Positions 1 through 64,000 of a DNA stretch of 64,000 nucleotides are shown here, in pieces (position 1 is the first letter of the stretch; the number at the start of each line of letters is the position of its first letter). The DNA is from Sandaracinaceae bacterium. Its GTDB lineage: Bacteria > Myxococcota_A > Polyangia > Polyangiales > Sandaracinaceae. Under the pieces are notes generated by a model, which worked only from the letters and a program-made list of their open reading frames with translations, made no database searches and had not been told where the DNA came from. The DNA lies in assembly GCA_040218145.1 (NCBI GenBank), contig JAVJQK010000122.1:1-64000 (forward strand). The letters run 5' to 3'. The position numbers and the translations under genes are program-made.

Positions 1-28
1 GCGCCACCGCGCGTCGTATCCTTCGGCT

Positions 29-97
29 CACCTGAAAAGCTCCCGGGTCGGTTCGTGTTTGGTCTCGCAACCGCACGAACGCCGGGCTTTTCAGGTG
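29..97. repeat. 69-bp imperfect hairpin element
   Basis: Outer arms CACCTGAAAAGC (29-40, followed by TCCCGG) and CCGGGCTTTTCAGGTG (82-97) are inverted complements apart from a 2-nt bulge. An inner pair GTTCGTG (51-57) and CACGAAC (74-80) extends the structure. It lies 40 bp beyond the stop of the small minus-strand gene at 138-326, so it could act as a terminator or be a REP-like element. No second copy is visible in this window. The pairing is seen directly; the role is inferred. Confidence 0.6.
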
Positions 98-137
98 AAT
101 TCCAACCATTCCGCTTTTTCAGGCGCTTGATTGGGGC

Positions 138-326
138 CTAGCTCGCCTCCAGCGCGAGCAGCGCTGCGGCGTAGGCCATGAGCAGCCGCATCGTCTCCTC
201 GCGGTCGCGTCTCAGGCCCGCCTCGAGCTCTGCCGAGAGCTCGTTCATCCGGCGGCGCATCTCGGCGACGACGGCGCCGCGGTGTTGATCGGGGAGGGCG
301 GTCCACGCGGGGAGTACGGTGTGCAT
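138..326 (-). CDS. Small helical protein of unknown function
   Basis: This short reading frame encodes 62 residues starting from ATG at 326. I do not recognise the family. After residue 20 the sequence is rich in Arg, Glu, Leu and Ala (MRRRMNELSAELEAGLRRD), which suggests an amphipathic helix, and it ends in an Ala/Leu stretch (LLMAYAAALLALEA). There are no cysteines and no signal peptide. A frameshifted, internally deleted copy of part of this sequence lies at 11684-11774, so the frame belongs to something that is duplicated in the genome. A strong hairpin follows its stop. The coding status is moderate because the frame is short. Confidence 0.4.
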   Translation of the reverse strand: MHTVLPAWTALPDQHRGAVVAEMRRRMNELSAELEAGLRRDREETMRLLMAYAAALLALEAS

Positions 327-452
327 GCCCGGGGTGTCGGCGCCGCGCGTCCGAGGTTGCGTCCGAAATCTCGCTGCTACGTCGCCCTGAGGGAAAACGC
401 GAAGCGGGAAAGACTGCCTCTTGGGGGACCGTGAGTCGTCGGCTGCGTAGCT

Positions 453-905
453 TCAGGGCGTCACGCTGCATCCGTGGATGATCAGATCCGCGTTGAGGCC
501 GAAGTAGGAGGCACAGCCAAGGGCGTGGATGCTGAGTCCGATTGCTTCCCCCTCATTCGACCAGGTGGTGCCACGCTCACTCAGGAGGCAGTCGTCCACG
601 GGACCCGGGGCGGATGCCGAATGGACCTGGCGCGACTCGTCGAAGGGAAGCGAGTCGTCCCAGACGCGAGCGACGCTGTCGCCTGTGACGTGCAGCCGCA
701 TGTCGGAGCCGCCCTCGAGCGGTCCCACCCAGAAGCCTGCGCCTTCCTTCGACACCTCGATGGAGATCAGGGAGGCCGAGGGGGAGCCCGTCCAGCTGCA
801 GGCGACCGCTGCGTCTGTTGCGTCGAACGCCTTGGGACAGGGTGCAGAGCCGCAGTCCAAGATCCAGCCGGCCGACTCGAGACTCGCGGCTGTCGCGGCG
901 TCCAT
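453..905 (-). CDS. Hypothetical protein, six cysteines, possible N-terminal truncation
   Basis: The frame gives 150 residues from ATG at 905. I do not recognise a family. It contains six cysteines (near residues 18, 23, 36, 105, 130 and 146) and many Ser, Gly and acidic residues, as expected for an exported disulphide-bonded protein, yet no signal peptide or lipobox is present at this start. The 5' flank reads as Arg-rich low-complexity sequence in this and the adjacent frame, so the real N-terminus may have been lost. It is separated from the McrC gene by about 220 bp that holds a coding scrap. A decayed envelope lipoprotein is my best guess. Confidence 0.45.
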   Translation of the reverse strand: MDAATAASLESAGWILDCGSAPCPKAFDATDAAVACSWTGSPSASLISIEVSKEGAGFWVGPLEGGSDMRLHVTGDSVARVWDDSLPFDESRQVHSASAPGPVDDCLLSERGTTWSNEGEAIGLSIHALGCASYFGLNADLIIHGCSVTP

Positions 906-944
906 CCGCTCGCCGCCGGCGTCGACGTGGCGCGCCCGCGGCCG

Positions 945-1083
945 ACGACGACTGCACCGTCGAGGTCATGACGGGCGACTACTCCGACTTCGACCGCGCG
1001 CCCGAGCTGAGCCGACAGGCGTGCGCGACGTCGCGCTCCCGCGGCCGACCACGCTCGGCGAGTTCCACGACTTGCGGTCGTGA
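945..1083 (+). pseudogene. Coding scrap between hypothetical gene and mcrC
   Basis: In one plus frame the text runs DDDCTVEVMTGDYSDFDRAP, which looks like real protein, and then turns to Arg/Ser low complexity. The natural-looking continuation (VALPRPTTLGEFHDLRS, then stop at about 1081) is in a neighbouring frame. This pattern suggests a frameshifted remnant of a gene whose 5' part is gone. I cannot name the family. It is weak evidence and could be chance in GC-rich DNA. Confidence 0.3.
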
Positions 1084-1123
1084 CGGCGATGAGACCACCA
1101 CCGGACAGTCTCTGCGCGCGACC

Positions 1124-2395
1124 TCAGCTGGAATGCACCTCGAGTTCACCGATGCCCTTGGTCAGCACCGCGGCGAGATCGGAGGCGGGGTCTCCGTCGA
1201 GGCCGAGGAAGACCGGCACGCAGCGATGGTCACGGCCGACGTAGCGTCCAGTGTCGCCGAGCCGGGTCGCGCCTTTCGGCGCTGGGTACAGCAGGAGCGA
1301 CGTCTGGCAGTCGAAGAGCTCGTGGTAGCAGAACATCTGTTTGATGTCCGCGCTGCTGGGCTGGCCTCCCGCCGGTAGCTTCCACTTCGTGTCGATCACG
1401 ACGAGCGGCGATTCGCGGTCGGGGTGCCGCAGGGTGATGTCGGGTCGGAGCGGCCGCGCCTTGCCCCCGAGCCGCCAGAAAGAGCGTGAGTCTTGCGTGC
1501 GGACCTCCACGCCGGGGAGGCGCAGCCGGCGAGCGAGCGCGGCGACGTAGCGCTCCCACAGGGCGTTCATGTCGAAGAGCAGCGCCAGGAACGGCGTCTG
1601 GCCGCTGCGGAGGTCGGGCGCGAGCTGAAAGAGGATCAGGCGGGCGAGCCTCAGGGCCCCGCGGTACCGCGTGGTGTTCCGGGTGAGCCGGACGCGCTCC
1701 AGCGCCGCCTGGTCTGGGCGCCAGGCTGGAAGCTGCGGGAACGCGTGGCGGATGCCGCGCGCCCGAGCCCGGGCGCCGCCGGAGATCGGCAGCGTGTCGA
1801 GCAGCCGCAGCGCCTCGTGAAGAGCGAGGTTCGGGAGGTTGCGGTGGTCGTAGACAGGGCTCGCGACGTAGAAGCGGGCGGCGTTCACCGCGTTGTGCCG
1901 GGCGTGCTCCGCGACGAGCAGCCGGCCGCGGAACGCCGTCCGGTTCGCCTCTTCCGTGCGATATCCCTTGGCGAGCCCCTGGTGCACGAGCCGCTCGCAC
2001 TCGTCGAGGAAGTGCTGGATGAAGAGGTCGAAGAGCCGCCCCGGATCGAGCCGCAGCTGCGCTTCGTCCTGGGACTCGAGCCCCAGGTCGCCGACGACGC
2101 GGAGCATGTGGACGAGGGCGCGATGCCAGCGGCCGTGCCCTCCCGCCTCCGTTCGGTCGGCCTTCGGCAGAATCTCGAGCGAGAGGTCGCCCAGCTGAAG
2201 CACGCCCACGTACGAGCCGAAGCGAACCGTGTGGCGTCCGCACGAGAGGTATCGGTCGGCGGTCCCGTCGGCAAACGCCGCGAGCGCGCGGTGCTCCGCG
2301 GCGCCCAGCGCGTACTCACCTCCGGTGGAGGTTCGCAGCGGCTCCCCGACGCGCACCGTGGTGTGCTCGAACACCTGGACGGTGACCGACGGCAC
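1124..2395 (-). CDS. mcrC: McrC-type nuclease subunit of a modification-dependent restriction system
   Basis: The product has 423 residues, normal for McrC. McrC supplies the nuclease for McrB, the GTPase that recognises modified DNA in type IV restriction. The PD-(D/E)XK core is visible near the C-terminus: Asp319 in RPDIT, then Asp335 and Lys337 in VIDTKWK. The N-terminal half matches the McrC/LlaJI layout (an early TVRVGEPL strand, then long helices). Translation starts at GTG 2395, directly after the McrB stop, so TGA and GTG abut and the pair is translationally coupled. It is the last gene of the minus-strand defence cluster. The assignment is firm; which DNA modification is recognised cannot be read from this subunit. 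Confidence 0.88.
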   Translation of the reverse strand: MPSVTVQVFEHTTVRVGEPLRTSTGGEYALGAAEHRALAAFADGTADRYLSCGRHTVRFGSYVGVLQLGDLSLEILPKADRTEAGGHGRWHRALVHMLRVVGDLGLESQDEAQLRLDPGRLFDLFIQHFLDECERLVHQGLAKGYRTEEANRTAFRGRLLVAEHARHNAVNAARFYVASPVYDHRNLPNLALHEALRLLDTLPISGGARARARGIRHAFPQLPAWRPDQAALERVRLTRNTTRYRGALRLARLILFQLAPDLRSGQTPFLALLFDMNALWERYVAALARRLRLPGVEVRTQDSRSFWRLGGKARPLRPDITLRHPDRESPLVVIDTKWKLPAGGQPSSADIKQMFCYHELFDCQTSLLLYPAPKGATRLGDTGRYVGRDHRCVPVFLGLDGDPASDLAAVLTKGIGELEVHSS

Positions 2396-4876
2396 TCAGC
2401 CGCCTGCCGTCTCGTAGATGGCGCGGAAGTCCGCCGTGGAGATGCTGTCCAGGGGCGTGAGGCGATACGTCCTACGCTCCGAGAGCTGATCGGCGGCCTC
2501 ATGGTTGAAAGCGGCGAGGGTCGCGTAGCTCCCCGCCTCGCGCACGAACGGTGCTCCGAGGACCAGGCCCACCCGGCCCAGGTCCGCGTAGAAGTACTCG
2601 GAGAGCAGCGGGAGGATGTTCATCGCGAACACCTCCTTGAGCTTCTCGATGGTCGGCTCCTGCTGGACCGCCATGAAGTACGCGTGCCCCAGCAGGTGGT
2701 CGCGATCGATGAGCAGCTCGAGCCGGGCGTTGATCACCCGGAGCATCCGGACGACGTCCACGCCGCCCTCGACGACCGTGCCGTCGAGCACGCTCGGATC
2801 GGGCGGGCACTCGATGAACGAGAACCGCCGCCGCAGCGCCGAGTCCAGCGCCTCGACCGACCGGTCCGCCGTGTTCATCGTCCCGATCACACAGAGGTTG
2901 GAGGGCACGCCGAACCGCCGCCGCGAGTAGGGGAGGGTGACGATCAGCTCGCCTTCGGCGCCGAGGCGCTTGTCCTCCTCGAGCAGAGTGATCAGCTCCC
3001 CGAAGATGCGCGACACGTTGCCGCGGTTCACCTCGTCGATGAAGACCGCGTAGGGTGGGGCCCCGTCGAGGAGGTCGGCGCGCTCCTGGGCCGGCAGTCG
3101 ACAGAGCTCGTCCACGGTGCCCTCGAAGCCCGCGAGCCGGACCGCCGCGTTGGCCGCCCGGAGGAACACCCCATCCTCGAGGTCGTAGGTGAGGGTGGCC
3201 GACCCGTCGCCGTCGCCCTCGCTCGTCTTCGGGCGGATGCCCTCGATGAAGTCCTCGTAGGCGTAGGACTGGTGGAACGTGAGGAACACGAAGTCCTCGG
3301 TCGCCTCCGCCGCTCGCGGACGCAGCGTCTCCGCGAGCTCCGCGATGTCCTCGGGCACTCCGCCCGGGAAGAACCACGTCCCGTCCTCGCGCTTGTCGAA
3401 CACGAGCCGTCCCGTGCGCTTGCTGTAGCCGACCGTGCGACTGCTCTCGACGGTGTGCGCCTGCAGGGTCGCCCAGATGCGCGAGCCGATCGGCGCCTTG
3501 TGGTCCTTGGCCTGGTACTTCGTCTTCACGAGCGGGTGCTGGCGGAGCTCCATCGCCGTCGCCGAGCCACCCGAGGCCGCCACCGCCGCGGCGATCACCT
3601 CGAACCACGACAGCGCCAGCAGTGCGTCGACGTCCACCGCACGGGCCTCGCTCGCGCGGGTGAACTTCGGCCGGATGTCGTCGCGGAGCCGGTACGTCTT
3701 TCCCGTCCCGGGGGGCCCGTACAGGATCACGTTGCGCGGCCCGGTCCAGGTGAGCGCGGGCTCGGTCTCCCGGGACTCGCCGAAGATGAGCTCGATGATG
3801 TCCTCGCGCGTCACCGGCACGAGCGTCTCGAACCAGGAGCCCGCGCCCGACCCGCGCGGAGCCGGCCCCTTGTACAGCTTCGAGTCGAGCGGCCGCAGGT
3901 CGAGGCGCCCGAGCTCGTCGTCCTTACCCGTCACCTCGCCGACGTAGTGCACGACGAGCTGGTAGCTGCCGCCCAACCCCTTGATGGCGAACCAGTCTCC
4001 GACCTGGACGTCCTCGAATCGCGCCCAGCTGTGCGCGGCTCCCTTGCCCTCGTCGTCCCGCTTCCAGCCGATCTGCCAGTAGTCGTCCTTCAGGAACGCC
4101 ACGCGCCGCTCCTCTTCGCCGAAGCCGCCCGCCCAGTACTTGCGACCATCCGCTTCGTCCTCGGCGTCCACCAGCTCGTCGTCGTCTTCGTCCGCGAGCC
4201 CGAGCGCGGCGAGATCGATGAGGGGAACGCCCCGAGCGCGCGCAGCCTCGCCGCCCACGAAGAAATCGAGCTTGATGAGGCTCAGGTGCACGAGACGCCG
4301 GTAGGCCTCGACGGGGCTCGGCAGCACCGCCGCGTCTTCGGTCCTGACGATGAACGGCTCGACGCTGTAGTCGGTGAGCAGCGGGAGGCCCGACTCCCCC
4401 ACCAGCGCCTTGAGCTTCTTGTTCTTCCGGCTCTGCGAACCCCTCGAGCCGACCACCCGCTTCTTGAGGTGGTACCAGGCGGAGATGGCGATCTCCGGGT
4501 CCTCGGACCCGTCCAGCGCGGTGGCCACGTTGCACCACGTGAGCTGACGCGGGGGGCTCAGCACGCGAATCGCGATCGCCACCTTCGCCTCGGGCCGGCG
4601 CGCCGCGCCCGCGAAGAGGAGGAGGTCCACCGCTCCGCCATCCCAATTGCACCTCAGCACGACCTGCTGTGGCCAGAGCCCGTCGGTCTCCTCGGAGAGG
4701 CCGGCCACCGGCATCGGCCAAGGATCATCCTGCCGCTCGACCTCCACGCGCACCTCGCGTCCCGCGACGGTGAGCTGGAACGCCTCCGCGGCCTGGATGA
4801 CCTGCCGGACGGCGCGCAGCGCGATCTGGTTGGCTTCGGCCGGCGTCACGCTCCCGCCCTCCGGGGCTGCCAGCAC
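2396..4876 (-). CDS. mcrB: McrB-type AAA+ GTPase/ATPase, restriction motor subunit
   Basis: This 826-residue protein is the motor and recognition subunit partnering McrC. The AAA+ core has Walker A GPPGTGKT near residue 385, Walker B VFIDEVNRGN near 610, the McrB signature MNTADRS near 662 and arginine fingers SALRRRFSF near 680. The N-terminal 350 residues are long for McrB and should carry target recognition. They include an acidic linker (ADEDDDELVDAEDEAD near 230) and a compact beta segment (VGDWFAIKGLGGSYQL near 290-310) that resembles EVE/PUA-like base readers. The longest frame starts at GTG 4876, but GTG 4849 has a better upstream GGAGG and may be the true start. Whether GTP or ATP is the nucleotide is not settled by the motifs. 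Confidence 0.87.
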   Translation of the reverse strand: MLAAPEGGSVTPAEANQIALRAVRQVIQAAEAFQLTVAGREVRVEVERQDDPWPMPVAGLSEETDGLWPQQVVLRCNWDGGAVDLLLFAGAARRPEAKVAIAIRVLSPPRQLTWCNVATALDGSEDPEIAISAWYHLKKRVVGSRGSQSRKNKKLKALVGESGLPLLTDYSVEPFIVRTEDAAVLPSPVEAYRRLVHLSLIKLDFFVGGEAARARGVPLIDLAALGLADEDDDELVDAEDEADGRKYWAGGFGEEERRVAFLKDDYWQIGWKRDDEGKGAAHSWARFEDVQVGDWFAIKGLGGSYQLVVHYVGEVTGKDDELGRLDLRPLDSKLYKGPAPRGSGAGSWFETLVPVTREDIIELIFGESRETEPALTWTGPRNVILYGPPGTGKTYRLRDDIRPKFTRASEARAVDVDALLALSWFEVIAAAVAASGGSATAMELRQHPLVKTKYQAKDHKAPIGSRIWATLQAHTVESSRTVGYSKRTGRLVFDKREDGTWFFPGGVPEDIAELAETLRPRAAEATEDFVFLTFHQSYAYEDFIEGIRPKTSEGDGDGSATLTYDLEDGVFLRAANAAVRLAGFEGTVDELCRLPAQERADLLDGAPPYAVFIDEVNRGNVSRIFGELITLLEEDKRLGAEGELIVTLPYSRRRFGVPSNLCVIGTMNTADRSVEALDSALRRRFSFIECPPDPSVLDGTVVEGGVDVVRMLRVINARLELLIDRDHLLGHAYFMAVQQEPTIEKLKEVFAMNILPLLSEYFYADLGRVGLVLGAPFVREAGSYATLAAFNHEAADQLSERRTYRLTPLDSISTADFRAIYETAGG

Positions 4877-4879
4877 ATC

Positions 4880-4978
4880 TCATCTCGCACGCTCGGGTGT
4901 CGCCTGGGTCTCGTCATGAGTCAACGAGGCTACCTGAAGTTCCAGGTCCTGTAACTCGCGAACGAGGGCCAACACCAC
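4880..4978 (-). CDS. Possible 32-residue helical ORF in front of mcrB
   Basis: Between the DUF262 gene and mcrB a minus frame can start at GTG 4978 (or 4975) and stop at TGA 4880, four bases before the GTG of mcrB. It reads VRELQDLELQVASLTHDE in its centre, a good amphipathic helix with Leu/Val spacing. There is no clear Shine-Dalgarno sequence, so it may only be the untranslated leader. If real it would be coupled to mcrB. Low confidence. Confidence 0.22.
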   Translation of the reverse strand: MVLALVRELQDLELQVASLTHDETQATPERAR

Positions 4979-5016
4979 CCGGCGACCGGAGATAGGCCGG
5001 GTGCCACGTCCACCGT

Positions 5017-6660
5017 TCAGCGAGTGAACAACTTCGCGCCGGCTCGCTTCTCGAAGGCGGCTGCGATCATGTGCGCACGGTCGCGCGAGAAGCGCTTGAA
5101 GCTCTGCTTCACCGAAAGGTCTGCGTCCTGCCACTCTTCGTTGAGCGGGATGAGATGGCTCCGGGCCACCCGCGTGAGGACTCGCCGGTTCGCGGGCACG
5201 TCCTCGAGGTAGCTCCGCGGGTCTCGCCGGCCGACGGACTGGTTCTCTCGGGCGACGAGGAAGCAGATGTTCGCAAGCGCGTCGATGCTGCGATCGCTCA
5301 CCCCGGATTCGGAGAGGAGCTTGCGGGGGAAGACGTGATGGCGATCTCGCCTGTTGGCCCGAGCGCTGTGCTCGCCGAGCATGATCTGCTCGCCGTCCTC
5401 GAGGTAGCGAGGCTGTTGAAGGCGGAGCAGGCAGGTGAACGCCGCGGCGAGAGACCCCCGCCGATAGTCGGTGCGCCAGAGATCGGAGAGAGGTAGCTTG
5501 TCGTGCCGGAAGCGCACGGGCTTCTTCTCGGCGAGCTTCCGCATCGTGTGCACGTCGCTGACGAGGTTCCTGCGAAAACCTCGGCCGGTGTATCGACCGG
5601 TCACCGCCGACGCCCAGAACCATCGGGACAATACCTTCGCGACTTCGCGAGAGGGCTGACGGCCGCGGTTGAAGTAGAAGAACGTCGCGAGGACGGAGAG
5701 CATGGTGTCGGAGGGCATCGCCGATCGGTCCGGCACGCCGAACTTTCGCACGACGTAGTCGCACGCCTCCGCGAAGGCTCCGCGCAGGCGCTGCCAGATG
5801 CGCGTGACCTTCTCGGCTCCGCGCGGCTCCTCCTCGAGGGTGGCGAGCACGCGCTCCACGGCGCGCTGTCCCACGTCCTTCGAGTCCAGGATGATCCCGA
5901 CGGTCTGCAGGATGGTGCGGTCGTCCAGACCGTCGAACCCATACTTGAGCTCCGCTTGGAGGTCGCGGACCCGATGGCGGAGGTTCACCTTCGTAGCCCT
6001 CGCGAACGCCTGGTCGGCTCCGCGCAGCGGCGTGCCTTGGGCATTGATGCGCACGAAGGCATTGCGCACCGACTCGAGGTCCTTCGCGTCCACAAACGTG
6101 AGCTGGAAGCGGTAGCCCAAGAGCTGGTCGCGGCAGGCGTGGACGCGCTCGTGATCCCGCTTGCCGAGGTGGGCGAGCTTCGTACGCCACCGATCACTCA
6201 ACAGGTCGACCACCGACACCGAGCCCTCGGGGTGCCGCTGACGCCAACCGAACTTCCCGCCGCCGGAGGCGGGCGAAAAGTAGGCGCGCCGGAAGTCGAT
6301 CTCACGCTTCCCGACTTTGACCGCGCCGTCTCCGCCAGCGAGGAGCTGGTGCAGCACCGAGATGCGCTGCTGGCCATCCAGGAGGAACCAGACCTCCGGG
6401 TTCGACGGGTCGTACTGCGGGAGGATGTGGAGCCTCTTCCGTAGAGATCCGGCCTTCTCTCGCCGCGTCCTCCACACGAGCGCGGCTCCGATTGGGTAGC
6501 CCCGGTACATGGAGTCGAGAAGCACCGGGATCTTCTGGTCCTTCCACACGAACTCCCGCTGGAGCTCGGGGATCGCGAAGACTCTGCGATCCAGGTGACG
6601 GCGCAAGGCGCGGACGGTCATCGGCTTGGAGACAGTTGTCATCTCGGTGGGGTTCGACAT
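5017..6660 (-). CDS. DUF262 (GmrS-like) protein with HNH-like C-terminus
   Basis: The 547-residue protein begins with a DUF262/ParB-like domain. IPELQREFVWK lies at about 28-38 and the diagnostic DGQQR motif near residue 95. DUF262 proteins include the GmrSD and BrxU families that cut modified DNA using nucleotide hydrolysis. The C-terminal third has a DUF1524/HNH-type signature, RHHVFPRKL near residue 438, followed by ANICFLV and ARENQSVG. That gives a one-chain GmrS-GmrD arrangement. It sits 75 bp downstream of a PD-(D/E)XK gene and 140 bp upstream of mcrB on the same strand, consistent with one defence operon. The start is ATG 6660 with GAGG just upstream. The substrate is inferred from the family, not from this sequence. 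Confidence 0.82.
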   Translation of the reverse strand: MSNPTEMTTVSKPMTVRALRRHLDRRVFAIPELQREFVWKDQKIPVLLDSMYRGYPIGAALVWRTRREKAGSLRKRLHILPQYDPSNPEVWFLLDGQQRISVLHQLLAGGDGAVKVGKREIDFRRAYFSPASGGGKFGWRQRHPEGSVSVVDLLSDRWRTKLAHLGKRDHERVHACRDQLLGYRFQLTFVDAKDLESVRNAFVRINAQGTPLRGADQAFARATKVNLRHRVRDLQAELKYGFDGLDDRTILQTVGIILDSKDVGQRAVERVLATLEEEPRGAEKVTRIWQRLRGAFAEACDYVVRKFGVPDRSAMPSDTMLSVLATFFYFNRGRQPSREVAKVLSRWFWASAVTGRYTGRGFRRNLVSDVHTMRKLAEKKPVRFRHDKLPLSDLWRTDYRRGSLAAAFTCLLRLQQPRYLEDGEQIMLGEHSARANRRDRHHVFPRKLLSESGVSDRSIDALANICFLVARENQSVGRRDPRSYLEDVPANRRVLTRVARSHLIPLNEEWQDADLSVKQSFKRFSRDRAHMIAAAFEKRAGAKLFTR

Positions 6661-6734
6661 GGACCTCGTCGCTCAGGTGCTCAGCAGCTCGGGAAGCTCG
6701 ATGGGGGCGCGTTTGTTGCTTTCTGCTCGGAAGC

Positions 6735-7523
6735 TCAACCGGCTGCGATCGAGCCGCGAACTTCCGCTTGGCGATGCTCGGCGGGTCGGAAGGAGTTCGA
6801 GTTCCGAACCTTGAACACCTTCCCGTTCTCCACGAGGAGCAACCCGATCCCGAACTTGGAGAGCTTTCGGTTCAGCGCATCGGGGTCCCAGCGCCCGACG
6901 TCCTTCGCGTTGAAGTGCCCCCGCAGGTAGCTCGCGGCGAGCGCCGGTGTGCACGCCAGATAGACCTCGTGCGCGTAGTCGGAGTAGTTGGTCATCTGGT
7001 CGAGCCCGCGCTTGAGCTGCGAGAGCTGGTTCTTCAGCTCCACCGCCACGATCTGCTCTGGGCCACCGAAGAAACTCCCCAGCTTGTGGCCAGCCAGGTC
7101 CACTCGACTCAGGCCCATCGGCACCTCGTCGTGTGCCGCGAGCTTCTGCTTCGCGAGCCACTTCCGAACCGGCTTCCGGAGGTCGTCCTCCCGCTTGACG
7201 GGGCAGAAGACCTTCGCCTTCTCCTCGGCCTTGGCCTTCGAGAGGAACAGTCCTGCCGCGAAAATCTCGGGGGCCGAGCACTTCTGCCATTCGGAGTTTC
7301 TCATCCGAGCGAGATGAGGGATGTGCTCGGCGAGCGCCGCGGCCTTGTCCTTCGCCTTCATGCGCTTGCGCTGGGCGGAGTTGAAAGGAGCTTTGAGCGC
7401 CGTAATCACGGCGTCGATGACTCCCTCACGCTTCTCGGCCTCTCGAAGGAGGCGGGAGCGTGCATGGCAGAATCGGGTTGTGTCGTAGCTCTCGTCGAGA
7501 AAGTAGCCGTCGAAGAACGCCAT
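6735..7523 (-). CDS. PD-(D/E)XK-like nuclease, first gene of the defence cluster
   Basis: The 262-residue protein has a basic helical N-terminus (residues 1-110) and a C-terminal half with a PD-(D/E)XK signature: Asp142 in SRVDLAG, then Glu162 and Lys164 in VAVELKNQ, followed by a helix carrying Gln176 (GLDQM). The strand-helix-strand text after it (YSDYAHEVYLA) is typical of this fold in restriction and MmcB-like proteins. No HTH or membrane segment is seen. ATG 7523 is the start. Its place upstream of DUF262, McrB and McrC genes suggests an extra nuclease or a modulator in the same system. The fold call rests on motif spacing only, and I cannot name a subfamily. Confidence 0.68.
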   Translation of the reverse strand: MAFFDGYFLDESYDTTRFCHARSRLLREAEKREGVIDAVITALKAPFNSAQRKRMKAKDKAAALAEHIPHLARMRNSEWQKCSAPEIFAAGLFLSKAKAEEKAKVFCPVKREDDLRKPVRKWLAKQKLAAHDEVPMGLSRVDLAGHKLGSFFGGPEQIVAVELKNQLSQLKRGLDQMTNYSDYAHEVYLACTPALAASYLRGHFNAKDVGRWDPDALNRKLSKFGIGLLLVENGKVFKVRNSNSFRPAEHRQAEVRGSIAAG

Positions 7524-7663
7524 CAGTTTCCGTCACTTGCGAGGTCGGCGTCGGCAGCGCACCGTCGGCCCTCGCGGTTCCTCTGGGGGTGGGGATCTCC
7601 GCACCGAGTGGAACCGATCTGGTGGGGTCGACGCAAGCCCGCATGTCGTGCTCTTTCGACCTA

Positions 7664-7712
7664 TAGCAAGAGTGCTCTAGCGCGATGTCGCTTCACTAGA
7701 GCAAGAATGCTC
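7664..7712. promoter_or_regulatory. Paired palindromes, candidate operator
   Basis: Two palindromes of the form AGCA-AGAR-TGCT occur at 7665-7677 (AGCAAGAGTGCTC) and 7700-7712 (AGCAAGAATGCTC), 35 bp apart. A further inverted pair, GCTCTAG (7674-7680) and CTAGAGC (7696-7702), bridges them. They lie in the divergent region between the PD-(D/E)XK gene (start 7523) and the small gene at 7813. The repeats are seen directly; an operator role is inferred and no regulator gene in the cluster is identified. Confidence 0.5.
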
Positions 7713-7812
7713 GTGTTCGTCGGGAGTACCCACTCGGGTGTCGCGGTCGCCTCTCGGGGCGTGGTATCCGTAGGGGGATGTTGCGGGAGACACCCTGCGG
7801 TCCGGGGAACGC

Positions 7813-8028
7813 ATGAGCGCGAACGACTCCCCGACGCCCGTCCGTGACCCCCTCGTGGACGCGCTGTACGCCGACTTGGTCAGCCCGTTCGCTGGAGCGG
7901 ACTCGCACGAGAGCTCGCGAGAGCTTCTGCGGAACCTCAGCGTCAACCGGCCTGGGTCGGGGACGCGCAACCTTCGGTCTTCCAGAGAAGACTCGCCGAC
8001 GCAAGTGCCGTGTCGACCGAATGGATGA
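7813..8028 (+). CDS. Small acidic protein overlapping the J-domain gene
   Basis: ATG 7813 opens a 71-residue frame after GGGGAACGC. The first 45 residues (DPLVDALYADLVSPFAGADS and onward) have protein-like composition; the tail is Ser/Arg/Pro-rich. The stop TGA at 8026-8028 overlaps the ATG of the J-domain gene at 8021 by 8 bp, which suggests coupled translation. No family is recognised, and no membrane segment or cysteine pattern is seen apart from one late Cys. It may be a small partner of the J-domain protein, or simply a leader ORF. Confidence 0.45.
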   Translation: MSANDSPTPVRDPLVDALYADLVSPFAGADSHESSRELLRNLSVNRPGSGTRNLRSSREDSPTQVPCRPNG

Positions 8029-8920
8029 CGAAGAAGAAGAGGACCTCTACGAGACGCTTCAGGTGAGCCCGAAGGCGGAGCCGGAGGTCATAGAGGCTGC
8101 ATTTCGACGACTGGCCCGCAAGTACCACCCGGACGCGAATGGCGTGGGCGCAGACGACGCGAGAATGAAGAGGCTCAATGCAGCCTTCGGAGTCCTCCGG
8201 GACGCCGGGGCGCGCCAGAGATACGACAACGAGCGGCGACGTCGAAGGGCACGGAAGAAGAAGCAAGGGCGCAAGCCGTCGAGGAAACGCACAGGGAAGA
8301 GGCGTGAGGAAACCGGCCGGGCGGATGGCGCGAGGGTCGAGGAGTCGGAGCCTCACGCGCCGGAATCGAACCGCCCCCCCTACACAGGCACCGCGGACCC
8401 CAATAGGTCGCGCCGCTATCTCGCGTACCTGATCCTGGGAGCGACGATCCTGATCACCGCCATGATCATCGACGGTACGAGAGGAACTCCACGGGGCAAC
8501 CAGCGAACACGCCCGTCTCCGGTCGTGCGCCCCGCGCCACCGCCCCTGCCCGCGGAGCGCACCATCACCTACGCGTTCGAGCATCTCTGGCCAGGGGGAA
8601 CGGTCGGCGCCTGTTCCGAAATACGAGTCTCCGGTCCGATCAGCCTCGGGAACGAAGACGTCCTCCGTCGCCACTTCGCCTCGGAGGCTGGGCAATGGAA
8701 GGTCGGTGGACGTTCCGGGTCAGCATACCGCCCCATCCAATCGTGCTCCGCGGTTCCCCGTAGGACACTCGCGATATGTGAGCTGCCGTCAATTCTTCCG
8801 ACCGGACTGTCGCACCTGCGGGCAGCACCCAGGCAGATGCGGGTCTACAGCCCCGCTGAGTTCCAGACGGGCGGGGATTGGTGCGCCAACGAGGGGGGCC
8901 TCTGGCGCCGAGCCGACTGA
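8021..8920 (+). CDS. Membrane-anchored J-domain (DnaJ-like) protein
   Basis: From ATG 8021 the product has 299 residues. A J domain occupies about 8-70 (LYETLQVSPKA, then the HPD motif in RKYHPDANG, then FGVLRDAGARQRYD), so it should stimulate an Hsp70 partner. A strongly basic Arg/Lys linker follows. There is one transmembrane helix around residues 130-148 (LAYLILGATILITAMII), a proline-rich spacer and a C-terminal domain of about 110 residues with four cysteines. No DnaJ zinc finger or C-terminal peptide-binding domain is present, so it is a type III J protein. The longer frame starting at 7844 is unlikely because it overlaps the small upstream gene and lacks coding character. The C-terminal domain is unrecognised. 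Confidence 0.75.
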   Translation: MDDEEEEDLYETLQVSPKAEPEVIEAAFRRLARKYHPDANGVGADDARMKRLNAAFGVLRDAGARQRYDNERRRRRARKKKQGRKPSRKRTGKRREETGRADGARVEESEPHAPESNRPPYTGTADPNRSRRYLAYLILGATILITAMIIDGTRGTPRGNQRTRPSPVVRPAPPPLPAERTITYAFEHLWPGGTVGACSEIRVSGPISLGNEDVLRRHFASEAGQWKVGGRSGSAYRPIQSCSAVPRRTLAICELPSILPTGLSHLRAAPRQMRVYSPAEFQTGGDWCANEGGLWRRAD

Positions 8921-9126
8921 TTGCGCTGCGCCGAGGGCTCCGGCCACCTCAGGGCAGAAGGCCGGTGCTGCCCGGCGTGGGCGTCTGGGCGCAGTCGCGC
9001 AGGGCAGGCAGGATCCTGTTCCCGGCGCGCTCCCGCTGCGCCGGGGCCTCACCTTCTCCAGGGGGTGGCCCGCCTGGGTGGGAGGGCAGAGACGCCAGCC
9101 GCGCGCGGGGGCATGCCGGTTTGCGT
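8921..9126. other. Intergenic sequence without recognisable genes
   Basis: This GC-rich stretch follows the J-domain gene. I see short inverted stretches but no coding frame with protein-like text, no repeat shared with other parts of the window and no clear terminator. Confidence 0.3.
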
Positions 9127-9305
9127 TCAGTCGCCCTCGTAGCTCGCGACCTCCGGCGCGATCGGGTAGTGCAGCTCCAGCTCGGACTCCGGTGGGTTCG
9201 GCGCCGTCAGCCCGCTGGCGCACGCTCCACACACGACGCCATCTCCCCCGCGACGTCGCCGGGTACGGAGACGAGGTGCTCGCCCTCCCAGCGGTAGCGG
9301 GCTGG
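9127..9305 (-). pseudogene. Frameshifted C-terminal coding remnant
   Basis: On the minus strand one frame reads YRWEGEHLVSVPGDVAGEM and continues to CVERAPAG before a stop. The continuation that looks like protein, ESELELHYPIAPEVASYEGD followed by TGA at 9127-9129, is in another frame. The two halves join if one indel near position 9200 is undone. Nothing protein-like lies upstream, so only the 3' end of an old gene seems to remain. The family is not recognised. Confidence 0.4.
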
Positions 9306-9309
9306 AGTC

Positions 9310-10029
9310 TCAGGCGGCGCTGGGCGCGCTGCCCGCCGCGCGGGGCTCGAGCGCGCTCACCTCGAGCTGACGGCCCCCCGCGAGGAGCCACGCGCAGAAG
9401 GCGACCTCCGCCACGACCGGGACCAGGTAGGCCGGAGCGAAGGGCTCCTGGAGGCCCGGGGCGGCGACGTGGATCGCGCTGCCGACGAGGTAGACGACGC
9501 CGGCCGCCGAGAGCATCGCGCCCAGCCAGCTCGGGGCGCGGCGGGCGCGGAGGAAGATCACGCCCAGGAGCACGCAGCTGACGCCGAAGAAGAAGAGCCC
9601 GAGGTCGTAGCCCGCCGCGTGCGACTCGAGGAGGTGCACGATCAGCGCGTCGTTCGCGCCCGGGGCGCTCGCGAGGGTGACGGCGCCCTGCAGGCTCGAC
9701 AGGTTGAGCCCGAGGATCGCCGCCTGGACGAGCCGGAAGACCATCGCCGCCAGCGCCAGGCGCGGGCTCAGCGGTCGCAGCAGGATGAACAGCAGCGCAG
9801 CGAGCCCGACGTCGCTGAGCGCCATCAGCACGTCGCCCAGGATGCTGAGCCGGAACGGCAGCTCCGCCGCCGCGAGGTTCGCCACGGTCTGGCTCGCGTC
9901 GCCAGGCACGTGGATCGGACCGCGGACCAGCGCGTCGCCCCCGATGCCCAGCGCGATGATGGCGACGTAGAGCAGGCCGGCCAGGCGGGCGAGGCGGGTC
10001 GTCGACGGGGTGCGATCGGTGGCGGTCAT
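9310..10029 (-). CDS. DUF4386 family integral membrane protein
   Basis: From ATG 10029, preceded by GGAGGACC at good distance, the product has 239 residues. It shows about six hydrophobic helices, the first in LAGLLYVAIIALGIGGDAL, later ones in LMALSDVGLAALLFILL, LALAAMVFRLVQAAI, LGLFFFGVSCVLLGVIFL and LVPVVAEVAFCAWLLA. The order and spacing match DUF4386, inner-membrane proteins of unknown function often found beside transcription regulators. The longer frame to 10119 runs across a palindromic upstream region and is unlikely to be translated. The gene is monocistronic here. Confidence 0.75.
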   Translation of the reverse strand: MTATDRTPSTTRLARLAGLLYVAIIALGIGGDALVRGPIHVPGDASQTVANLAAAELPFRLSILGDVLMALSDVGLAALLFILLRPLSPRLALAAMVFRLVQAAILGLNLSSLQGAVTLASAPGANDALIVHLLESHAAGYDLGLFFFGVSCVLLGVIFLRARRAPSWLGAMLSAAGVVYLVGSAIHVAAPGLQEPFAPAYLVPVVAEVAFCAWLLAGGRQLEVSALEPRAAGSAPSAA

Positions 10030-10104
10030 GGTCGGTCCTCCAGGTCGAGTCCCCACCGTACCCATGCATTGCTGTGGGATAAATCCCCGATCGTGCACCC
10101 ACAC

Positions 10105-10122
10105 CATGCATCGATGCATGGA
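10105..10122. promoter_or_regulatory. 18-bp perfect palindrome upstream of the DUF4386 gene
   Basis: CCATGCATCGATGCATGG is a perfect palindrome 76 bp upstream of the ATG at 10029. A further ATGCAT lies nearby at about 10064. This is a candidate operator for a dimeric repressor. The symmetry is seen; binding is inferred and no dedicated regulator gene sits next to it. Confidence 0.45.
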
Positions 10123-10259
10123 TCGCCCCTCAGAGCTCAGACCGGCACGCTACGTGTCGAGCGGGTGCTCGGCCCACGAGCCCCTCGTCGCGGGCCGGCG
10201 CGACTCTGGGATTGCAACGATCTCGAGGCCGGCATCACCTGGGCCAGGGTCCGTGCGCG

Positions 10260-10853
10260 TCATTCCCATTCCATGTCGACGCGTCCCTCGGTCGGCTCGG
10301 CGGTCACCTCGAGCCGGGTCAGCCTCCCACCTGCCGCCTCGACGGCGACGGCGAAGACGTTGGCTTTCTCGCGGACGATGAGAGGTGGATGCAGGTGAGA
10401 GGGGAAGCCGAGGGTGAGCCGAGCCGTGTTGCCCGACGCTCGGCCGACCAGCGGCGCGCCACGATGGAAGTGGCTCCAGCGCGCGGTGGCCGTGCGGATC
10501 AGGAACGCCGGGGACGCCACGAAGACGATCGCGCGGTAGGTGCGGGTCGACAGCAGCTTCTCGTTCGAGCGGCGAGCGGCGAGCAGAAACGCCTCGTCGG
10601 AGTCGAGCGCGTCGGCGATCATCAGCTCGAACAGGTTCACGTGCACCGTCTGCACCCACGCATTGGGCAGCACGTCGCGGGCGTCGAGACCCGTGACCTC
10701 CTGGAGCGTCGGCAGGAGGCTCTTGGCCACCGGGTGGCAGTCGACATAGGTCTGGAGAATCGAGCCCTTCGTCTTGCAGTTCGCATGGGACTTCAGGCCC
10801 ATGGGGAGGGATTCGACGTACTGCTCGGCTCGGCGCCCCAGGTGTTCGCTCAT
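10260..10853 (-). CDS. Hypothetical protein, possibly DUF2378/TIGR02265-like
   Basis: ATG 10853 gives 197 residues. The layout is an N-terminal helical part (LKSHANCKTKGSILQTYVDC), a middle helical block (VNLFELMIADALDSDEAFLL), then a segment around WSHFHRGAPLVGRASGNTAR and a beta-rich end. This resembles the myxobacterial DUF2378/TIGR02265 paralogue family, which has a V4R-like shape and unknown function, but the match is from memory of the pattern only. No signal peptide is seen. A 57-bp repeat lies upstream. The longer frame to 11381 crosses the DMP19-like gene on the other strand and is rejected. Confidence 0.55.
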   Translation of the reverse strand: MSEHLGRRAEQYVESLPMGLKSHANCKTKGSILQTYVDCHPVAKSLLPTLQEVTGLDARDVLPNAWVQTVHVNLFELMIADALDSDEAFLLAARRSNEKLLSTRTYRAIVFVASPAFLIRTATARWSHFHRGAPLVGRASGNTARLTLGFPSHLHPPLIVREKANVFAVAVEAAGGRLTRLEVTAEPTEGRVDMEWE

Positions 10854-10936
10854 TCGGACGAGAGTAGGCTGCGTCTCGCGATCCCGTCGAGGGCCCAGTC
10901 CGCAGAGTTGGACCGGTAGCCGCCCTAACCGAAGCC

Positions 10937-10993
10937 GCCGGTCGAGGCGTGAGGTAGGCGACGCGCGTCCGCGATCAGCCTGCACGACGGCCC
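10937..10993. repeat. 57-bp dispersed repeat, copy 1
   Basis: This intergenic segment, beginning GCCGGTCGAGGCGTGA, matches 12370-12426 in the same orientation with 6 differences in 57 bases and no indel. It lies in the divergent region between the genes at 10260-10853 and 11091-11519. It may be a remnant of a shared coding sequence or a small repeated element. Confidence 0.6.
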
Positions 10994-11090
10994 ACGAGGG
11001 CGCGACCTCGTGACCGGTGCAAGAAGCCGGGGCGCGATGCATTGCAGCTCGACGGTGCTGATGCCATCTCGCGGAGCGAGGAGACTCGAC

Positions 11091-11519
11091 ATGGTCGACC
11101 TGGACGCAGAGTTCGAGCGCGCGTGTGGCGAGCCGCACGAAGGCGCCGCGTTCGACGCCCTGTCTCGACGCGACAAGATCCTGATCGCCATCTGGGGACT
11201 GGAAGCTGAGGTCAACAACGGCGGCTTCGACCAGTACTACTTCAACGGCGCGGGCGACCTGGCGTTCTTCGCGCCGCAGGCGCTCGAACAGATCGGCGCT
11301 CGGAACATGGCCGCCATCGTTCGGGAGGCGAACGAGAGGTTCGGGGTCAATGGACCCGCGCGTGATCGGGAGACACGCCAAGAACAGCTGACGCGGCTGA
11401 CCGCATCAAACGAAGACCTCTTCGATTCGCTGGACCGTCGCTTCCAAGACTATCCCGACGACATCTCCGCCGTCTTGACGGTCTTTCTCGACGGCGCCGA
11501 CGATCGTGAATCCACGTAG
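11091..11519 (+). CDS. DMP19/DUF4375 family protein
   Basis: ATG 11091 has GAGGAG upstream and gives 142 residues. The family hallmark is clear: ILIAIWGLEAEVNNGGFDQY, then FNGAGDLAFFAPQALEQIGA. DMP19 proteins are small acidic helical proteins; the Neisseria member is a DNA mimic that sequesters a repressor, while most members have no known role. The C-terminal text (SLDRRFQDYPDDISAVLTVF) also fits. It is flanked by repeat scraps rather than an operon, so the context gives no hint of a partner. Confidence 0.8.
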   Translation: MVDLDAEFERACGEPHEGAAFDALSRRDKILIAIWGLEAEVNNGGFDQYYFNGAGDLAFFAPQALEQIGARNMAAIVREANERFGVNGPARDRETRQEQLTRLTASNEDLFDSLDRRFQDYPDDISAVLTVFLDGADDREST

Positions 11520-11550
11520 ATCAGGAGTCGGCGACTCGATGGGCTCAGCG

Positions 11551-11682
11551 GCTCGGAGCCTCCGCGAGCATGTCGAAGACGACGCGGACCCGGCGGCTCG
11601 TGCGGACCTCGCGCTGGCTCGTGAGTCACGTGGGCATCGGGAACGCGAGGTCCGGCCAAGGCTCGACGCACGCGGGGCTCGG
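11551..11682 (-). pseudogene. Scrap of a LysR gene 3' end
   Basis: About 132 bp match 18376-18506, the C-terminal coding part of the LysR-family gene, in the same orientation, with roughly ten differences and one inserted base that breaks the frame. No other part of a LysR gene is present. At its end the match passes directly into a different gene fragment, so this is a chimeric scar. Confidence 0.7.
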
Positions 11683-11683
11683 C

Positions 11684-11774
11684 CCCGCCTCGAGCTCTGC
11701 CGAGAGCTCGTTCATCCCGCGACGGCGCCGCGGTGTTGATCGGGGAGGGCGGTCCACGCGGGGAGTACGGTGTG
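11684..11774 (-). pseudogene. Scrap of the small gene found at 138-326
   Basis: This segment matches 217-323 nearly base for base over CGAGCTCTGCCGAGAGCTCG and the long stretch around CGGGGAGGGCGGTCC, but 16 bp are missing in the middle, so the frame is lost. It joins directly to the LysR scrap. The origin (duplication or deletion of an ancestral neighbour) is not clear. Confidence 0.7.
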
Positions 11775-11872
11775 GCACAAAGCGTACTGTCGAGCGGCTC
11801 TGGCGTATGGCGCGCTGTCTGCCGGCGAGAGACCGCTGCGAGCGACTGAGCCGGTCGTGTAGGCTCGGCCAC

Positions 11873-12307
11873 ATGCAGTCTCACTCCATCTTCACGCGGC
11901 TCGTTCGTCTCGTCCCGATGCTCATCCTCAGCGCGTGCGCGGTCGGATGCGCTCCCGACCCCGCCGGCCGGGCCGAGGCGCAGGCGACGTCACTCGCCGA
12001 TCGGCTGTGCCCCTGCTGGGTGGAGCTCACGGGCTCGGAGAGGGACTGTCGTGCGGTCGTGACCGAGGCCCAGGACTACGTGTGCCTGCGCGACGCGGTC
12101 GCGCAGGATCCGGCCGTCGGCGACCATCTCGACGTGGTCGCGGACGACTTCGACGTGTACATCGCGTGCCTCGACGGGCTCGCGCCCATGTGCGACGGCG
12201 GGCTCTACGAGATGTGCACGTCCTCGCTGAACGAGGCCCTGCGCGCGAACCCCGCGCCGAGCGAGGCCGTCGCCGAGGCGCTCCGGAACTGCTCCAACGA
12301 GCCGTAG
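11873..12307 (+). CDS. Small cysteine-containing lipoprotein
   Basis: ATG 11873 gives 144 residues. The N-terminus has two Arg, then VPMLILSAC and AVGC, a signal peptide with a lipobox, so the mature protein should be lipid-anchored. The body is mainly helical and acidic with eight or so cysteines (RLCPCWVEL, RDCRAVV, YVCLRDAV, IACLDGL, MCDGGLYEMC, LRNC), suggesting a compact disulphide-linked helical domain. The family is not recognised. The longer frame starting at 11570 overlaps gene scraps and is rejected. The lipoprotein at 12960 has a similar size and cysteine pattern. Confidence 0.65.
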   Translation: MQSHSIFTRLVRLVPMLILSACAVGCAPDPAGRAEAQATSLADRLCPCWVELTGSERDCRAVVTEAQDYVCLRDAVAQDPAVGDHLDVVADDFDVYIACLDGLAPMCDGGLYEMCTSSLNEALRANPAPSEAVAEALRNCSNEP

Positions 12308-12369
12308 CCGGCCGGAGCGACAGTCCCCCGTCCACGTCGCCGACGACCGGTCGTCATCGACGAGCCCAT

Positions 12370-12426
12370 GCCGGTCGAGGCGTGACGTAGACGACGCACG
12401 TTCGCGACCAGCCTGCACGAAGGCCC
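12370..12426. repeat. 57-bp dispersed repeat, copy 2
   Basis: Second copy of the repeat at 10937-10993 (51 of 57 bases identical, same orientation). It lies 63 bp downstream of the small lipoprotein gene. On the minus strand both copies can be read as CRL(V/I)A(N/D)(V/A)RRL, which hints at an old coding origin. Confidence 0.6.
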
Positions 12427-12599
12427 GTCTCTTCGCGCGAGGAGGCGGGCCGTTGCGCGTGCCGTCAGAACACGACGCGTCGCTCGGTTCACGAGCTCGA
12501 CGTTCGTCCTGACCCTGACTCAGTCGGCGCAGGGCGGGACGAGAGGCTCCAGCACGGAGTGCGCATGCGACGCGCGTGGTCGCCTGCTTCTCGACTCGA

Positions 12600-12850
12600 G
12601 GACCAGAGGCTAGTGCGGTCGCTGCGACCACAACGAGAGCCTCTTCACGGATGACGTCTGCACCACGACTTGCACCGATGGTGGCCCCGAGTGCAACGTC
12701 CCGAGCCGCGCCGATGAACGACTCGACCCTGGACGACGACTGCGATGGCTACGACGACGACTTCGACGGGCAGTTCGACGGGGGCTACGCCGAGGGGCGC
12801 CTGTGTGTCCGCGCTCTCCAATGGCTTCTGCTCCGGCATGACGTTCCAGG
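12600..12850 (+). pseudogene. Decayed MopE-like cysteine-rich gene fragment
   Basis: One plus frame reads CDHNESLFTDDVCTTTCTDG and then GGPECNVPSRADERLDP. The continuation, DSTLDDDCDGYDDDFDGQFD and GGYAEGRLCV, is in a different frame. The CDG-D-DCDG pattern is the calcium-binding-like MopE/thrombospondin-type repeat found in secreted myxobacterial proteins. There is no start or signal peptide, and the text dissolves at both ends, so this is a relic with at least one frameshift. Confidence 0.55.
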
Positions 12851-12959
12851 GCGTGAGACACTGACGCCCTCCACTGCCGGCCTGACCAGCACTGCGGCTA
12901 TCACACATCCTTTACGGGGACGGTCTGTCTTCCAAAGCACGCTGACTCGGCGACCATGC

Positions 12960-13367
12960 ATGCCCATAACCGACAATGCCAGACGGGCCGTACTTCTCTG
13001 GCTCGCTGTTCTGTGCACCGGATGCGGCCAGTCGCACGAGTGCGTTGGCTCCGCCTCCGGGCTGGCTGGTTGCCAGTCGCTGGGCACCCTGTCCGACGCC
13101 GAGATGGCACAGTTCTGCCGTTGGGAGACCGCTCTCGCCGATCCCGGCCTCCGCCCGTGTGAGGACGGCTTCTCGGTGACCTACCGCAACATGGAACAAT
13201 GCATGCGACACTTACAAGCGCTAGCGAGCAGAGACTGTGCGCGCACGGTCGTCGAGCACGAGCGCTGCACGATGGCGGTCGTCGAAGACCCCTGCAACGC
13301 GCATGATCCCGTCTGCACGGACATCCCGGCGTGCAACCCCGAGCCAGGCGCCGACGCTGGGCCCTGA
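12960..13367 (+). CDS. Small cysteine-rich lipoprotein
   Basis: ATG 12960 gives 135 residues. The N-terminus (RRAVLLWLAVLCTGC) is a lipoprotein signal peptide with a lipobox at CTGC. The mature part has ten cysteines and a helical look (LSDAEMAQFCRWETALAD, NMEQCMRHLQALASRDC). Size and cysteine placement resemble the lipoprotein at 11873, so they may be distant relatives. The longer upstream frame belongs to a decayed fragment. The function is unknown; it ends 15 bp before the convergent gene at 13383. Confidence 0.65.
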   Translation: MPITDNARRAVLLWLAVLCTGCGQSHECVGSASGLAGCQSLGTLSDAEMAQFCRWETALADPGLRPCEDGFSVTYRNMEQCMRHLQALASRDCARTVVEHERCTMAVVEDPCNAHDPVCTDIPACNPEPGADAGP

Positions 13368-13382
13368 GGCGGCGACGCGGCC

Positions 13383-13901
13383 TCAACGCTCGGCGCCGGT
13401 GAGCACCGGCTGCCAGGGGAGGAGCTGATCGCAGGGTGCGGGGACCGGTGGGTCGGTGCGCGGCCGCACCCTGGGGTCGTAGCCGGTGCAGCGGACGACG
13501 GTGTGAGCCGCGGCGTGGGGCACGACGCAGACGAGGAGCGGCGCGCGACGTCCCAGCGTCTCGATCGTCATCGCCTCGCCTTCTCCCTCGACGGTCCCCA
13601 CCCGGCACCCGATCGACGCGCGCTCGGTGACCTCGACGCCCTGCGCCTCGAGCTGCCCCACGAGCCCGTCGATGTCGGCCGCGGTTCCGTCGAGCCAGTC
13701 GAGCACCGCGCCCGGGCACGCGATGGTGCCGCCCCGCGGCGTGCGGTGGCGGAGCTCGCACCCCGATGGGACGCGCAGCGCGACGCCGGCCGCGCGGAGC
13801 TCGTCCGCGTCGGTCGGGTGGGACTCCACCGTCGCGGGGGAGCCCCCGCACGCCGCCACGAGCAGCCCCGCCGCGAGGAGCCCGGGTCTCGGTCCGATCA
13901 T
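13383..13901 (-). CDS. Lipoprotein of unknown function
   Basis: ATG 13901 is preferred over the longer frame to 13940 because it places a standard signal peptide (GPRPGLLAAGLLVAAC) at the N-terminus; the Cys is followed by GGSP. The product has 172 residues with an alternating beta/helix look and six cysteines (GCELRHR, IACPGAV, IGCRVG, LVCVV, VRCTGY, APCDQ). I do not recognise the family. It lies 45 bp after the stop of the lipoprotein gene at 13947-14756 on the same strand, so the two may be cotranscribed. Confidence 0.6.
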   Translation of the reverse strand: MIGPRPGLLAAGLLVAACGGSPATVESHPTDADELRAAGVALRVPSGCELRHRTPRGGTIACPGAVLDWLDGTAADIDGLVGQLEAQGVEVTERASIGCRVGTVEGEGEAMTIETLGRRAPLLVCVVPHAAAHTVVRCTGYDPRVRPRTDPPVPAPCDQLLPWQPVLTGAER

Positions 13902-13946
13902 GCGAGCGAGCATACGTCCGAGCGCTTCCTCTGCGTCCAACGCGGC

Positions 13947-14756
13947 TCAGGACGGCGGGACGGTGAGCACCTTGCTCGAGAAGTCCTCGTTCGACCCGGT
14001 GAAGAAGGTCTGCGAGTCTCCGACCACGATGACCTCGCCGCCGGAGTGCGCCTGGTAGGCGGCGCCGCTGCAGCTGAGCCAGGTCGCGGGCTCGATGACC
14101 TCGAGGCTCTCGCCGGCGGGCTGCGAGAGCGACGCGACGGAGAGCGGGTGGGATGGCGCGCCGCAGGAGAGCTGACCGGGGAGCGACTCCTCGGCGAGGC
14201 GGATGCCGACGCCGAGCTGCTCGAGCAGCGCGTCCACTCCGTCCTGCGACTGGAACCCGGAGTAGCCGTCGATGGCCGAGAAGCCGCGGTCGCCTACGAC
14301 CACCAGGCGCCCTCCCCCGCTCAGGTAGCCGGTGATCCGCTCGACGTCGGCGGACGAGGGCAGCGCGGGCTCGGCCTCGTTGGCGTACGGCATCACCCAC
14401 AGCAGCACGCGCACTGCGTCCGGGTCGGACGGCCAGTCGGGCCCGGACTCGAACGTCAGCCCCTGGGCCTCGACGTAGGTCTGGAACGAGTCGGTGGGCG
14501 GCGCGAGGTAGCGGTTCGCGCCCGGCGGGACGCCTCCGGAAGCCCACGTGACCACCACCCGGCTGCGCGACGCGAAGCCGGCCGGCCCCGCGTCCGCGAC
14601 GGCCGACCCCGCGTCCGCGACGGTGGGTCCCGCGTCGGCGCCGCCGGACGGTCCCCCGTCGGGCAGGGGCGACCCCGTCCGGCCGTCGCAGCCCGCGCAC
14701 AGCCCCAGGGCCAGACCCACCAGGGCGAGCATCGACCTCATCTCGCATCCACGCAT
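13947..14756 (-). CDS. Lipoprotein with a glutamine-amidotransferase-like fold
   Basis: The 269-residue product has a lipoprotein signal peptide (MLALVGLALGLCAGC) with Asp after the Cys, followed by a low-complexity linker of repeated ADAG units encoded by a roughly 21-bp tandem repeat. The globular part reads VRVLLWVMPYANEAEPAL, then ITGYLSGGGRLVVVGDRGF and later GGEVIVVGDSQTFF. That resembles the DUF4350/IFT52-like class-I-amidotransferase fold used as a non-catalytic module in membrane proteins. No catalytic triad is visible. It is probably a periplasmic scaffold or binding protein. The fold call is tentative. Confidence 0.6.
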   Translation of the reverse strand: MRGCEMRSMLALVGLALGLCAGCDGRTGSPLPDGGPSGGADAGPTVADAGSAVADAGPAGFASRSRVVVTWASGGVPPGANRYLAPPTDSFQTYVEAQGLTFESGPDWPSDPDAVRVLLWVMPYANEAEPALPSSADVERITGYLSGGGRLVVVGDRGFSAIDGYSGFQSQDGVDALLEQLGVGIRLAEESLPGQLSCGAPSHPLSVASLSQPAGESLEVIEPATWLSCSGAAYQAHSGGEVIVVGDSQTFFTGSNEDFSSKVLTVPPS

Positions 14757-14870
14757 CGTCGCTCCTCCGGTTGGCGCCCAGGCTACGACGAACGCCGCCC
14801 CCTACTTCCTCGCCTTCGAGCGGGCGAGGACGGACCACAGGACGCCAAGGTCGAGGGCAGGAGGACGCGG

Positions 14871-14929
14871 GGATTCAGGTCGAGCTGCTGAGGCCCTCCG
14901 CGAGCATGTCGAAGACGACGCGCACCCGG
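14871..14929 (-). pseudogene. Second scrap of the LysR gene 3' end
   Basis: About 59 bp match the very end of the LysR gene at 18364 onward, including the stop codon and a few bases beyond it (GGGGA(T)TCAGGT). There are about four differences. It lies 33 bp before an 85-bp hairpin element. Confidence 0.65.
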
Positions 14930-14961
14930 CCGAGCAAGCGGGACCCGATGGGGACCCGATG

Positions 14962-15046
14962 GGGACGCTCTTCGTCATATCGTCATTCGCGAAACGCACC
15001 GGGATCACGGCGGTTCTCCCAATGACGATATGACGATGAGCGTCCC
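14962..15046. repeat. 85-bp GGGACG hairpin element, copy 1
   Basis: The arms begin GGGACGCTCTTCGTCATATC and end GATATGACGATGAGCGTCCC. They pair over 26 bp with one mismatch around a 33-nt loop. Length and ends match five other copies near 59-62 kb. This copy has a divergent loop. It lies 165 bp beyond the stop of the gene at 15211-17559. It is interpreted as a REPIN-like element mobilised by a RAYT transposase. Confidence 0.8.
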
Positions 15047-15092
15047 TGGTGCTTCTCCGCCCGCGCTTCCCTGGTGCTTCTCCGCCCGCGCT
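15044..15092. repeat. 25-bp tandem repeat abutting the hairpin
   Basis: A unit starting CCCTGGTGCTTCTCCGCCCG occurs at 15044 and again at 15069. The first three bases are the CCC end of the hairpin element, so the duplication includes its border. It may be a footprint of insertion or slippage. Confidence 0.6.
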
Positions 15093-15210
15093 GCCAAACG
15101 AACCGGGGCGTCTAGCAACGAGGCGGCCCCTCAGGCCCGACAGGCTTCGAGCTCTACGCGTGTTGAGGTCGAGCACGGAGTCAGCCCCGGCACAGCTCTC
15201 CGAGCTGGGG

Positions 15211-17559
15211 TCAGGGCAGGAGCCTCATGACAAACGCGTCGCTGCCCCCCGCGCTCGTCTGCCCCGGGAGCGTGCCGGCGGTAGACCCGGCGACGAACAC
15301 GTTGCCGCTCGCGTCCGCGCTCACGGAGCGCGCGATGTCGGTGGCCGTCGAGCCGAACGGGCGAATCCAGAGCTGGGCGCCGGCTGCGTCGAGCTTCCAG
15401 ACGCACGCATCGGTGCCGGCGGTGCCCCCCGGGACCGAGCGTTCTGTAGACCCGGCGACGATCACGTTCGCGCTCCCGTCCATCGTCACCGCGAGCGCGT
15501 CGTCATCCGCGCTCGATCCGAACTGTCGAGTCCAGAGGACGCTCCCATCCGCGCCGTACCGCCGAACGAACGCGTCCCAGCCCCCCAGGTTCGTCTCGCC
15601 CGGGAAGGCACCGTTGGTCTGCCCGACGACGACGATTTCTCCGCTGGCGTCAGCGATCACGCCGGACGCCATCTCACCACGGACGGTCCCGAACTGGCGT
15701 GTCCAGAGAAGGGTACCGGAAGGGTCGTACTTTCGTACGTATGCGTTCCCAGACCCCGGGCCCGTCGAACCGGGCAGCACACCCTCGGTGTAGCCGGCGA
15801 GGATGACGTTCCCGAACCCGTCCGTGCTCACGGCGTAGGCGTAGTCCGTGCCGCTCGATCCGAACTGCCGCGTCCAGAGCTCCCTCCCCGCGGCGTCGTA
15901 CTTGCGCACCCACGCATCCTGGCGGCCGGCGAGCGTCTGGCCCGGGAACGTCCCCCAAGTGTACCCGGCGACGATGATGTTTCCGCTCCCGTCCACGCTG
16001 AGGGCGAAGGCGATTTCGATTTCGGTGGTCCCGAACTGGCGGGTCCAGAGGATGCTTCCGTCTGGGTCGTACATCCGAACGAAGGCATCGTAGGACCCAA
16101 CGCTCCTTGCGCCCGGAAGCGCCCGCTGCACCGTCCCGGCTACGAACACGTTCCCGCTCCCATTCACGGTCACCGCGTGGGCCTCGTCGTCGAACACGGA
16201 CCCGAACTGCCGCGTCCAGACCAGGCCGCCGGTGGCGTCGTACTTCTGGACGAACGCGTCGATGTGCCCCGCGCTGCTCTGACCTGGGAGGGTGCGGTCC
16301 GTGCGCCCGGCGACGAGCACGTTCCCGCTCCCATCGACGAACACGGAGTTCGCGCGGTCCGACTGGTAGGTCCCGAACTGTCGCGTCCACGGCGGGGCGC
16401 AGCTGCGGTCCGTCATGTCGGTGCCTGGCGCGACTTCCACAAAGCCGGCGTCGCACACGGTCCAGGGAGTGCACGCCGGCGCGTTGGCCACGTCGCTGTA
16501 GCTTCCCGCCGCGCAGGCCACGCAGCGACGATCCGACGTCGCGCCCCCGTCGTCCCCGACGTAGTGGCCGACGCCGCAGTCGGTGCGTGCTGCGCAGGCG
16601 GTCGCGGGATCCGCGTCGTGGTCCCAGTCGTTCGCGCCACAGGGCATGGGCAGCGCCGTACCGCCCGGACAGTGCTCGCCCACCGGGCATCGGTCACACG
16701 TCGGAGAGGACGTCGGAGAGCCAGGAGCGCTCTCGAAGGTCCCCGGCGGGCACGCCTCGGCCTCCACACACGCCGACTGGTTGGGCCCCGACGTGTAGGT
16801 GCCAGAGGGGCAAGCGGCGCAGGCGCGGTCCGCGGTCGCGCTCGGCGCGGAGACCACGTATTCGCCGGCCGAGCACGTGGACCACTCGGTGCACATCGCT
16901 TCGTTCCGGCCAGCGCTGTAGGTGCCGGATGCGCAAGGGGCACAGCTGCGATCGGTGGTGGCATCGCCCTCGATCACCACGTAGCTGCCTCCGACGCAGG
17001 TCGTGCGCTCCGCGCACGCGGACGCTGGATCGGCGTCGTGGTCCCAGCTCCCGTCGCCGTTCCCGCACGCCACGGCAGCGCGCTCGCCACCCGGGCAGTG
17101 CTGACCGGCGGCGCAGGTTTCGCATACGGGGGGCACGTCGCCGGAGCGCGCCGCGGTCTGCACGGTGCCAGGGAGGCAGCTTCCCTCCGGCACGCAGGTC
17201 GAGCGGTTCGGTCCGAATGTGTCCGTTCCCCCGGCACAGCTCACGCACGAGCGATCGCGGCTCGCGCTCCCGGCCCGCGCCACGAATGTACCGGCCTCAC
17301 ATGTCGTCCAGGCTTCACAGGTGGCGGCGTTCCGCGCACGACTGAAGGTCCCGCTCGGGCAGCCGACGCAGCTACGGTCGGCGTCTTCGTGCCCCTCTCC
17401 CGCCACACGCTCACCGGCCTCACAGTCGCTCCACGCGACGCACTCGGTTGCGGGCTGCCCGTCATCGTCCCAGGTCTCGGCCGGGCAGGGATCCGATTCG
17501 GACGCGCATGCCGCGAGCAAAGTCACGGACGCAATCCAGTGAACACACTTGCGCCTCAT
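15211..17559 (-). CDS. Large lipoprotein with TNFR-like Cys repeats and SBBP propeller
   Basis: The 782-residue product has a lipoprotein signal (HWIASVTLLAACASE). Residues 25 to about 390 are cysteine repeats of the form C..G.(Y/F)(S/T)...N...C, as in the TNF-receptor/ephrin-receptor-like GCC2_GCC3 type (for example CPSGTFSRARNAATC and CASGTYSAGRNEAMC). The rest consists of seven SBBP-type beta-propeller repeats of about 55-60 residues, each with WTRQFG, DGSGN(V/I) and VAG.T motifs. These proteins are surface lipoproteins in myxobacteria, usually of unknown role and possibly adhesive. The repeats are plain in the sequence. The gene has its own upstream region of nearly 300 bp. Confidence 0.82.
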   Translation of the reverse strand: MRRKCVHWIASVTLLAACASESDPCPAETWDDDGQPATECVAWSDCEAGERVAGEGHEDADRSCVGCPSGTFSRARNAATCEAWTTCEAGTFVARAGSASRDRSCVSCAGGTDTFGPNRSTCVPEGSCLPGTVQTAARSGDVPPVCETCAAGQHCPGGERAAVACGNGDGSWDHDADPASACAERTTCVGGSYVVIEGDATTDRSCAPCASGTYSAGRNEAMCTEWSTCSAGEYVVSAPSATADRACAACPSGTYTSGPNQSACVEAEACPPGTFESAPGSPTSSPTCDRCPVGEHCPGGTALPMPCGANDWDHDADPATACAARTDCGVGHYVGDDGGATSDRRCVACAAGSYSDVANAPACTPWTVCDAGFVEVAPGTDMTDRSCAPPWTRQFGTYQSDRANSVFVDGSGNVLVAGRTDRTLPGQSSAGHIDAFVQKYDATGGLVWTRQFGSVFDDEAHAVTVNGSGNVFVAGTVQRALPGARSVGSYDAFVRMYDPDGSILWTRQFGTTEIEIAFALSVDGSGNIIVAGYTWGTFPGQTLAGRQDAWVRKYDAAGRELWTRQFGSSGTDYAYAVSTDGFGNVILAGYTEGVLPGSTGPGSGNAYVRKYDPSGTLLWTRQFGTVRGEMASGVIADASGEIVVVGQTNGAFPGETNLGGWDAFVRRYGADGSVLWTRQFGSSADDDALAVTMDGSANVIVAGSTERSVPGGTAGTDACVWKLDAAGAQLWIRPFGSTATDIARSVSADASGNVFVAGSTAGTLPGQTSAGGSDAFVMRLLP

Positions 17560-17849
17560 CTCGCCTCCGTCCCGCTATCACACGCCCCCCCGAGTGTGAA
17601 GGTGTGGCGAAGAATAGGTCCATCTATCTTTGCGTGCAGCAACATCCGAACCGAGATATCTGCCAACGGGACGGTCGTCATGCGCAGGCAAACCCCTGGT
17701 AGCGATTCATGGAGACAGGCAGACTGAGTGCCATGCGCCTCGAGGCTTTCGGAACTCCGCCTGGCGCCCCTCGGGCCGAGGGCGCGCGCTGCGTCGACAA
17801 CTCCGGCGCCCCGCACTGGTAGCCGTCAGCCTGGCGGAGCACGAGCATC

Positions 17850-18272
17850 GTGACCCTCTCGGAAGCGCTCGAGCTTGGAACAGCGGGGGTGCCGCTGCGG
17901 GTCGATCTGGAGCGAGTGCGTCTGGTATGGGCCTCGGGGTTTTGGGACGGCCCGCTCTCGGGGCTGGCGGAGCTCGATGGGCAGCCGGTGTGGTTCCACT
18001 TCGCGGACGAAGAGAACGAAGACGCCGACGCCTCGTGGTACCGGCGCTTCTTCCTCGTGCATCTGCCTCCCGAGCGTCTCGCCGCGGCGCAGGCGATCCA
18101 CGCTGCGTTCCAGCGCCATGTGGGAACGCACTTCGACTACGACTCCGGGGGTCAGCGCGATCCCTCGCGGATACGTCCGCGATCGGAGTGGCGCACCTTC
18201 TACGACGCCCACCCCGTCGAAGCCCCGGACACATATCTAGACTGCGAGGTAGTGGGGTGGTTCGAAGAGTGA
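17850..18272 (+). CDS. Hypothetical cytoplasmic protein
   Basis: GTG 17850 opens a 140-residue frame rich in Trp, Phe and acidic residues (VRLVWASGFWDGPLSGLAEL, then VWFHFADEENEDADASWYRR and FFLVHLPPERL). There is no signal peptide. The alternating strands and final helix look like a compact single domain, but I do not recognise the family. A GGAG lies a little far upstream. It is convergent with the LysR gene, about 90 bp apart. Confidence 0.6.
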   Translation: MTLSEALELGTAGVPLRVDLERVRLVWASGFWDGPLSGLAELDGQPVWFHFADEENEDADASWYRRFFLVHLPPERLAAAQAIHAAFQRHVGTHFDYDSGGQRDPSRIRPRSEWRTFYDAHPVEAPDTYLDCEVVGWFEE

Positions 18273-18363
18273 CGATGACCCTGCCGAACTAGCACTAGCC
18301 GAGTCTGGTGGAGCCCGACCCCAGCTCGGGGGATTTCGGCGAGGCTCGTCGTCGTTTCGGGGA

Positions 18364-19254
18364 TCAGGTGGAGCTGCTCAGGCCCTCCGCGAGCATGTCG
18401 AAGACGACGCGGACCCGGCGGCTCGTGCGGACCTCGCGGTGGCTCGTGAGCCACGTGGGCACCGGGAACGCGAGGTCGGGCAAGGCGCGACGCACGCGGG
18501 GCTCGGCGTCGCCGATCTCCGCCATCATGACGCCCACGCCGGAGCCCTGGGTGACGAGCGCCCACTGCACGTGCTGGTTGGCGCACACCCATGGGAAGCT
18601 CTCCGGGCCCACGCTCAGCCCCAGCGCGTTCAGGCCGTCCATGAACGCGTCGGTCTCGTCGAAGGCGACGAACTCGGCCCGGGACAGCTCGGCGGGCGTG
18701 GTGGGATCGCCGAGCGAGGCGAGGTACGCGGGCGTGGCGTAGAGGTATCCCTCGTCGTCGCGGACCTTGCGGGTCACCAGGCCTGGCTGCTTGGGGCGGT
18801 AGTTGCGAATGGCGATGTCGGCCTCGCGGCGGCCCAGGTCGCTGCTCTGGTTGGTGGCGACGATGTGGATGCGGATGCCGGGGTGCTTCGCCCGGATCTC
18901 CGCCACGATCGGAGGCAACGTGTGGGCCGCCATCACCTCGCCGGCGGAGATGAGGACCGGGCCCTCGAGGGAGACCGACTGGCCGGCCGCCACGCGCGAG
19001 ACCCGGATCGCCGCGTCGCTCATCACGCGCACGTGCTCGACGAGCTCGAGGCCGGTCGGCGTCAGCTCGAGACCCCGCCCGACCCGCTCGAAGAGGGTGA
19101 CGCCCAGCTCCTCCTCGAGCGCGGTGACCTGGCGGCCGATCGTGGGCTGCGCGATGCCCAACGCCCGCGCGGCCGCGGAGTACGAGCCCTCCTCCGCCGT
19201 CACGAGGAACGATCGAGCCCGGTTCCAGTCGAATCCGACGCGGCGCCAATCCAT
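18364..19254 (-). CDS. LysR-family transcriptional regulator
   Basis: From ATG 19254 the product has 296 residues, normal for LysR. The winged HTH is clear (RSFLVTAEEGSYSAAARALG, IAQPTIGRQVTALEEELG, VTLFERVGRGLELTPTG), followed by a LysR substrate-binding domain (VLISAGEVMAAHTLPPIVAE to the C-terminus). It is divergent from the MDR oxidoreductase gene, with 113 bp between the starts; LysR regulators usually control the divergent gene and themselves. The DNA encoding its C-terminal end recurs as partial scraps at 11551 and 14871. The upstream in-frame ATGs are less likely as starts. Confidence 0.85.
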   Translation of the reverse strand: MDWRRVGFDWNRARSFLVTAEEGSYSAAARALGIAQPTIGRQVTALEEELGVTLFERVGRGLELTPTGLELVEHVRVMSDAAIRVSRVAAGQSVSLEGPVLISAGEVMAAHTLPPIVAEIRAKHPGIRIHIVATNQSSDLGRREADIAIRNYRPKQPGLVTRKVRDDEGYLYATPAYLASLGDPTTPAELSRAEFVAFDETDAFMDGLNALGLSVGPESFPWVCANQHVQWALVTQGSGVGVMMAEIGDAEPRVRRALPDLAFPVPTWLTSHREVRTSRRVRVVFDMLAEGLSSST

Positions 19255-19367
19255 GCATATACGCATAGCACAGGTGCAGCATTGGGCGATTTCAGAAACG
19301 CATTCGCATGCCACATTGGGTCGTGTCGGGGGGACGGACCGCCGGCACCAACGAAAGGACCCGAGTC
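19255..19367. promoter_or_regulatory. Divergent LysR/oxidoreductase promoter region
   Basis: This 113-bp region separates the two divergent start codons and is AT-richer than its surroundings. TGCATATACGCA (near 19255) and a TTCGCATGCCACA-like site (near 19310) are T-N11-A type candidates for LysR binding. GAAAGGA precedes the oxidoreductase ATG. The assignment follows from arrangement, not from a proven motif. Confidence 0.45.
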
Positions 19368-20384
19368 ATGCGAGCCGCGATCAACACCCGCTACGGAGCC
19401 CCCGACGTCCTCTCCCTCGGCGAGGCCGAGCGCCCCACCCTCCGTGAGCACCAGGTGCTCGTCGAGGTGCACGCCAGCGCGGTCACCCAGGGCGACCGCC
19501 GGCTGCGCGCGGCCGACTTCCCGGGCATCTCGGCCGTCTTCGGCCGGCTCCTGATCGGCGTGCTCGGCCCCCGCCAGCCGGTCGGCGGCTCCGCGTTCGC
19601 GGGGCGCGTGGTGGAGGTCGGGCGCTCGGTGACCCGCTTCGCGGTGGGCGACGAGGTCTTCGGCTCGGTGATGCACGGGGCCTACGCGGAGTACCTGGCC
19701 GTGGGCGAGGACGAGCCGATCGCGAAGAAGCCGACGAACACGAGCTTCGCGGAGGCCGCGGCGATCCCCTACGGCGGGCTGACCGCGCTCGTCTTCCTCC
19801 GTGACCTCGCGAAGGTGCAGCCCGGCGAACGCGTGCTCGTGGTCGGGGCGTCGGGAGGCGTGGGCCGCATGGCGGTGCAGATGGCGAAGCATCTCGGCGC
19901 CGAGGTCACCGGGGTTTGCAGCCGCGACGGCGACCTCGTGCGCGAGCTCGGCGCGAGCGACGTCATCGACTACCGGCAGGCCGACTTCGCGAAGAGCGGC
20001 CAACATTGGGACGTGATCTTCGACACCACCGAGGGCGATCACTTCCGCGCCTTCCGGCCCGCGCTGAGCGCGATGGGCCGCTACCTCTCGCTCTACATGA
20101 CCGCTCGCCTCATCCTCGAGATGGCGCTCAACCGCTTCCGCGGAGGGCAGCGCGCGATCGGCGGGGTGGCGATGGGCAACGCCGCGCTGATGGACGAGGT
20201 GCGCGAGCTCGTCGAGGGAGGCGCGCTGCGCCCGGTGATCGCCGAGCGCTTCCCCCTCGACCGCATCGTCGACGCCCACGCCAGGCTCGAAGCGGGCCGC
20301 CCGAGGGGCAGCGTCGTGGTCGACGTCGCCGAGGCGCGCGCGGAGGTGCACCCCTTGCCTCTGCGTCGCGCGCAGGTCGCCTGA
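19368..20384 (+). CDS. Zinc-independent NAD(P)-dependent MDR oxidoreductase
   Basis: ATG 19368 with AAAGGA upstream gives 338 residues. The N-terminal GroES-like domain (GAPDVLSLGEAERPTLREHQ, VLVEVHASAVTQGDRRLRAA) and the Rossmann domain with GERVLVVGASGGVGRMAVQM are typical of the quinone-oxidoreductase/zeta-crystallin branch. Cysteine zinc ligands of classical alcohol dehydrogenases are absent. It probably reduces a quinone or enone with NADPH. Its expression is likely controlled by the divergent LysR gene. The substrate cannot be read from the sequence. Confidence 0.85.
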   Translation: MRAAINTRYGAPDVLSLGEAERPTLREHQVLVEVHASAVTQGDRRLRAADFPGISAVFGRLLIGVLGPRQPVGGSAFAGRVVEVGRSVTRFAVGDEVFGSVMHGAYAEYLAVGEDEPIAKKPTNTSFAEAAAIPYGGLTALVFLRDLAKVQPGERVLVVGASGGVGRMAVQMAKHLGAEVTGVCSRDGDLVRELGASDVIDYRQADFAKSGQHWDVIFDTTEGDHFRAFRPALSAMGRYLSLYMTARLILEMALNRFRGGQRAIGGVAMGNAALMDEVRELVEGGALRPVIAERFPLDRIVDAHARLEAGRPRGSVVVDVAEARAEVHPLPLRRAQVA

Positions 20385-20524
20385 GATGCGCGACCCAGGT
20401 CTTCGGGAGCGGTCGCCGCGGGCAGCGTGAGGGAATCACCACAGGCGAGCGGGGTGGCACAGAATGCGCCGCGGCGGTCGGCCGGCTGGAGGGCCTGGCG
20501 CGGACCTTGAAGTAGCGGCCGGTC

Positions 20525-21235
20525 ATGACTGACCGTACTTGGACTTCGAAGCTCTTCTCGCTCCTCTTCTCGGGGGGCCTCCTGTTCGCGCTCTGCGCCG
20601 CCTGCACGGTGGAAGACGGCGAGCGCGCCTCGACCGGGGAGTGCCCCGCCGGCGAGGTCTGCTCCGACGCGACCCCCGACGGACTGACCTTCTACGGGCC
20701 GCTGCCAGGCGACGACATGCGGGAGAGCCGCTTCCTGCGTCGGCTCGCGATGGGTGGCAGCAGCTGGCTCGGCTTCGCTGGTGAGGGCGCCCTGCGGGAC
20801 GCCGAGGTGGACAGCAGCGCGCCGTGGTTCGTGCGCGTGGCGGAGGACACGAGCGAAGAGGGGATCGGGGACGGGCGGGTCCGCCTCGAGGCGCTCGCAG
20901 AAGGAGAGACGCTCATCCGCGTCGTCGACCCGGACGGAGCGCTGCACGATCGGATCGCGCTGCGCGTCGAGCGGATCGCCCGGGTCGAGGCCACCGTGCC
21001 CTACTCGGCCGATGAGCGGCTCTTCGCAGGCGCGCGCGACTCGATCGTGTTCCAGCTGCTGGGCGAGAACGGCGACCGGCTCGTGGACGAGGGCATGACG
21101 ATCACCTCGGACACGGAGTTCGAGCCCGTCAGCTGGGATTGCGTCGACCTCGAGGTGCCGGACCAGGACGAGGTGGAGTTCTTGCTCGAGGCGGGCCATC
21201 GCCGCTGGTCGGTGAGTCTGCCGGTCTCTCGATGA
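20525..21235 (+). CDS. Lipoprotein of unknown function
   Basis: ATG 20525 gives 236 residues. The signal peptide (LFSLLFSGGLLFALCAAC) ends in a lipobox, followed by VEDGE. The mature part is acidic and largely beta in character (WFVRVAEDTSEEG, ETLIRVVDPDGALHDRIALR, VEATVPYSADERLF), like an Ig-like or cadherin-type single domain, with few cysteines. I do not recognise the family. It is followed after 80 bp by the DUF2252 gene on the same strand. Confidence 0.65.
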   Translation: MTDRTWTSKLFSLLFSGGLLFALCAACTVEDGERASTGECPAGEVCSDATPDGLTFYGPLPGDDMRESRFLRRLAMGGSSWLGFAGEGALRDAEVDSSAPWFVRVAEDTSEEGIGDGRVRLEALAEGETLIRVVDPDGALHDRIALRVERIARVEATVPYSADERLFAGARDSIVFQLLGENGDRLVDEGMTITSDTEFEPVSWDCVDLEVPDQDEVEFLLEAGHRRWSVSLPVSR

Positions 21236-21317
21236 CCCACGCGCGGCCGCCAATCGACGGGCCTCGAGGTCGGGTGGTTCGGTCGAGGTCCGGTTCGGGC
21301 GTGTATGCTCCACGCAC

Positions 21318-22625
21318 TTGGCACGTCGACTCCAGTCAGACGCGACGCTGGCGCTCACGGCCGCGCTGAGCGACGGCTCGGCGAGGATCTCTGTCCGGCG
21401 CGGCGAGGCGCCCGGCCCTCGGCGCTCGCGGGGCAACACGTTCGCCCACTACGCGAGGCGCTGCGCGCTCTGGCTCGCCTTGCTCGGCGCGGCCTGCGCC
21501 GGCCCTCCCCGCCCCGTCGCCGGTGCGCCCGCGGACTCGAGCGAGGCCATGCGGCTCTCGGCCGAGGAGCAGCGCCAGATCGATCCGGTCCTGCTCGCGG
21601 AGCTCCGCCGAGACCCGCATCAGTACTTCCGATTTCTGGCCCACGCGTTCGTCAGCCGGGAGTGTGCGGTCGCGGCGCGAGGACCGGCCGTCAACCTCCA
21701 CGGCGACGTCCACCTCGAGCAGTACCTCGTGACGAGCCTCGGGCGGGGGCTCGGAGACTTCGATGACGCGACCACCGGTCCGGCGGGCATGGATCTGGTG
21801 CGGATCGCGACGTCGATTCGAATCGCGTCGCGGATGCGGTCCTGGGACGCGTGGGCGCTCTGGAACGGCTTCGTCGAGGGCTACGTCGCCGCGCTGCGAG
21901 ATCCGACGACGCGCGCCCCGGTGCCCCGGTACGTCACGCGGATCGAAGAGGGCTTCCACCACGACCACGCTCGGCTGCTCGCCTGGTGCGAGACGCTCCT
22001 CGAGCCCATCTCGGACGAGCGGCGAGCGCGGCTGGAGATCGCCTTCGCCACCTACGCGGACTCGCTCATGGCGCGGAGACCGGAGCTGCGCCCGGAGGCG
22101 TTCGAGATCATCCGGGTGGGTCGACATCACCTCGGCGTGGGGAGCCGCCACCACCGCAACTATCTGATCCGCACGCGCGGTCCGTCGGCGGCGCCCGAGG
22201 ACGACCTGGTCTTCGAGGCGAAGGCCGTGGCGACCAACCCCGACGCGACGTGCCTGCCCGACGCGGCGCGGCCCGACCCGCTGCGCGTCCTCGTCGCCGA
22301 CGCGCGCATCGCGTACGCGCCGTTCCGTGACGTGGGGGCGGTCAGCATCGCGGGTCGGCCCTACTGGATCCACGAGTTCGTGGACGACTACGTCGAGGTC
22401 GATCTCGAAGACGACGCCCTCGACCAAGCCCAGATGCTCGAGCTCGCGTACGACATGGGCGTGCAGCTCGGTCTCGGCCATCCCCGCAGCATCGCCGCGC
22501 CGTACGGGGACGAGCTCAGGCGGCAGCTCGTCGCGTTCGTCGGAGACGAGGGTGAGGCGCTGTGGGAGGTGAGCGGCCGCATGTTCCGCCAGGTCTGGGA
22601 AGGCTGGGAGCAGCTGCGGAGGTAG
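21318..22625 (+). CDS. DUF2252 family kinase-fold protein
   Basis: The frame gives 435 residues. DUF2252 hallmarks are clear: YFRFLAHAF, then NLHGDVHLEQY, GLGDFDDATTGPAGMDLVRI, and late EFVDDYVEVDLEDDALDQAQ. The HGDxH and DFDD elements correspond to the catalytic and metal-binding loops of aminoglycoside-phosphotransferase-like kinases, but no activity is known for the family. The N-terminus contains a hydrophobic stretch (ALWLALLGAACAGPP) that looks like a lipoprotein signal, unusual for a kinase-fold protein. The start is uncertain: TTG 21318 is the only candidate I see that keeps this segment. Confidence 0.75.
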   Translation: MARRLQSDATLALTAALSDGSARISVRRGEAPGPRRSRGNTFAHYARRCALWLALLGAACAGPPRPVAGAPADSSEAMRLSAEEQRQIDPVLLAELRRDPHQYFRFLAHAFVSRECAVAARGPAVNLHGDVHLEQYLVTSLGRGLGDFDDATTGPAGMDLVRIATSIRIASRMRSWDAWALWNGFVEGYVAALRDPTTRAPVPRYVTRIEEGFHHDHARLLAWCETLLEPISDERRARLEIAFATYADSLMARRPELRPEAFEIIRVGRHHLGVGSRHHRNYLIRTRGPSAAPEDDLVFEAKAVATNPDATCLPDAARPDPLRVLVADARIAYAPFRDVGAVSIAGRPYWIHEFVDDYVEVDLEDDALDQAQMLELAYDMGVQLGLGHPRSIAAPYGDELRRQLVAFVGDEGEALWEVSGRMFRQVWEGWEQLRR

Positions 22626-22652
22626 CGGAGCCGTCGCGGGGCGCGGTGACCT

Positions 22653-23084
22653 TCAGCGAGGCGGGCCGACGTAGGTCCAGCCGTGCGGCGCCGGGTCCTC
22701 ACGGATGACCCCGTCGGCGAGGCTCATGGAGACGTAGCGCTGCTCGTGGGGCTGGCGCCGCATGAGGAGCACGACCGCGCGCGTCGAGCCGGGGGTCGCG
22801 AGCTGGTACGTGTTGCCCTGCTCGTCCACGAGCGAGGCGTGCCAGATGCGCCACGAGGCGGGATCGCTGCCGTCCTCGGTGATGGGATACTGCGCGCGGA
22901 TGTGGGCGAGCAGCGGCTGGAACCGGGGGTCGACCAGCGCCGCCGCGAGGTCACGCTTGGTCCTCTCCCCGGCCGCGTTCTGGGCCTCGACCCACTTCCC
23001 GGCCCGGCGCCACCGCCACCCGAAGTAGAGGATCAGAAAGAGCAGGAGCCCCAGGCCGATCCCGATACGCTGCACCGTGTCCAT
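22653..23084 (-). CDS. Small membrane-anchored hypothetical protein
   Basis: ATG 23084 gives 143 residues. One N-terminal transmembrane helix (IGIGLGLLLFLILYFGW) is followed by a basic stretch and a soluble domain (FQPLLAHIRAQYPITEDGSD, WRIWHASLVDEQGNTYQLAT, AVVLLMRRQPHEQRYVSMSL). It is likely an inner-membrane protein with a cytoplasmic or periplasmic domain of unknown function. It is convergent with the DUF2252 gene, 27 bp apart. Confidence 0.6.
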   Translation of the reverse strand: MDTVQRIGIGLGLLLFLILYFGWRWRRAGKWVEAQNAAGERTKRDLAAALVDPRFQPLLAHIRAQYPITEDGSDPASWRIWHASLVDEQGNTYQLATPGSTRAVVLLMRRQPHEQRYVSMSLADGVIREDPAPHGWTYVGPPR

Positions 23085-23146
23085 CGGAACAGGAGCCTAC
23101 TCCATTTGCGCACCTGTGAACACGAGGATTTCACCTCGCGCGAGCT

Positions 23147-23737
23147 CTACGGCGCCGGATGTGTCGCCCGATACATGGGGCGAGCCCTGAGGCGCTCCAC
23201 GTAGGCCATGACCTCGGGCGTCGGCTCGGGCAGCAGACCGAACGCGACCGAGAAGTCGAGCGTCCCGCCGAACACGACGTCGGCCGCGGTGAACCGCTCG
23301 CCCAGCGCCCAGCCCGTGGCGGGCGTCATCGCCTGCACCGCCGCCATGCAGCGCTCCATGTCGCCCCAGCCCGCGGAGTGCGGCGAGATGCCGGTGACCT
23401 CGTGCTGGGTGAGCGTCAACAGCGGTTCCAGCGTGGTGCCCGCGAAGAAGAGGTAGCGGTAGTAGCGGCCCCGCTCCTTCGAGCCCGGCGACGGCGCGAG
23501 CCCCACCTCGGAGAACTTGTCCGCGAGGTAGGCGCAGATGGCGGCGGTCTCGGTCACGACCACGTCGCCGTCGACCAGGGTGGGCACCTTGCCCATCGGA
23601 TTGATCGCCCGGTACGCCGGCGTGTGGTTCTCGCCGCCGGCGATGTCGACGACGATCTGCTCGTGCGGCGCGTCGAGCTCCGCCAGCATCCAGTGGGTGG
23701 TGACGGCGCGGCTCATCGGGTTGAAGTAGTGCTTCAT
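23147..23737 (-). CDS. Glutathione S-transferase family protein
   Basis: ATG 23737 with AAGGAG upstream gives 196 residues. The N-terminal thioredoxin-like domain carries YFNPMSRAVTTHWMLAEL, the cis-proline element GKVPTLVDGD and the glutathione gamma-Glu contact TETAAICAYLAD. The helical C-terminal domain includes GERFTAADVVFGGTLDF. This matches a bacterial GST of about 200 residues, likely in detoxification. The N-terminal SRA may provide the activating Ser. The longer frame to 23932 has no coding character before this start. Confidence 0.85.
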   Translation of the reverse strand: MKHYFNPMSRAVTTHWMLAELDAPHEQIVVDIAGGENHTPAYRAINPMGKVPTLVDGDVVVTETAAICAYLADKFSEVGLAPSPGSKERGRYYRYLFFAGTTLEPLLTLTQHEVTGISPHSAGWGDMERCMAAVQAMTPATGWALGERFTAADVVFGGTLDFSVAFGLLPEPTPEVMAYVERLRARPMYRATHPAP

Positions 23738-23825
23738 GTTCGTGCTCCTTCGCTGCCCTGCTGCAGCGGCGCGACGAACATAGGCGGGCCCTCCTGTCAG
23801 GGGTCTGTCAGGAGAGGCTCCTGCC

Positions 23826-24314
23826 ATGACGCTGTCAGGAGCAGCTCGGGCTCGGACGAGGTCCGGGGAGGAACGTCCGGGAGTCGGTGGGTGTTGCGGA
23901 TGCACCGTGGCCAGCAGAGTCGTCCACTGCACCCATCCGCTGACGCGCTTCCTGCGTGTCGTCGGCTGCGCCGTTCTCGCGTGGTGTCTCGCGATGGTGG
24001 CGCTCGGGTGCTCGAAGGGAGGCGAGCGGGCGCTGGTCGCGTTGTTGGCCCAGACGCCCTTCTACCTGTTCGCCGCGCTGGCCTGTAGCTGGAGTCAGCG
24101 CTACCGCATCCATCTGCCCGGCGAGGTGGAGACCCGATGGTCCTCGCTGTGGATGATCGAGCGGCGCCGCTTCCAGTGCTTCGTTCGCCTGAGAGTCGAG
24201 GAGAGGCCGTCCGGACCCGCGCTCTACGGCGAGGACGCGCCCGGTCACTGGGTCTACGTCGGCGCGCTGTCGAAGGCGTGCGCGGTCCGACTCGAGAGAG
24301 CGCTGCGGTCGTAG
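23826..24314 (+). CDS. Small membrane protein of unknown function
   Basis: The 162-residue frame has two hydrophobic helices (VVGCAVLAWCLAMVALGC and ALLAQTPFYLFAALACSW) followed by a soluble beta-like C-terminal part (YRIHLPGEVETRW, HWVYVGALSKACAVRLERAL). The first 30 residues look non-native, so translation may begin later, for example at GTG 23908. No family is recognised. It converges with the fbp gene, 10 bp apart. Confidence 0.5.
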   Translation: MTLSGAARARTRSGEERPGVGGCCGCTVASRVVHCTHPLTRFLRVVGCAVLAWCLAMVALGCSKGGERALVALLAQTPFYLFAALACSWSQRYRIHLPGEVETRWSSLWMIERRRFQCFVRLRVEERPSGPALYGEDAPGHWVYVGALSKACAVRLERALRS

Positions 24315-24324
24315 AGGTCTGCGC

Positions 24325-25359
24325 TCAGGCCAGGCGCTTCTGGAGGTCGGCGACGTCTTCGGCGCTGCCGACGAAGAAGGGGACGCGGGCGTGGAGGCTG
24401 TCGGGCTCGACCTCGAGCACGCGCGCGGTGCCGGTGGTGGCGGCGCCGCCGGCGGCCTCGGCGATGAAGGCCATGGGCGCGCACTCGTAGAGGAGGCGCA
24501 GCTTGCCGTTCGGGTTCTTCACGTCGCCCGGGTAGGCGAAGATGCCGCCCTTGAGCAGGGTGCGGTGGAAGTCGGCGACGAGGGTGCCGATGTAGCGCTG
24601 GCCGTAGGGCTTGCCGCCGGGGGCGTCCTCGCTCTTGAGCCACGCGACCCACTCGCGCAGCGCCGGGGTCCACTTGATGGAGTTGCCCTCGTTGACCGAG
24701 TAGGTGCCGCCGCGCTTCGGGATCTGGATGTTCTCGTGGCTGAGGAAGAACTCGCCGACGAGCGGGTCGAGGGTGAAGCCGTGCACGCCGTCGCCCGTCG
24801 TGTAGACGAGCATGGTGCTCGAGCCGTAGAGGATGTAGCCGGCCGCGACCTGCTCGGTGCCCTTCTGCATGCAGTCGGCCGCGGTGCCGGGGCCGCTGCC
24901 CGCGGTGACGCGGCGGTGGATGGAGAAGATGGTGCCGATCGACATGCACACGTCGATGTTCGAGCTGCCGTCGAGCGGGTCGAACATGAGCACGTACTTG
25001 CCCTTGGGGAACTCAGGCGGGATCGGGATGATGTCCTCGTTCTCTTCGGACGCCATCACGCAGACGTGGCCGCCCGCCTCGACGCAGCGGACGAGGATCT
25101 GGTTGGCGAGCACGTCGAGCTTCTGCACGACCTCGCCCTGGACGTTCTTGCCCACGCTGGCGCGGCCGAGCACGTCGCTGAGGCCGGCCTTGTGCACGCG
25201 CGAGGCGATCATGCGGCCCGCGAGCGCGATGGACTGGAACAGCCCCGTGAAGTCGCCGGTGGCGCCGGGCGTCTTGCGCTGGCGCTCGAGGATGTGCCGG
25301 TCGAGGGTCCAGCCCAGCTGATCGGGGTTGGGCGGACCCCACGAGTGCATCGGTTCCAT
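24325..25359 (-). CDS. fbp: Fructose-1,6-bisphosphatase, class 1
   Basis: From ATG 25359 (GGGAGGT upstream in transcript sense is weak) the product has 344 residues, the usual class 1 length. It hydrolyses fructose 1,6-bisphosphate to fructose 6-phosphate in gluconeogenesis. Metal and substrate motifs are clear: ASEENEDII (near 100), VLMFDPLDGSSNIDVCMSIG, YILYGSSTMLVYTTGDGVHG, and GGIFAYPGD. It is followed on the same strand by nothing closely spaced and preceded by a membrane protein gene. The assignment is secure. Confidence 0.96.
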   Translation of the reverse strand: MEPMHSWGPPNPDQLGWTLDRHILERQRKTPGATGDFTGLFQSIALAGRMIASRVHKAGLSDVLGRASVGKNVQGEVVQKLDVLANQILVRCVEAGGHVCVMASEENEDIIPIPPEFPKGKYVLMFDPLDGSSNIDVCMSIGTIFSIHRRVTAGSGPGTAADCMQKGTEQVAAGYILYGSSTMLVYTTGDGVHGFTLDPLVGEFFLSHENIQIPKRGGTYSVNEGNSIKWTPALREWVAWLKSEDAPGGKPYGQRYIGTLVADFHRTLLKGGIFAYPGDVKNPNGKLRLLYECAPMAFIAEAAGGAATTGTARVLEVEPDSLHARVPFFVGSAEDVADLQKRLA

Positions 25360-25390
25360 GGGGAGGTCTCCGGGAGAAAGAAAGGTCTGC

Positions 25391-25879
25391 TCAGGCGCGG
25401 CGCTTCTTCTTGGCGCTGCGCCCCGAAGAGACGGTCGCCTCTTCCGTAGACGCGTCGGACAGCTCGACACGCGCCTTCGGGCCGGAAGACTTCCCCTCGT
25501 CACCGCTGTTGTCCAGCTCGACGAGGGCGCCGTACACGCCGGCGATGGCGGGGGCGAAGACGGCGGGGAGCGCGCCGAGCTGGTGCGTGCCGGGCAAGCC
25601 CGGGTACGGCACCTCGAACTTGAGGTAGGTCAGGCCCCAGTAGGCGAGCGCGCCGAGGCAGACGCCGACCATGCCCTTGAGGCTCGCCTCGATCCAGGCG
25701 CCCTCCATCCACGGCGGCTTGCCGGCGAACACGCCCGCGGTGCCCGCGGCGCCCATCGCGACGAGGAACCCGAGCAAGCCGAGGGCGGTGGTCCAGCCGA
25801 GCCCGTACTGCAGCCCGGCCCCGATCAGGCCCCCGATGATCAATCCTTTGAGAAGGCCGAGCCCGAGGCGCTTCACCAT
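25391..25879 (-). CDS. Integral membrane protein with charged tail
   Basis: ATG 25879 gives 162 residues. Four hydrophobic helices (GLLKGLIIGGLIGAGLQYGL, ALGLLGFLVAMGAAGTAGVF, LKGMVGVCLGALAYWGL and ALPAVFAPAIAGVYGAL) precede a C-terminal tail rich in Ser, Glu and Lys ending SAKKKRRA. I do not recognise the family. It lies 31 bp upstream of fbp on the same strand and may be cotranscribed with it. Confidence 0.65.
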   Translation of the reverse strand: MVKRLGLGLLKGLIIGGLIGAGLQYGLGWTTALGLLGFLVAMGAAGTAGVFAGKPPWMEGAWIEASLKGMVGVCLGALAYWGLTYLKFEVPYPGLPGTHQLGALPAVFAPAIAGVYGALVELDNSGDEGKSSGPKARVELSDASTEEATVSSGRSAKKKRRA

Positions 25880-25921
25880 GACCCCGACCTTAACGCGGAA
25901 GGCCGGTCAGGGCACGCGCGA

Positions 25922-26953
25922 TCACGGCGCGAAGGCGAGGCCGGCGAACAATCCGAGCCGTGGGCCCAGCTGGGCGGTGACGCGGCGGTCGTCGGCGCGC
26001 GCGTCGACCCCGAGCATGGCCGCGCCCAGCTCGCCCCCGAAGAGCAGCCAGGTGACGCCCCCGAGCCGCACGCGCGCACGCGCCTCGAGGCCGAGCGCGA
26101 GGTGGGCCGCGTCGAGGGCGGCGCCGGACGCGCCCGCGCGAGGGAGGCCCTGGGCGCGTATCCAGCCCGCCTCGAAGCGAGGACCGAGCTCCAGCACGAA
26201 GCTCGGCTCCGCGTGCGCGAGGCGCAGGGACAGCGCGCCGCCGATCCCGCCGAGCGCGATGTCCCCGAGCGGGTCCGCGGCCCAGCCGCCCGCGCCGACG
26301 GCCTCGAGGCCGAGCCGCAGCTCCGCGACGGGGAGCGAGACGCCGACGCGGAGCTCGCCCGTGGCGTTGGACGCGGCGGGGTAGCCGCTGACCGCGAGCG
26401 CGAGGTCCACGAAGGTCCCGGGCGGGGGCGGCGGCGGCTCCGCGGGCGGCAACGCAGCTTCCACCGCTCCACCCACGCGCGCGCTCACCTGCTCGCGCAC
26501 CTCGGCCATGAGATCCGCGCGCAGGGCCTCGACGTCCACGCTCGGCGCGGGCGGCGGAGGCGGAGGAGGCTGCACGATCTGCGGCCAGCGGGCGCGCACG
26601 AGCTCGCTCAGGCCGAGCGCGAGCACCCGCACGCGATCGGTCGCGCCGAGCGGCACGTCCTCCGAGGCGCTCCGGCCGCTCGCCGCGTGCACGAGCGTGG
26701 CGTGCACGCGCGCCGCCTCGCCGTCGCAGGGCACGTCGAGGATCACGCGGGCATCGGCCGCGGAGGCGCCCGCGAGGTCGCTTCCCATCGTCCGGAGCTC
26801 CACCTGCAGCGCGGCCTCGAGCGCGGCCCAGTCCATGACGTCGGCGCAGCCCGGGTGCAGCAGACGGACGCGGGACGGGACGCCCTGCGCGCGCGCGCTC
26901 GACGCGCAGAGGAGCGCGGCGAGGGCGAGGAGGAGCGTGGGTCCGCGGAGCAC
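25922..26953 (-). CDS. Exported protein, predicted outer-membrane beta-barrel
   Basis: GTG 26953 places a signal peptide (LRGPTLLLALAALLCASSARA, cleaved before QG) at the N-terminus of a 343-residue product. A first domain (to about residue 130) carries one disulphide-like pair (HPGCADV and DVPCDGE) and resembles a periplasmic alpha/beta module. A proline-rich linker (PPPPPPPAPSVDVEALRADL) follows, then a Gly/Leu/Ala-rich C-terminal region with alternating residues and a terminal Phe-Ala-Pro, consistent with a beta-barrel. It is the third gene after the ECF sigma and FecR-like genes, 17 bp downstream, so it is probably their target or effector. Confidence 0.6.
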   Translation of the reverse strand: MLRGPTLLLALAALLCASSARAQGVPSRVRLLHPGCADVMDWAALEAALQVELRTMGSDLAGASAADARVILDVPCDGEAARVHATLVHAASGRSASEDVPLGATDRVRVLALGLSELVRARWPQIVQPPPPPPPAPSVDVEALRADLMAEVREQVSARVGGAVEAALPPAEPPPPPPGTFVDLALAVSGYPAASNATGELRVGVSLPVAELRLGLEAVGAGGWAADPLGDIALGGIGGALSLRLAHAEPSFVLELGPRFEAGWIRAQGLPRAGASGAALDAAHLALGLEARARVRLGGVTWLLFGGELGAAMLGVDARADDRRVTAQLGPRLGLFAGLAFAP

Positions 26954-26970
26954 GGCCGCGCGACGATAGC

Positions 26971-28140
26971 TCAGAGATCCCCCGCGGAGGCGCGGACGCG
27001 GTCCGCGTAGCGACCCTCGGGGTGCGCCTGGAGGTAGGCGGCGGCCAGGGCGCGGGCGGTGTCGGCGTCGCCGGCCCGGCGGTGCGCCTCGACGCGGCGC
27101 GCGAGCAGGGTCTCGGCGAGGTGGGCCGGGACCGACAGCGCGTCGGCGCGGGCCAGCGAGCGGGTGGCTCCGCGCGGGTCGTCGAGCGCGTCGAGCTGCA
27201 GGCGCCCGAGGGTCAGCGCGGCCACGCCCGAGGCGTGCTCGTCCATCAGGCGCCGGAGCGGGGTGACGGCGAGCCGCGGGTGGCCGCTGAGCCGCGCGGT
27301 GTCCGCCAGGGCGTAGAGCTCGTCCTCGCTGACGCTCTGGCGCGACGCCTCGCCCAGCGCGCGCTCCCCCAGCGCGGCGAACGCGTCGGCGTAGGCGCCG
27401 CGATCCGCGAGGGCGCGCCAGGTCGACGAGGGCCGCGCGACACGGGGCGCGGGCGTGTCGGGCGTGGGCGTATCGAGCGCGGGCGCCTCCTCGGCGGCGG
27501 CCGCGATCGGCGGCGCGGCGGGCTGGGGCGGCTCGGGCGGAGGCGTGGGCGCGCCGACCTCGACGTGCTCGCCGGGCGCGAGGTGCACCGTGCCGATCGC
27601 CTCGCCGCGCACCGCGACATGGCCCCGCTCGAGCTCGACGCGGACCCGCGCGCCCCGACGCACGACGGAGAAGCGCGTCCCGACGACGTCGACCGTCAGG
27701 GGGCCCGCGCGCACGGACCAGCGGCGGGGACCGTTCGGGCGCACGTCGTAGACCGCGCGCCCGTCGCTCTGGGCGAGCACCACGCGCTCGCCGTCGTTCT
27801 GGCTCGCCTCGATGGCCGTGCCCTCGTCGAGCCAGATCGCCGAGCCGTCGCTGAGCGAGACGCGGGTGATCGCCTCGCCCTCGCCGCGCGCCGACGCGAG
27901 CGCCTCGCCGCTCTCGACGGTGAGCGCGCCGTCTCCCTCGAGGGCGAGCCAGGCGAAGCCGCCCGCGAGGAGCACGACCGCGGCCGCGAGCATCGGCGCG
28001 CGCGCCCAGCCGGAGGTCGGGGGCAGGCGCCGACTCGCGTGCACGCGGCGGCGGACCCGCTCGAGGTCGTCGTGCGCGATGGGGTCGTCGAGCAGCTCTC
28101 GCAGCGGAGCCTTCAGCGCTTTGTTCCGCGAGTCGCTCAT
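26971..28140 (-). CDS. FecR-domain membrane protein, putative anti-sigma regulator
   Basis: ATG 28140 overlaps the sigma-factor stop by four bases (ATGA), so the two are translationally coupled. The 389 residues comprise a short cytoplasmic N-terminus (LLDDPIAHDDLERVRRRVHA), one transmembrane helix near 50-70 (APMLAAAVVLLAGGFAWLAL), a FecR domain (SLSDGSAIWLDEGTAIEA, VRAGPLTVDVVGTRFSVV), a proline/alanine-rich linker and a C-terminal TPR-like helical region (ALADTARLSGHPRLAVTPLR). FecR-type proteins sense from the periplasm and control the partner ECF sigma factor. No TonB receptor gene is in the operon; the partner is instead the outer-membrane protein next door. Confidence 0.78.
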   Translation of the reverse strand: MSDSRNKALKAPLRELLDDPIAHDDLERVRRRVHASRRLPPTSGWARAPMLAAAVVLLAGGFAWLALEGDGALTVESGEALASARGEGEAITRVSLSDGSAIWLDEGTAIEASQNDGERVVLAQSDGRAVYDVRPNGPRRWSVRAGPLTVDVVGTRFSVVRRGARVRVELERGHVAVRGEAIGTVHLAPGEHVEVGAPTPPPEPPQPAAPPIAAAAEEAPALDTPTPDTPAPRVARPSSTWRALADRGAYADAFAALGERALGEASRQSVSEDELYALADTARLSGHPRLAVTPLRRLMDEHASGVAALTLGRLQLDALDDPRGATRSLARADALSVPAHLAETLLARRVEAHRRAGDADTARALAAAYLQAHPEGRYADRVRASAGDL

Positions 28141-28748
28141 GACCCATCCTCCAGTCGCCCATCGTCGAGCTGTACGTCCAGGACCGCGTTCATGCGCTTC
28201 TGGGCCGCCGCGATCCGTCGCTTGGCCGTCGCGAGCGAGCAGCCCGAGAGCTCCGCGACCTCCTCGAGCCGATGGCCCTCGACCACGCGCAGCATCCAGG
28301 CGATGCGATCGTTCGTCGGCAGCCGGCGCAGAATTCCGTCCACCACGGCCAGCTCCGCGCGCACCTCGGGCGAGACGGCCGAGGAGGCGAGCTGCTCGAG
28401 CGCGGCGTCGTCGCCGAGCGGCAGCAGCCCGAGCGAGCGCGCGAGGCGGCGGCGACGGATCACCCGGCGCACCTGCGTGATCGCGATTCGGCTCAGCCAT
28501 CCGCGGAAGGCGTCGGGCTCGCGCAGGCGGTCGAGCTTCTGGAACGCGTGCACGAAGGCGTCGTGCACCACGTCCTCCGCGTCCTGCTTGCTGCCGAGCA
28601 GCCGCGCGACCAGCCCCGCGATGGGGCGCGCGTGCCGGCGGTAGAGCGCGTCCTCCGCCCAGGCGTCTCCCGCCACCGCCCGCCGCACGAGATCCCCGTC
28701 CGCGATGGACGGCGACGCGACGGGCTCGAGGCGACGGAGGGGGCGCAC
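28137..28748 (-). CDS. ECF-type RNA polymerase sigma factor
   Basis: GTG 28748 gives 203 residues. Region 2 reads AEDALYRRHARPIAGLVARL, QDAEDVVHDAFVHAFQKLD and DAFRGWLSRIAITQVRRVIR. Region 4 reads LPTNDRIAWMLRVVEGHRLE and EVAELSGCSLATAKRRIAAA. This is a standard sigma70-family ECF protein. It heads an operon with a FecR-like protein and an exported barrel, so it is likely held by the FecR protein and released on an envelope signal. A promoter of its own class is expected upstream, but I cannot place it reliably. Confidence 0.88.
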   Translation of the reverse strand: MRPLRRLEPVASPSIADGDLVRRAVAGDAWAEDALYRRHARPIAGLVARLLGSKQDAEDVVHDAFVHAFQKLDRLREPDAFRGWLSRIAITQVRRVIRRRRLARSLGLLPLGDDAALEQLASSAVSPEVRAELAVVDGILRRLPTNDRIAWMLRVVEGHRLEEVAELSGCSLATAKRRIAAAQKRMNAVLDVQLDDGRLEDGS

Positions 28749-28847
28749 TTGGCTACGGTTCCACGGCGCGAGAGAAACGGCTCACGCATTCGACGATTTA
28801 CCGCAATACCTCCCACGGTTGGTGCCGCTACCCGCCTCGAGGGCGTC

Positions 28848-29996
28848 TCATGGCGGTGAGTCGTAGGCGCAACGGAAGCCGACGAACCACGACCGGCGGG
28901 CCCGTTCCTCCGGGACGCTCTCGAAGTCGACTGGCGCCTCCCCCGGTCCCCAAAGAGTCTCGACGAACCGGAGGCCCCGCACGTCGTTGACCGGCGCTGC
29001 ACCGGCGTTGATCCGGCCCTCGCTCGCTGGGAGCGGCAGCCGCCGAAAGACCCCGACGGACAGCATCTCGGCGTACGGTCCGCTCCCCCAGCTCGAGCCG
29101 GCGAGCAGCAGTCGGTCGCCCCGCTCGGTGTTGGGTGGACAGTCGGCTCGCCAAGCTGACGGCTCCGGCGTGAGAGGAGCGGTCGCCAGACCGCCGTACG
29201 TAGCGGCGACGTCAGCCGCGCAGTCGTAGACGTGCTCGCTCACGTTGCCGGCCAAGCCCAGCACGCCGTACGGGCTCGCCCCTGCTTCGGCCGCGAGGGC
29301 GGGCCGCGTGCCCAGCGCCGGCTCCGCCTCCCCACGCCAGATGGCGATCTGATCGTACCGAAGCCACCAGCCGTCGGGCTCCGGCGCCAGCGCCAGCGCC
29401 CGATCGGCGCCGGGTTCTGGAGGCGCATTTCCCCACGGAAACCGGCGTGGACCGTCAGCCTCGCCGCGCGCCGCCTTCATGAGCTCGGCCGCTCTTGGCA
29501 GTCGTCCACCCGCGCTCTCGCAGAGGGCCTGTGCCTCCTCGCGGGTGACGCACACCACGGGATGATCGAGCCGCGACTCGTCCGGCGCGCCGCTCGACCA
29601 GCCGGAGACTTCTTCCACCGCGGTGACTCCGAGGTCGGGGTCGACACCGGTCACGAAGCGAGCTCCGCAAGAACCCGGAGGCGCCGGGACCGCGCCCGCC
29701 TCCACCGCGGCCGCATAGCGCTCGACGGTCACCTCACTGCGATCGAGCCAGAAGGTTGGGAGGTGGACGAGCGCGATCGGCGAAGGCTCGATCTCGGGCG
29801 TGATCTGCTGTTCTCCGTGCCACCAGTACTTCGGCAGCTCGAAGCGCCCCCCGAGCACGCAGGCCACCTGCTCCCTCTCCGGTCCGCAAGGCGTCACGGC
29901 GGCATCGCCATTACCTGCGTCGCCGACGTCAACGCTTCCGCACTCACAGCCAGCGAGAAGGAGCGCGAACGAGAGGGAGATGCGCGTTGTGTTCAC
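28848..29996 (-). CDS. Lipoprotein with FGE-sulfatase (formylglycine-generating enzyme-like) domain
   Basis: GTG 29996 puts a lipoprotein signal (TRISLSFALLLAGCECGS) at the N-terminus of a 382-residue product; the longer frame to 30257 is less plausible. The FGE-like domain starts near residue 45 and shows the family landmarks: FWLDRSEVTVERYAAAV, HPVVCVTREEAQALCESAGG, RLPRAAELMKAARGEADGPR, RFPWGNAPP, GLAGNVSEHVYDCAADV and the terminal WFVGFRCAYDSPP. True FGE uses paired C-terminal cysteines on sulfatases; whether this copy keeps that pair is not certain, and many family members bind rather than oxidise. No sulfatase gene is nearby. Confidence 0.78.
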   Translation of the reverse strand: MNTTRISLSFALLLAGCECGSVDVGDAGNGDAAVTPCGPEREQVACVLGGRFELPKYWWHGEQQITPEIEPSPIALVHLPTFWLDRSEVTVERYAAAVEAGAVPAPPGSCGARFVTGVDPDLGVTAVEEVSGWSSGAPDESRLDHPVVCVTREEAQALCESAGGRLPRAAELMKAARGEADGPRRFPWGNAPPEPGADRALALAPEPDGWWLRYDQIAIWRGEAEPALGTRPALAAEAGASPYGVLGLAGNVSEHVYDCAADVAATYGGLATAPLTPEPSAWRADCPPNTERGDRLLLAGSSWGSGPYAEMLSVGVFRRLPLPASEGRINAGAAPVNDVRGLRFVETLWGPGEAPVDFESVPEERARRSWFVGFRCAYDSPP

Positions 29997-30197
29997 GGAA
30001 GGGCTCCGAAGCGACGCGAGCTGGCGCGATGTGCCGGGCGCAACCTCGGTACTGTACTGCTCCACGGCAAAGGCGAACTCATCGTCCGGCGGCGGGCGTT
30101 GCGCCGGGTGATGGAGGGCGCTGACTACCGGTCGCCGATCGGTCGGATACTCTTCTTTTCGTGAGCCGTTCGCGGCGCGCGAGGGAACCGACTGCCC

Positions 30198-31580
30198 ATG
30201 CGACATCACTTCATCGGCTTCGCGGTTCTCCTCTCCGCCTGCTCCATGAGCGGGCAAGTGCTCACTGGTCCTGACGGAGGCGGCGCGGACGGCGGCTCAT
30301 CCGACGGCGGCTCATCCGACGGCGGCCACGTCTGGCGCAGCTGCGAGACGCTCACGGCGGACAACCACGGCGAGCCCTGCGAGGGGCCGTTCTATTGCTC
30401 GGGGACGTGTCCGTGCGGCGGCGAGGAGATCCGCTGCGTCGACGGCCTCGTGGAGGTCACCGGGGACTGCGCGGCGGAGTGCCCGTCGGCGCGCTGCGAC
30501 GCGCCCGACGTCGCCTTCGACGTGTGCGGCGGCTGCGACGACGCGCCGGCCGGCTTCTACTGGGACGGCGCGGGGTGCGTGAGCGCGGGCTCGCAGAGCT
30601 GCGAGTGCGTCGGCGCCGACTGCGCGGACACGCGGCTCTACCCGACGGTCAGCGAGTGCGAGGCCGCGCACGGCGACTGTCACGCCGCGCTCTGCGAAGC
30701 GACGGGAGGCACCTGGGACGACATGCTCGGGGCGCCCGCCTACCGCTGCGGTCGGGCCGAGACGGAGGCCTCGGCGCTGCCCGGCCCGAGCTGCGACTGT
30801 GGCCCCGGCCGGACATTCGCGGCGGGCAGCGGCTGCGCGGACGACGCGAGCTGTGGGGTCGGCGATCTCTGCGCCGCGACGGGCGGCTTCCCGATCGTCT
30901 GTGACACCAGCCCCGCGTGCGGGGTGAACGACGCCCTCTGCAGCGGCCTGCGCGTGCGCCCGTCGGAGGGGACCGCGTGCGACTGCGGGCCCGCCAGCGT
31001 GTTCGACCCGGTCCGCGGCTGTGAGGCGCGCGAGGCGTGCGCGCGCGAGGGGCTGACCCGGGAGGTGTGCCTCTGGAGCGGCGGCACGTTCGACGCGCCG
31101 TGCGCCCCGACGGACTGCGGCCGAGAGAGCGCGGCGGCGTGCGCGGTGCCCGCGTGTCGCTGCGGCGCGCTCGAGATCTTCGACCCGGCGCTCGGCTGCG
31201 TGCGCTCGCTCTCCTGCCAGGAGCGCTTCGAGACCGAGGCGTGCGAGGCCCTCGACGACGGGCGCTTCACCTACTGCGCGGAGGGCTCGGCCTGCTGCGG
31301 CGGCGCGTGCGTGGACGACTGCCGGGACGCGTGCGACCCGGCGTGCGACGGCGCGACGGGCTGCGCGCTCCCGACCTTCGCCTGCGGCGAAGAGCGTTGC
31401 GTCAGCGGGCGCGAGTACTGCGAGGTCACGCATCCGGGCCCCCCCGGCCCCAGCGCGTACGAGTGCCACGCGTTCCCGGACACCTGCACCACGGCCGACT
31501 GCGCGTGCCTCGAGGGGGCGGTCGAGTGCGACTGTCGAGCGAGCGGAGGAGACGTGACGCTCACCTGCGCGCTGCCGTGA
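30198..31580 (+). CDS. Very cysteine-rich lipoprotein
   Basis: ATG 30198 gives 460 residues. The signal peptide (FIGFAVLLSACSMSG) is followed by a DGG/SSDGG linker encoded by a 15-bp tandem repeat, then about 400 residues with roughly fifty cysteines in mixed spacing (CDCGPGRTF, CRCGALEIFDP, CCGGACVDDC). Units such as CDCGP..(T/V)F....GC recur, so the mature protein is a string of small disulphide modules. I do not recognise the family; similar architecture is common in surface lipoproteins of myxobacteria. It precedes the flippase-like gene by 37 bp. Confidence 0.7.
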   Translation: MRHHFIGFAVLLSACSMSGQVLTGPDGGGADGGSSDGGSSDGGHVWRSCETLTADNHGEPCEGPFYCSGTCPCGGEEIRCVDGLVEVTGDCAAECPSARCDAPDVAFDVCGGCDDAPAGFYWDGAGCVSAGSQSCECVGADCADTRLYPTVSECEAAHGDCHAALCEATGGTWDDMLGAPAYRCGRAETEASALPGPSCDCGPGRTFAAGSGCADDASCGVGDLCAATGGFPIVCDTSPACGVNDALCSGLRVRPSEGTACDCGPASVFDPVRGCEAREACAREGLTREVCLWSGGTFDAPCAPTDCGRESAAACAVPACRCGALEIFDPALGCVRSLSCQERFETEACEALDDGRFTYCAEGSACCGGACVDDCRDACDPACDGATGCALPTFACGEERCVSGREYCEVTHPGPPGPSAYECHAFPDTCTTADCACLEGAVECDCRASGGDVTLTCALP

Positions 31581-31617
31581 AGTTGACCGAGGGCACGCCG
31601 CGGCGCAGGGTCGGGCC

Positions 31618-32619
31618 GTGGCGATGCCCTCGAAGAAGCGGCTGCTCTTCGCGCTGAAGGCGGCGGTGAGCCTCGGGCTGCTAGGCTGGCTCGGGGCGCG
31701 CATGCTGGAGCGCGACGGGGTGGAGGCGCTGGGCGATCGGCTGGGCGGGCTCGACCCGCTCTGGCTGCTCGGCGCCATCGCCCTGCACTTCGTGGCCGTC
31801 TTCGCGGGCGTCACGCGCTGGCGCCTGCTGCTCCGCGCGGCGCGCCTGGAGATGGGCTTCGGCTTCCTCCTGCGCTCGTTCCTGGTCGGTCGGTTCGTCG
31901 GCGCGTTCACGCCCTCGACGACCGGGCTCGACGGCTGGCGCCTCTTCGAGGTCGGCCGGGCCAGCGGCGCGATGGGGCGGAGCGCGGCCGCGATCGCGGT
32001 CGAGAAGCTCGTCGGCCTCGTCGGCATGGCGCTGGTCTGCACGGCGCTGGTTCCGCTCGGCGGGATGCGGCTGATGGGCGAAGACGCGCTCTGGCTCGCG
32101 GCGCTCCTCGGCGGCGGCGCCGCGCTCGGGCTCTGGGCCATGCGCGCCCCGCGCTGGGTGGACGGCCTGGCCCGCGCGCTTCCGGGCCCGCTCGCCAAGA
32201 AGGCCGGCGCCGCGCTCGACGCGCTCCGCGAGAGCCGGTTGAGCGGCGGACAGCTCGTCCGGGCCGTGCTGCTCGGCGTCGGCTCCCACCTCGCGCTGTC
32301 GGCCGTCTTCTTCGCCACCGCGCGCGCGGTCGGGGTCTCGATCGACGCGTCGATCCTGCTCGTGGTCGGCAACGCGATCGTCATCGCCGTGCTCCTGCCG
32401 CTGTCCATCGGCGGCGTCGGCGTGCGCGAGGGCGTCGCGGTGGTGCTGCTCGCGACCGCGGGCGTCAGCTCCACGGACGCGGTGCTGGTCGCCCTGCTCG
32501 GCTATCTGACGGGCCAGGTCCCGGCGCTGCTCGGCGGAGGCCTGATGGCGATCTCGCGCGGCGCGGCGTCCACCGGGGTTCCTGCCCCGGTCTCCCCGGC
32601 CGAGACGTCGGCCGCCTGA
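31618..32619 (+). CDS. Flippase-like (LPG synthase TM region/YbhN family) membrane protein
   Basis: The 333-residue product has eight or so transmembrane helices in the order of the lysylphosphatidylglycerol-synthetase-TM/UPF0104 family: KAAVSLGLLGWLGARML, LWLLGAIALHFVAVFAGVTR, the conserved FLVGRFVGAFTPSTTGLDGW and LSIGGVGVREGVAVVLLA with the glycine-rich signature. These proteins are thought to move lipids or polymers across the inner membrane. There is no aminoacyltransferase domain. The start may be GTG 31618 or ATG 31624. It follows the cysteine-rich lipoprotein on the same strand. Confidence 0.8.
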   Translation: MAMPSKKRLLFALKAAVSLGLLGWLGARMLERDGVEALGDRLGGLDPLWLLGAIALHFVAVFAGVTRWRLLLRAARLEMGFGFLLRSFLVGRFVGAFTPSTTGLDGWRLFEVGRASGAMGRSAAAIAVEKLVGLVGMALVCTALVPLGGMRLMGEDALWLAALLGGGAALGLWAMRAPRWVDGLARALPGPLAKKAGAALDALRESRLSGGQLVRAVLLGVGSHLALSAVFFATARAVGVSIDASILLVVGNAIVIAVLLPLSIGGVGVREGVAVVLLATAGVSSTDAVLVALLGYLTGQVPALLGGGLMAISRGAASTGVPAPVSPAETSAA

Positions 32620-32706
32620 GCGCTCTTTGGCGGAGACGCGCCCGTCTTTGGGCGCGCGGGCTCGGTTTTCGGGAGAATCTCGCGCGCGTCGCGTCGTCGC
32701 ACGCGC

Positions 32707-33405
32707 ATGACACGAACTCTCCTCTCGCTCGCCCTCGCGCTCGCCGTCGTGGGTCCCGGCGTCGCGTCCGCGCAACCTCGACACGCCCCGGCCCGGCACG
32801 GCGGCGTGCTCGACCTGTCCGGATATCCGCACGCGCGCTTGCCCCGCATCCCACCGAACGTGCGGGTGCTGATCGTGCGAGACAGCCGCGTCGAGCGGCT
32901 CGGACACCTGCCGCACGGGCTTCGCCAGCTCGACATCTCGGGCTCGGCCGTGCGCCGCATCGGCTACCTGCCCAGCACCCTCCGCGTCCTGCGCGCGCGC
33001 AACACCCCGCTCCGCCGCCTCGGCGCGATGCCGCACCAGCTCGAGGAGCTCGACGTGGCCGGCACGCAGGTCACGCGCATCGGCTACCTGCCGCCGAACC
33101 TCCGCGTGCTGAACGTCTCACGCACCCCGCTGCGCCGCCTCGGCTACCTGCCGCCGTCGCTCGAGGTGCTGCGCATGCGCCGCACCAACCTCCAGCTCCG
33201 CCACGTGCCCCCGAACCTGCGCGTGCTCGACATGGGCCCGACCGGGACGCAGCGAGCCGGTCGACGAGGTTGGCGAGACGCGCCGCCCCCCGTCACGGTC
33301 CAGCCGCGGCGAGACGTGCGCAGGCGCGAAGTCCGCAGGCGAGAGGTGCGCAGGCGAGAGGTGCGTCGCACGAGGCGCGGCGGGATCCGCGTGCGCGCCC
33401 ACTGA
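32707..33405 (+). CDS. Secreted leucine-rich-repeat protein
   Basis: ATG 32707 gives 232 residues. A signal peptide (LLSLALALAVVGPGVASA, cleaved before QP) is followed by about seven tandem LRR units of some 21 residues with the consensus LP.(N/T/S)LRVL.(V/A)..T(P/Q)(L/V)RR(L/I)GYLP. This resembles short secreted LRRs of the FNIP or bacterial effector type. The C-terminus is a basic tail with a minisatellite RRREV repeat (four units, 33310-33372 at DNA level). Secretion plus LRR suggests a role outside the cell, such as binding a host, prey or matrix protein. No partner gene is evident. Confidence 0.75.
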   Translation: MTRTLLSLALALAVVGPGVASAQPRHAPARHGGVLDLSGYPHARLPRIPPNVRVLIVRDSRVERLGHLPHGLRQLDISGSAVRRIGYLPSTLRVLRARNTPLRRLGAMPHQLEELDVAGTQVTRIGYLPPNLRVLNVSRTPLRRLGYLPPSLEVLRMRRTNLQLRHVPPNLRVLDMGPTGTQRAGRRGWRDAPPPVTVQPRRDVRRREVRRREVRRREVRRTRRGGIRVRAH

Positions 33406-33420
33406 GAAGAGACAGGAAGG

Positions 33421-33966
33421 TCACGGCCAGCCGCAGAAGCCGGGCGCGCGGTACACGTCGAGCACGGCACCCGCGGACAGGGCCTCCAGGGCCACGCCCC
33501 CCTCCTCGGCCAGGTCGAGCACGACGCCCTCCGGGTCCTGCTCGAGGCGTGCGGCCAGCTCCGGGGCTGACAATCCTCCGACCTGGGCGCCAAACGGATA
33601 GAAGGTCGCGCCGTAGTTGCTGCTACAGAAGCCGCCCGTCTCGTCGCCCCTGCGGAAGCCGTATCCGTACTCGCCGGATGCCCCTGACATGAGAACGTAC
33701 TGAACGTCTCCAGAGGTCGTCTGGCCGAGGAAGCGGTGCCAGCGGCCGGGGGAGCTCGCGTCGACCATCGGGCCGAAGATGGATGCGCGCGTCGAGACGT
33801 AGCGCTCACCATCAACCTCGAGCACGGCCACGTCCTCGATCCCCAGCGCACCAAATCTCATCTCACGATAGGTGATCCGTCGAGCGGCAACGCTGCAGCC
33901 CGCGAGCCGCAAGCGCGACTCGAGCTGTCCCGGACTCATACGCAGCAAGGAGACGTTCCAGCTCAC
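33421..33966 (-). CDS. Hypothetical protein
   Basis: GTG 33966, with TTGGAG five bases upstream, gives 181 residues; ATG 33939 is an alternative. The sequence is beta-rich (RITYREMRFGALGIEDVAVL, ERYVSTRASIFGPMVDASSP, YVLMSGASGEYGYGFRRGDE) and ends with a predicted helical segment (LSAPELAARLEQDPEGVVLD). No signal peptide is evident, and I do not recognise the family. It is convergent with the LRR gene, 15 bp apart, and lies just downstream of the SRPBCC gene. Confidence 0.55.
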   Translation of the reverse strand: MSWNVSLLRMSPGQLESRLRLAGCSVAARRITYREMRFGALGIEDVAVLEVDGERYVSTRASIFGPMVDASSPGRWHRFLGQTTSGDVQYVLMSGASGEYGYGFRRGDETGGFCSSNYGATFYPFGAQVGGLSAPELAARLEQDPEGVVLDLAEEGGVALEALSAGAVLDVYRAPGFCGWP

Positions 33967-33998
33967 TTTGCTCCAAGGGTTGGCGGTGCGACGCGAGC

Positions 33999-34439
33999 CT
34001 AGCCCGCGCCGAAGCCCTCCACGAACACGCCGTCCCAGCCGGTCTCGTACTGCGCGTGCATCGCCGCCGCGCCCTCGCCGTAGCGCTCCCAGCCGCGGTG
34101 CTCGAGGGTGACGCGGCTGCCCGCGGCGTGCGGCTCGAAGCGGACCTCGATCTCCTGCGCGGTGGCCGGGTCTCGGCCGGGGTGCCAGGTGAAGACGAGC
34201 CGCTCGGGCGGCTCCCAGACCTGGACCCGGCCCCAGACGTGCTCGGCGCCGTCGGCCGCGCGCTCGACGATGGCTCGCTCGTCGAACGTCACCCCCCCTC
34301 CCGGGACGCCGCCGGCGACGCTGTGCGCGGCGAGGGGCCACCAGTCGGCCATGCCCGCGGTGAAGCGGCGGAACGCTTCGTCGGGGGCACGCGCGGTGAC
34401 GACCTCCTTTCGGATCGGCTTGTCGCCCTCACGGTCCAC
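33999..34439 (-). CDS. SRPBCC (AHSA1-like) domain protein
   Basis: GTG 34439 gives 146 residues with the START/AHSA1-like pattern: IRKEVVTARAPDEAFRRFT, ADWWPLAAHSV, ERLVFTWHPGRDP, SRVTLEHRGWERYGEGAA and a final helix. The family binds hydrophobic ligands or acts as an activator of Hsp90 ATPase; bacterial members are often regulators or enzymes of unknown substrate. The start codon lies inside the 3' end of the VWA gene (11-bp overlap), so it is the second gene of that transcript. Confidence 0.78.
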   Translation of the reverse strand: MDREGDKPIRKEVVTARAPDEAFRRFTAGMADWWPLAAHSVAGGVPGGGVTFDERAIVERAADGAEHVWGRVQVWEPPERLVFTWHPGRDPATAQEIEVRFEPHAAGSRVTLEHRGWERYGEGAAAMHAQYETGWDGVFVEGFGAG

Positions 34440-36291
34440 AGACGCCTCCGAGGCGGTCGAGCACGCGGGTGAGGATGCCGTCGATCGCCCGGTCGTAGGA
34501 GGTCTGACAGATCGAGCCGATGGCGATCTGGCCGCCGGCGCGCTGGATCTCCTCCGCCACGCGCACGATCCGGCGCGGGGGGAAGGCCTGGCCGCGCCCG
34601 GGCACGTTGCAGCTCGGCAAGAGCCGGTTGGGGTTCGAGGGGTCCGTCTGCTCCATCATGCGCGGGTCGGCGAGCATGGCCGGCGGCGAGGCGCCCTCGA
34701 GGTCGACGGGGATGCCCACGATCGGCGCGAAGACGACGTCGCGGGGATCCGCACGCAGCGCGAGCAGGCCGCTGACGTAGCGGGAGAGCCCGTGCAGCGC
34801 GCCGGGGTGCGCGAAGCATCGCAAGTTGAGATCCGTCGCCCCGTAGCGCGTGCTCGACGGGTTGAAGAGATCCGGATCGCTCGCGGAGCAGTCGTTCTCG
34901 TCCGTCAGGATCAGGCTGACGAAGATCGAGTCGGCGCGGAGGAAGCCCGCGTTCGCGGTGTCTCCGTGACCGGCGGTGCTGCGGAAGAACGTGGTCGGCG
35001 CGGTCGACGGCGTGATCGCCTTGAGGGTCGCCTCGAGCTGCTGCTCGAAGCCGCAGCCACCCGTGCCCACCTCCGCGACGCAGGCGAAGTCGGCCGCGAA
35101 GTCCGCCGGGGTGACGCTGCCCGCCGGGTCGAAGGTGAGGAAGCTCGGGTAGGTCGCCATGCAGCCCGTGATGTCGGTCCGGCCCTGCGTGCGCAGGACG
35201 CCGTCATCGCCGAGGTCGCTCCGCGGACACGTGGGCACGCGGAAGCCGCCCGTGCCCATGTCCGACGTGATCACGCCCACGTGGAGGTCGCGCGCCGGTG
35301 TGCGCTCGGGCGTGCCGTCGCCGTCGAGGTCGCCGGTGGCGAGGACCTCGACCACGCGGGGCAGCGACGCGGCGAGCGAGCGCTGCTCCTCCGTCATCGA
35401 GTTCGAGTTGTCGACCATGAACAGGATGTCGACCGGCGCGCCCGCCGCCTCGCAGCAGACGCCGGAGGCGCAGACCTCGGTGGCCGCGCAGCGCACGCCG
35501 CAGCCGCCGCAGTTGTTCGAGTCGCTGAGGGTGTCGGTGCAGCTCCCGTCACAGCGGAGGGCGGGCGGGCACGCGCAGGAGCCGTCGATGCAGATCCCGT
35601 CCATGGCCGCGCACTCCGCCGAGGTGCTCTCGTCGACGAAGCCGTCGCAGTCGTCGTCGAAGCCGTCGCAGCGCTCGGCGCTGGGCATGCAGCAGCTGCC
35701 GTCGGTGCAGATGCCGCCGCTGCCGCAGTCGTTGCCGCAGGCGCCGCAGTTGGCCGCGTCGCGGGAGAGGTCCACGCAGCCCATCTCGCCCGGACACGTG
35801 CGCTCCGGCGGGCAGCCGCACGCGCCCGCGCTGCAGATCTCGCCGCTCGAGCAGCCGAGCAACGCGCCGTCGCCCTCGTCGACCACCGCGTCGCAGTCGT
35901 CGTCCTCGCCGTTGCAGAGCTCCGCGGACGCCTCGCACACGCAGGCCATGTCGCCGCCGAACGCGTCGCAGCCCCAGCCGGCAGGGCAATCGCCCACCGC
36001 CGCGCAGGCCTCCGTGCAGCGGCCGGCGCCGAAGCCCGTGGGGAAGCAGAGGCCGCTCTCGCAGTCGGCGCCGTCGGTGCACGCGGCGCCGATGCCGCCG
36101 AGCGACGGCCCCGCGTCGGTGCTCGCGTCGTGTCCGGCGTCCGGGGTCGCGGCGTCGGGGGCGGTCGCGTCCGGGACGCGCGCGTCCATCGCTGCGTCCA
36201 GACCCGCGTCCGCGGTCTCGCCTCCGTCACACGCGGTCAGCGCCCCGACCAGCGCGCAGAGCCCGATCCACCCGAGATTGTCTCGCTTCAT
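34429..36291 (-). CDS. VWA-domain lipoprotein with Cys-rich N-terminal half
   Basis: ATG 36291 gives 620 residues. A lipoprotein signal (LGWIGLCALVGALTAC, Asp at +2) precedes an Asp/Ala-rich linker. Residues from about 60 to 290 carry cysteine modules including two MopE-like units (CNGEDDDCDAVVDEG and CDGFDDDCDGFVDES). The C-terminal VWA domain begins with VDILFMVDNSNSMTEEQ, a MIDAS-type DxSxS variant, with later FVSLILTDENDC. Its role may be calcium- or adhesion-related surface binding. The final 11 bp overlap the start of the SRPBCC gene. Confidence 0.75.
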   Translation of the reverse strand: MKRDNLGWIGLCALVGALTACDGGETADAGLDAAMDARVPDATAPDAATPDAGHDASTDAGPSLGGIGAACTDGADCESGLCFPTGFGAGRCTEACAAVGDCPAGWGCDAFGGDMACVCEASAELCNGEDDDCDAVVDEGDGALLGCSSGEICSAGACGCPPERTCPGEMGCVDLSRDAANCGACGNDCGSGGICTDGSCCMPSAERCDGFDDDCDGFVDESTSAECAAMDGICIDGSCACPPALRCDGSCTDTLSDSNNCGGCGVRCAATEVCASGVCCEAAGAPVDILFMVDNSNSMTEEQRSLAASLPRVVEVLATGDLDGDGTPERTPARDLHVGVITSDMGTGGFRVPTCPRSDLGDDGVLRTQGRTDITGCMATYPSFLTFDPAGSVTPADFAADFACVAEVGTGGCGFEQQLEATLKAITPSTAPTTFFRSTAGHGDTANAGFLRADSIFVSLILTDENDCSASDPDLFNPSSTRYGATDLNLRCFAHPGALHGLSRYVSGLLALRADPRDVVFAPIVGIPVDLEGASPPAMLADPRMMEQTDPSNPNRLLPSCNVPGRGQAFPPRRIVRVAEEIQRAGGQIAIGSICQTSYDRAIDGILTRVLDRLGGVCGP

Positions 36292-36351
36292 CCGCGGTCC
36301 CTCCCCGCGCATGTCTATCACGCGCGTTCCGCGTTCGGGTACGCTCCGGCC

Positions 36352-37455
36352 ATGAGCGTGAAGCGAGTGGCGATCATGACGGGCGGCGGCGACTGCCCGG
36401 GGCTCAACGCGGTGATCCGGGCCGCGGTGCGTGTGGGCAAGGAGCGCTTCGGCTGGGAGATGCTCGGCGTAGAGGACGCGTTCAGCGGGCTGATCGATCT
36501 CGACTACAAGAGCCCGCACGGCAACCTCTGGCTCGAGCCGAGCCACGTGCGCGGCATCCTCGAGCGCGGCGGCACGATCCTCGGCACCTCGAACCGCTCC
36601 GATCCGTTCCGCTACGTCGTGAAGGACGCCGACGGCACGGAGCGCGAGACGGACGTCTCCGACCGCGTGATGGAGAACTGGAAGAAGCTGCGCCTGGACG
36701 CGCTGATCTCGATCGGCGGCGACGGCTCGATGGACATCGCGCAGCGCTTCGTGGAGAAGGGAATGAACGTGGTCGGCGTCCCGAAGACGATCGACAACGA
36801 TCTCGCCTGCACCGACCAGACCTTCGGCTTCGACACCGCGGTGGGCGTGGCCACGGAGGCGCTCGACCGGCTGCGCGACACGGCCGACAGCCACGACCGC
36901 GTGATGCTGGTGGAGGTGATGGGGCGCAACGCCGGCTTCATCGCGCTCCACGCGGGCCTCGCGGGCGGCGCCGACGCGATCCTGATCCCGGAGATCCCCT
37001 ACGACGCGTCGAAGGTCGCCGACATGATCCGGGCGCGCCGCGAGGCGGGGAAGAACTACTCGATCATCGTGGTCAGCGAGGGCGCGAAGCCGATCGGCGG
37101 CCAGGAGAGCGTCGGCGCGCACGAGAAGGGGGCGATGCCCCGGCTGATGGGCGCGGCGCAGCGCGTGGGCGAGGCGCTCGACCCGCTGCTCGAGGCCGAC
37201 ATGCGGGTGACGGTGCTCGGGCACATCCAGCGCGGCGGCAGCCCCTCGAGCTTCGACCGCATCCTCGCCACCCGCTATGGCGTCTCGGCCGCGGAGCTCG
37301 TCGCGGCGGAGCAATTCGGCAAGATGGTCTCGCTCCGGAACGGCGAGATCGAGCCGGTGGATCTCGCCTGCGCGGTGGCGGCGCCGAAGCGCGTCGATCC
37401 CGCGGGGCAGCTGGTCCGGCAGGCGCGCGACCTGGGCGTCAGCTTCGGCGCGTGA
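36352..37455 (+). CDS. pfkA: 6-phosphofructokinase
   Basis: ATG 36352 gives 367 residues. Motifs: IMTGGGDCPGLNAVIRAAV at the N-terminus, ISIGGDGSMDIAQRF with GGDGS at 122-126, VPKTIDNDL with Pro144-Lys145, VEVMGRNAGFIALHAG and LGHIQRGGSPSSFDR. The enzyme phosphorylates fructose 6-phosphate in glycolysis. Gly in GGDGS favours ATP as donor, while PKTIDND is the signature of PPi-dependent and group III enzymes; this mixed state is found in some actinobacterial ATP enzymes. ATP use is my inference. The gene is divergent from the VWA gene (60 bp). Confidence 0.92.
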   Translation: MSVKRVAIMTGGGDCPGLNAVIRAAVRVGKERFGWEMLGVEDAFSGLIDLDYKSPHGNLWLEPSHVRGILERGGTILGTSNRSDPFRYVVKDADGTERETDVSDRVMENWKKLRLDALISIGGDGSMDIAQRFVEKGMNVVGVPKTIDNDLACTDQTFGFDTAVGVATEALDRLRDTADSHDRVMLVEVMGRNAGFIALHAGLAGGADAILIPEIPYDASKVADMIRARREAGKNYSIIVVSEGAKPIGGQESVGAHEKGAMPRLMGAAQRVGEALDPLLEADMRVTVLGHIQRGGSPSSFDRILATRYGVSAAELVAAEQFGKMVSLRNGEIEPVDLACAVAAPKRVDPAGQLVRQARDLGVSFGA

Positions 37456-37468
37456 GAGAAACCGAGCC

Positions 37469-39007
37469 TCAGCCTCGCTCGGACCAGAGGCGGGCGAGCT
37501 CGGCGCGGAGCTCCTTGCCGCGCACGGGCTTGACGAGGTGGTGGTCGAAGCCCGCCTCGACGCCGCGCCGCTTGTCCTCGGCCGAGCCGTAGCCGCTGAG
37601 CGCGACGATGAGGGGGCTGGCCCCGTAGTCGGAGCGGAGCCGACGCGCGACCTCGAAGCCGTCGATGTCGGGTAGCCCGATGTCGAGCAGCACGACCTCG
37701 GGGCGCTCCTCCGCGACGGCGGCGAGCGCCCCCTGACCGTCGTAGGCCTCGCGGACGCTGTGCCCTTCCCGCTCGAGCACCATCCGGAGGAGCTCCACCG
37801 AGTCGACCTGATCGTCGACCACGAGGATGGAGAGGGACGGCAGCGTGCCCTTGGCGCGTGAAGACGGCGTGCTCGAGGAGGCGGTGGGCGCGGGCGGCGC
37901 GGCGCTCGGCCGCTGCCACGGCAGCCGGATCCGGAAGGTGGCGCCCTCGCCCGGGCCGGGGCTCTCGGCCTCGAGCCTCCCGCCGTGCAGCTCGGCCAGG
38001 CGGCGCGCGACCGTGAGCCCCACGCCGATCCCGCCCCGGCTGCGATCGATCGCCTGCGGCTCCTGATGAAAGGCGTCGAAGAGGCGCTCCGCCACCTCGG
38101 GCGAGAACCCCTCGCCATCATCGGCGACCTCGAGGCAGAGCTCGTCCCCTTCCGCGAGGAGCCGGATCCACACCCGGCCGCCCGGGCCACCGTGCGCGAG
38201 CGCGTTCTGGACGAGGTTGGCCAGCGCCTGGAGCAGGCGCGTCTCGTCGCCCTCGATGATCACCGGGTCCGAAGGGAGCTCGACCGAGAGCTGGATCTCG
38301 CGCTCGGCGAAGGTCCGGGCGAGCGGCTCCACCACCTGTCGCACGACATGGGAGAGATCACACGGCGCCTTGCGTAGCGACAGCTCCCCCTGCTCGACCT
38401 TGCGGAGATCGAGGAGGTCGTCGACGAGCCGTCGGATGTGACCGAGCTGACGCGAGCCGACCTCGAGCGCCCTCGCCTTCGCGGCGTCGTCCTCGCCCTC
38501 GAAGAGATCGAACGCGGTGGCGATGCCCACGAGCGGGTTGCGCAGCTCGTGGCCGAGCATCGTCACGAACTCGCGGAGCTGCCGGTTCTGGAGCTCGAGC
38601 GCGTCGGCCTGAGAGCGCAGCTCGCGATGCGCGAAGCGGAGCGCCTCGAGGCGTCGGTCGAGCTCCTGGAGCCGCGCGCTCGCCTCTACCTGCGGCCGCA
38701 GCTCGAGCAGGACGAGCGGGCCCCGCTCGCCGCGGCCCACGCGGGCGCCGTCTGCGCGCAGGAGCGGCGCGTCCTCGCGGTCGCGGATGCGGAGCCGGCG
38801 CGGCAGCGGAGAGCTCGAGCCCGCGCAGAGGCGGAGGAAGCCTGCGAGCCCGTCGTCGTCGAAGAGGGTGAGCACGTCGCGCCCCTCGAGGGCGTCGCCG
38901 AGCAGCCGCTGCGCGGCGTCGCTCGAGGCGATCACGCGGTTGGCCTCGACCAGGATCGACGCCCGCGGGGACGCTCGCCAGATGCGCTCGAACGGGAGCT
39001 GGCTCAC
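37469..39007 (-). CDS. Soluble hybrid histidine kinase with C-terminal receiver
   Basis: GTG 39007 overlaps the MetOD1 stop by four bases (GTGA). The 512 residues comprise a PAS-like N-terminal region ([20 protein letters not shown]), a coiled coil, the H-box [16 protein letters not shown], the N, G1 and G2 boxes ([30 protein letters not shown]) and a receiver domain with LVVDDQVD and phospho-acceptor Asp in LLDIGLPD (near residue 441), ending [12 protein letters not shown]. No transmembrane helix is seen, so it is cytoplasmic. The coupled MetOD1 protein is a probable sensor partner; the output is through a separate phosphotransfer partner not present here. Confidence 0.85.
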
Positions 39008-39531
39008 CCGGGGTCCTGGTCTCCGAAGTACTCGCGTCCATCCGCGGCGCGGGCCGCGCCGGAGTCCTTCAAGTACACGACGACGCGGCAGCCGTCCGCG
39101 CCGTCGGCGATGGTCTCCTCGAGCTCGACCTTGGCCCAGCCGAGGTTGGCCGCAGCGATGGAGCCGAAGACGTTCGAGGTCATCATGCAGAGCGCGGGGC
39201 GTCCCGCGACGAGCTCCCCGAAGGGGCACGCGCGGTTCCCGAGCACGATCTTCTCATCGTCCTGGCTGATGACATAGAAATCGCCCTGGATCCGCGCCTT
39301 GAGATCCACCAGCACGTCGGCCACCTGCCCGCGGTCGAGCGACGCGACCTGCAGCGCCTCGCGGTACTGGCCGTCCATCTCCTCGCCCATCTGGCGGCCG
39401 ACCACGCTGACGAGCCCGGACGCCTCGTCGAGGCCGACCACGTCCTCGATGGCCCCGGACAGGTGCCGGAGCAGCTTGCGGAGAAAGATGTCCCGCTCGA
39501 GCAGGACGGGCAGGTGCGCGAGGTCGCCCAT
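39004..39531 (-). CDS. MetOD1 (methanogen output domain 1)-like sensor protein
   Basis: ATG 39531 gives 175 residues matching the MetOD1 pattern: [78 protein letters not shown] and [10 protein letters not shown]. The fold is V4R/HNOB-like with conserved cysteines (ACPFG and LCMM), compatible with ligand or redox sensing. Members are common in myxobacteria and often adjoin histidine kinases, as here through a GTGA overlap. It is the first gene of the kinase operon. The family call is from pattern memory. Confidence 0.75.
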
Positions 39532-39569
39532 GGCCGGGAATGTAACCAACAGAAGCTCGACGGCGAACC

Positions 39570-41009
39570 GTGACGGTGCTTTTCTTCGCCCACGTGAGAC
39601 GCTTCTCGAAGACGCTCCTCTTCGCCGCGCTCGGCCTCGTGGCGACCCTGTTTGCGTTCTCCGGCCAGGCGCGCGCGCACGGCCGACCCCCCTTGATCGG
39701 GCAGGTGGCGTTTCACCCCGACGACCCCGACTTCGTCGTCGCGCGCGCCACCTGGGGGCTCGTGCTGACCGAGGACGGCGGCGAGAGCTGGCGCTGGATG
39801 TGCGCGGCGGTGATGGGGACAGACCCGACGCGCGAGGATCCCGTGATCCGGGTGATGCCCGACGGCGCGATCCTCGCCGGGAACTTCTCCGGCATCTGGC
39901 GCAGCACGCCCGAGCGCTGCGAGTGGGAGCAGCCCGACCCCGCGGTGACCGACGTGTTCACCATCGACCTCGACGTGCGCCCGAGCGAGCCGGGCACGGT
40001 CTTCGCGCTCATCACGAGCGGGATCGACAGCGACCAGCTCTTCCGCAGCGACGACATGGGGCGGAGCTGGAGCGAGGTCAGCACGCTCCAGGAGCTGGTG
40101 CTGATGGAGCGGGTGCGGCTCGCGCCCAGCGACCCGACGCGCGTCTACCTCAGCGGCGCCATCCCCAACGACCCGGAGTCGATGGGGCGGCGCGCCTTCT
40201 TCTTCCGCTCGGACGACGCGGGCGAGACGTTCACCGAGACGGAGCTGCCGCTGCTCGACGGAGAGCGGAACGCGCACCTCCTCGCGGTCGACCCCAGCGA
40301 CCCCGATCGAGCGCTGGTGCACATGACCCGCCGCGCGACCGACGATCGGCCGCAGCGGCTGCTGCTGACGGAGGACGGCGGGGCGACGTTCAGGCTGGTC
40401 ATGGAGGCGCTGGAGCTGAGCGGCGCGGCGTTCTCCCCCGACGGGAGCCAGGCGTGGGCGACGGCGCGCACGACCGACGGGCTCTTCCGCTCGGACGACG
40501 GCGGGGCGACGTTCACCCAGCTCACGGGAGGCAACTTCCCGTGCGTGGGCCATGACGGGACGCGGCTCTGGATGTGCGTCGACGAGCTGCGCGACGACTA
40601 CGCGATGGCGCGGACGGAGACGGGGGACACGATCGACCGTGTCCTGGTCTTCGACATGATCCGTCAGCTGCCGGACTGCCCTCGCTGCAGCCAGGTCGGC
40701 TACGTCTGCCCGGAGTGGTTCCCCGACCTCGCTTACGACCTGCGGCTCGACGGTGTGACGGCGCCGGACGGCGGGATGACGGGCGCGCCGCGCGACGCCT
40801 CGGTGCCGCTGGCGTGCACGGACGGGGGCGAGCCCGAGCCGCCGGTGACCGAGGGCTGCGCGTGTCGCGCGGGGGGCGGCAAATCGTCGCACCCGGCGTG
40901 GCTTTTCGGCGTATTTCTGGCGAGTTCTCTCTTGTGGAGGCGCCGTGTGCCCGGCTCGGGTGGAACGAGGCGCCAGACGGCCTCATCCTCCGAGCCATGC
41001 GACTGCTGA
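39570..41009 (+). CDS. Exported Asp-box (BNR) propeller protein with MYXO-CTERM tail
   Basis: GTG 39570 gives 479 residues (GTG 39594 is an alternative). A signal peptide ([21 protein letters not shown]) precedes a beta-propeller with Asp-box motifs [32 protein letters not shown] and SDDGGATF. Near the C-terminus a Cys-Ala-Cys-Arg ([13 protein letters not shown]) is followed by a hydrophobic helix ([15 protein letters not shown]) and RRR, the layout of MYXO-CTERM sorting signals that are processed and anchored at the cell surface. Its stop lies inside the start of the MbnP-like gene, so the two are coupled. Sialidase activity is unlikely; it is more likely a binding or structural propeller. 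Confidence 0.78.
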
Positions 41010-41818
41010 ATGGCTTGCTCCTCGCCGCGCTCCTCTCGGGCTGTGGCGCCGATCGAGAGGTGACCGTGCGCTTCGACGCGCTCGTCGGGGACGCGCCCGC
41101 GCGCTGCGGCGACACCTACGACGGCGTCGGGACCACGGGCACGACGCTGACCATGGGTGACCTCCGCTTCTACGTGCACGACGTGCGCTTCTTGACCGCC
41201 GACGGCGGCGAGGTGCCGATGACGCTGGACGAGACGAGCGACTTCCAGGACGGCGCGGTGGCGCTCCTCGACTTCGAGGACAAGTCCGACACGTTTTGCT
41301 CGATGGGCACGGAGGCGACGAACACCGCGCTCGTCGGGACGGTGCCGGACGGCGTCGAGATCATCGGCGTGCGCTTCACGCTCGGCGTCCCGCGGGACCG
41401 CAACCACGAGGACGTGACCTTCGCCCCGGCGCCTCTCAACCAGGGCTCGATGTACTGGGGCTGGAACGGCGGCTACAAGTTCTTCCGCCTCGACGGCGCG
41501 ACGACCGGCCTCGCCGAGGGCTTCTTCGTGCACCTGGGCGACACCGCCTGCGAGGGCGACGGCCGCGGCAACATCACGGGCTGCGCGCAGGACAACCGGG
41601 CGGAGATCACCCTGATGGGCTTCGACCCGGACACGCAGAGCGTGGCGGTGGACGTGGGCGCGCTCCTCTCCGAGAACGACATGGACACGAACGGCGGCGG
41701 CCCGCCGGGCTGCATGAGCGGCTTCGACGATCCCGACTGCGCGACGATGTTCGGCGGCTTCGGGCTGCCCTTCGACGGCGCGCCGGGCGGCGCCCAGCGC
41801 CTCTTCCGCGTGCGGTGA
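40997..41818 (+). CDS. MbnP-like copper-binding lipoprotein
   Basis: ATG 40997 gives 273 residues with a lipoprotein signal ([14 protein letters not shown]). The MbnP/TIGR04052 pattern is clear: GVGTTGTTLTMGDLRFYVHD, VALLDFEDKSDTFCSMGTE, VIGVRFTLGVPRDRNHEDVT-like segments, and LNQGSMYWGWNGGYKFFRLD. MbnP is the partner of the diheme enzyme MbnH, which oxidises a tryptophan of MbnP and creates a copper site. Conserved cysteines (RCGDT, FCSMG, ACEGD, GCAQD, GCMSG, DCATM) support the family. It overlaps its neighbours at both ends (13 bp and 1 bp), a compact operon. Confidence 0.85.
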   Translation: MRLLNGLLLAALLSGCGADREVTVRFDALVGDAPARCGDTYDGVGTTGTTLTMGDLRFYVHDVRFLTADGGEVPMTLDETSDFQDGAVALLDFEDKSDTFCSMGTEATNTALVGTVPDGVEIIGVRFTLGVPRDRNHEDVTFAPAPLNQGSMYWGWNGGYKFFRLDGATTGLAEGFFVHLGDTACEGDGRGNITGCAQDNRAEITLMGFDPDTQSVAVDVGALLSENDMDTNGGGPPGCMSGFDDPDCATMFGGFGLPFDGAPGGAQRLFRVR

Positions 41819-42933
41819 TGCGTCGTCTCTGGCCCATCGTGCTGCTCCTCGCGGGAGGCTGCGACCTCTCGGGCGGGGGGACGTACGACTGGGATCTGCC
41901 GCCCGGCTTCCCCGAGCCGCAGGTCCCGGCCGACAACCCGATGAGCGAACAGAAGGTCGAGCTGGGTCGCCACCTGTTCTACGACCCGCGGCTGAGCGGC
42001 AACGAGACGCAGAGCTGCGCGAGCTGCCACGCGCAGGGCCTCGCCTTCACCGATGGGCTGGGGGTCAGCGCGGGCTCGACGGGTGAGATGACGCCGCGCG
42101 GCTCGATGAGCCTGACGAACGTCGCCTACAACTCGCGGCAGACCTGGGCGAACCCCATCCTCGTGCACCTCGAGGACCAGGCGTTGACGCCGATGTTCGG
42201 AGAGGACCCGGTCGAGCTGGGCACCAACGAAGAGGACATGCTCGCGCGGCTCGCCGCCGACCCCGCCTACCCGGAGATGTTCGCCGACGCCTTCCCGGGC
42301 GAGGCCGAGCCGATCACCACGGGCAACGTCGTGCGCGCGATCGCGAGCTTCGAGCGGACGATGATCAGCGGCGACAGCGCCTTCGACCGCTACACCTACC
42401 AGGGCGACGACGAGGCGATGAGCGAGTCGGCGCGGCGCGGGCTGGAGCTCTTCTTCAGCGAGCGGCTGGAGTGCTTCCACTGCCACGGCGGCTTCAACTT
42501 CACCGACGGCGTGACGCACTCGGGGACGATCGAGCCCGAGGTCGGCTTCCACAACACGGGGCTCTACAACATCGACGGTCGCGGCGGGTACCCGGAGCCG
42601 AACCGCGGGCTGTACGAGCACACGGGCGACCGACGCGACATGGGCCTCTTCCGCGCGCCGACGCTGCGCAACATCGAGGTGACCGCGCCGTACATGCACG
42701 ACGGCTCGATCGCGACCCTGGACGAGGTGCTCGACCACTACGCGGCCGGGGGGCGCACCATCGAGGACGGGCCGAACGCGGGGGTGGGCAGCGAGAGCCC
42801 GCTCAAGAACCTCTTCATCCACGGCTTCGAGCTGAGCGAGCAGGAGCGGGCCGACGTGCTCGCGCTGCTGCGGAGCCTGACCGACGAGACCTTCCTGAAC
42901 GACCCGCGCTTCGCCGATCCGTTCGCCGAGTGA
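41818..42933 (+). CDS. MbnH-like diheme enzyme (cytochrome c peroxidase superfamily)
   Basis: ATG 41818 shares one base with the MbnP stop. The 371 residues have a lipoprotein signal (LWPIVLLLAGGC). Two c-type heme motifs are present: CASCH at 67-71 and CFHCH at 219-223. The rest follows the diheme peroxidase layout (MTPRGSMSLTNVAYNSRQTW, FHNTGLYNIDGRGGYPEPNR, FRAPTLRNIEVTAPYMHDGS). In the paired system MbnH uses peroxide to oxidise a Trp of MbnP for copper acquisition. The pair without methanobactin biosynthesis genes, as here, is the metallo-mystery pair known in myxobacteria. Confidence 0.88.
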   Translation: MRRLWPIVLLLAGGCDLSGGGTYDWDLPPGFPEPQVPADNPMSEQKVELGRHLFYDPRLSGNETQSCASCHAQGLAFTDGLGVSAGSTGEMTPRGSMSLTNVAYNSRQTWANPILVHLEDQALTPMFGEDPVELGTNEEDMLARLAADPAYPEMFADAFPGEAEPITTGNVVRAIASFERTMISGDSAFDRYTYQGDDEAMSESARRGLELFFSERLECFHCHGGFNFTDGVTHSGTIEPEVGFHNTGLYNIDGRGGYPEPNRGLYEHTGDRRDMGLFRAPTLRNIEVTAPYMHDGSIATLDEVLDHYAAGGRTIEDGPNAGVGSESPLKNLFIHGFELSEQERADVLALLRSLTDETFLNDPRFADPFAE

Positions 42934-42958
42934 GCCCGCGGGCAGGTAAGCTGCCCGG

Positions 42959-44188
42959 GTGCTGCGGCTCCTCCTCGTCTCTTGCTTCCTCCTCGCGGGC
43001 TGCGCGCTCGACCGGGGCGGGCTCCGCGTGCGGGACGGCGCGGTGGGGATGGATGCGCGCGTCGACGCGAGCGTGGGCTGCTCGCCCGCGTGTGGTCCGT
43101 CGGAGGTCTGCGAGGGCGGCGAGTGCGTGTGCGCGCCCGGCGCGTGTTGCCCGGCGTGCGGTCCGTCGGAGCGCTGTGACGAGGGGCGCTGCGTGTGTCC
43201 CGAGGGCGCGTGCTGCCCTGGGTGCGAGGGGCTCGAGACGTGCGTGGGCGGGGCGTGCGTGCCGCGCGAGGACTGCGGCGCGGAGACGCAGCCCTGCTGT
43301 GAGGGCGCGTGTCGTGAGGGCAGCGTCTGCGCGGCTGAGATGTGTGTGGCGTGCGGCGGCGAAGGCTCGCCTTGCTGCGAGGGCGCGCTGTGTGGAGAGG
43401 GATCCGTCTGCGTGGGTGGGACGTGCGCGAGCTGCGGCGCGCTGGGCGAGTCTTGCTGTGGAGACGGCGGCTGCGACGCGGGGGCGGTGTGCGCGGAGGG
43501 CGCGTGCGTCGCGTGCGGGGGCGACGGGGAGCCTTGCTGCGCGGGGGACAGCTGCGCGGACGCGGACCTGACGTGTGCGGCGGGGACCTGCCAGGACTGC
43601 GGGCAGCGCAACGAGACGTGCTGCCCCTCGGCGGCGTGCGTGGAGCCGGCGCTCGTGTGTGACCCGGGCAGCTTCTGCCGCGACTGCGGTGGGCGTGACG
43701 AGCGCTGCTGCGGCGGCGACGTCTGCGAGGCGGGTCACGTCTGCGACGCGGTCAGCTTCTGCCGGGTGTGCGGCGCGAACGGGCAGCGGTGCTGCGCGGG
43801 CGGCATGTGCGGCGCGGGCGAGGTCTGCGACCCGGCCGACTTCTGCCGCGACTGCGGCGGCAACGGCCAGCGCTGCTGCGCGGGGGACGCGTGTGACCCG
43901 GGGCGCGTCTGTGATGGCTCGGGCTTCTGTCGCGACTGCGGGGGCAACGGCCAGCGCTGCTGCGCGGGCGGCGCGTGTGACAGCGGCCGCGTCTGCGACG
44001 GATCGAGCTTCTGCCGCGACTGCGGCGGGAACGGTCAGCTCTGCTGCGCCGGCAGCGTCTGCCCGGCGGGCCGCGTGTGCGACCCGATCGACCGCTGCCG
44101 GGACTGCGGCGGCACGGGCCAGCTCTGCTGCAGCGGCAACACCTGCGACGGCTCCCGCGTCTGCGTCGCCGGCTTCTGCACGTCCTGA
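42959..44188 (+). CDS. Cysteine-repeat lipoprotein
   Basis: GTG 42959 gives 409 residues. The signal peptide (LLLVSCFLLAGC) is followed by ALDRGGLRVRDG, a segment shared in kind with the lectin lipoprotein (CSLDRSGLR). The mature part is built of cysteine units of about 26 residues with the consensus FCRDCGG.(G)Q.CCAG..CD.GRVCD, clearest in the last six units, where the DNA is also repetitive (43680-44110). About a fifth of the residues are Cys. It is the last gene of the Asp-box/MbnP/MbnH run (26 bp from the MbnH stop) and could chelate metal, but that is speculation. A 102-bp hairpin follows the stop. Confidence 0.75.
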   Translation: MLRLLLVSCFLLAGCALDRGGLRVRDGAVGMDARVDASVGCSPACGPSEVCEGGECVCAPGACCPACGPSERCDEGRCVCPEGACCPGCEGLETCVGGACVPREDCGAETQPCCEGACREGSVCAAEMCVACGGEGSPCCEGALCGEGSVCVGGTCASCGALGESCCGDGGCDAGAVCAEGACVACGGDGEPCCAGDSCADADLTCAAGTCQDCGQRNETCCPSAACVEPALVCDPGSFCRDCGGRDERCCGGDVCEAGHVCDAVSFCRVCGANGQRCCAGGMCGAGEVCDPADFCRDCGGNGQRCCAGDACDPGRVCDGSGFCRDCGGNGQRCCAGGACDSGRVCDGSSFCRDCGGNGQLCCAGSVCPAGRVCDPIDRCRDCGGTGQLCCSGNTCDGSRVCVAGFCTS

Positions 44189-44208
44189 CCCCCGCAGCTG
44201 GAGACACA

Positions 44209-44310
44209 GGGACGGTGTTTACTTGTTGACTTGATACATACCAGGTTGCGGACCCACACCTGGTGGTACGCAAAGTTTCCGAGCACAAGTCAACAAGTAA
44301 ACACCGTCCC
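44209..44310. repeat. 102-bp hairpin element with GGGACGG ends
   Basis: Arms GGGACGGTGTTTACTTGTTG... (44209-44233) and the exact complement ...CAACAAGTAAACACCGTCCC (44286-44310) pair over 25 bp without mismatch. Inside, ACCAGGT and ACCTGGT form a second hairpin. It is single in this window, shares the GGGACG/CGTCCC ends with the 85-bp family, and lies between two convergent genes 21 and 19 bp from their stops, so it probably also serves as a bidirectional terminator. Confidence 0.75.
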
Positions 44311-44328
44311 CTGTCCCCGGGGAGGGTG

Positions 44329-46080
44329 TCACTTGCTGCGGACTAGGTGGCCGGGGCGGGCTTGGGTGAGGCGGCCGTTCTCGGCGATGACCTGGCCGCT
44401 GACGAGGGTGGCGATGTAGCCGTCGGCGCGCTGCATGAGGCGGCGACCGCCGGCGGGGAGGTCCTGCTGGAGCTCGGGGCGGCGGAGCTTCAGGGCCTCG
44501 AGGTCGATGAGGTTGAGGTCCGCCTTCTGGCCCGGGGCGAGGACGCCGCGGTCGGTCAGGCCGATGTAACGCGCGGTGTCGTGCGATTGCATCTGGATGG
44601 CGCGCTCGAGGGAGATGCGGCCGCGCTCGCGGTCACGGGTCCAGTGGGTGAGCAGGAAGGTGGGGAAGCTGGCGTCGCAGATGGTGCCGACGTGCGCACC
44701 CCCATCACTCAGCCCCGGCAGCGCGAGAGGATGCGTCAGCATCTCGTGCACGGCGTCGAGGTTCATGCCCGAGTAGTTGTAGACGGGGAAGTAGAGCAGC
44801 GCCTTGCCGTCGTCCTCGAGCATGGCGTCGTAGATGACGCTCAGGACGGGCACGCCCTGACGCATGGCCTCGGCCGCGAAGCTGTCCTGCACGGTCGGCT
44901 CGTAGTTGGGCTCCTCGCCGAGGCGGAACAGACGCATGGCGACCATGTCGAGGTTCGCGAGGAAGAAGTCCGCCAGCGGCGGCAGCTTGCTCCCGTCACC
45001 CGCGACGGGCTCGGACTTCTCCTCGATCATCTTCGCCTTCAAGGACGGCTCGCGCATGGCCTTGACGATCTCGTCGTGCGGCAGGTGGCTGATGGCCTTG
45101 AAGCTCGGGAAGCCCATGAAGGGGTGGAAGGTGGCCTGCAGACCCAGCAAGACGCCGATGCCGCGCGGCGCGACCTGGCAGCGGACGTCGAAGCCGCGCG
45201 CGACCTGGTCCTCGGCCGCCTTCAAGATGCGCTTCCACTGCTTGCTCGAGTGATCGCGCTGCATGGTCGAGATGCTCATCGGGCGCCCGCCCGCGGCCTC
45301 GAGCATGGCGATGAGCACGCCCATCTCGCGCTCGAAGTGCTCGTCGCCGTGCATGACGTCGAAGTCGCTGACGGCCTGGAGCACGCCGTGGTCCAGCCCG
45401 ACGAAGGCCTTCGCGATCCCCGCGAGCTCCTCCGCCGCCGCCTCGCTCGCCGGCGTCCAGTCCCCCTTCGCGCTCCGGTGGTTGTCGCTCCGCCCGGTGC
45501 TGAAGCCGACCGCGCCCGCCTCGAGCGCGCGCCGCAGCAAGGTCCGCATCTCTGCGATGTCGTCGTCGGTGGCCCGCTCGTCCGCCACGGCGCGCTCGCC
45601 CATCACGTACACCCGCAAGGCGTCATGCGGCACGTGACAGAGGAAGTCGATCGTGTGCGGCATGCGGTCGAGCACGTCCATGTACTCGGGGAAGGTCTCC
45701 CAGCCCCAGGTGATGCCTTCGCTGAGCGCGCTGCCGGGGATATCCTCGACGCCCTCCATCAGCTCGATGAGCTTCTCGTGATCGGTCGGACGCACCGGCG
45801 CGAAGCCGACCCCGCAGCTCCCCATCGCGGCGGTGGTCACGCCGTGAATGGAGGACGGGGCCAGCTCCTCGTCCCACGAGATCTGGCCGTCGTAGTGGGT
45901 GTGGATGTCGACGAACCCCGGCGTGACGATGGCGCCGCTCGCGTCGAGCGTGCGATCGGCCGCGTCGGGCGCCTCGCCCACGGCGACGATCTTGCCGTCC
46001 TTGATGCCGATGTCTCCGGTGAACCGGTCCTTGCCGGTGCCGTCGACGATGGTGCCGTTCTCGATCTTCAGGTCGTACAT
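44329..46080 (-). CDS. Amidohydrolase, N-acyl-D-amino-acid deacylase family
   Basis: ATG 46080, with GGGGA upstream, gives 583 residues. The metal-dependent TIM-barrel signature is clear: VTPGFVDIHTHYDGQISWDE, VTTAAMGSCGVGFAPVRPTD, FSTGRSDNH, later LPGLSDGGAHVGTICDASFP and ADLNLIDLEAL near the end. Members hydrolyse N-acyl-D-amino acids or related amides. It ends the operon tetR, tauE-like, amidohydrolase, 10 bp after the permease, so it may degrade a compound whose product is exported. Confidence 0.82.
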   Translation of the reverse strand: MYDLKIENGTIVDGTGKDRFTGDIGIKDGKIVAVGEAPDAADRTLDASGAIVTPGFVDIHTHYDGQISWDEELAPSSIHGVTTAAMGSCGVGFAPVRPTDHEKLIELMEGVEDIPGSALSEGITWGWETFPEYMDVLDRMPHTIDFLCHVPHDALRVYVMGERAVADERATDDDIAEMRTLLRRALEAGAVGFSTGRSDNHRSAKGDWTPASEAAAEELAGIAKAFVGLDHGVLQAVSDFDVMHGDEHFEREMGVLIAMLEAAGGRPMSISTMQRDHSSKQWKRILKAAEDQVARGFDVRCQVAPRGIGVLLGLQATFHPFMGFPSFKAISHLPHDEIVKAMREPSLKAKMIEEKSEPVAGDGSKLPPLADFFLANLDMVAMRLFRLGEEPNYEPTVQDSFAAEAMRQGVPVLSVIYDAMLEDDGKALLYFPVYNYSGMNLDAVHEMLTHPLALPGLSDGGAHVGTICDASFPTFLLTHWTRDRERGRISLERAIQMQSHDTARYIGLTDRGVLAPGQKADLNLIDLEALKLRRPELQQDLPAGGRRLMQRADGYIATLVSGQVIAENGRLTQARPGHLVRSK

Positions 46081-46090
46081 GCGGATCCCC

Positions 46091-46843
46091 TCACCGGATG
46101 AGCAACGAAATGGCGGCTGCGATGAGCAGCGAAAAGATGGCGAGCTCGAAGCGACGCTGGTCGACGCGGTGGTGCACCCACTCCCCGAGCGCGACGCCCA
46201 GCGGGACGGCGGGCAAGAGCACGAGCAGGTCCAGCCCGACCGCCGGCGCGTAGCGCCCCTCGATCGAGAAGCCGATCAGCAGGCCCGCGTTCAAGACGAG
46301 CCAGACGGCCGAGAGCGTGCTGCGGAAGGCGTGCTTCGAGAGCGACTCACGCCCGAGCGCGTAGACGAGCATCGGGCCGCCGGTCGCGTAGATGCCGTGG
46401 ATGATGCCGGCGCCGAACATCGCGGCGACGCTGGCCGCGGCGGGCATCGGCCGCGCGACGCGCTTCGGGTCCGCGCTCGCCCGCACACGCAGCCAGAGCT
46501 CCCGCGCGGCGAGCACGAGCACCATCACCGCGAAGCCATAGCGGAGCCACACGCTCTCGGTGCCCGCGAAGGCGGAGAAGCCGAGCGCCATGCCCAGCCC
46601 CATCAGCGGCAAGATGCGCCGCAGCAAGAGGCGCCAGGCGATCCCGTCGCGGTGACGCCAGACGATGTAGCCGGTCTGCACCATCGAGATCGGCACGGCC
46701 AGCGTCACGATCTCGCGGATGCCCAGCAGGTGCGCGCCGAAGGTGACGGCGAGCAGCATGCTCCCGAAGCCGGTCACGGTCTGCACCGCGTACGACAGGA
46801 AGATCACGGCCGCGAAGCCGAGCAGCGCGGGCTCGACGCTCAT
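46091..46843 (-). CDS. TauE/SafE-family membrane permease
   Basis: ATG 46843 overlaps the TetR stop by four bases (ATGA). The 250 residues form eight or so helices with the family landmarks TVTGFGSMLLAV near the N-terminus and GIIHGIYATGGPMLVYAL near the middle. TauE/SafE proteins export sulfite, sulfoacetate or other organic anions. Coupling to a TetR regulator and an amidohydrolase suggests export of a small acid; the substrate is not known. Confidence 0.82.
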   Translation of the reverse strand: MSVEPALLGFAAVIFLSYAVQTVTGFGSMLLAVTFGAHLLGIREIVTLAVPISMVQTGYIVWRHRDGIAWRLLLRRILPLMGLGMALGFSAFAGTESVWLRYGFAVMVLVLAARELWLRVRASADPKRVARPMPAAASVAAMFGAGIIHGIYATGGPMLVYALGRESLSKHAFRSTLSAVWLVLNAGLLIGFSIEGRYAPAVGLDLLVLLPAVPLGVALGEWVHHRVDQRRFELAIFSLLIAAAISLLIR

Positions 46844-47541
46844 GACGGCTCCGAGGCGGGCAGGAGCGCCCTCCGGATCACGGTGCGCACGGTCTCGCGC
46901 GCGGCCTCGTCCTCGATGTCGTCGGGAAACGGGTCCCAGAAGCGGTGCACCGCGAACCAGCTCGCGGTCTCGGTCACGAAGCGCGCGGCGGCCACGGGGT
47001 CGGGCATCGGGCGCAGGTGACCCTCGGCGGAGCGGCGGGCGAGCCACTTCGCGATCCGCTCGTTCAACGCACCGCGCGCGCGGCGATACCAGAGCTCCCC
47101 GAGCTCCGGCAGATCGTGCGCCGAGGTGCCGATGAGCTTGATGGCGGTGCGGTTGTCGGCCAGCGCGGCGTAGACCTCGTCCACCACCGCGCTCAGCTCC
47201 GCCGCCATGTCCTTCGGTCCGCCGCGTCGCTCCGCCTCGCTCAGCGCGTCGAAGCGCGCGCGCTCCGCCATCCGCTCCCGCACGTAGCTGACGGTCGCCC
47301 CGGGCGCGGGCGTCGGCACGGGGAGCGGCGGCTCGGGCAGCTCACGGTCCGCGTGACGCAGCGCGAGATCGAAGAGGGCCTCCTTGGACTCCACGTAGAG
47401 GTAGAGCGTGCCCTTGGCGACCCCCATCGCCTTGGCGACGTCCCCGATCTGCGTGCGCCGGAAGCCCCCGGACTCGATGAAGACGCGCGTCGCCGCCTCC
47501 ACGAGCTGCGGGAACCTCTCCTCGGGACGTCGTCGAGCCAC
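46840..47541 (-). CDS. TetR/AcrR-family transcriptional regulator
   Basis: GTG 47541 gives 233 residues. The N-terminal HTH is standard: FPQLVEAATRVFIESGGFRR, TQIGDVAKAMGVAKGTLYLY, VESKEALFDLAL. The C-terminal ligand-binding part is helical. It heads the operon with the permease and the amidohydrolase. A palindrome centred 20 bp upstream of its start is a likely autoregulatory operator and also lies in front of the divergent DUF1971 gene. Confidence 0.87.
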   Translation of the reverse strand: MARRRPEERFPQLVEAATRVFIESGGFRRTQIGDVAKAMGVAKGTLYLYVESKEALFDLALRHADRELPEPPLPVPTPAPGATVSYVRERMAERARFDALSEAERRGGPKDMAAELSAVVDEVYAALADNRTAIKLIGTSAHDLPELGELWYRRARGALNERIAKWLARRSAEGHLRPMPDPVAAARFVTETASWFAVHRFWDPFPDDIEDEAARETVRTVIRRALLPASEPS

Positions 47542-47553
47542 GCAGCGTTTATA

Positions 47554-47572
47554 ACTGACCAGTTCAGTCAGT
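47554..47572. promoter_or_regulatory. Putative TetR operator
   Basis: ACTGACCAGTTCAGT (47554-47568) is an inverted repeat (ACTGA/TCAGT), followed by CAGT, so the site is embedded in a run of (T)CAGT units. It lies 13 bp upstream of the tetR GTG and 18 bp upstream of the divergent DUF1971 frame. Position and symmetry fit TetR autoregulation; binding is inferred. Confidence 0.6.
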
Positions 47573-47585
47573 CAAGCGGGAAAAG

Positions 47586-47903
47586 GTGCGGCCAGGGCCG
47601 ATCGGGCGTACGTCCAGGGCCGTGGACGCCCTCCCCGAGACCGTGCGCGAGGTCCGCGCGACGCCCGTGTTCGACGAGATCACCCTCCCGAAGGGGCTCC
47701 GCCAGAGCCACCGGACGCGGGCTGACACGTGGGGCCGCATCGAGGTGCTCGAGGGGCGCCTGCGCTACGTGATCCTCGAGCCCGAGCGCGAGGAGCACGA
47801 GCTGACCCCGGGCGCCCCGGGCGTCATCACCCCGGGCGCCGCGCACGAGGTGGAGCCGCTCGGCCCGGTGCGCTTTCGCGTGGTCTTCCTCCGCGCGGAG
47901 TGA
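47586..47903 (+). CDS. DUF1971 (YeaR/TehB-like cupin) protein
   Basis: GTG 47586 (or in-frame GTG 47622) gives up to 105 residues. The family text is clear: LPETVREVRATPVFDEITLP, KGLRQSHRTRADTWGRIEVL, ILEPEREEHELTPGAPGVIT, HEVEPLGPVRFRVVFLR. DUF1971 is a small cupin-like domain linked to tellurite resistance and to nitrate-induced YeaR; the biochemical role is open. It is divergent from the tetR operon and shares its operator region. Confidence 0.78.
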   Translation: MRPGPIGRTSRAVDALPETVREVRATPVFDEITLPKGLRQSHRTRADTWGRIEVLEGRLRYVILEPEREEHELTPGAPGVITPGAAHEVEPLGPVRFRVVFLRAE

Positions 47904-47951
47904 GCGCTTCGGCCCCTTGCATCTCGGCGTCCCGCGCCGATTTACCGGGAG

Positions 47952-48467
47952 ATGGGGGCGCGACCGGCCAGGAAGCGGAGCGGGGTGGCGATCGCGTGCG
48001 CGGTCGTCGCCATCGCGGTGGTGTGCGGGGTCACCGCGCACACGTTCCACACCGAGAGCGAGCTGCACGAGGCCACGCTCGACTTGCTGGAGCCGCTGCG
48101 GAGCGGGGACGTCGACGCCGCCTACGCCGCCCTCTCGACCGATCGACGCGCGGCGCTCTCCCGCGACTCGTTCGCCGCGCTCGCCGAGCACCCGGCGCTC
48201 CGGAGCGACGGCATCGCGCTCGGACGGGTGAGGACCCAGCGCGACGACGCCGAGGCCTGCGTCCGCGGCTCCTCCTCGGTGGACGGGGAGGCGTGGGCGC
48301 TGGAGCTGCACCTTCGCAAGGAGGTCACGGGGTGGCGGGTGCACTCGCTGGCCGTCCAGCCGCCCGCCTCGCAGCGGCTCGCCGTGCTCCTCGAGGAGTG
48401 CGGAGAGGTGCCCGCGGGTCCTCACACGGGTCCGCGCCCTCAGCGGCTGACGCCGCGACTCGACTGA
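47952..48467 (+). CDS. Membrane-anchored protein, DUF4878-like
   Basis: ATG 47952 gives 171 residues. A basic N-terminus and one helix (VAIACAVVAIAVVCGVTAHT) anchor a periplasmic domain starting with LHEATLDLLEPLRSGDVDAA YAALS, the SnoaL/DUF4878-type helix, followed by strands (DAEACVRGSSSVDGEAWALE, LHLRKEVTGWRVHSLAVQ). These domains occur in lipoproteins and membrane proteins of unknown function. It follows the DUF1971 gene by 48 bp and converges with the HAD gene. Confidence 0.6.
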   Translation: MGARPARKRSGVAIACAVVAIAVVCGVTAHTFHTESELHEATLDLLEPLRSGDVDAAYAALSTDRRAALSRDSFAALAEHPALRSDGIALGRVRTQRDDAEACVRGSSSVDGEAWALELHLRKEVTGWRVHSLAVQPPASQRLAVLLEECGEVPAGPHTGPRPQRLTPRLD

Positions 48468-48468
48468 A

Positions 48469-49134
48469 TCAGCTGCTGCCGAGACGGCGCAGGAGATCCG
48501 CGGGGTGCTCGAGCACCCACACCTCCGCCCCGCGCTCGGCGGCCCCGAGCCTGGCGGCGATCTGCGCGCGGTCGGCCTCGGCCCTCGCCCAGAGCGCGGC
48601 GCCCGCGACGAGCCCGGCCGCGTGGGCCGCCTCGACGTCCATCGGGGTGTCGCCGACGTAGACGCCGGGCTCGCCGTCGGTCCCCATCTCCCGCAGCGCC
48701 TTGCGGATGCCGCCGGGGTCGGGCTTGGGCTGCGGCACGTCCTCCTCGAGCACGATCACCTCGAAGCCCTCCAGCCGGGCGTGGCGCACGGTGGAGGCGT
48801 AGGCACGGCGGCTCTTCCCGGTCACGATCCCCATGCGCACGCCCTCGCCCCGGAGCGCGTCGAGCATCTCGGGCACGCCCTCGAAGAAGCCGCCCAGGAG
48901 CTCCTCCGCGAGCGCGTCGTAGGCGGCGACCACGGCGTCGTGGATGAGGGCGCCCTGTCGCTCGCCGTACCAGTCGACGAGGAAGCTCCGCTCGGACGCG
49001 GGCTTGCGGCGGAGCATCTCTTCCCAGGTCGGAGGCGCCTCGAGCACCTCGGCGAACCCGCGCCGATAGCTCTCGGCGTAGAGCGCGCCGGTGTCGAGGA
49101 GGGTGCCGTCGAGGTCGAAGAGGACGAGCTTCAT
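48469..49134 (-). CDS. HAD-superfamily phosphatase (phosphoglycolate phosphatase-like)
   Basis: ATG 49134 overlaps the uridine kinase stop by four bases (ATGA). The 221 residues carry HAD motifs: I, LVLFDLDGTLLDTGA; II, IVTGKSR; III, KPDPGGIRKAL; IV, VYVGDTPMDVEAAHAAG. A helical cap lies between I and II, as in phosphoglycolate phosphatases and nucleotidases. Coupling to uridine kinase suggests a nucleotide-related substrate, but that is not proven. Confidence 0.85.
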   Translation of the reverse strand: MKLVLFDLDGTLLDTGALYAESYRRGFAEVLEAPPTWEEMLRRKPASERSFLVDWYGERQGALIHDAVVAAYDALAEELLGGFFEGVPEMLDALRGEGVRMGIVTGKSRRAYASTVRHARLEGFEVIVLEEDVPQPKPDPGGIRKALREMGTDGEPGVYVGDTPMDVEAAHAAGLVAGAALWARAEADRAQIAARLGAAERGAEVWVLEHPADLLRRLGSS

Positions 49135-49745
49135 GCGGCGGTGATGGCCTGGAGCTTCGCGAGGATGAGGTCGAGCGCGACCTTGTTCCGCCCGCCCTCG
49201 GGGATGATGAGGTCGGCGTAGGACTTGGAGGGCTCGACGAACTGCAGGTGCATCGGGCGCACCGTCGCGTAGTACTGCTCGCGGACCGACTCGAAGGTGC
49301 GGCCGCGCTTCTCGATGTCGCGGCGAATGCGCCGGAAGACGCGGATGTCCGAGGGCGTGTCGACGAAGAGCTTGAGGTCGAGCTGCTGCCGGAGGCGGCG
49401 CTCCACGAAGACGAGGATGCCCTCGACCACGATGACCTCGCGCGGCTCGATGCGCCGGGTCTCCTCGGCGCGGCGGTGCGTCTTGAAGTCGTAGACCGGC
49501 GTGTCGACCGTCTCGCCCTTCTTCAGGCGCTCGAGGTGGGCGACCAGGAGGTCGGTCTCGAGCGACTCCGGGTGGTCGAAGTTGAGCTCGCAGCGGTCCT
49601 CGTACGAGAGGTCGGGTCGATCACGGTAGTAGTGATCGTGCTGGATGATCGCGACGTTCTCCGGCGCGAGGGACGCCACGATCGTCTCGGCCACCGTCGT
49701 CTTGCCCGAACCGGTCCCACCGGCGACTCCGACCACGTACGCCAC
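49131..49745 (-). CDS. udk: Uridine kinase
   Basis: GTG 49745 is preceded by AAGGAGGT, a full anti-Shine-Dalgarno match at good spacing. The 204 residues have the P-loop GVAGGTGSGKTTVAE, the substrate segment IIQHDHYYRDRPDLSYEDRC, NFDHPESLETDLL, PVYDFKTHRR and VVEGILVF. The enzyme phosphorylates uridine and cytidine in pyrimidine salvage. It is cotranscribed with the HAD phosphatase. The assignment is secure. Confidence 0.93.
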   Translation of the reverse strand: MAYVVGVAGGTGSGKTTVAETIVASLAPENVAIIQHDHYYRDRPDLSYEDRCELNFDHPESLETDLLVAHLERLKKGETVDTPVYDFKTHRRAEETRRIEPREVIVVEGILVFVERRLRQQLDLKLFVDTPSDIRVFRRIRRDIEKRGRTFESVREQYYATVRPMHLQFVEPSKSYADLIIPEGGRNKVALDLILAKLQAITAA

Positions 49746-49825
49746 GGGGACCTCCTTAGCACGGGGGGAGAAAAAATCTGCCGCTCATCCGCAACCGCCG
49801 CCCGCGGGTGCAGATAGAATGCCTC

Positions 49826-50566
49826 GTGCGCTTCTCCCTCACCGCTCTGGCGCTCCTCGTGCTCGCCCCCGTCGGCGCGGCCGCGCAAGGGGCGCCGCTC
49901 GGCGCCGACCGCATCTTCCAGGGCAGGAGCGCGCCGCAGGACTGCTGGGGACGCCCCTGCCCCGAGCCACGGAGCGACGTGCGCTTCGGCCGCCGCCCCG
50001 CGGGCGCGCTGTTCACGTGGGAACGCATCCATGTCCCCGACTGGAGCCCGTCGCGCAGCGTCCAGCGCGCGCCAACCGCCCGCTCCGGCCGCGCTCCCTC
50101 GAGCCCGGGCGCCTTCCACCTGGTCTACCTCGGCGCGCTCGATGGCGAGGGCGACGTGCACGGGCTCGGCGTCCGCGGCGCCCTGATGCTCCACGACGTC
50201 ATCGCGCTCGAGCTGAGCGCGGCCGGGCTCGGAGGCAACCAGTCGGACGGCAGCGCCCGCCTCGAGATCCCGGTGATGGCCGGCTTGCGCGTGCAGGTGC
50301 CCGTCCGTGTCCCGCTGGCCCGCTTCTACGGCGTGGCCGCCACCGGCGTCATGCTGCGCACCACCCCGCACCGCGCCGACCCGGATCCGATCGCGGTCTT
50401 CCCGCTCCAGATCGGCGCGGGCATGGAGATCGGCTTCCCGATCGCCCCGCGCCTCGCGGTCGGGGTCGTCTTCGACGTGCGCCTCGACGTGCGCGTGCCC
50501 ATCGGGGAGCTCCCCGCCTCGGCCGGCCCCGCGTGGAGCGGGGGCCTCGCCGTCAGCTGGTACTGA
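49826..50566 (+). CDS. Exported protein, predicted outer-membrane barrel
   Basis: GTG 49826 places a signal peptide (FSLTALALLVLAPVGAAA, cleaved before QG) at the N-terminus of a 246-residue product; GTG 49808 is the longer alternative. One disulphide-like pair (DCWGRPC) follows. The rest alternates hydrophobic and polar residues (VRGALMLHDVIALELSAAGL, RLEIPVMAGLRVQVPVRVPL, GMEIGFPIAPRLAVGVVFDV) and ends with SWY, an aromatic C-terminus expected for a beta-barrel. The family is not recognised. It is divergent from udk. Confidence 0.62.
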   Translation: MRFSLTALALLVLAPVGAAAQGAPLGADRIFQGRSAPQDCWGRPCPEPRSDVRFGRRPAGALFTWERIHVPDWSPSRSVQRAPTARSGRAPSSPGAFHLVYLGALDGEGDVHGLGVRGALMLHDVIALELSAAGLGGNQSDGSARLEIPVMAGLRVQVPVRVPLARFYGVAATGVMLRTTPHRADPDPIAVFPLQIGAGMEIGFPIAPRLAVGVVFDVRLDVRVPIGELPASAGPAWSGGLAVSWY

Positions 50567-50570
50567 CGCT

Positions 50571-51869
50571 TCAGGCGGCCTCCCGGTGCTCCACCTCGAG
50601 CGGCATCGCGTCGAGCAGCTCGGCGTAGCGGGCGAGCAGCTCCTCGCGTGAGTTTGCGCCCAGGTACACGCAGGCGAGGATGTAACTGTAGCTGTCCTGG
50701 TCGACAAGCTCGCTCAGCCGCTCGCCCTCCTCCACCTCGACCTCGATGAAGGCGTCGAAGCGCCGCTCGAGCGCCGCCACCTCCTCTTCCGTGGGCACGC
50801 GGCGAACGACTCCGTCCCGGCGCACGCGGTGGAGCAGCTTGGCGGCCAGCGCCTTCTCACCGGCGCCGGGCTCGAAGCGCGGCGCGATGCCCAGCGCGAC
50901 GTCGATCGCGACCTCGTGCACCGTCTGACCGTCGACCATCATCGCCAGCGGCGCGTGCGACTGCGAGATGCGCGGGTTGATCTCGATCAGGCGGAGCGCG
51001 TCCGTCTCCGGGTCCCAGAAGAACTCTGCGTTGAAGCAGCCGTCGTCGTATCCGACCTCGCGCAGGACCGCGCTCGTCATCGCCTCCATTCGACGGTGGA
51101 TGCGCGCGGGCTGGCTCGAGGGCCACTCGAACCGCGTGAAGACCTCGTCCTCGCGGATCATGTCCATCGTCGCGTGGAACGCGATCTCCCCGCGAAAGAC
51201 CCTCCCCTCGTGCGCGATCTCGAGGCCGCCCAGATACTCCTCGGCGATGCAGTAGCGCCCGCCGATGTCACGGAACCGGGCGCTCACGCCCGCCTCCTCC
51301 ACGAGCTGGTCGAAGGGCTCCGCGATGCGCGGGATCTCGGCGCGGATCTCCTCGAGCGCGCGCTCGAAGTCCAGGCGCGACTCGATCCGAAACCCGAGCT
51401 GCGAGCTGAACGCCTTCACCGGCTTCAGCCAGAAGGGGTACGGCAGCTCGGTGTTGCGCGCCGCGTCCGGGTCGAACGGGTCCACCAGCGCGAAGCGCGG
51501 CGTCTCGTCGCCGAGCGCGCGTCTCTGCGCGACGCGGCTCCAGTACTTGTGGCCGCACTGCACGACGGAGTCGACGCTCGGCGCGCGGCAGCCGCGCTCG
51601 CGCGAGAGCATCGGCGCGAGCAGCGTGGTCGGGAAATCCCAGTGCGCGATGATCGCGTCGACGCGGCCCCCGAAGGCGTCGAGCTGCGCGCGCGCCTTGT
51701 CGACGACGCGCCCGATGTGGAGCTCCTCGACGTGCACCACGTCCGCGAAGTCGAGGAGCGGGATGAGATGGAAGCGCTCCCCGACCCCGCGGACCGTCTT
51801 CAGCTCCTCGAAGTGGAGCTTGGTCGGGGCGATGACGAAGACGTTTCTGGGCTCACGCGTGCTGGTCAA
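50571..51869 (-). CDS. ATP-grasp ligase-like protein
   Basis: TTG 51869 has GGAGGAA ideally placed upstream, so it is preferred over the longer frame; the product is 432 residues. The ATP-grasp fold is recognisable: FWLKPVKAFSSQLGFRIESR as the ATP-binding lysine strand, FDQLVEEAGVSARFRDIGGR, EEYLGGLEIAHEGRVFRGEI with the Glu/Gly loop, and FNAEFFWDPETDALRLIEIN followed by PRISQSH, the metal-binding Glu and Asn. Enzymes of this type join a carboxylate to an amine or thiol. The substrate cannot be read; the gene stands alone. Confidence 0.78.
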   Translation of the reverse strand: MTSTREPRNVFVIAPTKLHFEELKTVRGVGERFHLIPLLDFADVVHVEELHIGRVVDKARAQLDAFGGRVDAIIAHWDFPTTLLAPMLSRERGCRAPSVDSVVQCGHKYWSRVAQRRALGDETPRFALVDPFDPDAARNTELPYPFWLKPVKAFSSQLGFRIESRLDFERALEEIRAEIPRIAEPFDQLVEEAGVSARFRDIGGRYCIAEEYLGGLEIAHEGRVFRGEIAFHATMDMIREDEVFTRFEWPSSQPARIHRRMEAMTSAVLREVGYDDGCFNAEFFWDPETDALRLIEINPRISQSHAPLAMMVDGQTVHEVAIDVALGIAPRFEPGAGEKALAAKLLHRVRRDGVVRRVPTEEEVAALERRFDAFIEVEVEEGERLSELVDQDSYSYILACVYLGANSREELLARYAELLDAMPLEVEHREAA

Positions 51870-52169
51870 TGGTCGTTCCTCCGGGGAGAGAAAGAGCAAA
51901 GACCGCTCCGTCCCGCGCGCTCCCCGACGACCGGGCCATCACCGCGTCGAGGAGACCCGGGAGGGCGATCTGCCACGGACCGATGACCACGCGTCCGAAC
52001 AGCTCCTGGACAGGCGCGCCGCCTCGGCGCAGAGCCGAAAAGCACCACGAAACCGAGGGCTCGCGAGGCCAATCGTGACGACGTGGCGCAAAGTGCGGCC
52101 TGCGTGGTGCGATCGTGCACCGCGGTCGGGGGTGCGGCCGGCGGCATGGGGATTGCGCAAAGAGCGTGC
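51870..52169. other. Divergent intergenic region
   Basis: The 300 bp between the ATP-grasp and amidase genes holds the promoters of both. I see two similar GCGCAAAG stretches (near 52086 and 52157) and a GATCGTGCACCGCGGT segment, but no gene. A minus frame ending in DGAVFALSLPGG is weakly protein-like and not convincing. Confidence 0.35.
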
Positions 52170-53945
52170 ATGTCCCGCCTCCGATTGTCGCTCCTCGCCC
52201 TCCTCGTCGCCGCCTGCGCGAGCCCCTCGCCGAGCGTGTCCACGCTGCAGGAGGCCGCCGCGCAGGGCGAGGCGCGCTTCGGCGTCCCGGCCGCGCTGAC
52301 CCTCGCGGTCGCGTGGACGGAGACGCGCTGGCAGATGCCCGAGGGGGACCACGACGCGCACGCCCACATGCCGGCCCAGGTGGGCGTCGGCGGCCTGCGC
52401 CCGTGGATCGCGCCGATGGACGCGCTGGCGGCCGACCTGGGGGTGAGCCCCGAGACGCTCGAGGAGGATCCGGCGCTCTCGCTCCTGGCCACCGCGGCTC
52501 TGCTGCGGCGCCTCGCCGACGCGCGCGGCGTGGACTCGCTCGAGCCGGGCGACTGGCACGAGGTGCTCGCCGACTACGCGGGCCTCGAGGGCGAGGACGT
52601 GCGCGAGAGCTACGCGTCCGACGTGTTCGCCTGGATGCGCCGCGGCGTCTCGGCCACCGGCCCCGGCGGCGACGAGGTGCTGCTGCGCTCGAGCGAGGTC
52701 GCAATGCCCGACGGAGTCTCCGCCGTCCGCGCGTACAGCCACGCGGAGTACCCCGGCGCGCGCTGGGTCGCGGCGCACTCGTCGAACTACTCGAACCGCA
52801 CCGCGAGCATCGACCGCATCATCATCCACACCACCCAGGGCTCGTACGCGGGCGCGATCAGCTGGTTCCAGAACCCGAGCGCGAACGTCTCGGCGCACTT
52901 CGTGATCCGCTCGAGCGACGGCGCGATCACCCAGATGGTGCACGAGCGCGACAAGGGCTGGCACGTCGGCAACTGGAACAGCCGCTCCATCGGCATCGAG
53001 CACGAGGGCTACGTGGCCGACCCGGGCCGCTGGTACACCGACGCGATGTACCGCTCGAGCGCCGCGCTCGTCCGGCACCTCTGCGGGAAGTACGGCATCC
53101 CGATGGATCGCGCGCACATCGTCGGCCACTCCGAGGCGCCGGGCGCGACGCACACCGACCCCGGGAGCGGCTGGAACTGGAGCCGCTTCATGGACCTGGT
53201 CCGCGGCGTGCCCGAGGCGCCGCCCTTCGCCGCGAGCGCGGGCGCGCAGGACGCCCCGGCGGAGATGGTGTCCGGCGAGCGCGCCGTCGCGTGGGTGGAG
53301 TATCGCAACGATGGATCACGCGAGTGGTCGCTCGACCGCACCCGGCTCGGGACCAGCTCGCCGCAGGATCACGCGAGCCCGTTCTTCGACGTGGAGAACT
53401 GGATCAACGACCACCGCGCGACGCCTCCCGATCACAGCGGCTACGGGCACGGCGACGTGGGCCGCTTCACCTTCATGATCACGGCCCCCGAGGTCGGCGA
53501 GGAGACGGTCGTCACCGACACGTTCCGGCTCGTGCAGGAGGGCACGACGTGGTTCGGCGACGAGGTGACGCTCTCGGTCCGCGTGCGGCCCTCGACCCCG
53601 CCCGAGCCCCCCACGCCGGCCGATGAAGACGGCGACGGATCCCCGGCCGACGCGGACTGCGACGACGGCGACCCGAGCCGCTACCCGGGCGCGATGGACG
53701 TCTGCGGCGACGGGATCGATTCGGACTGCGACGGCGCCGACCCGGTGTGCATGGAGCCGCCCGCGACCGAGCCGCCTCGCTTCGAGCCGCCCGGCGAGCC
53801 GGTCGACGTCGAGCGTCCCACCGAGCTCCACGGGAGCTGCAGCGTCGGCGCGGGCGCGTCGTCCGCCACCTCCCCGATCCTGCTCGTGCTCGGCCTGCTG
53901 CCGCTGCTGCGCCGCCTTCAGGGGCTGCGGGTCTCGCAGACGTAG
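52170..53945 (+). CDS. Lipoprotein amidase with lytic-transglycosylase-like N-domain and MYXO-CTERM-like tail
   Basis: ATG 52170 gives 591 residues with a lipoprotein signal (LSLLALLVAACASPS). Residues 25-150 look like a transglycosylase/goose-lysozyme-type helical domain (FGVPAALTLAVAWTETRWQM, with the Glu of TETRW, and VLADYAG). Amidase_2 (PGRP-like) occupies about 210-360: IDRIIIHTTQGSYAGAISWF, VSAHFVIRSS, GWHVGNWNSRSIGIEHEGYV, HIVGHSEAPGATHTDPG, with the zinc His residues. A beta domain, a MopE-like unit (CDDGDPSRYPGAMDVCGDGI) and a C-terminal Cys plus hydrophobic helix plus Arg complete it. It probably cuts peptidoglycan stems; its 3' end overlaps the lectin gene by 28 bp. Confidence 0.8.
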   Translation: MSRLRLSLLALLVAACASPSPSVSTLQEAAAQGEARFGVPAALTLAVAWTETRWQMPEGDHDAHAHMPAQVGVGGLRPWIAPMDALAADLGVSPETLEEDPALSLLATAALLRRLADARGVDSLEPGDWHEVLADYAGLEGEDVRESYASDVFAWMRRGVSATGPGGDEVLLRSSEVAMPDGVSAVRAYSHAEYPGARWVAAHSSNYSNRTASIDRIIIHTTQGSYAGAISWFQNPSANVSAHFVIRSSDGAITQMVHERDKGWHVGNWNSRSIGIEHEGYVADPGRWYTDAMYRSSAALVRHLCGKYGIPMDRAHIVGHSEAPGATHTDPGSGWNWSRFMDLVRGVPEAPPFAASAGAQDAPAEMVSGERAVAWVEYRNDGSREWSLDRTRLGTSSPQDHASPFFDVENWINDHRATPPDHSGYGHGDVGRFTFMITAPEVGEETVVTDTFRLVQEGTTWFGDEVTLSVRVRPSTPPEPPTPADEDGDGSPADADCDDGDPSRYPGAMDVCGDGIDSDCDGADPVCMEPPATEPPRFEPPGEPVDVERPTELHGSCSVGAGASSATSPILLVLGLLPLLRRLQGLRVSQT

Positions 53946-54649
53946 GGGAGCCCGTCGCTGCACGGGTGATCGGCCCACTGTCCGTCCGAGAGATCGCCGT
54001 CCATCTGCGAGCAGTCCTGGCTACCGACGTCCTCGGGCACGCCGCCGCGCCAGTTCGTGAAGCCGCGCGCCGTCCCGCCCGACCAGATCACCGTGCCGTC
54101 CACCCACTCGTACCGGGCCTCCATGCCCATGTCGTGCAGGCCGATCCATGTGTCGTCGCGGGAGGTGTTCATCCAGACCCAGCGGTCCTCCGCCGAGTCG
54201 TTCAAGATCGCGAGGTCGTAGCCGCGCGCCATGCACCAGGCGCGCGCGGCGCTCCAGTTGCGGTCCATGTCGTTGCAGAAGAGGTAGTGATGGCCTCCGC
54301 GGCTGAGCGCGCGGCAGCCGCACACGCCGTCCTCGTCGACCTGGCCGTCGCAGTCCTCGTCCGTCGCGTCGCAGGTCTCGGGCAGACACACGCCAGTGTC
54401 CGGCAAGCCCGTGTCGGGCAGGCCCGTGTCCGCAGCACCCGTGTCGCGAACGCCAGCGTCGGACGGCGCCGCGTCCCGGAGGCCGGCGTCCATTCGCCCT
54501 GCGTCGACGGACGTCGTCGCGTCGGCGAGCGACCCATCCCGCGTCGGCGTCTCGGCGTCGCGGCCAGGCTCGCCGGGCGTCCTCAGCCCGGAGCGGTCGA
54601 GCGAGCACCCCGTGACCAGAACGACGAAGATCACGACCCAGCGAGTCAT
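53918..54649 (-). CDS. Lipoprotein with C-type lectin-like domain
   Basis: ATG 54649 overlaps the Rieske gene stop by four bases. The 243 residues begin with a lipoprotein signal (WVVIFVVLVTGCSLDRSG), a linker of DAG and TGLPDTGLPDTG units encoded by 15-bp repeats, and a MopE-like unit (CDATDEDCDGQVDEDGVC). The C-type lectin domain has its landmarks: NWSAARAWCMARGYDLAILN, TWIGLHDMGMEARYEW, QDCSQMDGDLSDGQWADHPC and YVCE. Carbohydrate-site residues EPN/QPD and WND are replaced by PED and WAD, so sugar binding is uncertain. It may be a surface adhesin. The overlap with the Rieske gene is unexpected. Confidence 0.78.
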   Translation of the reverse strand: MTRWVVIFVVLVTGCSLDRSGLRTPGEPGRDAETPTRDGSLADATTSVDAGRMDAGLRDAAPSDAGVRDTGAADTGLPDTGLPDTGVCLPETCDATDEDCDGQVDEDGVCGCRALSRGGHHYLFCNDMDRNWSAARAWCMARGYDLAILNDSAEDRWVWMNTSRDDTWIGLHDMGMEARYEWVDGTVIWSGGTARGFTNWRGGVPEDVGSQDCSQMDGDLSDGQWADHPCSDGLPYVCETRSP

Positions 54650-55893
54650 CTCCCTGAGCGTATCCCGCGCTGAAGTGAGGGTGTAGCCAGGTAGGCGTCG
54701 AGGGTGGCGTGCATGTGCAGGATGGCGCGCTCGTGCCGCCCGAGGCGAGGGCCCTCGAACCCAGGAGATCGCATGCCTGCTTGCACCGCGATCACCTGCG
54801 CGAGATCGTCCTCGGTCACCCGTCCGGTGCCGCCCTCGTCCGAGGGTCGCGCGTGGGTGGAGATCCTCGGAGTCGGACGCGGCTCGCCGGCTCCGATCCG
54901 CGTGAAGGTGAGCTGGTCGAACGACGTGCGCTCGGGGTCCGTGGGGTGCGGGCGGTGCCGGTGCAGCATCGCGGACATCGGATAGACGTTGAGCGTCTGG
55001 CTCGGGAAGAGGAACCAGCTCCGCCCCATGGTCAGCGCCGCGTCGGAGAGCGTGGTCAGGCCTCGCGCGCGGAGCGCCTCGCGGAGGAGCGCGGGCCCGC
55101 GGCGGGCGTCCCCCTCGAGCCTCGCGGGGTCCGCGCCGTTGCTCTTCAGCAGCTCTTCGAGCGCCTCGGTCACCTCCGTCGGCGACACGTGCGGGCCCGG
55201 GCGCCCGAGCTCGAACGTCTGCTCCGCGTGCGGGCCGTGGAGGGTCGTCACGACGGTCGTCTCGTCGACGCTCCCCAGCAGGTACGGATGCACCGCCGGC
55301 ACGTGGTAGGCCTCGTTGAAGAGGTCGGCGACCGTCTTCCAGTTGCAGGGCAGCTCGAAGGTCTTCTGATCGACGAGCGCGTAGTCGGCGAGATCGTAGG
55401 GCGCGAGCGCGTCGGTCGCGGGCGCGAGCCACTCCGCGAGCGTCTGCTCGGGCTGGCCGAGGTGCACGAAGACCTGGCCGTTCCACGACGCGCAGGCGAG
55501 CGCGGACAGGCGGACGTCACCCTCGGCCAGCGCCCCGAACGAGGCGCGCTCCGGGACGCGCGCGAGGCCTCCGTCGAGATTCCATTGCCAGTGGTGCAGA
55601 GGGCAACGAAGCGTGCGGAGCTCTCCCGACGCGTCGTCGACGAGCCGCCGCCCACGGTGCTGGCAGACGTTGTGGAACGCGCGGACCTCGCCGTCGTCGC
55701 CGCAGATCACCAGGACCTCGGTCGCGCCGCCGAGCCGCACCGTGACGAACTGACCGGGGCGCGCCACCAGGTCCGCCGCCGCCGCGTGCAGCCACACGCG
55801 CGGCCAGAGCTTCGACCGCTCCGCCGCGGCGATCTCGGGCGACAGGTAAGCGGCCTTGGACACCAGTCCGACCTCGGGCGTGGGAGGGCGCAT
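54646..55893 (-). CDS. Rieske non-haem iron aromatic-ring-hydroxylating-type oxygenase
   Basis: ATG 55893 gives 415 residues. The Rieske [2Fe-2S] site has CQHRG and CPLHHW near the N-terminus. The catalytic non-haem iron site is in NEAYHVPAVHP, with a downstream Asp expected. The layout matches the alpha subunit of ring-hydroxylating dioxygenases and related choline- or carnitine-type monooxygenases. No beta subunit, ferredoxin or reductase gene is adjacent; electron supply must come from elsewhere. The gene is cotranscribed with the C-type-lectin lipoprotein through an ATGA overlap. The substrate is unknown. Confidence 0.85.
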   Translation of the reverse strand: MRPPTPEVGLVSKAAYLSPEIAAAERSKLWPRVWLHAAAADLVARPGQFVTVRLGGATEVLVICGDDGEVRAFHNVCQHRGRRLVDDASGELRTLRCPLHHWQWNLDGGLARVPERASFGALAEGDVRLSALACASWNGQVFVHLGQPEQTLAEWLAPATDALAPYDLADYALVDQKTFELPCNWKTVADLFNEAYHVPAVHPYLLGSVDETTVVTTLHGPHAEQTFELGRPGPHVSPTEVTEALEELLKSNGADPARLEGDARRGPALLREALRARGLTTLSDAALTMGRSWFLFPSQTLNVYPMSAMLHRHRPHPTDPERTSFDQLTFTRIGAGEPRPTPRISTHARPSDEGGTGRVTEDDLAQVIAVQAGMRSPGFEGPRLGRHERAILHMHATLDAYLATPSLQRGIRSGR

Positions 55894-55954
55894 GGGCAGA
55901 CGCTACCCGATCGGCGCCGCTCGCGATCGCGCTCGAAGGCGTTAGCGTGCGCGC

Positions 55955-56173
55955 ATGAGCGAAGAGAACGAACAGGGCCGCTGGTTGCGCGAGACCGCGG
56001 ATCAGGGCGAGACCGAGCGCGCGCTCGTGGTGGCCGCCATCGAGGCGGCGAGCGAGAAGGTGCGCGCCGAGCGGCAGGGCACGGAGACCCCGCCCGACGC
56101 GTGGGCGGACGCCGTCACGCGGTCCGCGTGGGCGCTGGTCTCGCGCATCTTCCCCCGCGGCGAGCAGCCCTGA
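55955..56173 (+). CDS. Small acidic hypothetical protein
   Basis: ATG 55955 gives 72 residues (RWLRETADQGETERALVVAA and IEAASEKVRAERQGTETPPD). It is helical, charged and without membrane segments or cysteines. The frame has good coding composition and is divergent from the Rieske gene with 61 bp between starts. I do not recognise a family. Confidence 0.5.
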   Translation: MSEENEQGRWLRETADQGETERALVVAAIEAASEKVRAERQGTETPPDAWADAVTRSAWALVSRIFPRGEQP

Positions 56174-56323
56174 CGCGGCCGGGCCTTGCCTCCGGGCCCT
56201 GAATCGGTCACTCCAGGCACCACGTCTGGAGCGCGGCGCGCTCCGGGCGGGGGGAGAGGGGAAGCAAACGGCGGGACCACACTTGGCCCCGCGCTTGCTG
56301 GGCCCCGACGTACTGGGGTCATC

Positions 56324-57058
56324 ATGAAGAGAGCTTTCTTCGCGCTGTGTGCGCTCATCACGGGGTGCGCGAGCGCGCCCGCCACGCCGCCGGTCTCGGC
56401 CACCTCGGCCGCTCGCTCGGAGACGGCCGCCGCGGTCGTGGCGATCGACGAAGAGGAGCGCGAGCAGCGCACGATGCGCATCGAGGGGCTCACCGGAAGC
56501 CTGCCGATGCAGGAGGTGCGGCGGGTCCTCGAGCCGCGCAGCCCCGTCTTCGCCGAGTGCTTCCTCGCGCGCTCGCGGCGTCTCTCGCAGCTCTCGGGCG
56601 GCGTGCGCCTCTTCATCCGGGTCGCCACCGACGGCAGCGTCGAGCGCGCCTTCCCGGAGGACTCGACCCTCGGCGACCGCGAGACCGAGCGCTGTCTGAC
56701 CGACGTGGCCCGCGACACGCGCTTCCCGCGTCCGCGAGGCGGCGCGGCCGAGGTGCGCTGGCCGCTCCACATCGACCCGGCGGGCCGCCACCCGGAGACC
56801 TGGGACGAAGGCCGCGTGGCGCGCATCGTCGAGCGTCGCGGCGCCGACGCGATGGCGCAGTGCCTTCCCGCAGGACAGCACGGCGACTTCCAGGTGACCG
56901 CCTACGTGCGCGGCTCGGGCCGCGTGCTCGCGGCGGGCGTGGCGGTGACCGACGAGGCCCTCGTCGACGCGATCGACTGCGTCCACCACGCCGTCGGCCG
57001 CTGGCGCATGCCCCCCACCCGGCGCACCGCGAAGGTGACCTTCGTGATCCACGGCTGA
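56324..57058 (+). CDS. Lipoprotein with AgmX/PglI-type domains
   Basis: ATG 56324 gives 244 residues. The signal peptide (RAFFALCALITGCASAP) carries a lipobox. The mature part has two tandem copies of a roughly 90-residue domain with the pattern of the AgmX/PglI C-terminal family: FAECFLARSRRLSQLSGGVR, LFIRVATDGSVERAF, LGDRETERCLTDVARDTRFP, then AQCLPAGQHGDFQVTAYVRG and DAIDCVHHAVGRWRMP. In myxobacteria these domains occur in gliding or envelope proteins. Paired cysteines in each copy suggest a disulphide. The role is inferred from the domain family only. Confidence 0.68.
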   Translation: MKRAFFALCALITGCASAPATPPVSATSAARSETAAAVVAIDEEEREQRTMRIEGLTGSLPMQEVRRVLEPRSPVFAECFLARSRRLSQLSGGVRLFIRVATDGSVERAFPEDSTLGDRETERCLTDVARDTRFPRPRGGAAEVRWPLHIDPAGRHPETWDEGRVARIVERRGADAMAQCLPAGQHGDFQVTAYVRGSGRVLAAGVAVTDEALVDAIDCVHHAVGRWRMPPTRRTAKVTFVIHG

Positions 57059-57060
57059 GC

Positions 57061-57107
57061 GGTCTGCCTGCCCAGACCATTGGTCTGGCCAGCGCATCCA
57101 CGGATGC
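57061..57107. promoter_or_regulatory. Cluster of short inverted repeats
   Basis: GGTCTG (57061), CAGACC (57073) and GGTCTG (57082) can form two mutually exclusive hairpins; CCAGACCATTGGTCTGG (57072-57088) is a near-perfect palindrome. GCATCCACGGATGC (57094-57107) forms a third. They start 3 bp after the stop of the AgmX-like gene and precede the next gene by 55 bp. They may be a terminator or an operator; no T-tract follows. Confidence 0.5.
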
Positions 57108-57161
57108 AGAGACGAGGCCCCGGCTCGACGTGGTACGGCCGTTGCGGTCGGTCGTCGGGAC

Positions 57162-59195
57162 ATGACCACCCGACGCATCGCACTCGCCATCCTCGCCCTC
57201 GGCCTCTCGGCCTGCGCCTCCACCCTCGCGAGCGACGACGCCAGCCGCCCGACGGGCAGCTTCGACGGGGGGCCGGCGCCGGCCGTGATCGAGGTATGCG
57301 GAGACGGCATCGACGACGACGCGGACGGGCGGATCGACGAGGCGTGCGCCTGCGAGCCGGGCACGGAGCAGCCGTGCTGGCCCGGCGGGGTGGAGTCGCG
57401 GGGCGCGGGCGCCTGCGCCGATGGGGTCCAGGCCTGCGAAGGGGAAGGGACCGAGTTCGGGCTCTGGCGCGAGTGCGTCGCGGCGACGCTCCCGGCCGAA
57501 GAGCAGTGTGACGGAGCCGACCACGACTGCGACGGCGCCGTGGACGAGGGCTGCCCGTGCGAGGAGGGCGAGGTCCGAGGGTGCGAGGCGCAGGAGTTCC
57601 TCTCTCCCCCCTGCCGTGGAGGCGAGCAGGCGTGCGTCGGAGGGGTGTGGTCGGCGTGCGAGGGGGCGATCGGTCCCACCCCCGACGTGTGCGATGGAAT
57701 CGACAACGACTGCGACGGAGTGCGGGACGAGGCCTGCTGCGTGCCGGCCGACGAGACCTGCAACGGCATCGATGACGACTGCGACGACGCGATCGACGAG
57801 GCGGCCTGCGCCTGCGAGGTGGGCACGCCTCATTGCGGGAGCGCGACGGATGTGGGCGCCGTGGCCTGGCAGAACGTCTTCGGGGAGATCGGGCGGCAGT
57901 GGCCTCCGGTGGCGGTCCGCGGCCCTGCGGGTGACCTCTTCGTCGCGGGCTCGTTCGAGACGCCGATGGACTTCGGCGCTGGCGAGGTGACGCCGAGCTC
58001 CGTCGACGGATATCTCGCGCGCTACTCCGCGAGCGGCGGACTCTCCTGGCTCGAGATCGCGTCGGGCGGCGGCCGGGACTCCTGGCGCGCGGTCGGCGCG
58101 TCCCGCTCGGGCGTCGCGGTCGCAGGTGCAAGCACGGGCTACACGCTCGACGGCGTGATGGTGCCGCCCGGGCGGATCACCGTCGCCTCGTTCGCGTCGG
58201 GCGGGAGCCTCCGCTGGTCGGCCAGCCCCGCGCACACGCCCCCCTCCGGCTCGGGGGTCTGGCAGGTGGCGAGCGTGGACGCCGTCGCGATCGACGACGC
58301 GGGGAACGTCTACGCGGGCGGCGCCTTCAACGGCAGCCTCGACTTCGGAGGGGGCGTGGAGCTCACGCGAGGCACGACCTCGGAGCCGTGGATCGCGAGC
58401 TTCGACTCGAGCGGCGCCGTGCGCTGGGCGCGCATGTTCGATGGCGCGGACGTGTCGATCCTCAACGGGGACGAGCGAACGCAAGACCTGGTCGTGCGCG
58501 ACGGAGTCCTCTACGCGGTCGGGACGTTCGCGGGGAACACCGACTTCGGCGGGGGGACGCGCAACGGCGGGAGCGCGGGCACCGGCTTCGTCGTCGCGGT
58601 CGACGCCGCCTCCGGCGCCCATCGATGGGACCGCGCCCTGCGCGTCGCCCGGCCCGAGGTCGTGGCGATCCATCCGTGCGGCGACCTGCTGATCGGGGGC
58701 CAGTGCGGGGGGAGTGTCGATCTCGGGGGGATCACCATGGCCTGTCCGTCCTCGGCGAAGTCCATCGCGTTCGCGGCCGCGTACGCCCCGGACGGCACGC
58801 CGCGCTGGGGACGGAGCTTCCCGGCCGGCGGCGGCCACGCGGCGGGGCGCGTCACCGGGGTCGCTCTGGACGACTCCGGCACGGCGTATCTCGTCGGGCA
58901 GTTCTCTCGCTCGATCAGCATCGGCGGCGCCACCTACACGGCCGACGAGGCGGCCCCGTCGCGCGACCCGAGGCTGGGCTTCAGCGCCATCCTCTCGGGC
59001 GTCGACGGCGCCGTGCTCACCTCGCGGGTCTGGCGCGACGTCGACCAGCTGGAGAGCGTCGCCGTCTCACCGAGCGGCGAGATGATCTTCACCGGGTTGA
59101 TGAACGCGACCGTGTCGCCGGACCTCGGCGGGTGCACGGGCTGCGCGGACACAGGTCAACACACGTTCCTCGCTCGCTTCGGCGTGTGCCGGTGA
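57162..59195 (+). CDS. Large secreted lipoprotein with MopE-like Cys modules and SBBP-like propeller
   Basis: ATG 57162 gives 677 residues. A lipoprotein signal (RIALAILALGLSACAST) precedes MopE-like modules: VCGDGIDDDADGRIDEACAC, CDGADHDCDGAVDEGCPCEE, VCDGIDNDCDGVRDEACC and TCNGIDDDCDDAIDEAAC. From about residue 225 a beta-propeller-like region repeats units with FVAGSF, IDDAGNVYAGGAFNGSLDFG and VAVSPSGEMIFTG. This architecture is common in predicted surface lipoproteins of myxobacteria. It is followed by REP-like elements. Confidence 0.78.
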   Translation: MTTRRIALAILALGLSACASTLASDDASRPTGSFDGGPAPAVIEVCGDGIDDDADGRIDEACACEPGTEQPCWPGGVESRGAGACADGVQACEGEGTEFGLWRECVAATLPAEEQCDGADHDCDGAVDEGCPCEEGEVRGCEAQEFLSPPCRGGEQACVGGVWSACEGAIGPTPDVCDGIDNDCDGVRDEACCVPADETCNGIDDDCDDAIDEAACACEVGTPHCGSATDVGAVAWQNVFGEIGRQWPPVAVRGPAGDLFVAGSFETPMDFGAGEVTPSSVDGYLARYSASGGLSWLEIASGGGRDSWRAVGASRSGVAVAGASTGYTLDGVMVPPGRITVASFASGGSLRWSASPAHTPPSGSGVWQVASVDAVAIDDAGNVYAGGAFNGSLDFGGGVELTRGTTSEPWIASFDSSGAVRWARMFDGADVSILNGDERTQDLVVRDGVLYAVGTFAGNTDFGGGTRNGGSAGTGFVVAVDAASGAHRWDRALRVARPEVVAIHPCGDLLIGGQCGGSVDLGGITMACPSSAKSIAFAAAYAPDGTPRWGRSFPAGGGHAAGRVTGVALDDSGTAYLVGQFSRSISIGGATYTADEAAPSRDPRLGFSAILSGVDGAVLTSRVWRDVDQLESVAVSPSGEMIFTGLMNATVSPDLGGCTGCADTGQHTFLARFGVCR

Positions 59196-59229
59196 CGACG
59201 CGCCAGGGGACGCCCCCTCGTTCACGTCC

Positions 59230-59263
59230 GGGAGGGCTACGCCTCGGGGAGGGCTACGCCTCG
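59230..59263. repeat. 17-bp direct repeat (two copies, third at 59391-59407)
   Basis: GGGAGGGCTACGCCTCG occurs at 59230-59246 and 59247-59263, directly before hairpin element 2, and again at 59391-59407 directly before hairpin element 3. The fixed position suggests that it is duplicated with the element. Confidence 0.7.
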
Positions 59264-59348
59264 GGGACGCTCTTCGTCTTATCGTCATTCGGAAAAACCA
59301 AATCAATCCAGCCACTTCGAGCTATGACGATATGACGAAGAGCGTCCC
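59264..59348. repeat. 85-bp GGGACG hairpin element, copy 2
   Basis: Left arm GGGACGCTCTTCGTCTTATC and right arm GATATGACGAAGAGCGTCCC pair over about 25 bp with a single central mismatch. The loop carries AATCAATCCAGCCACTTCGA, shared with copy 3 and, with two changes, copies 5 and 6. It lies 69 bp after the stop of the gene at 57162. Confidence 0.85.
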
Positions 59349-59363
59349 CGCCTGCTGTTCTCA

Positions 59364-59387
59364 GAGGGACAGGCCCTCGAAGAGGGT
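59364..59387 (-). pseudogene. Duplicated fragment of the YfbK-type gene 3' end
   Basis: GAGGGACAGGCCCTCGAAGA and the next four bases match 59528-59551, the 3' coding end of the YfbK-type gene, with one difference. It lies between hairpin copies 2 and 3, in the same orientation as the parent. Confidence 0.6.
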
Positions 59388-59407
59388 CAGGGGAGGGCTA
59401 CGCCTCG

Positions 59408-59492
59408 GGGACGCTGATCGTCTTATCGTCATTCGAAAAAACTCAATCAATCCAGCCACTTCGAGCTATGACGATATGACGAAGAGCGTCCC
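59408..59492. repeat. 85-bp GGGACG hairpin element, copy 3
   Basis: The same length, orientation and loop class as copy 2, with about five differences (for example GGGACGCTGATCG in the left arm). It ends 20 bp before the stop of the YfbK-type gene, i.e. just downstream of that gene in transcript sense. Confidence 0.85.
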
Positions 59493-59512
59493 TCCTCTCG
59501 AGAACGCAGTTC

Positions 59513-61144
59513 TCAAGGCGTCGGCGAGAGGGACAGGCTCTCGAAGAGGGTGACGAACCGTCCGCGGTCGTCGTCAGCGGCGCGCTGGCCGTCGATGATC
59601 TCCGCGATGCGCTCGAGGTGCGCCGGGTCGCCGAAGGCGTTCTCCTTCAAGACCTCGGCGAAGGCGGCCATCGACGAGGCCCAGAGGAAGTCGGCGTCCG
59701 CCGTCGGGTCGAGCGGGGTGAGCAGCTCCTCCGGCGTGAGCGCGGCCCAGGTCTCGTGCGCGGGGTCCTCCGCGCTCGCGCCACGGTCCTTCCAGCGCAC
59801 CCGCACCCTGACCAGCTCGCTCGGCTCGATGACACGGTCTCCCGCGATCGGCTCGCCCGATGTGACCTCGGGCGCGCCGTCCGGCGCCGGGATGCTCTGT
59901 CCGACGAGCACGACCTCGTAGAGCGCGGTGACCCGGAGGCCCGCGCCGACCTCGCCCGCGTCGACCACGTCGTCCCGGAAATCGTCGTCCGCGATGGCGC
60001 GGTTCTCGTAGCCGAGGAGGCGGTAGGCGAGCACATGCTCGGGGTTGAACTCGACCTGGAGCTTCATGTCCTGCGCCACGAAGTGCGCGGTGTGCAGGAT
60101 GTCCTCGGAGCCGTAGCGGTGCGCGTGCTCCTCGCTCGTGATGACGCTGTAGACGCCGTTGCCCGAGTTGGAGATCCGCTCCATCATCGCGTCGTTCAGG
60201 TTGCCGCTGCCGAAGCCGAGCGCGGTCAGCGTGATGCCGGTCGTCCGCTTCTCCTCGATGAGCGCGACGAGCGCCTCGGTGTCACTGATACCGACGTTGA
60301 AGTCGCCATCCGTCATCAGCACGACGTGGTTGAAGCCCCCCTCGATGCGCGCGGCCTCGGCCTGCTCATAGGCGAGGTGGATGCCGCTCGCTCCGGCCGT
60401 GCTGCCTCTGGCGCTGAGGCCGTTCACGGCGCGCTCGATGGCGGCGCGGTCGCTGACCCGGGTGGGCGCGAGGCGAACCTCGGTGGACCCCGCGTAGGTG
60501 ACGATGGAGACCGTGTCGGCCGTGGTGAGCTGATCGAGCGAGCTGAGGATCACCTCCTGCACGAGCGGGAGCTTGTCGGCGCCTTGCATGCTGCCCGAGC
60601 TGTCCACGAGGAAGACCAGGTTGGACGGAAGCTGCTCGAACTCGGGTGGGGTGGCCGCCTGGATGCCGACCCGCAGCTGCATGATGTCGGGCCGGAACGG
60701 GTGCTCGGCGCCACGCAGGTCGATGAGGAACGGCACGACCGCGTCGTGGGCGGGGGCCGGGTAGTCGTAGTCGAACGCGTTGACGTACTCCTCGAGCCGG
60801 ACGCTGTCGGGCTGCGGCCTCGTGCCGCGCTGCGCGTCGCGGACGAAGATGTCGTAGCTCGCCGTGTCGACATCGGCGGCGAAGGTCGAGAACGGATCGT
60901 GGTCGGCGTGCACGAACGGGTTCGTGCCGACCGCCTCATAGGCGTCGCCCTCCGAGGTCGGGGTCTCGGCCTCGTCCATCGGCGGCGCCCCCCACGGGCC
61001 CGGCGCTGCGCCCGCATCGGAGCCGCCGTATCGCCCGGGGTCGGACCACTCGGCGGAGCCGCCCTCGAAGGCACAGCCCGTGAAGGCCCCGACGCCGAGC
61101 GACAAGATCAAGAGAGGGAGAGACCGCGTGATGGAAGTGCGCAT
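59513..61144 (-). CDS. YfbK-type VWA-domain lipoprotein
   Basis: ATG 61144 gives 543 residues. A lipoprotein signal (LLILSLGVGAFTGC) is followed by the YfbK N-terminal domain (NPFVHADHDPFSTFAADVDT, YDIFVRDAQRGTRPQPDSVR), a VWA domain with an intact MIDAS (FLVDSSGSMQGADKLPLVQE, HVVLMTDGDFNVGISDTEAL) and the DUF3520-like C-terminal part (MKLQVEFNPEHVLAYRLLGY). It is typical of the bacterial VWA/YfbK family, envelope proteins of unclear role. Its 3' end is followed by a hairpin element, and a short piece of that end is duplicated. Confidence 0.85.
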   Translation of the reverse strand: MRTSITRSLPLLILSLGVGAFTGCAFEGGSAEWSDPGRYGGSDAGAAPGPWGAPPMDEAETPTSEGDAYEAVGTNPFVHADHDPFSTFAADVDTASYDIFVRDAQRGTRPQPDSVRLEEYVNAFDYDYPAPAHDAVVPFLIDLRGAEHPFRPDIMQLRVGIQAATPPEFEQLPSNLVFLVDSSGSMQGADKLPLVQEVILSSLDQLTTADTVSIVTYAGSTEVRLAPTRVSDRAAIERAVNGLSARGSTAGASGIHLAYEQAEAARIEGGFNHVVLMTDGDFNVGISDTEALVALIEEKRTTGITLTALGFGSGNLNDAMMERISNSGNGVYSVITSEEHAHRYGSEDILHTAHFVAQDMKLQVEFNPEHVLAYRLLGYENRAIADDDFRDDVVDAGEVGAGLRVTALYEVVLVGQSIPAPDGAPEVTSGEPIAGDRVIEPSELVRVRVRWKDRGASAEDPAHETWAALTPEELLTPLDPTADADFLWASSMAAFAEVLKENAFGDPAHLERIAEIIDGQRAADDDRGRFVTLFESLSLSPTP

Positions 61145-61269
61145 GGCCGGCCACTACACAATCGGCGTGCCAGGTCGTCGCTTCGCCGAAAGGACCCGTC
61201 CGCTGTGACGGCCTGTGCCATTCGGCAGGCGCGGCCCGTGCGTCGAACACTCCCGCGTGGGCGCCGCCC

Positions 61270-61354
61270 GGGACGCTGTTCGTCATATCGTCATTCACGA
61301 AAGCACCATGCTTTCGAGCGGTTGCCTCGATGACGAAAAGACGATGAGCGTCCC
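61270..61354. repeat. 85-bp GGGACG hairpin element, copy 4
   Basis: Ends GGGACGCTGTTCGTCATATC and AAAGACGATGAGCGTCCC give a stem with several mismatches; flanking CCC and GGG lengthen it. The loop differs from the other copies and contains its own small hairpin (GAAAGC...GCTTTC). It lies 47 bp upstream of the RAYT start codon. Confidence 0.8.
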
Positions 61355-61400
61355 GGGGGGATGGGACGCAACCTCTCGGCTCGAGCCGCGACAACCCAGC

Positions 61401-62294
61401 ATGCCTCGACACAGACGCCTCTGGGTCCCGTCAGCGGGAGCACATACGATCTCTCGTTTCGTGGACCGCCGATACTACCTCGGCGACGATCAGGACCGCA
61501 GGTGCCTGTTCGACGCAATCGACAAGGCGAATGGACGGTGGGACTGGACCTGGCTCGCCTTCGCGATGATGTCGAGCCACGTCCACTACGGCCACGTCGC
61601 TGGCAGCTCCGACCCCGATCGGTTCTTTCGTTCTGCCCACACTCGGTACGCGCGGCAGTTCCACCGTCGCTCCGGAGGCACCACACTGGGCCCGGTCTTC
61701 GCGGACCGTCCGTCGCTCCATCCGGTGCGCGAGTCGATGCTGCCGCGCCTCGTCGCGTACCTGCATCGCAATCCGGATCGGGCCGGGGTCGTGACGCGTC
61801 CGAGCCACTCACGCTGGACGAGTCATCGCGCCTACCTTCGACTCGACCCGGCGCCGCCGTGGCTGGATGTGGAGTGGGCGCTGTCCCTCCTCGGTTTCGA
61901 AGACACCGCGGCCGGGCGACGTCGCTTCGACGAGTTCGTCACGGAGGTCGACCTCCAGGGTTGGAGCTGGGATCCCCATGATGCCGACGCCCTCCGCGAT
62001 GTCGCAGAGACGAGCGATCCCCCCGACGTCGACTGGGCACGGCTCATCGAGCTCGCGCGCCGCGTCACCCGACTTCCGAGGGAGGTGAGCGTGCAGGCGA
62101 GACGAAAGGCGGCGCCTGTACGGCTCCTCGTGGCCCTCGTAGCCACACGAGACCTGGGTCAGTCGTACGCCGCCGTTGGCGCCGTGTTGGGCATGACCGC
62201 GGGGGGCGTGTTCAACCTCATCCAGCGCAAGGCGGCGCAGCCCGGTGTCGCCGCCATGCATACCGAGATCACCAGACTCCTGCAGGCGGCCTGA
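61401..62294 (+). CDS. REP-associated tyrosine transposase (RAYT, Y1_Tnp/HUH)
   Basis: ATG 61401 gives 297 residues; the longer frame to 61215 would run through a hairpin element and is rejected. The Y1 transposase signature is clear: PSAGAHTISRFVDRRYYL, the HUH motif His60-Val-His62 in MMSSHVHYGH, GPVFADRP, the predicted nucleophile Tyr120 in RLVAYLHRNPDRAG, and WTSHRAYL. The C-terminal 90 residues include a DnaA-like or HTH segment (YAAVGAVLGMTAGGVFNLIQ), found in one RAYT group. RAYTs act on REP/REPIN hairpins, and six 85-bp hairpins surround or precede it. The catalytic residues look intact, so it is probably active. Confidence 0.87.
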   Translation: MPRHRRLWVPSAGAHTISRFVDRRYYLGDDQDRRCLFDAIDKANGRWDWTWLAFAMMSSHVHYGHVAGSSDPDRFFRSAHTRYARQFHRRSGGTTLGPVFADRPSLHPVRESMLPRLVAYLHRNPDRAGVVTRPSHSRWTSHRAYLRLDPAPPWLDVEWALSLLGFEDTAAGRRRFDEFVTEVDLQGWSWDPHDADALRDVAETSDPPDVDWARLIELARRVTRLPREVSVQARRKAAPVRLLVALVATRDLGQSYAAVGAVLGMTAGGVFNLIQRKAAQPGVAAMHTEITRLLQAA

Positions 62295-62357
62295 GTCTCG
62301 CCGGCCTGAGCCTCGGGCGCCTCGGGGAGAGCAGTGCTCCAGGGCGGCTGCACCTCG

Positions 62358-62442
62358 GGGACGCTCTTCGTCTTATCGTCATTCGCGAAACCTCAATCAA
62401 TCCGGTCGCTTCGAGCTATGACGATATGACGAAGAGCGTCCC
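62358..62442. repeat. 85-bp GGGACG hairpin element, copy 5
   Basis: Identical to copy 6 over all 85 bp and preceded, as copy 6 is, by CAGGGCGGCTGC. It lies 63 bp after the RAYT stop. The loop has AATCAATCCGGTCGCTTCGA. Confidence 0.87.
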
Positions 62443-62443
62443 T

Positions 62444-62549
62444 GGCTCTCAGCCAAGCGCAGGATCACTTGCGCGGTTTGCGCGTGATCCCCGCCGTCCG
62501 GCCCGACTCGACGTAGGACCGTAGGACGCGCCCGCGTGGGCGAGGAAGT
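62444..62549 (-). pseudogene. Duplicated 3' end of the MerR-type gene
   Basis: Bases 62444-62530 match 62653-62739 (the stop region and last codons of the MerR gene) with five differences in 87. The next GCGTGGGCGAGGAAGT (62534-62549) matches 62852-62867, so about 112 bp of the parent are deleted. The scrap encodes the same C-terminus (RKPRK, then stop) and lies between hairpin copies 5 and 6. Confidence 0.75.
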
Positions 62550-62567
62550 CAGGGCGGCTGCGCCATG

Positions 62568-62652
62568 GGGACGCTCTTCGTCTTATCGTCATTCGCGAAA
62601 CCTCAATCAATCCGGTCGCTTCGAGCTATGACGATATGACGAAGAGCGTCCC
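62568..62652. repeat. 85-bp GGGACG hairpin element, copy 6
   Basis: Identical to copy 5. It lies 21 bp downstream (in transcript sense) of the MerR gene stop, the same position that copy 3 has to the YfbK gene. It may act as a transcription terminator there. Confidence 0.87.
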
Positions 62653-62673
62653 GGCTCTCAGCCAAGCGCAGGA

Positions 62674-63429
62674 TCACTTGCGCGGTTTGCGCGTGATCCC
62701 CGCCGTGCGGCCGGACTCTACGTAGGACCGCAAGACGCGCTGCATCTCCTGGCCGAAGACGAGGCGCAGCGCCTCCAGGCCGAGGGGGCGGAGCTCCTCG
62801 AAGGCGCTCTCGAGGCCCTCGCTCGTCCCGTCGCGGCCGAAGCCGTCGCCGGCGTGGGCGAGGAAGTGGTCGGCCAGCTCGCGGGTCATCTTCGCGACGT
62901 GCTTGCGGAGCATGTCGGCCGCCTTCAGGGCGACGTCGAGATCGATGCCCGCGTCGTGGAGCTGGAGCAGCACCCGGAGCAGGCCCGGGCTCTTCACCAG
63001 GTAAGCCTCCCCCTGGGGCACGAGCACGTTCGCGCGGACGAGGTCGCCGAGGAAGCCGGGCGGCTTGCCGTCGAGGCGCTTCTCGATGGACTCGCGCGAG
63101 AGCACCTCCGGGGAGTCGTCGGCCCAGGCGCTCTGGAGCCGCTCCTGCAAGCCGAGCCACGCCTCGAGGGAGAGCTCACCCTCGTCGATGCGCGTCACGA
63201 GATCCCGGATGGCCTTGATGCGCAGGCCGCGATCCTTGAGCTGCCCGATCAGCGCGAGCCGCTCCACGTGCGCCGGCCCGTAGTGGGCCACCCGCCCCCG
63301 GATCTCCGGCGCCTGGAGCGCGCCCTTGGACTGGTAGAAGCGGATCGTCCGGCTGGGCACGCGGGCCAGCGCGGCCAGCTCGTCGATGGTGTAGCTCTCC
63401 TCTTCGGACAACTCGGGTAGCCTCTTCAA
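62674..63429 (-). CDS. MerR-family transcriptional regulator
   Basis: The frame gives 251 residues from TTG 63429, directly after the stop of the desaturase gene; TTG 63411 with AAGAGG upstream is an alternative start. The N-terminal MerR HTH is clear (YTIDELAALARVPSRTIRFY, QSKGALQAPEIRGRVAHYGP, HVERLALIGQLKDRGLRIKA). The C-terminal region is long and helical, with no metal-binding cysteines, and could bind a lipid or other ligand. It is coupled to the desaturase gene and may regulate it. Hairpin copy 6 lies just beyond its stop. Confidence 0.82.
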   Translation of the reverse strand: MKRLPELSEEESYTIDELAALARVPSRTIRFYQSKGALQAPEIRGRVAHYGPAHVERLALIGQLKDRGLRIKAIRDLVTRIDEGELSLEAWLGLQERLQSAWADDSPEVLSRESIEKRLDGKPPGFLGDLVRANVLVPQGEAYLVKSPGLLRVLLQLHDAGIDLDVALKAADMLRKHVAKMTRELADHFLAHAGDGFGRDGTSEGLESAFEELRPLGLEALRLVFGQEMQRVLRSYVESGRTAGITRKPRK

Positions 63430-64000
63430 TCAGGCGGCCGCGGGCCGGGCCAGCTCGGCGATCCGACCCAGCGCCCGCTTCAGCGTCCGGGGCCAGGAGT
63501 CGGAGCGGTACTGTACACCGTGCGCCTCGCAGATCGCCCGGACCTCGGGCGCGACCTGACGGAGCCGCTGAGTGGGCAGGCGGGGGAACAGGTGGTGCTC
63601 GATCTGTCGGTCGAGCGCGCCGCAGAAGACGCTCACGAGCCAGGGCACCTCGAAGTCGTTGCTCGCCTCGACCTGCATCGCGTACCAGTGGCCGCGGTTC
63701 ATCGGGATGGCGCCCTCCGGGTAACGCGCCGTCTCCGCGCCGACGTGGCCGCAGTAGATGGTGGCGGCGGAGTAGAGGTCGCGCATCGTCTCGGTGAGCC
63801 AGTTGGCGAAGAGCACCTTGGCGAAGAACGGGCCCGCGAGCGCGGGGAACAGGAGGTACTCCTTGCCGTAGTAGGGCAGCGCCTTCCGGAGCGCGCGACG
63901 GTGGACGTCGACCGCGGTCTTCAGGTCGCGCTTCTCGATGAAGTCGAACGGCTGCTCGCGCCCGTTGCCCTGCCAGAAGTCGAGCACGCCCGTGAAGTGC
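63430..64000 (-). CDS. Fatty acid desaturase (3' part, runs off the window)
   Basis: About 190 C-terminal residues are present; the start lies beyond position 64000. The third histidine box QIEHHLFPRLP and the preceding ALDRQIEHH are diagnostic of the acyl-CoA/lipid front-end desaturase family; GHWYAMQVEASNDFEVPWLV and the helical pattern fit. The enzyme introduces a double bond using a di-iron centre. It directly precedes the MerR gene with no gap, so the two form an operon. The first two histidine boxes would be outside the window. Confidence 0.85.
   Translation of the reverse strand, partial: HFTGVLDFWQGNGREQPFDFIEKRDLKTAVDVHRRALRKALPYYGKEYLLFPALAGPFFAKVLFANWLTETMRDLYSAATIYCGHVGAETARYPEGAIPMNRGHWYAMQVEASNDFEVPWLVSVFCGALDRQIEHHLFPRLPTQRLRQVAPEVRAICEAHGVQYRSDSWPRTLKRALGRIAELARPAAA

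Follow-up and report, generated by a model that had tools for sequence, protein, structure and literature searches.

The four-gene locus

Four intact open reading frames, all on the minus strand, span positions 7523 to 1124 of the window (the whole stretch of 64,000 nucleotides that was analysed). In order of transcription they encode a putative PD-(D/E)XK nuclease of 262 aa (6735..7523), a DUF262 protein of the GmrSD/BrxU type of 547 aa with a C-terminal HHxFP/N HNH motif (5017..6660), an McrB-type AAA+ GTPase of 817 aa (2396..4849) and an McrC of 423 aa with an RPD...DTK PD-(D/E)XK motif (1124..2395). A previous sequence-only reading had placed four genes on one strand in close order and named these families; the reading frames confirm the arrangement, and the assignments hold, by Pfam, NCBIfam and PDB matches together with motifs; that of the first gene, a probable nuclease, is supported by motifs and weak profile matches.

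The nuclease and DUF262 genes are separated by 74 bp, while mcrB and mcrC abut without any gap. For mcrB, the GTG at 4849 is more likely to be the start than the alternative at 4876 (826 aa), since homologous N-termini start there, and with this start 167 bp lie between the DUF262 gene and mcrB. A scan of positions 900-8300 with the sigma-70 consensus found no promoter-like site, and because the genes are also co-oriented with short gaps, it is possible that all four are on a single transcript. An inverted repeat (CTCTAG...CTAGAG, 7675-7702, minus strand), possibly an operator, precedes the start of the nuclease gene by about 150 bp. The GC3 values of the nuclease (0.84), DUF262 (0.86), McrB (0.93) and McrC (0.89) genes differ, which hints, if weakly, at separate histories.

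McrBC and the N-terminal modules of McrB

The third gene encodes an McrB according to its NCBIfam match and its matches to the TgMcrB and EcMcrB structures. It carries an AAA_5 Pfam match (E 6.6e-16) and the motifs GPPGTGKT (Walker A), IDEVNRG (Walker B) and NTAD (signature). The adjoining McrC matches the Pfam McrBC model (E 4.1e-57), and its RPD...IDTK motif was located. As in the McrBC systems of E. coli K-12 and Thermococcus gammatolerans, a GTPase with Walker A/B and NxxD signature is directly followed by an McrC with a PD-(D/E)XK motif. The N-terminus, in contrast to known McrBC, consists of two modules, N1 and N2, with no Pfam match to DUF3578/ADAM or EVE.

N1 comprises the first ~225 residues of McrB (4178..4846, minus strand, by profile match coordinates); it has no match to a Pfam model, and a PDB search with its alignment (A2) gave no meaningful match. 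A profile search with A2 recovered the module in 12 of 377 genomes, in most of them on McrB-like AAA proteins. In G085 it lies within a single-frame DUF262/HNH protein of 1165 aa (L085 4657-8154), the gene of which adjoins a DISARM-type (DrmMI-type) methyltransferase gene, and in G004 it lies in a frame of 431 aa. N1 would thus resemble a recognition domain, a role that fits because the module is common to two type IV families. N2 (~125 aa, 3764..4147, minus strand) is 44% identical to the matching region of the McrB at L086 and was also found at L141; a sequence search of the PDB gave no match, and by its motif N2 is possibly PUA/EVE-like. A structure model of McrB residues 1-360, built from one sequence, was unusable (pLDDT 38). 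In E. coli McrB the N-terminus sets specificity, and by analogy it is plausible that it does so in the present protein.

The DUF262/HNH protein

The product of the second gene matches Pfam GmrSD_N (DUF262, E 6.8e-20) and the BrxU structure 7p9k (E 2.3e-11). Its DUF262 motifs QREF, DGQQR and FVRIN were located, as were HHVFP (441-445) and N464 at the C-terminus, where the Pfam DUF1524 model gave no match; the same HHxFP/N HNH motifs are present in a 45% relative. The protein has in common with the single-chain DUF262-DUF1524 enzymes GmrSD and BrxU the QR, DGQQR and FxxxN motifs and the C-terminal HHxFP...N motif, and it is similar in length to BrxU, although its sequence match to the latter is confined to an N-terminal stretch. 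The best PADLOC matches are PDC-M55C (1.9e-34) and HEC-05 (5.2e-31), both DUF262 candidates. PDC-M55 also has two partner genes, A (AAA) and B; these are absent from this cluster, the other three genes matching neither M55A nor M55B in PADLOC, which places the locus outside PDC-M55.

The putative nuclease

The first gene contains the motifs RVDL (140-143) and VELKN (161-165), so that Asp142, Glu162 and Lys164, which the sequence-only reading had picked out as nuclease residues, are indeed present; they are followed by Q176. All four residues are invariant in a three-row alignment of full-length proteins, two of which are 35-38% identical to the window copy. No Pfam and no PADLOC match was obtained for this gene. 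The sce7726_fam profile (NCBIfam NF033832) matches all three proteins weakly and below threshold, gene 1 scoring 23.6 bits against a curated cut-off of 70 bits and thus falling outside the family as defined, and the HSDR_N profile matches one of the relatives (E 3.3e-4). HSDR_N is a PD-(D/E)XK domain well known from type I enzymes. When a sce7726 member was aligned with gene 1, the order RVDL...ExK...Q, which is that of the family, was the same at an insignificant score; gene 1 differs from the family in an extra N-terminal region of ~110 residues. An AlphaFold2 model made from two sequences only was of low confidence (pLDDT 48), a Foldseek search with this model returned nothing significant, and a PDB search with the nuclease alignment (A1) gave no meaningful match.

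Gene 1 therefore probably encodes a nuclease, the evidence for its PD-(D/E)XK fold being limited to conserved motifs and weak matches to profiles. It is unlikely, though compatible with the interpretation preferred below, that the protein is instead a DNA-binding or regulatory one, inactive as a nuclease and with a decayed or unrelated fold. The lack of Pfam and PADLOC matches and of any fold match for the low-confidence model would fit such a protein, but the invariance of D142, E162, K164 and Q176 across proteins as far as 35-38% identity apart, the weak sce7726_fam and HSDR_N matches and the motif order held in common with the sce7726 member (insignificant in score) argue against it. Its identification as the B component of PDC-M55 was considered and rejected, as it does not match M55B.

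The family is rare. Two further full-length relatives (G172 and G146) and one partial C-terminal match (G337) were found in up to 377 Myxococcota genomes. A contig collection covering 85,000 species yielded one of the two full-length relatives again and a second copy of the block that carries the present genes, in a scan with narrow exact patterns that distant relatives could escape. No relative was found in plasmids or phages, and viral contigs contained no relatives of the nuclease, the DUF262 protein or McrB.

A second copy of the block and hairpin-repeat arrays

The four genes lie within a block of 10.18 kb (908..11088) that is 99.6% identical to part of SHBB01000122.1 (L005 1856-12036) from Sandaracinaceae MED-G138, a second MAG of this family, but the flanks differ. 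Both genomes share 98% identical DNA elsewhere too, so that the second MAG is a close relative and the copy is not independent evidence of conservation; retention of the whole block at this identity tells little about selection for the arrangement. All 16 differences in mcrB between the two copies are synonymous, so that the protein looks maintained, while the nuclease, DUF262 and mcrC genes together have four differing sites. This uneven spread of differences along the block suggests a mosaic history.

On the SHBB contig a hairpin repeat of ~104 bp bounds the block on both sides, as if the block were one large unit of a hairpin-repeat array, whereas the block borders in the window carry no such repeat. 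Within the window the repeat was observed at 14955-15058 (~90 nt, ~26-bp arms, DNA fold z -7.3), and it gives 96 blast matches in the genome, both arms and strands counted. At G000:C80 (L145 4269-16761; L146) a same-orientation series of the repeat has unrelated single genes between its copies, and in the corresponding array at G377:C223 units have been gained or lost; the repeat-delimited arrays of both genomes look like a gene-cassette array. An attC/integron origin of the repeat was rejected, as no RYYYAAC/GTTRRRY ends were seen by eye. A DMP19-like gene (11091-11519; Pfam E 5e-26) begins right at the end of the shared block; the DMP19 family is known for a DNA-mimic protein.

Recurrence of the genes in other genomes

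Sensitive searches covered Myxococcota genomes, with limited searching beyond them. G361 encodes an McrC (E 1.5e-94) and an McrB (E 5e-223) that is likewise laid out as N1-N2-GTPase; no DUF262 or nuclease match was found there within 16 kb, and the gene beside mcrBC looks like one for aconitase. The operon also occurs without the nuclease and DUF262 genes in G244, there followed by a gene for an HNH protein with an apparently EVE-like N-terminus, and in G146, beside Pycsar, type IIG-like and HNH genes. McrBC is known to occur with many other systems (PMC11090510).

In G234, which encodes the closest relative of the DUF262 protein (45%), another DUF262 gene lies upstream of that relative, and neither the nuclease nor McrBC was found at the locus. 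Other relatives adjoin PDC-M55 partners, HipA-like proteins (sequences read by eye) or unrelated plasmid genes, and none of the partner genes at the other scanned DUF262 loci resembles the nuclease. Two tandem DUF262 genes at L084 (7992-11322) are arranged like TgvAB, in which a DUF262 protein is coupled with a second one (PMC11411939). Around the nuclease relatives in G172 and G146 there is no DUF262 or McrBC match in 18 kb, and the three kinds of match in G172 (nuclease, DUF262 and McrB) are Mb apart.

DUF262 matches are present in 61 and McrB matches in 71 of 282 genomes. As read by eye from the two match tables for these same genomes, the window and G222 are the only cases in which the two lie less than 10 kb apart. 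The DUF262 gene of G222, a distant one, is ~3 kb upstream of the McrB gene of an mcrBC on the same strand; in G281 the DUF262 and McrB matches are ~26 kb apart. The sequence-only reading had named the absence of such joint occurrence elsewhere as grounds for giving up its proposal; in diverged lineages among the genomes searched the nuclease-DUF262-mcrBC arrangement was indeed not found, and it recurred only as the near-identical block of the related MAG.

Interpretation

We consider it probable (roughly 77%) that the locus is a small defence island in which an mcrBC operon, an independent DUF262 gene and a solitary nuclease stand side by side. This reading is based on the occurrence of mcrBC of the same architecture alone in G361, and of mcrBC unaccompanied by nuclease and DUF262 genes in G244 and G146, on the occurrence of DUF262 and nuclease relatives apart from mcrBC and from each other, and on the difference in GC3 and the 167-bp gap preceding mcrB. 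Against it stand the co-orientation and short gaps of the genes together with the lack of a promoter-like site in the sigma-70 scan, the presence of the whole block in the second MAG and the distant DUF262 gene upstream of mcrBC in G222. Mixed neighbourhoods of this kind are known: defence islands are described in which GmrSD homologues cluster with RM systems unrelated to them (PMC4619093), and a BREX-BrxU island provides two defence layers (PMC8565348).

With independent units, mcrBC (4849-1124) would by itself make up a complete restriction system of type IV. As we infer from other McrBC systems, McrB would recognise incoming DNA that is modified, or marked in some other way, through its N-terminal modules; translocation would be the task of the ring formed by the AAA+ GTPase, and cleavage that of McrC. 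Acting alone, the DUF262/HNH protein would be a single-chain NTP-dependent nuclease of the GmrSD/BrxU type, and the 262-aa protein would be a third, solitary nuclease, located upstream by chance and possibly acquired together with the DUF262 gene.

Alternatively, the nuclease and the DUF262 protein could form a two-gene type IV system, with the nuclease as partner effector, beside an independent mcrBC. Their adjacency at 74 bp and their similar, lower GC3 compared with McrB would be expected of such a pair, and other DUF262 proteins do have dedicated partners (PDC-M55 A/B in L113-L115) or are paired with a second DUF262 protein, as at L084 and in TgvAB. We nevertheless judge this improbable, as neither of the other full-length nuclease relatives adjoins a DUF262 gene, the closest DUF262 relative lacks the nuclease and the partners at the other scanned DUF262 loci are unlike it. 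Rather doubtful, too, is the combined proposal that two unrelated type IV families have exchanged N1 as a recognition module not described before (it is fused to McrB GTPases in several lineages and to the DUF262/HNH protein of G085) and that the rare nuclease partners the DUF262 protein; if true, the cluster would consist of two type IV systems with a related targeting logic. A single composite system of all four genes, combining three nuclease activities, is very improbable, since, for all the co-orientation, the short gaps and the whole block in SHBB01000122.1, the same-architecture mcrBC is complete alone in G361 and the four-gene arrangement was not found elsewhere in the genomes searched. 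Of the two options offered by the sequence-only reading, one composite or two stacked systems, the latter thus gains from the recurrence of mcrBC alone, while the former loses from the lack of four-gene recurrence in diverged lineages among the genomes searched.

The cluster is most likely ordinary in kind: an McrBC operon of type IV, next to it a gene of the GmrSD/BrxU type, and a putative nuclease that is both rare and solitary. Attractive as a composite of four genes may be, separate units lying side by side are the better reading, because the mcrBC part recurs complete by itself. Two results should be of use beyond this locus: the module N1, which is without a Pfam model and is joined to a DUF262 protein as well as to McrB, and a rare family of putative nucleases, of which these searches recovered just two more full-length members.
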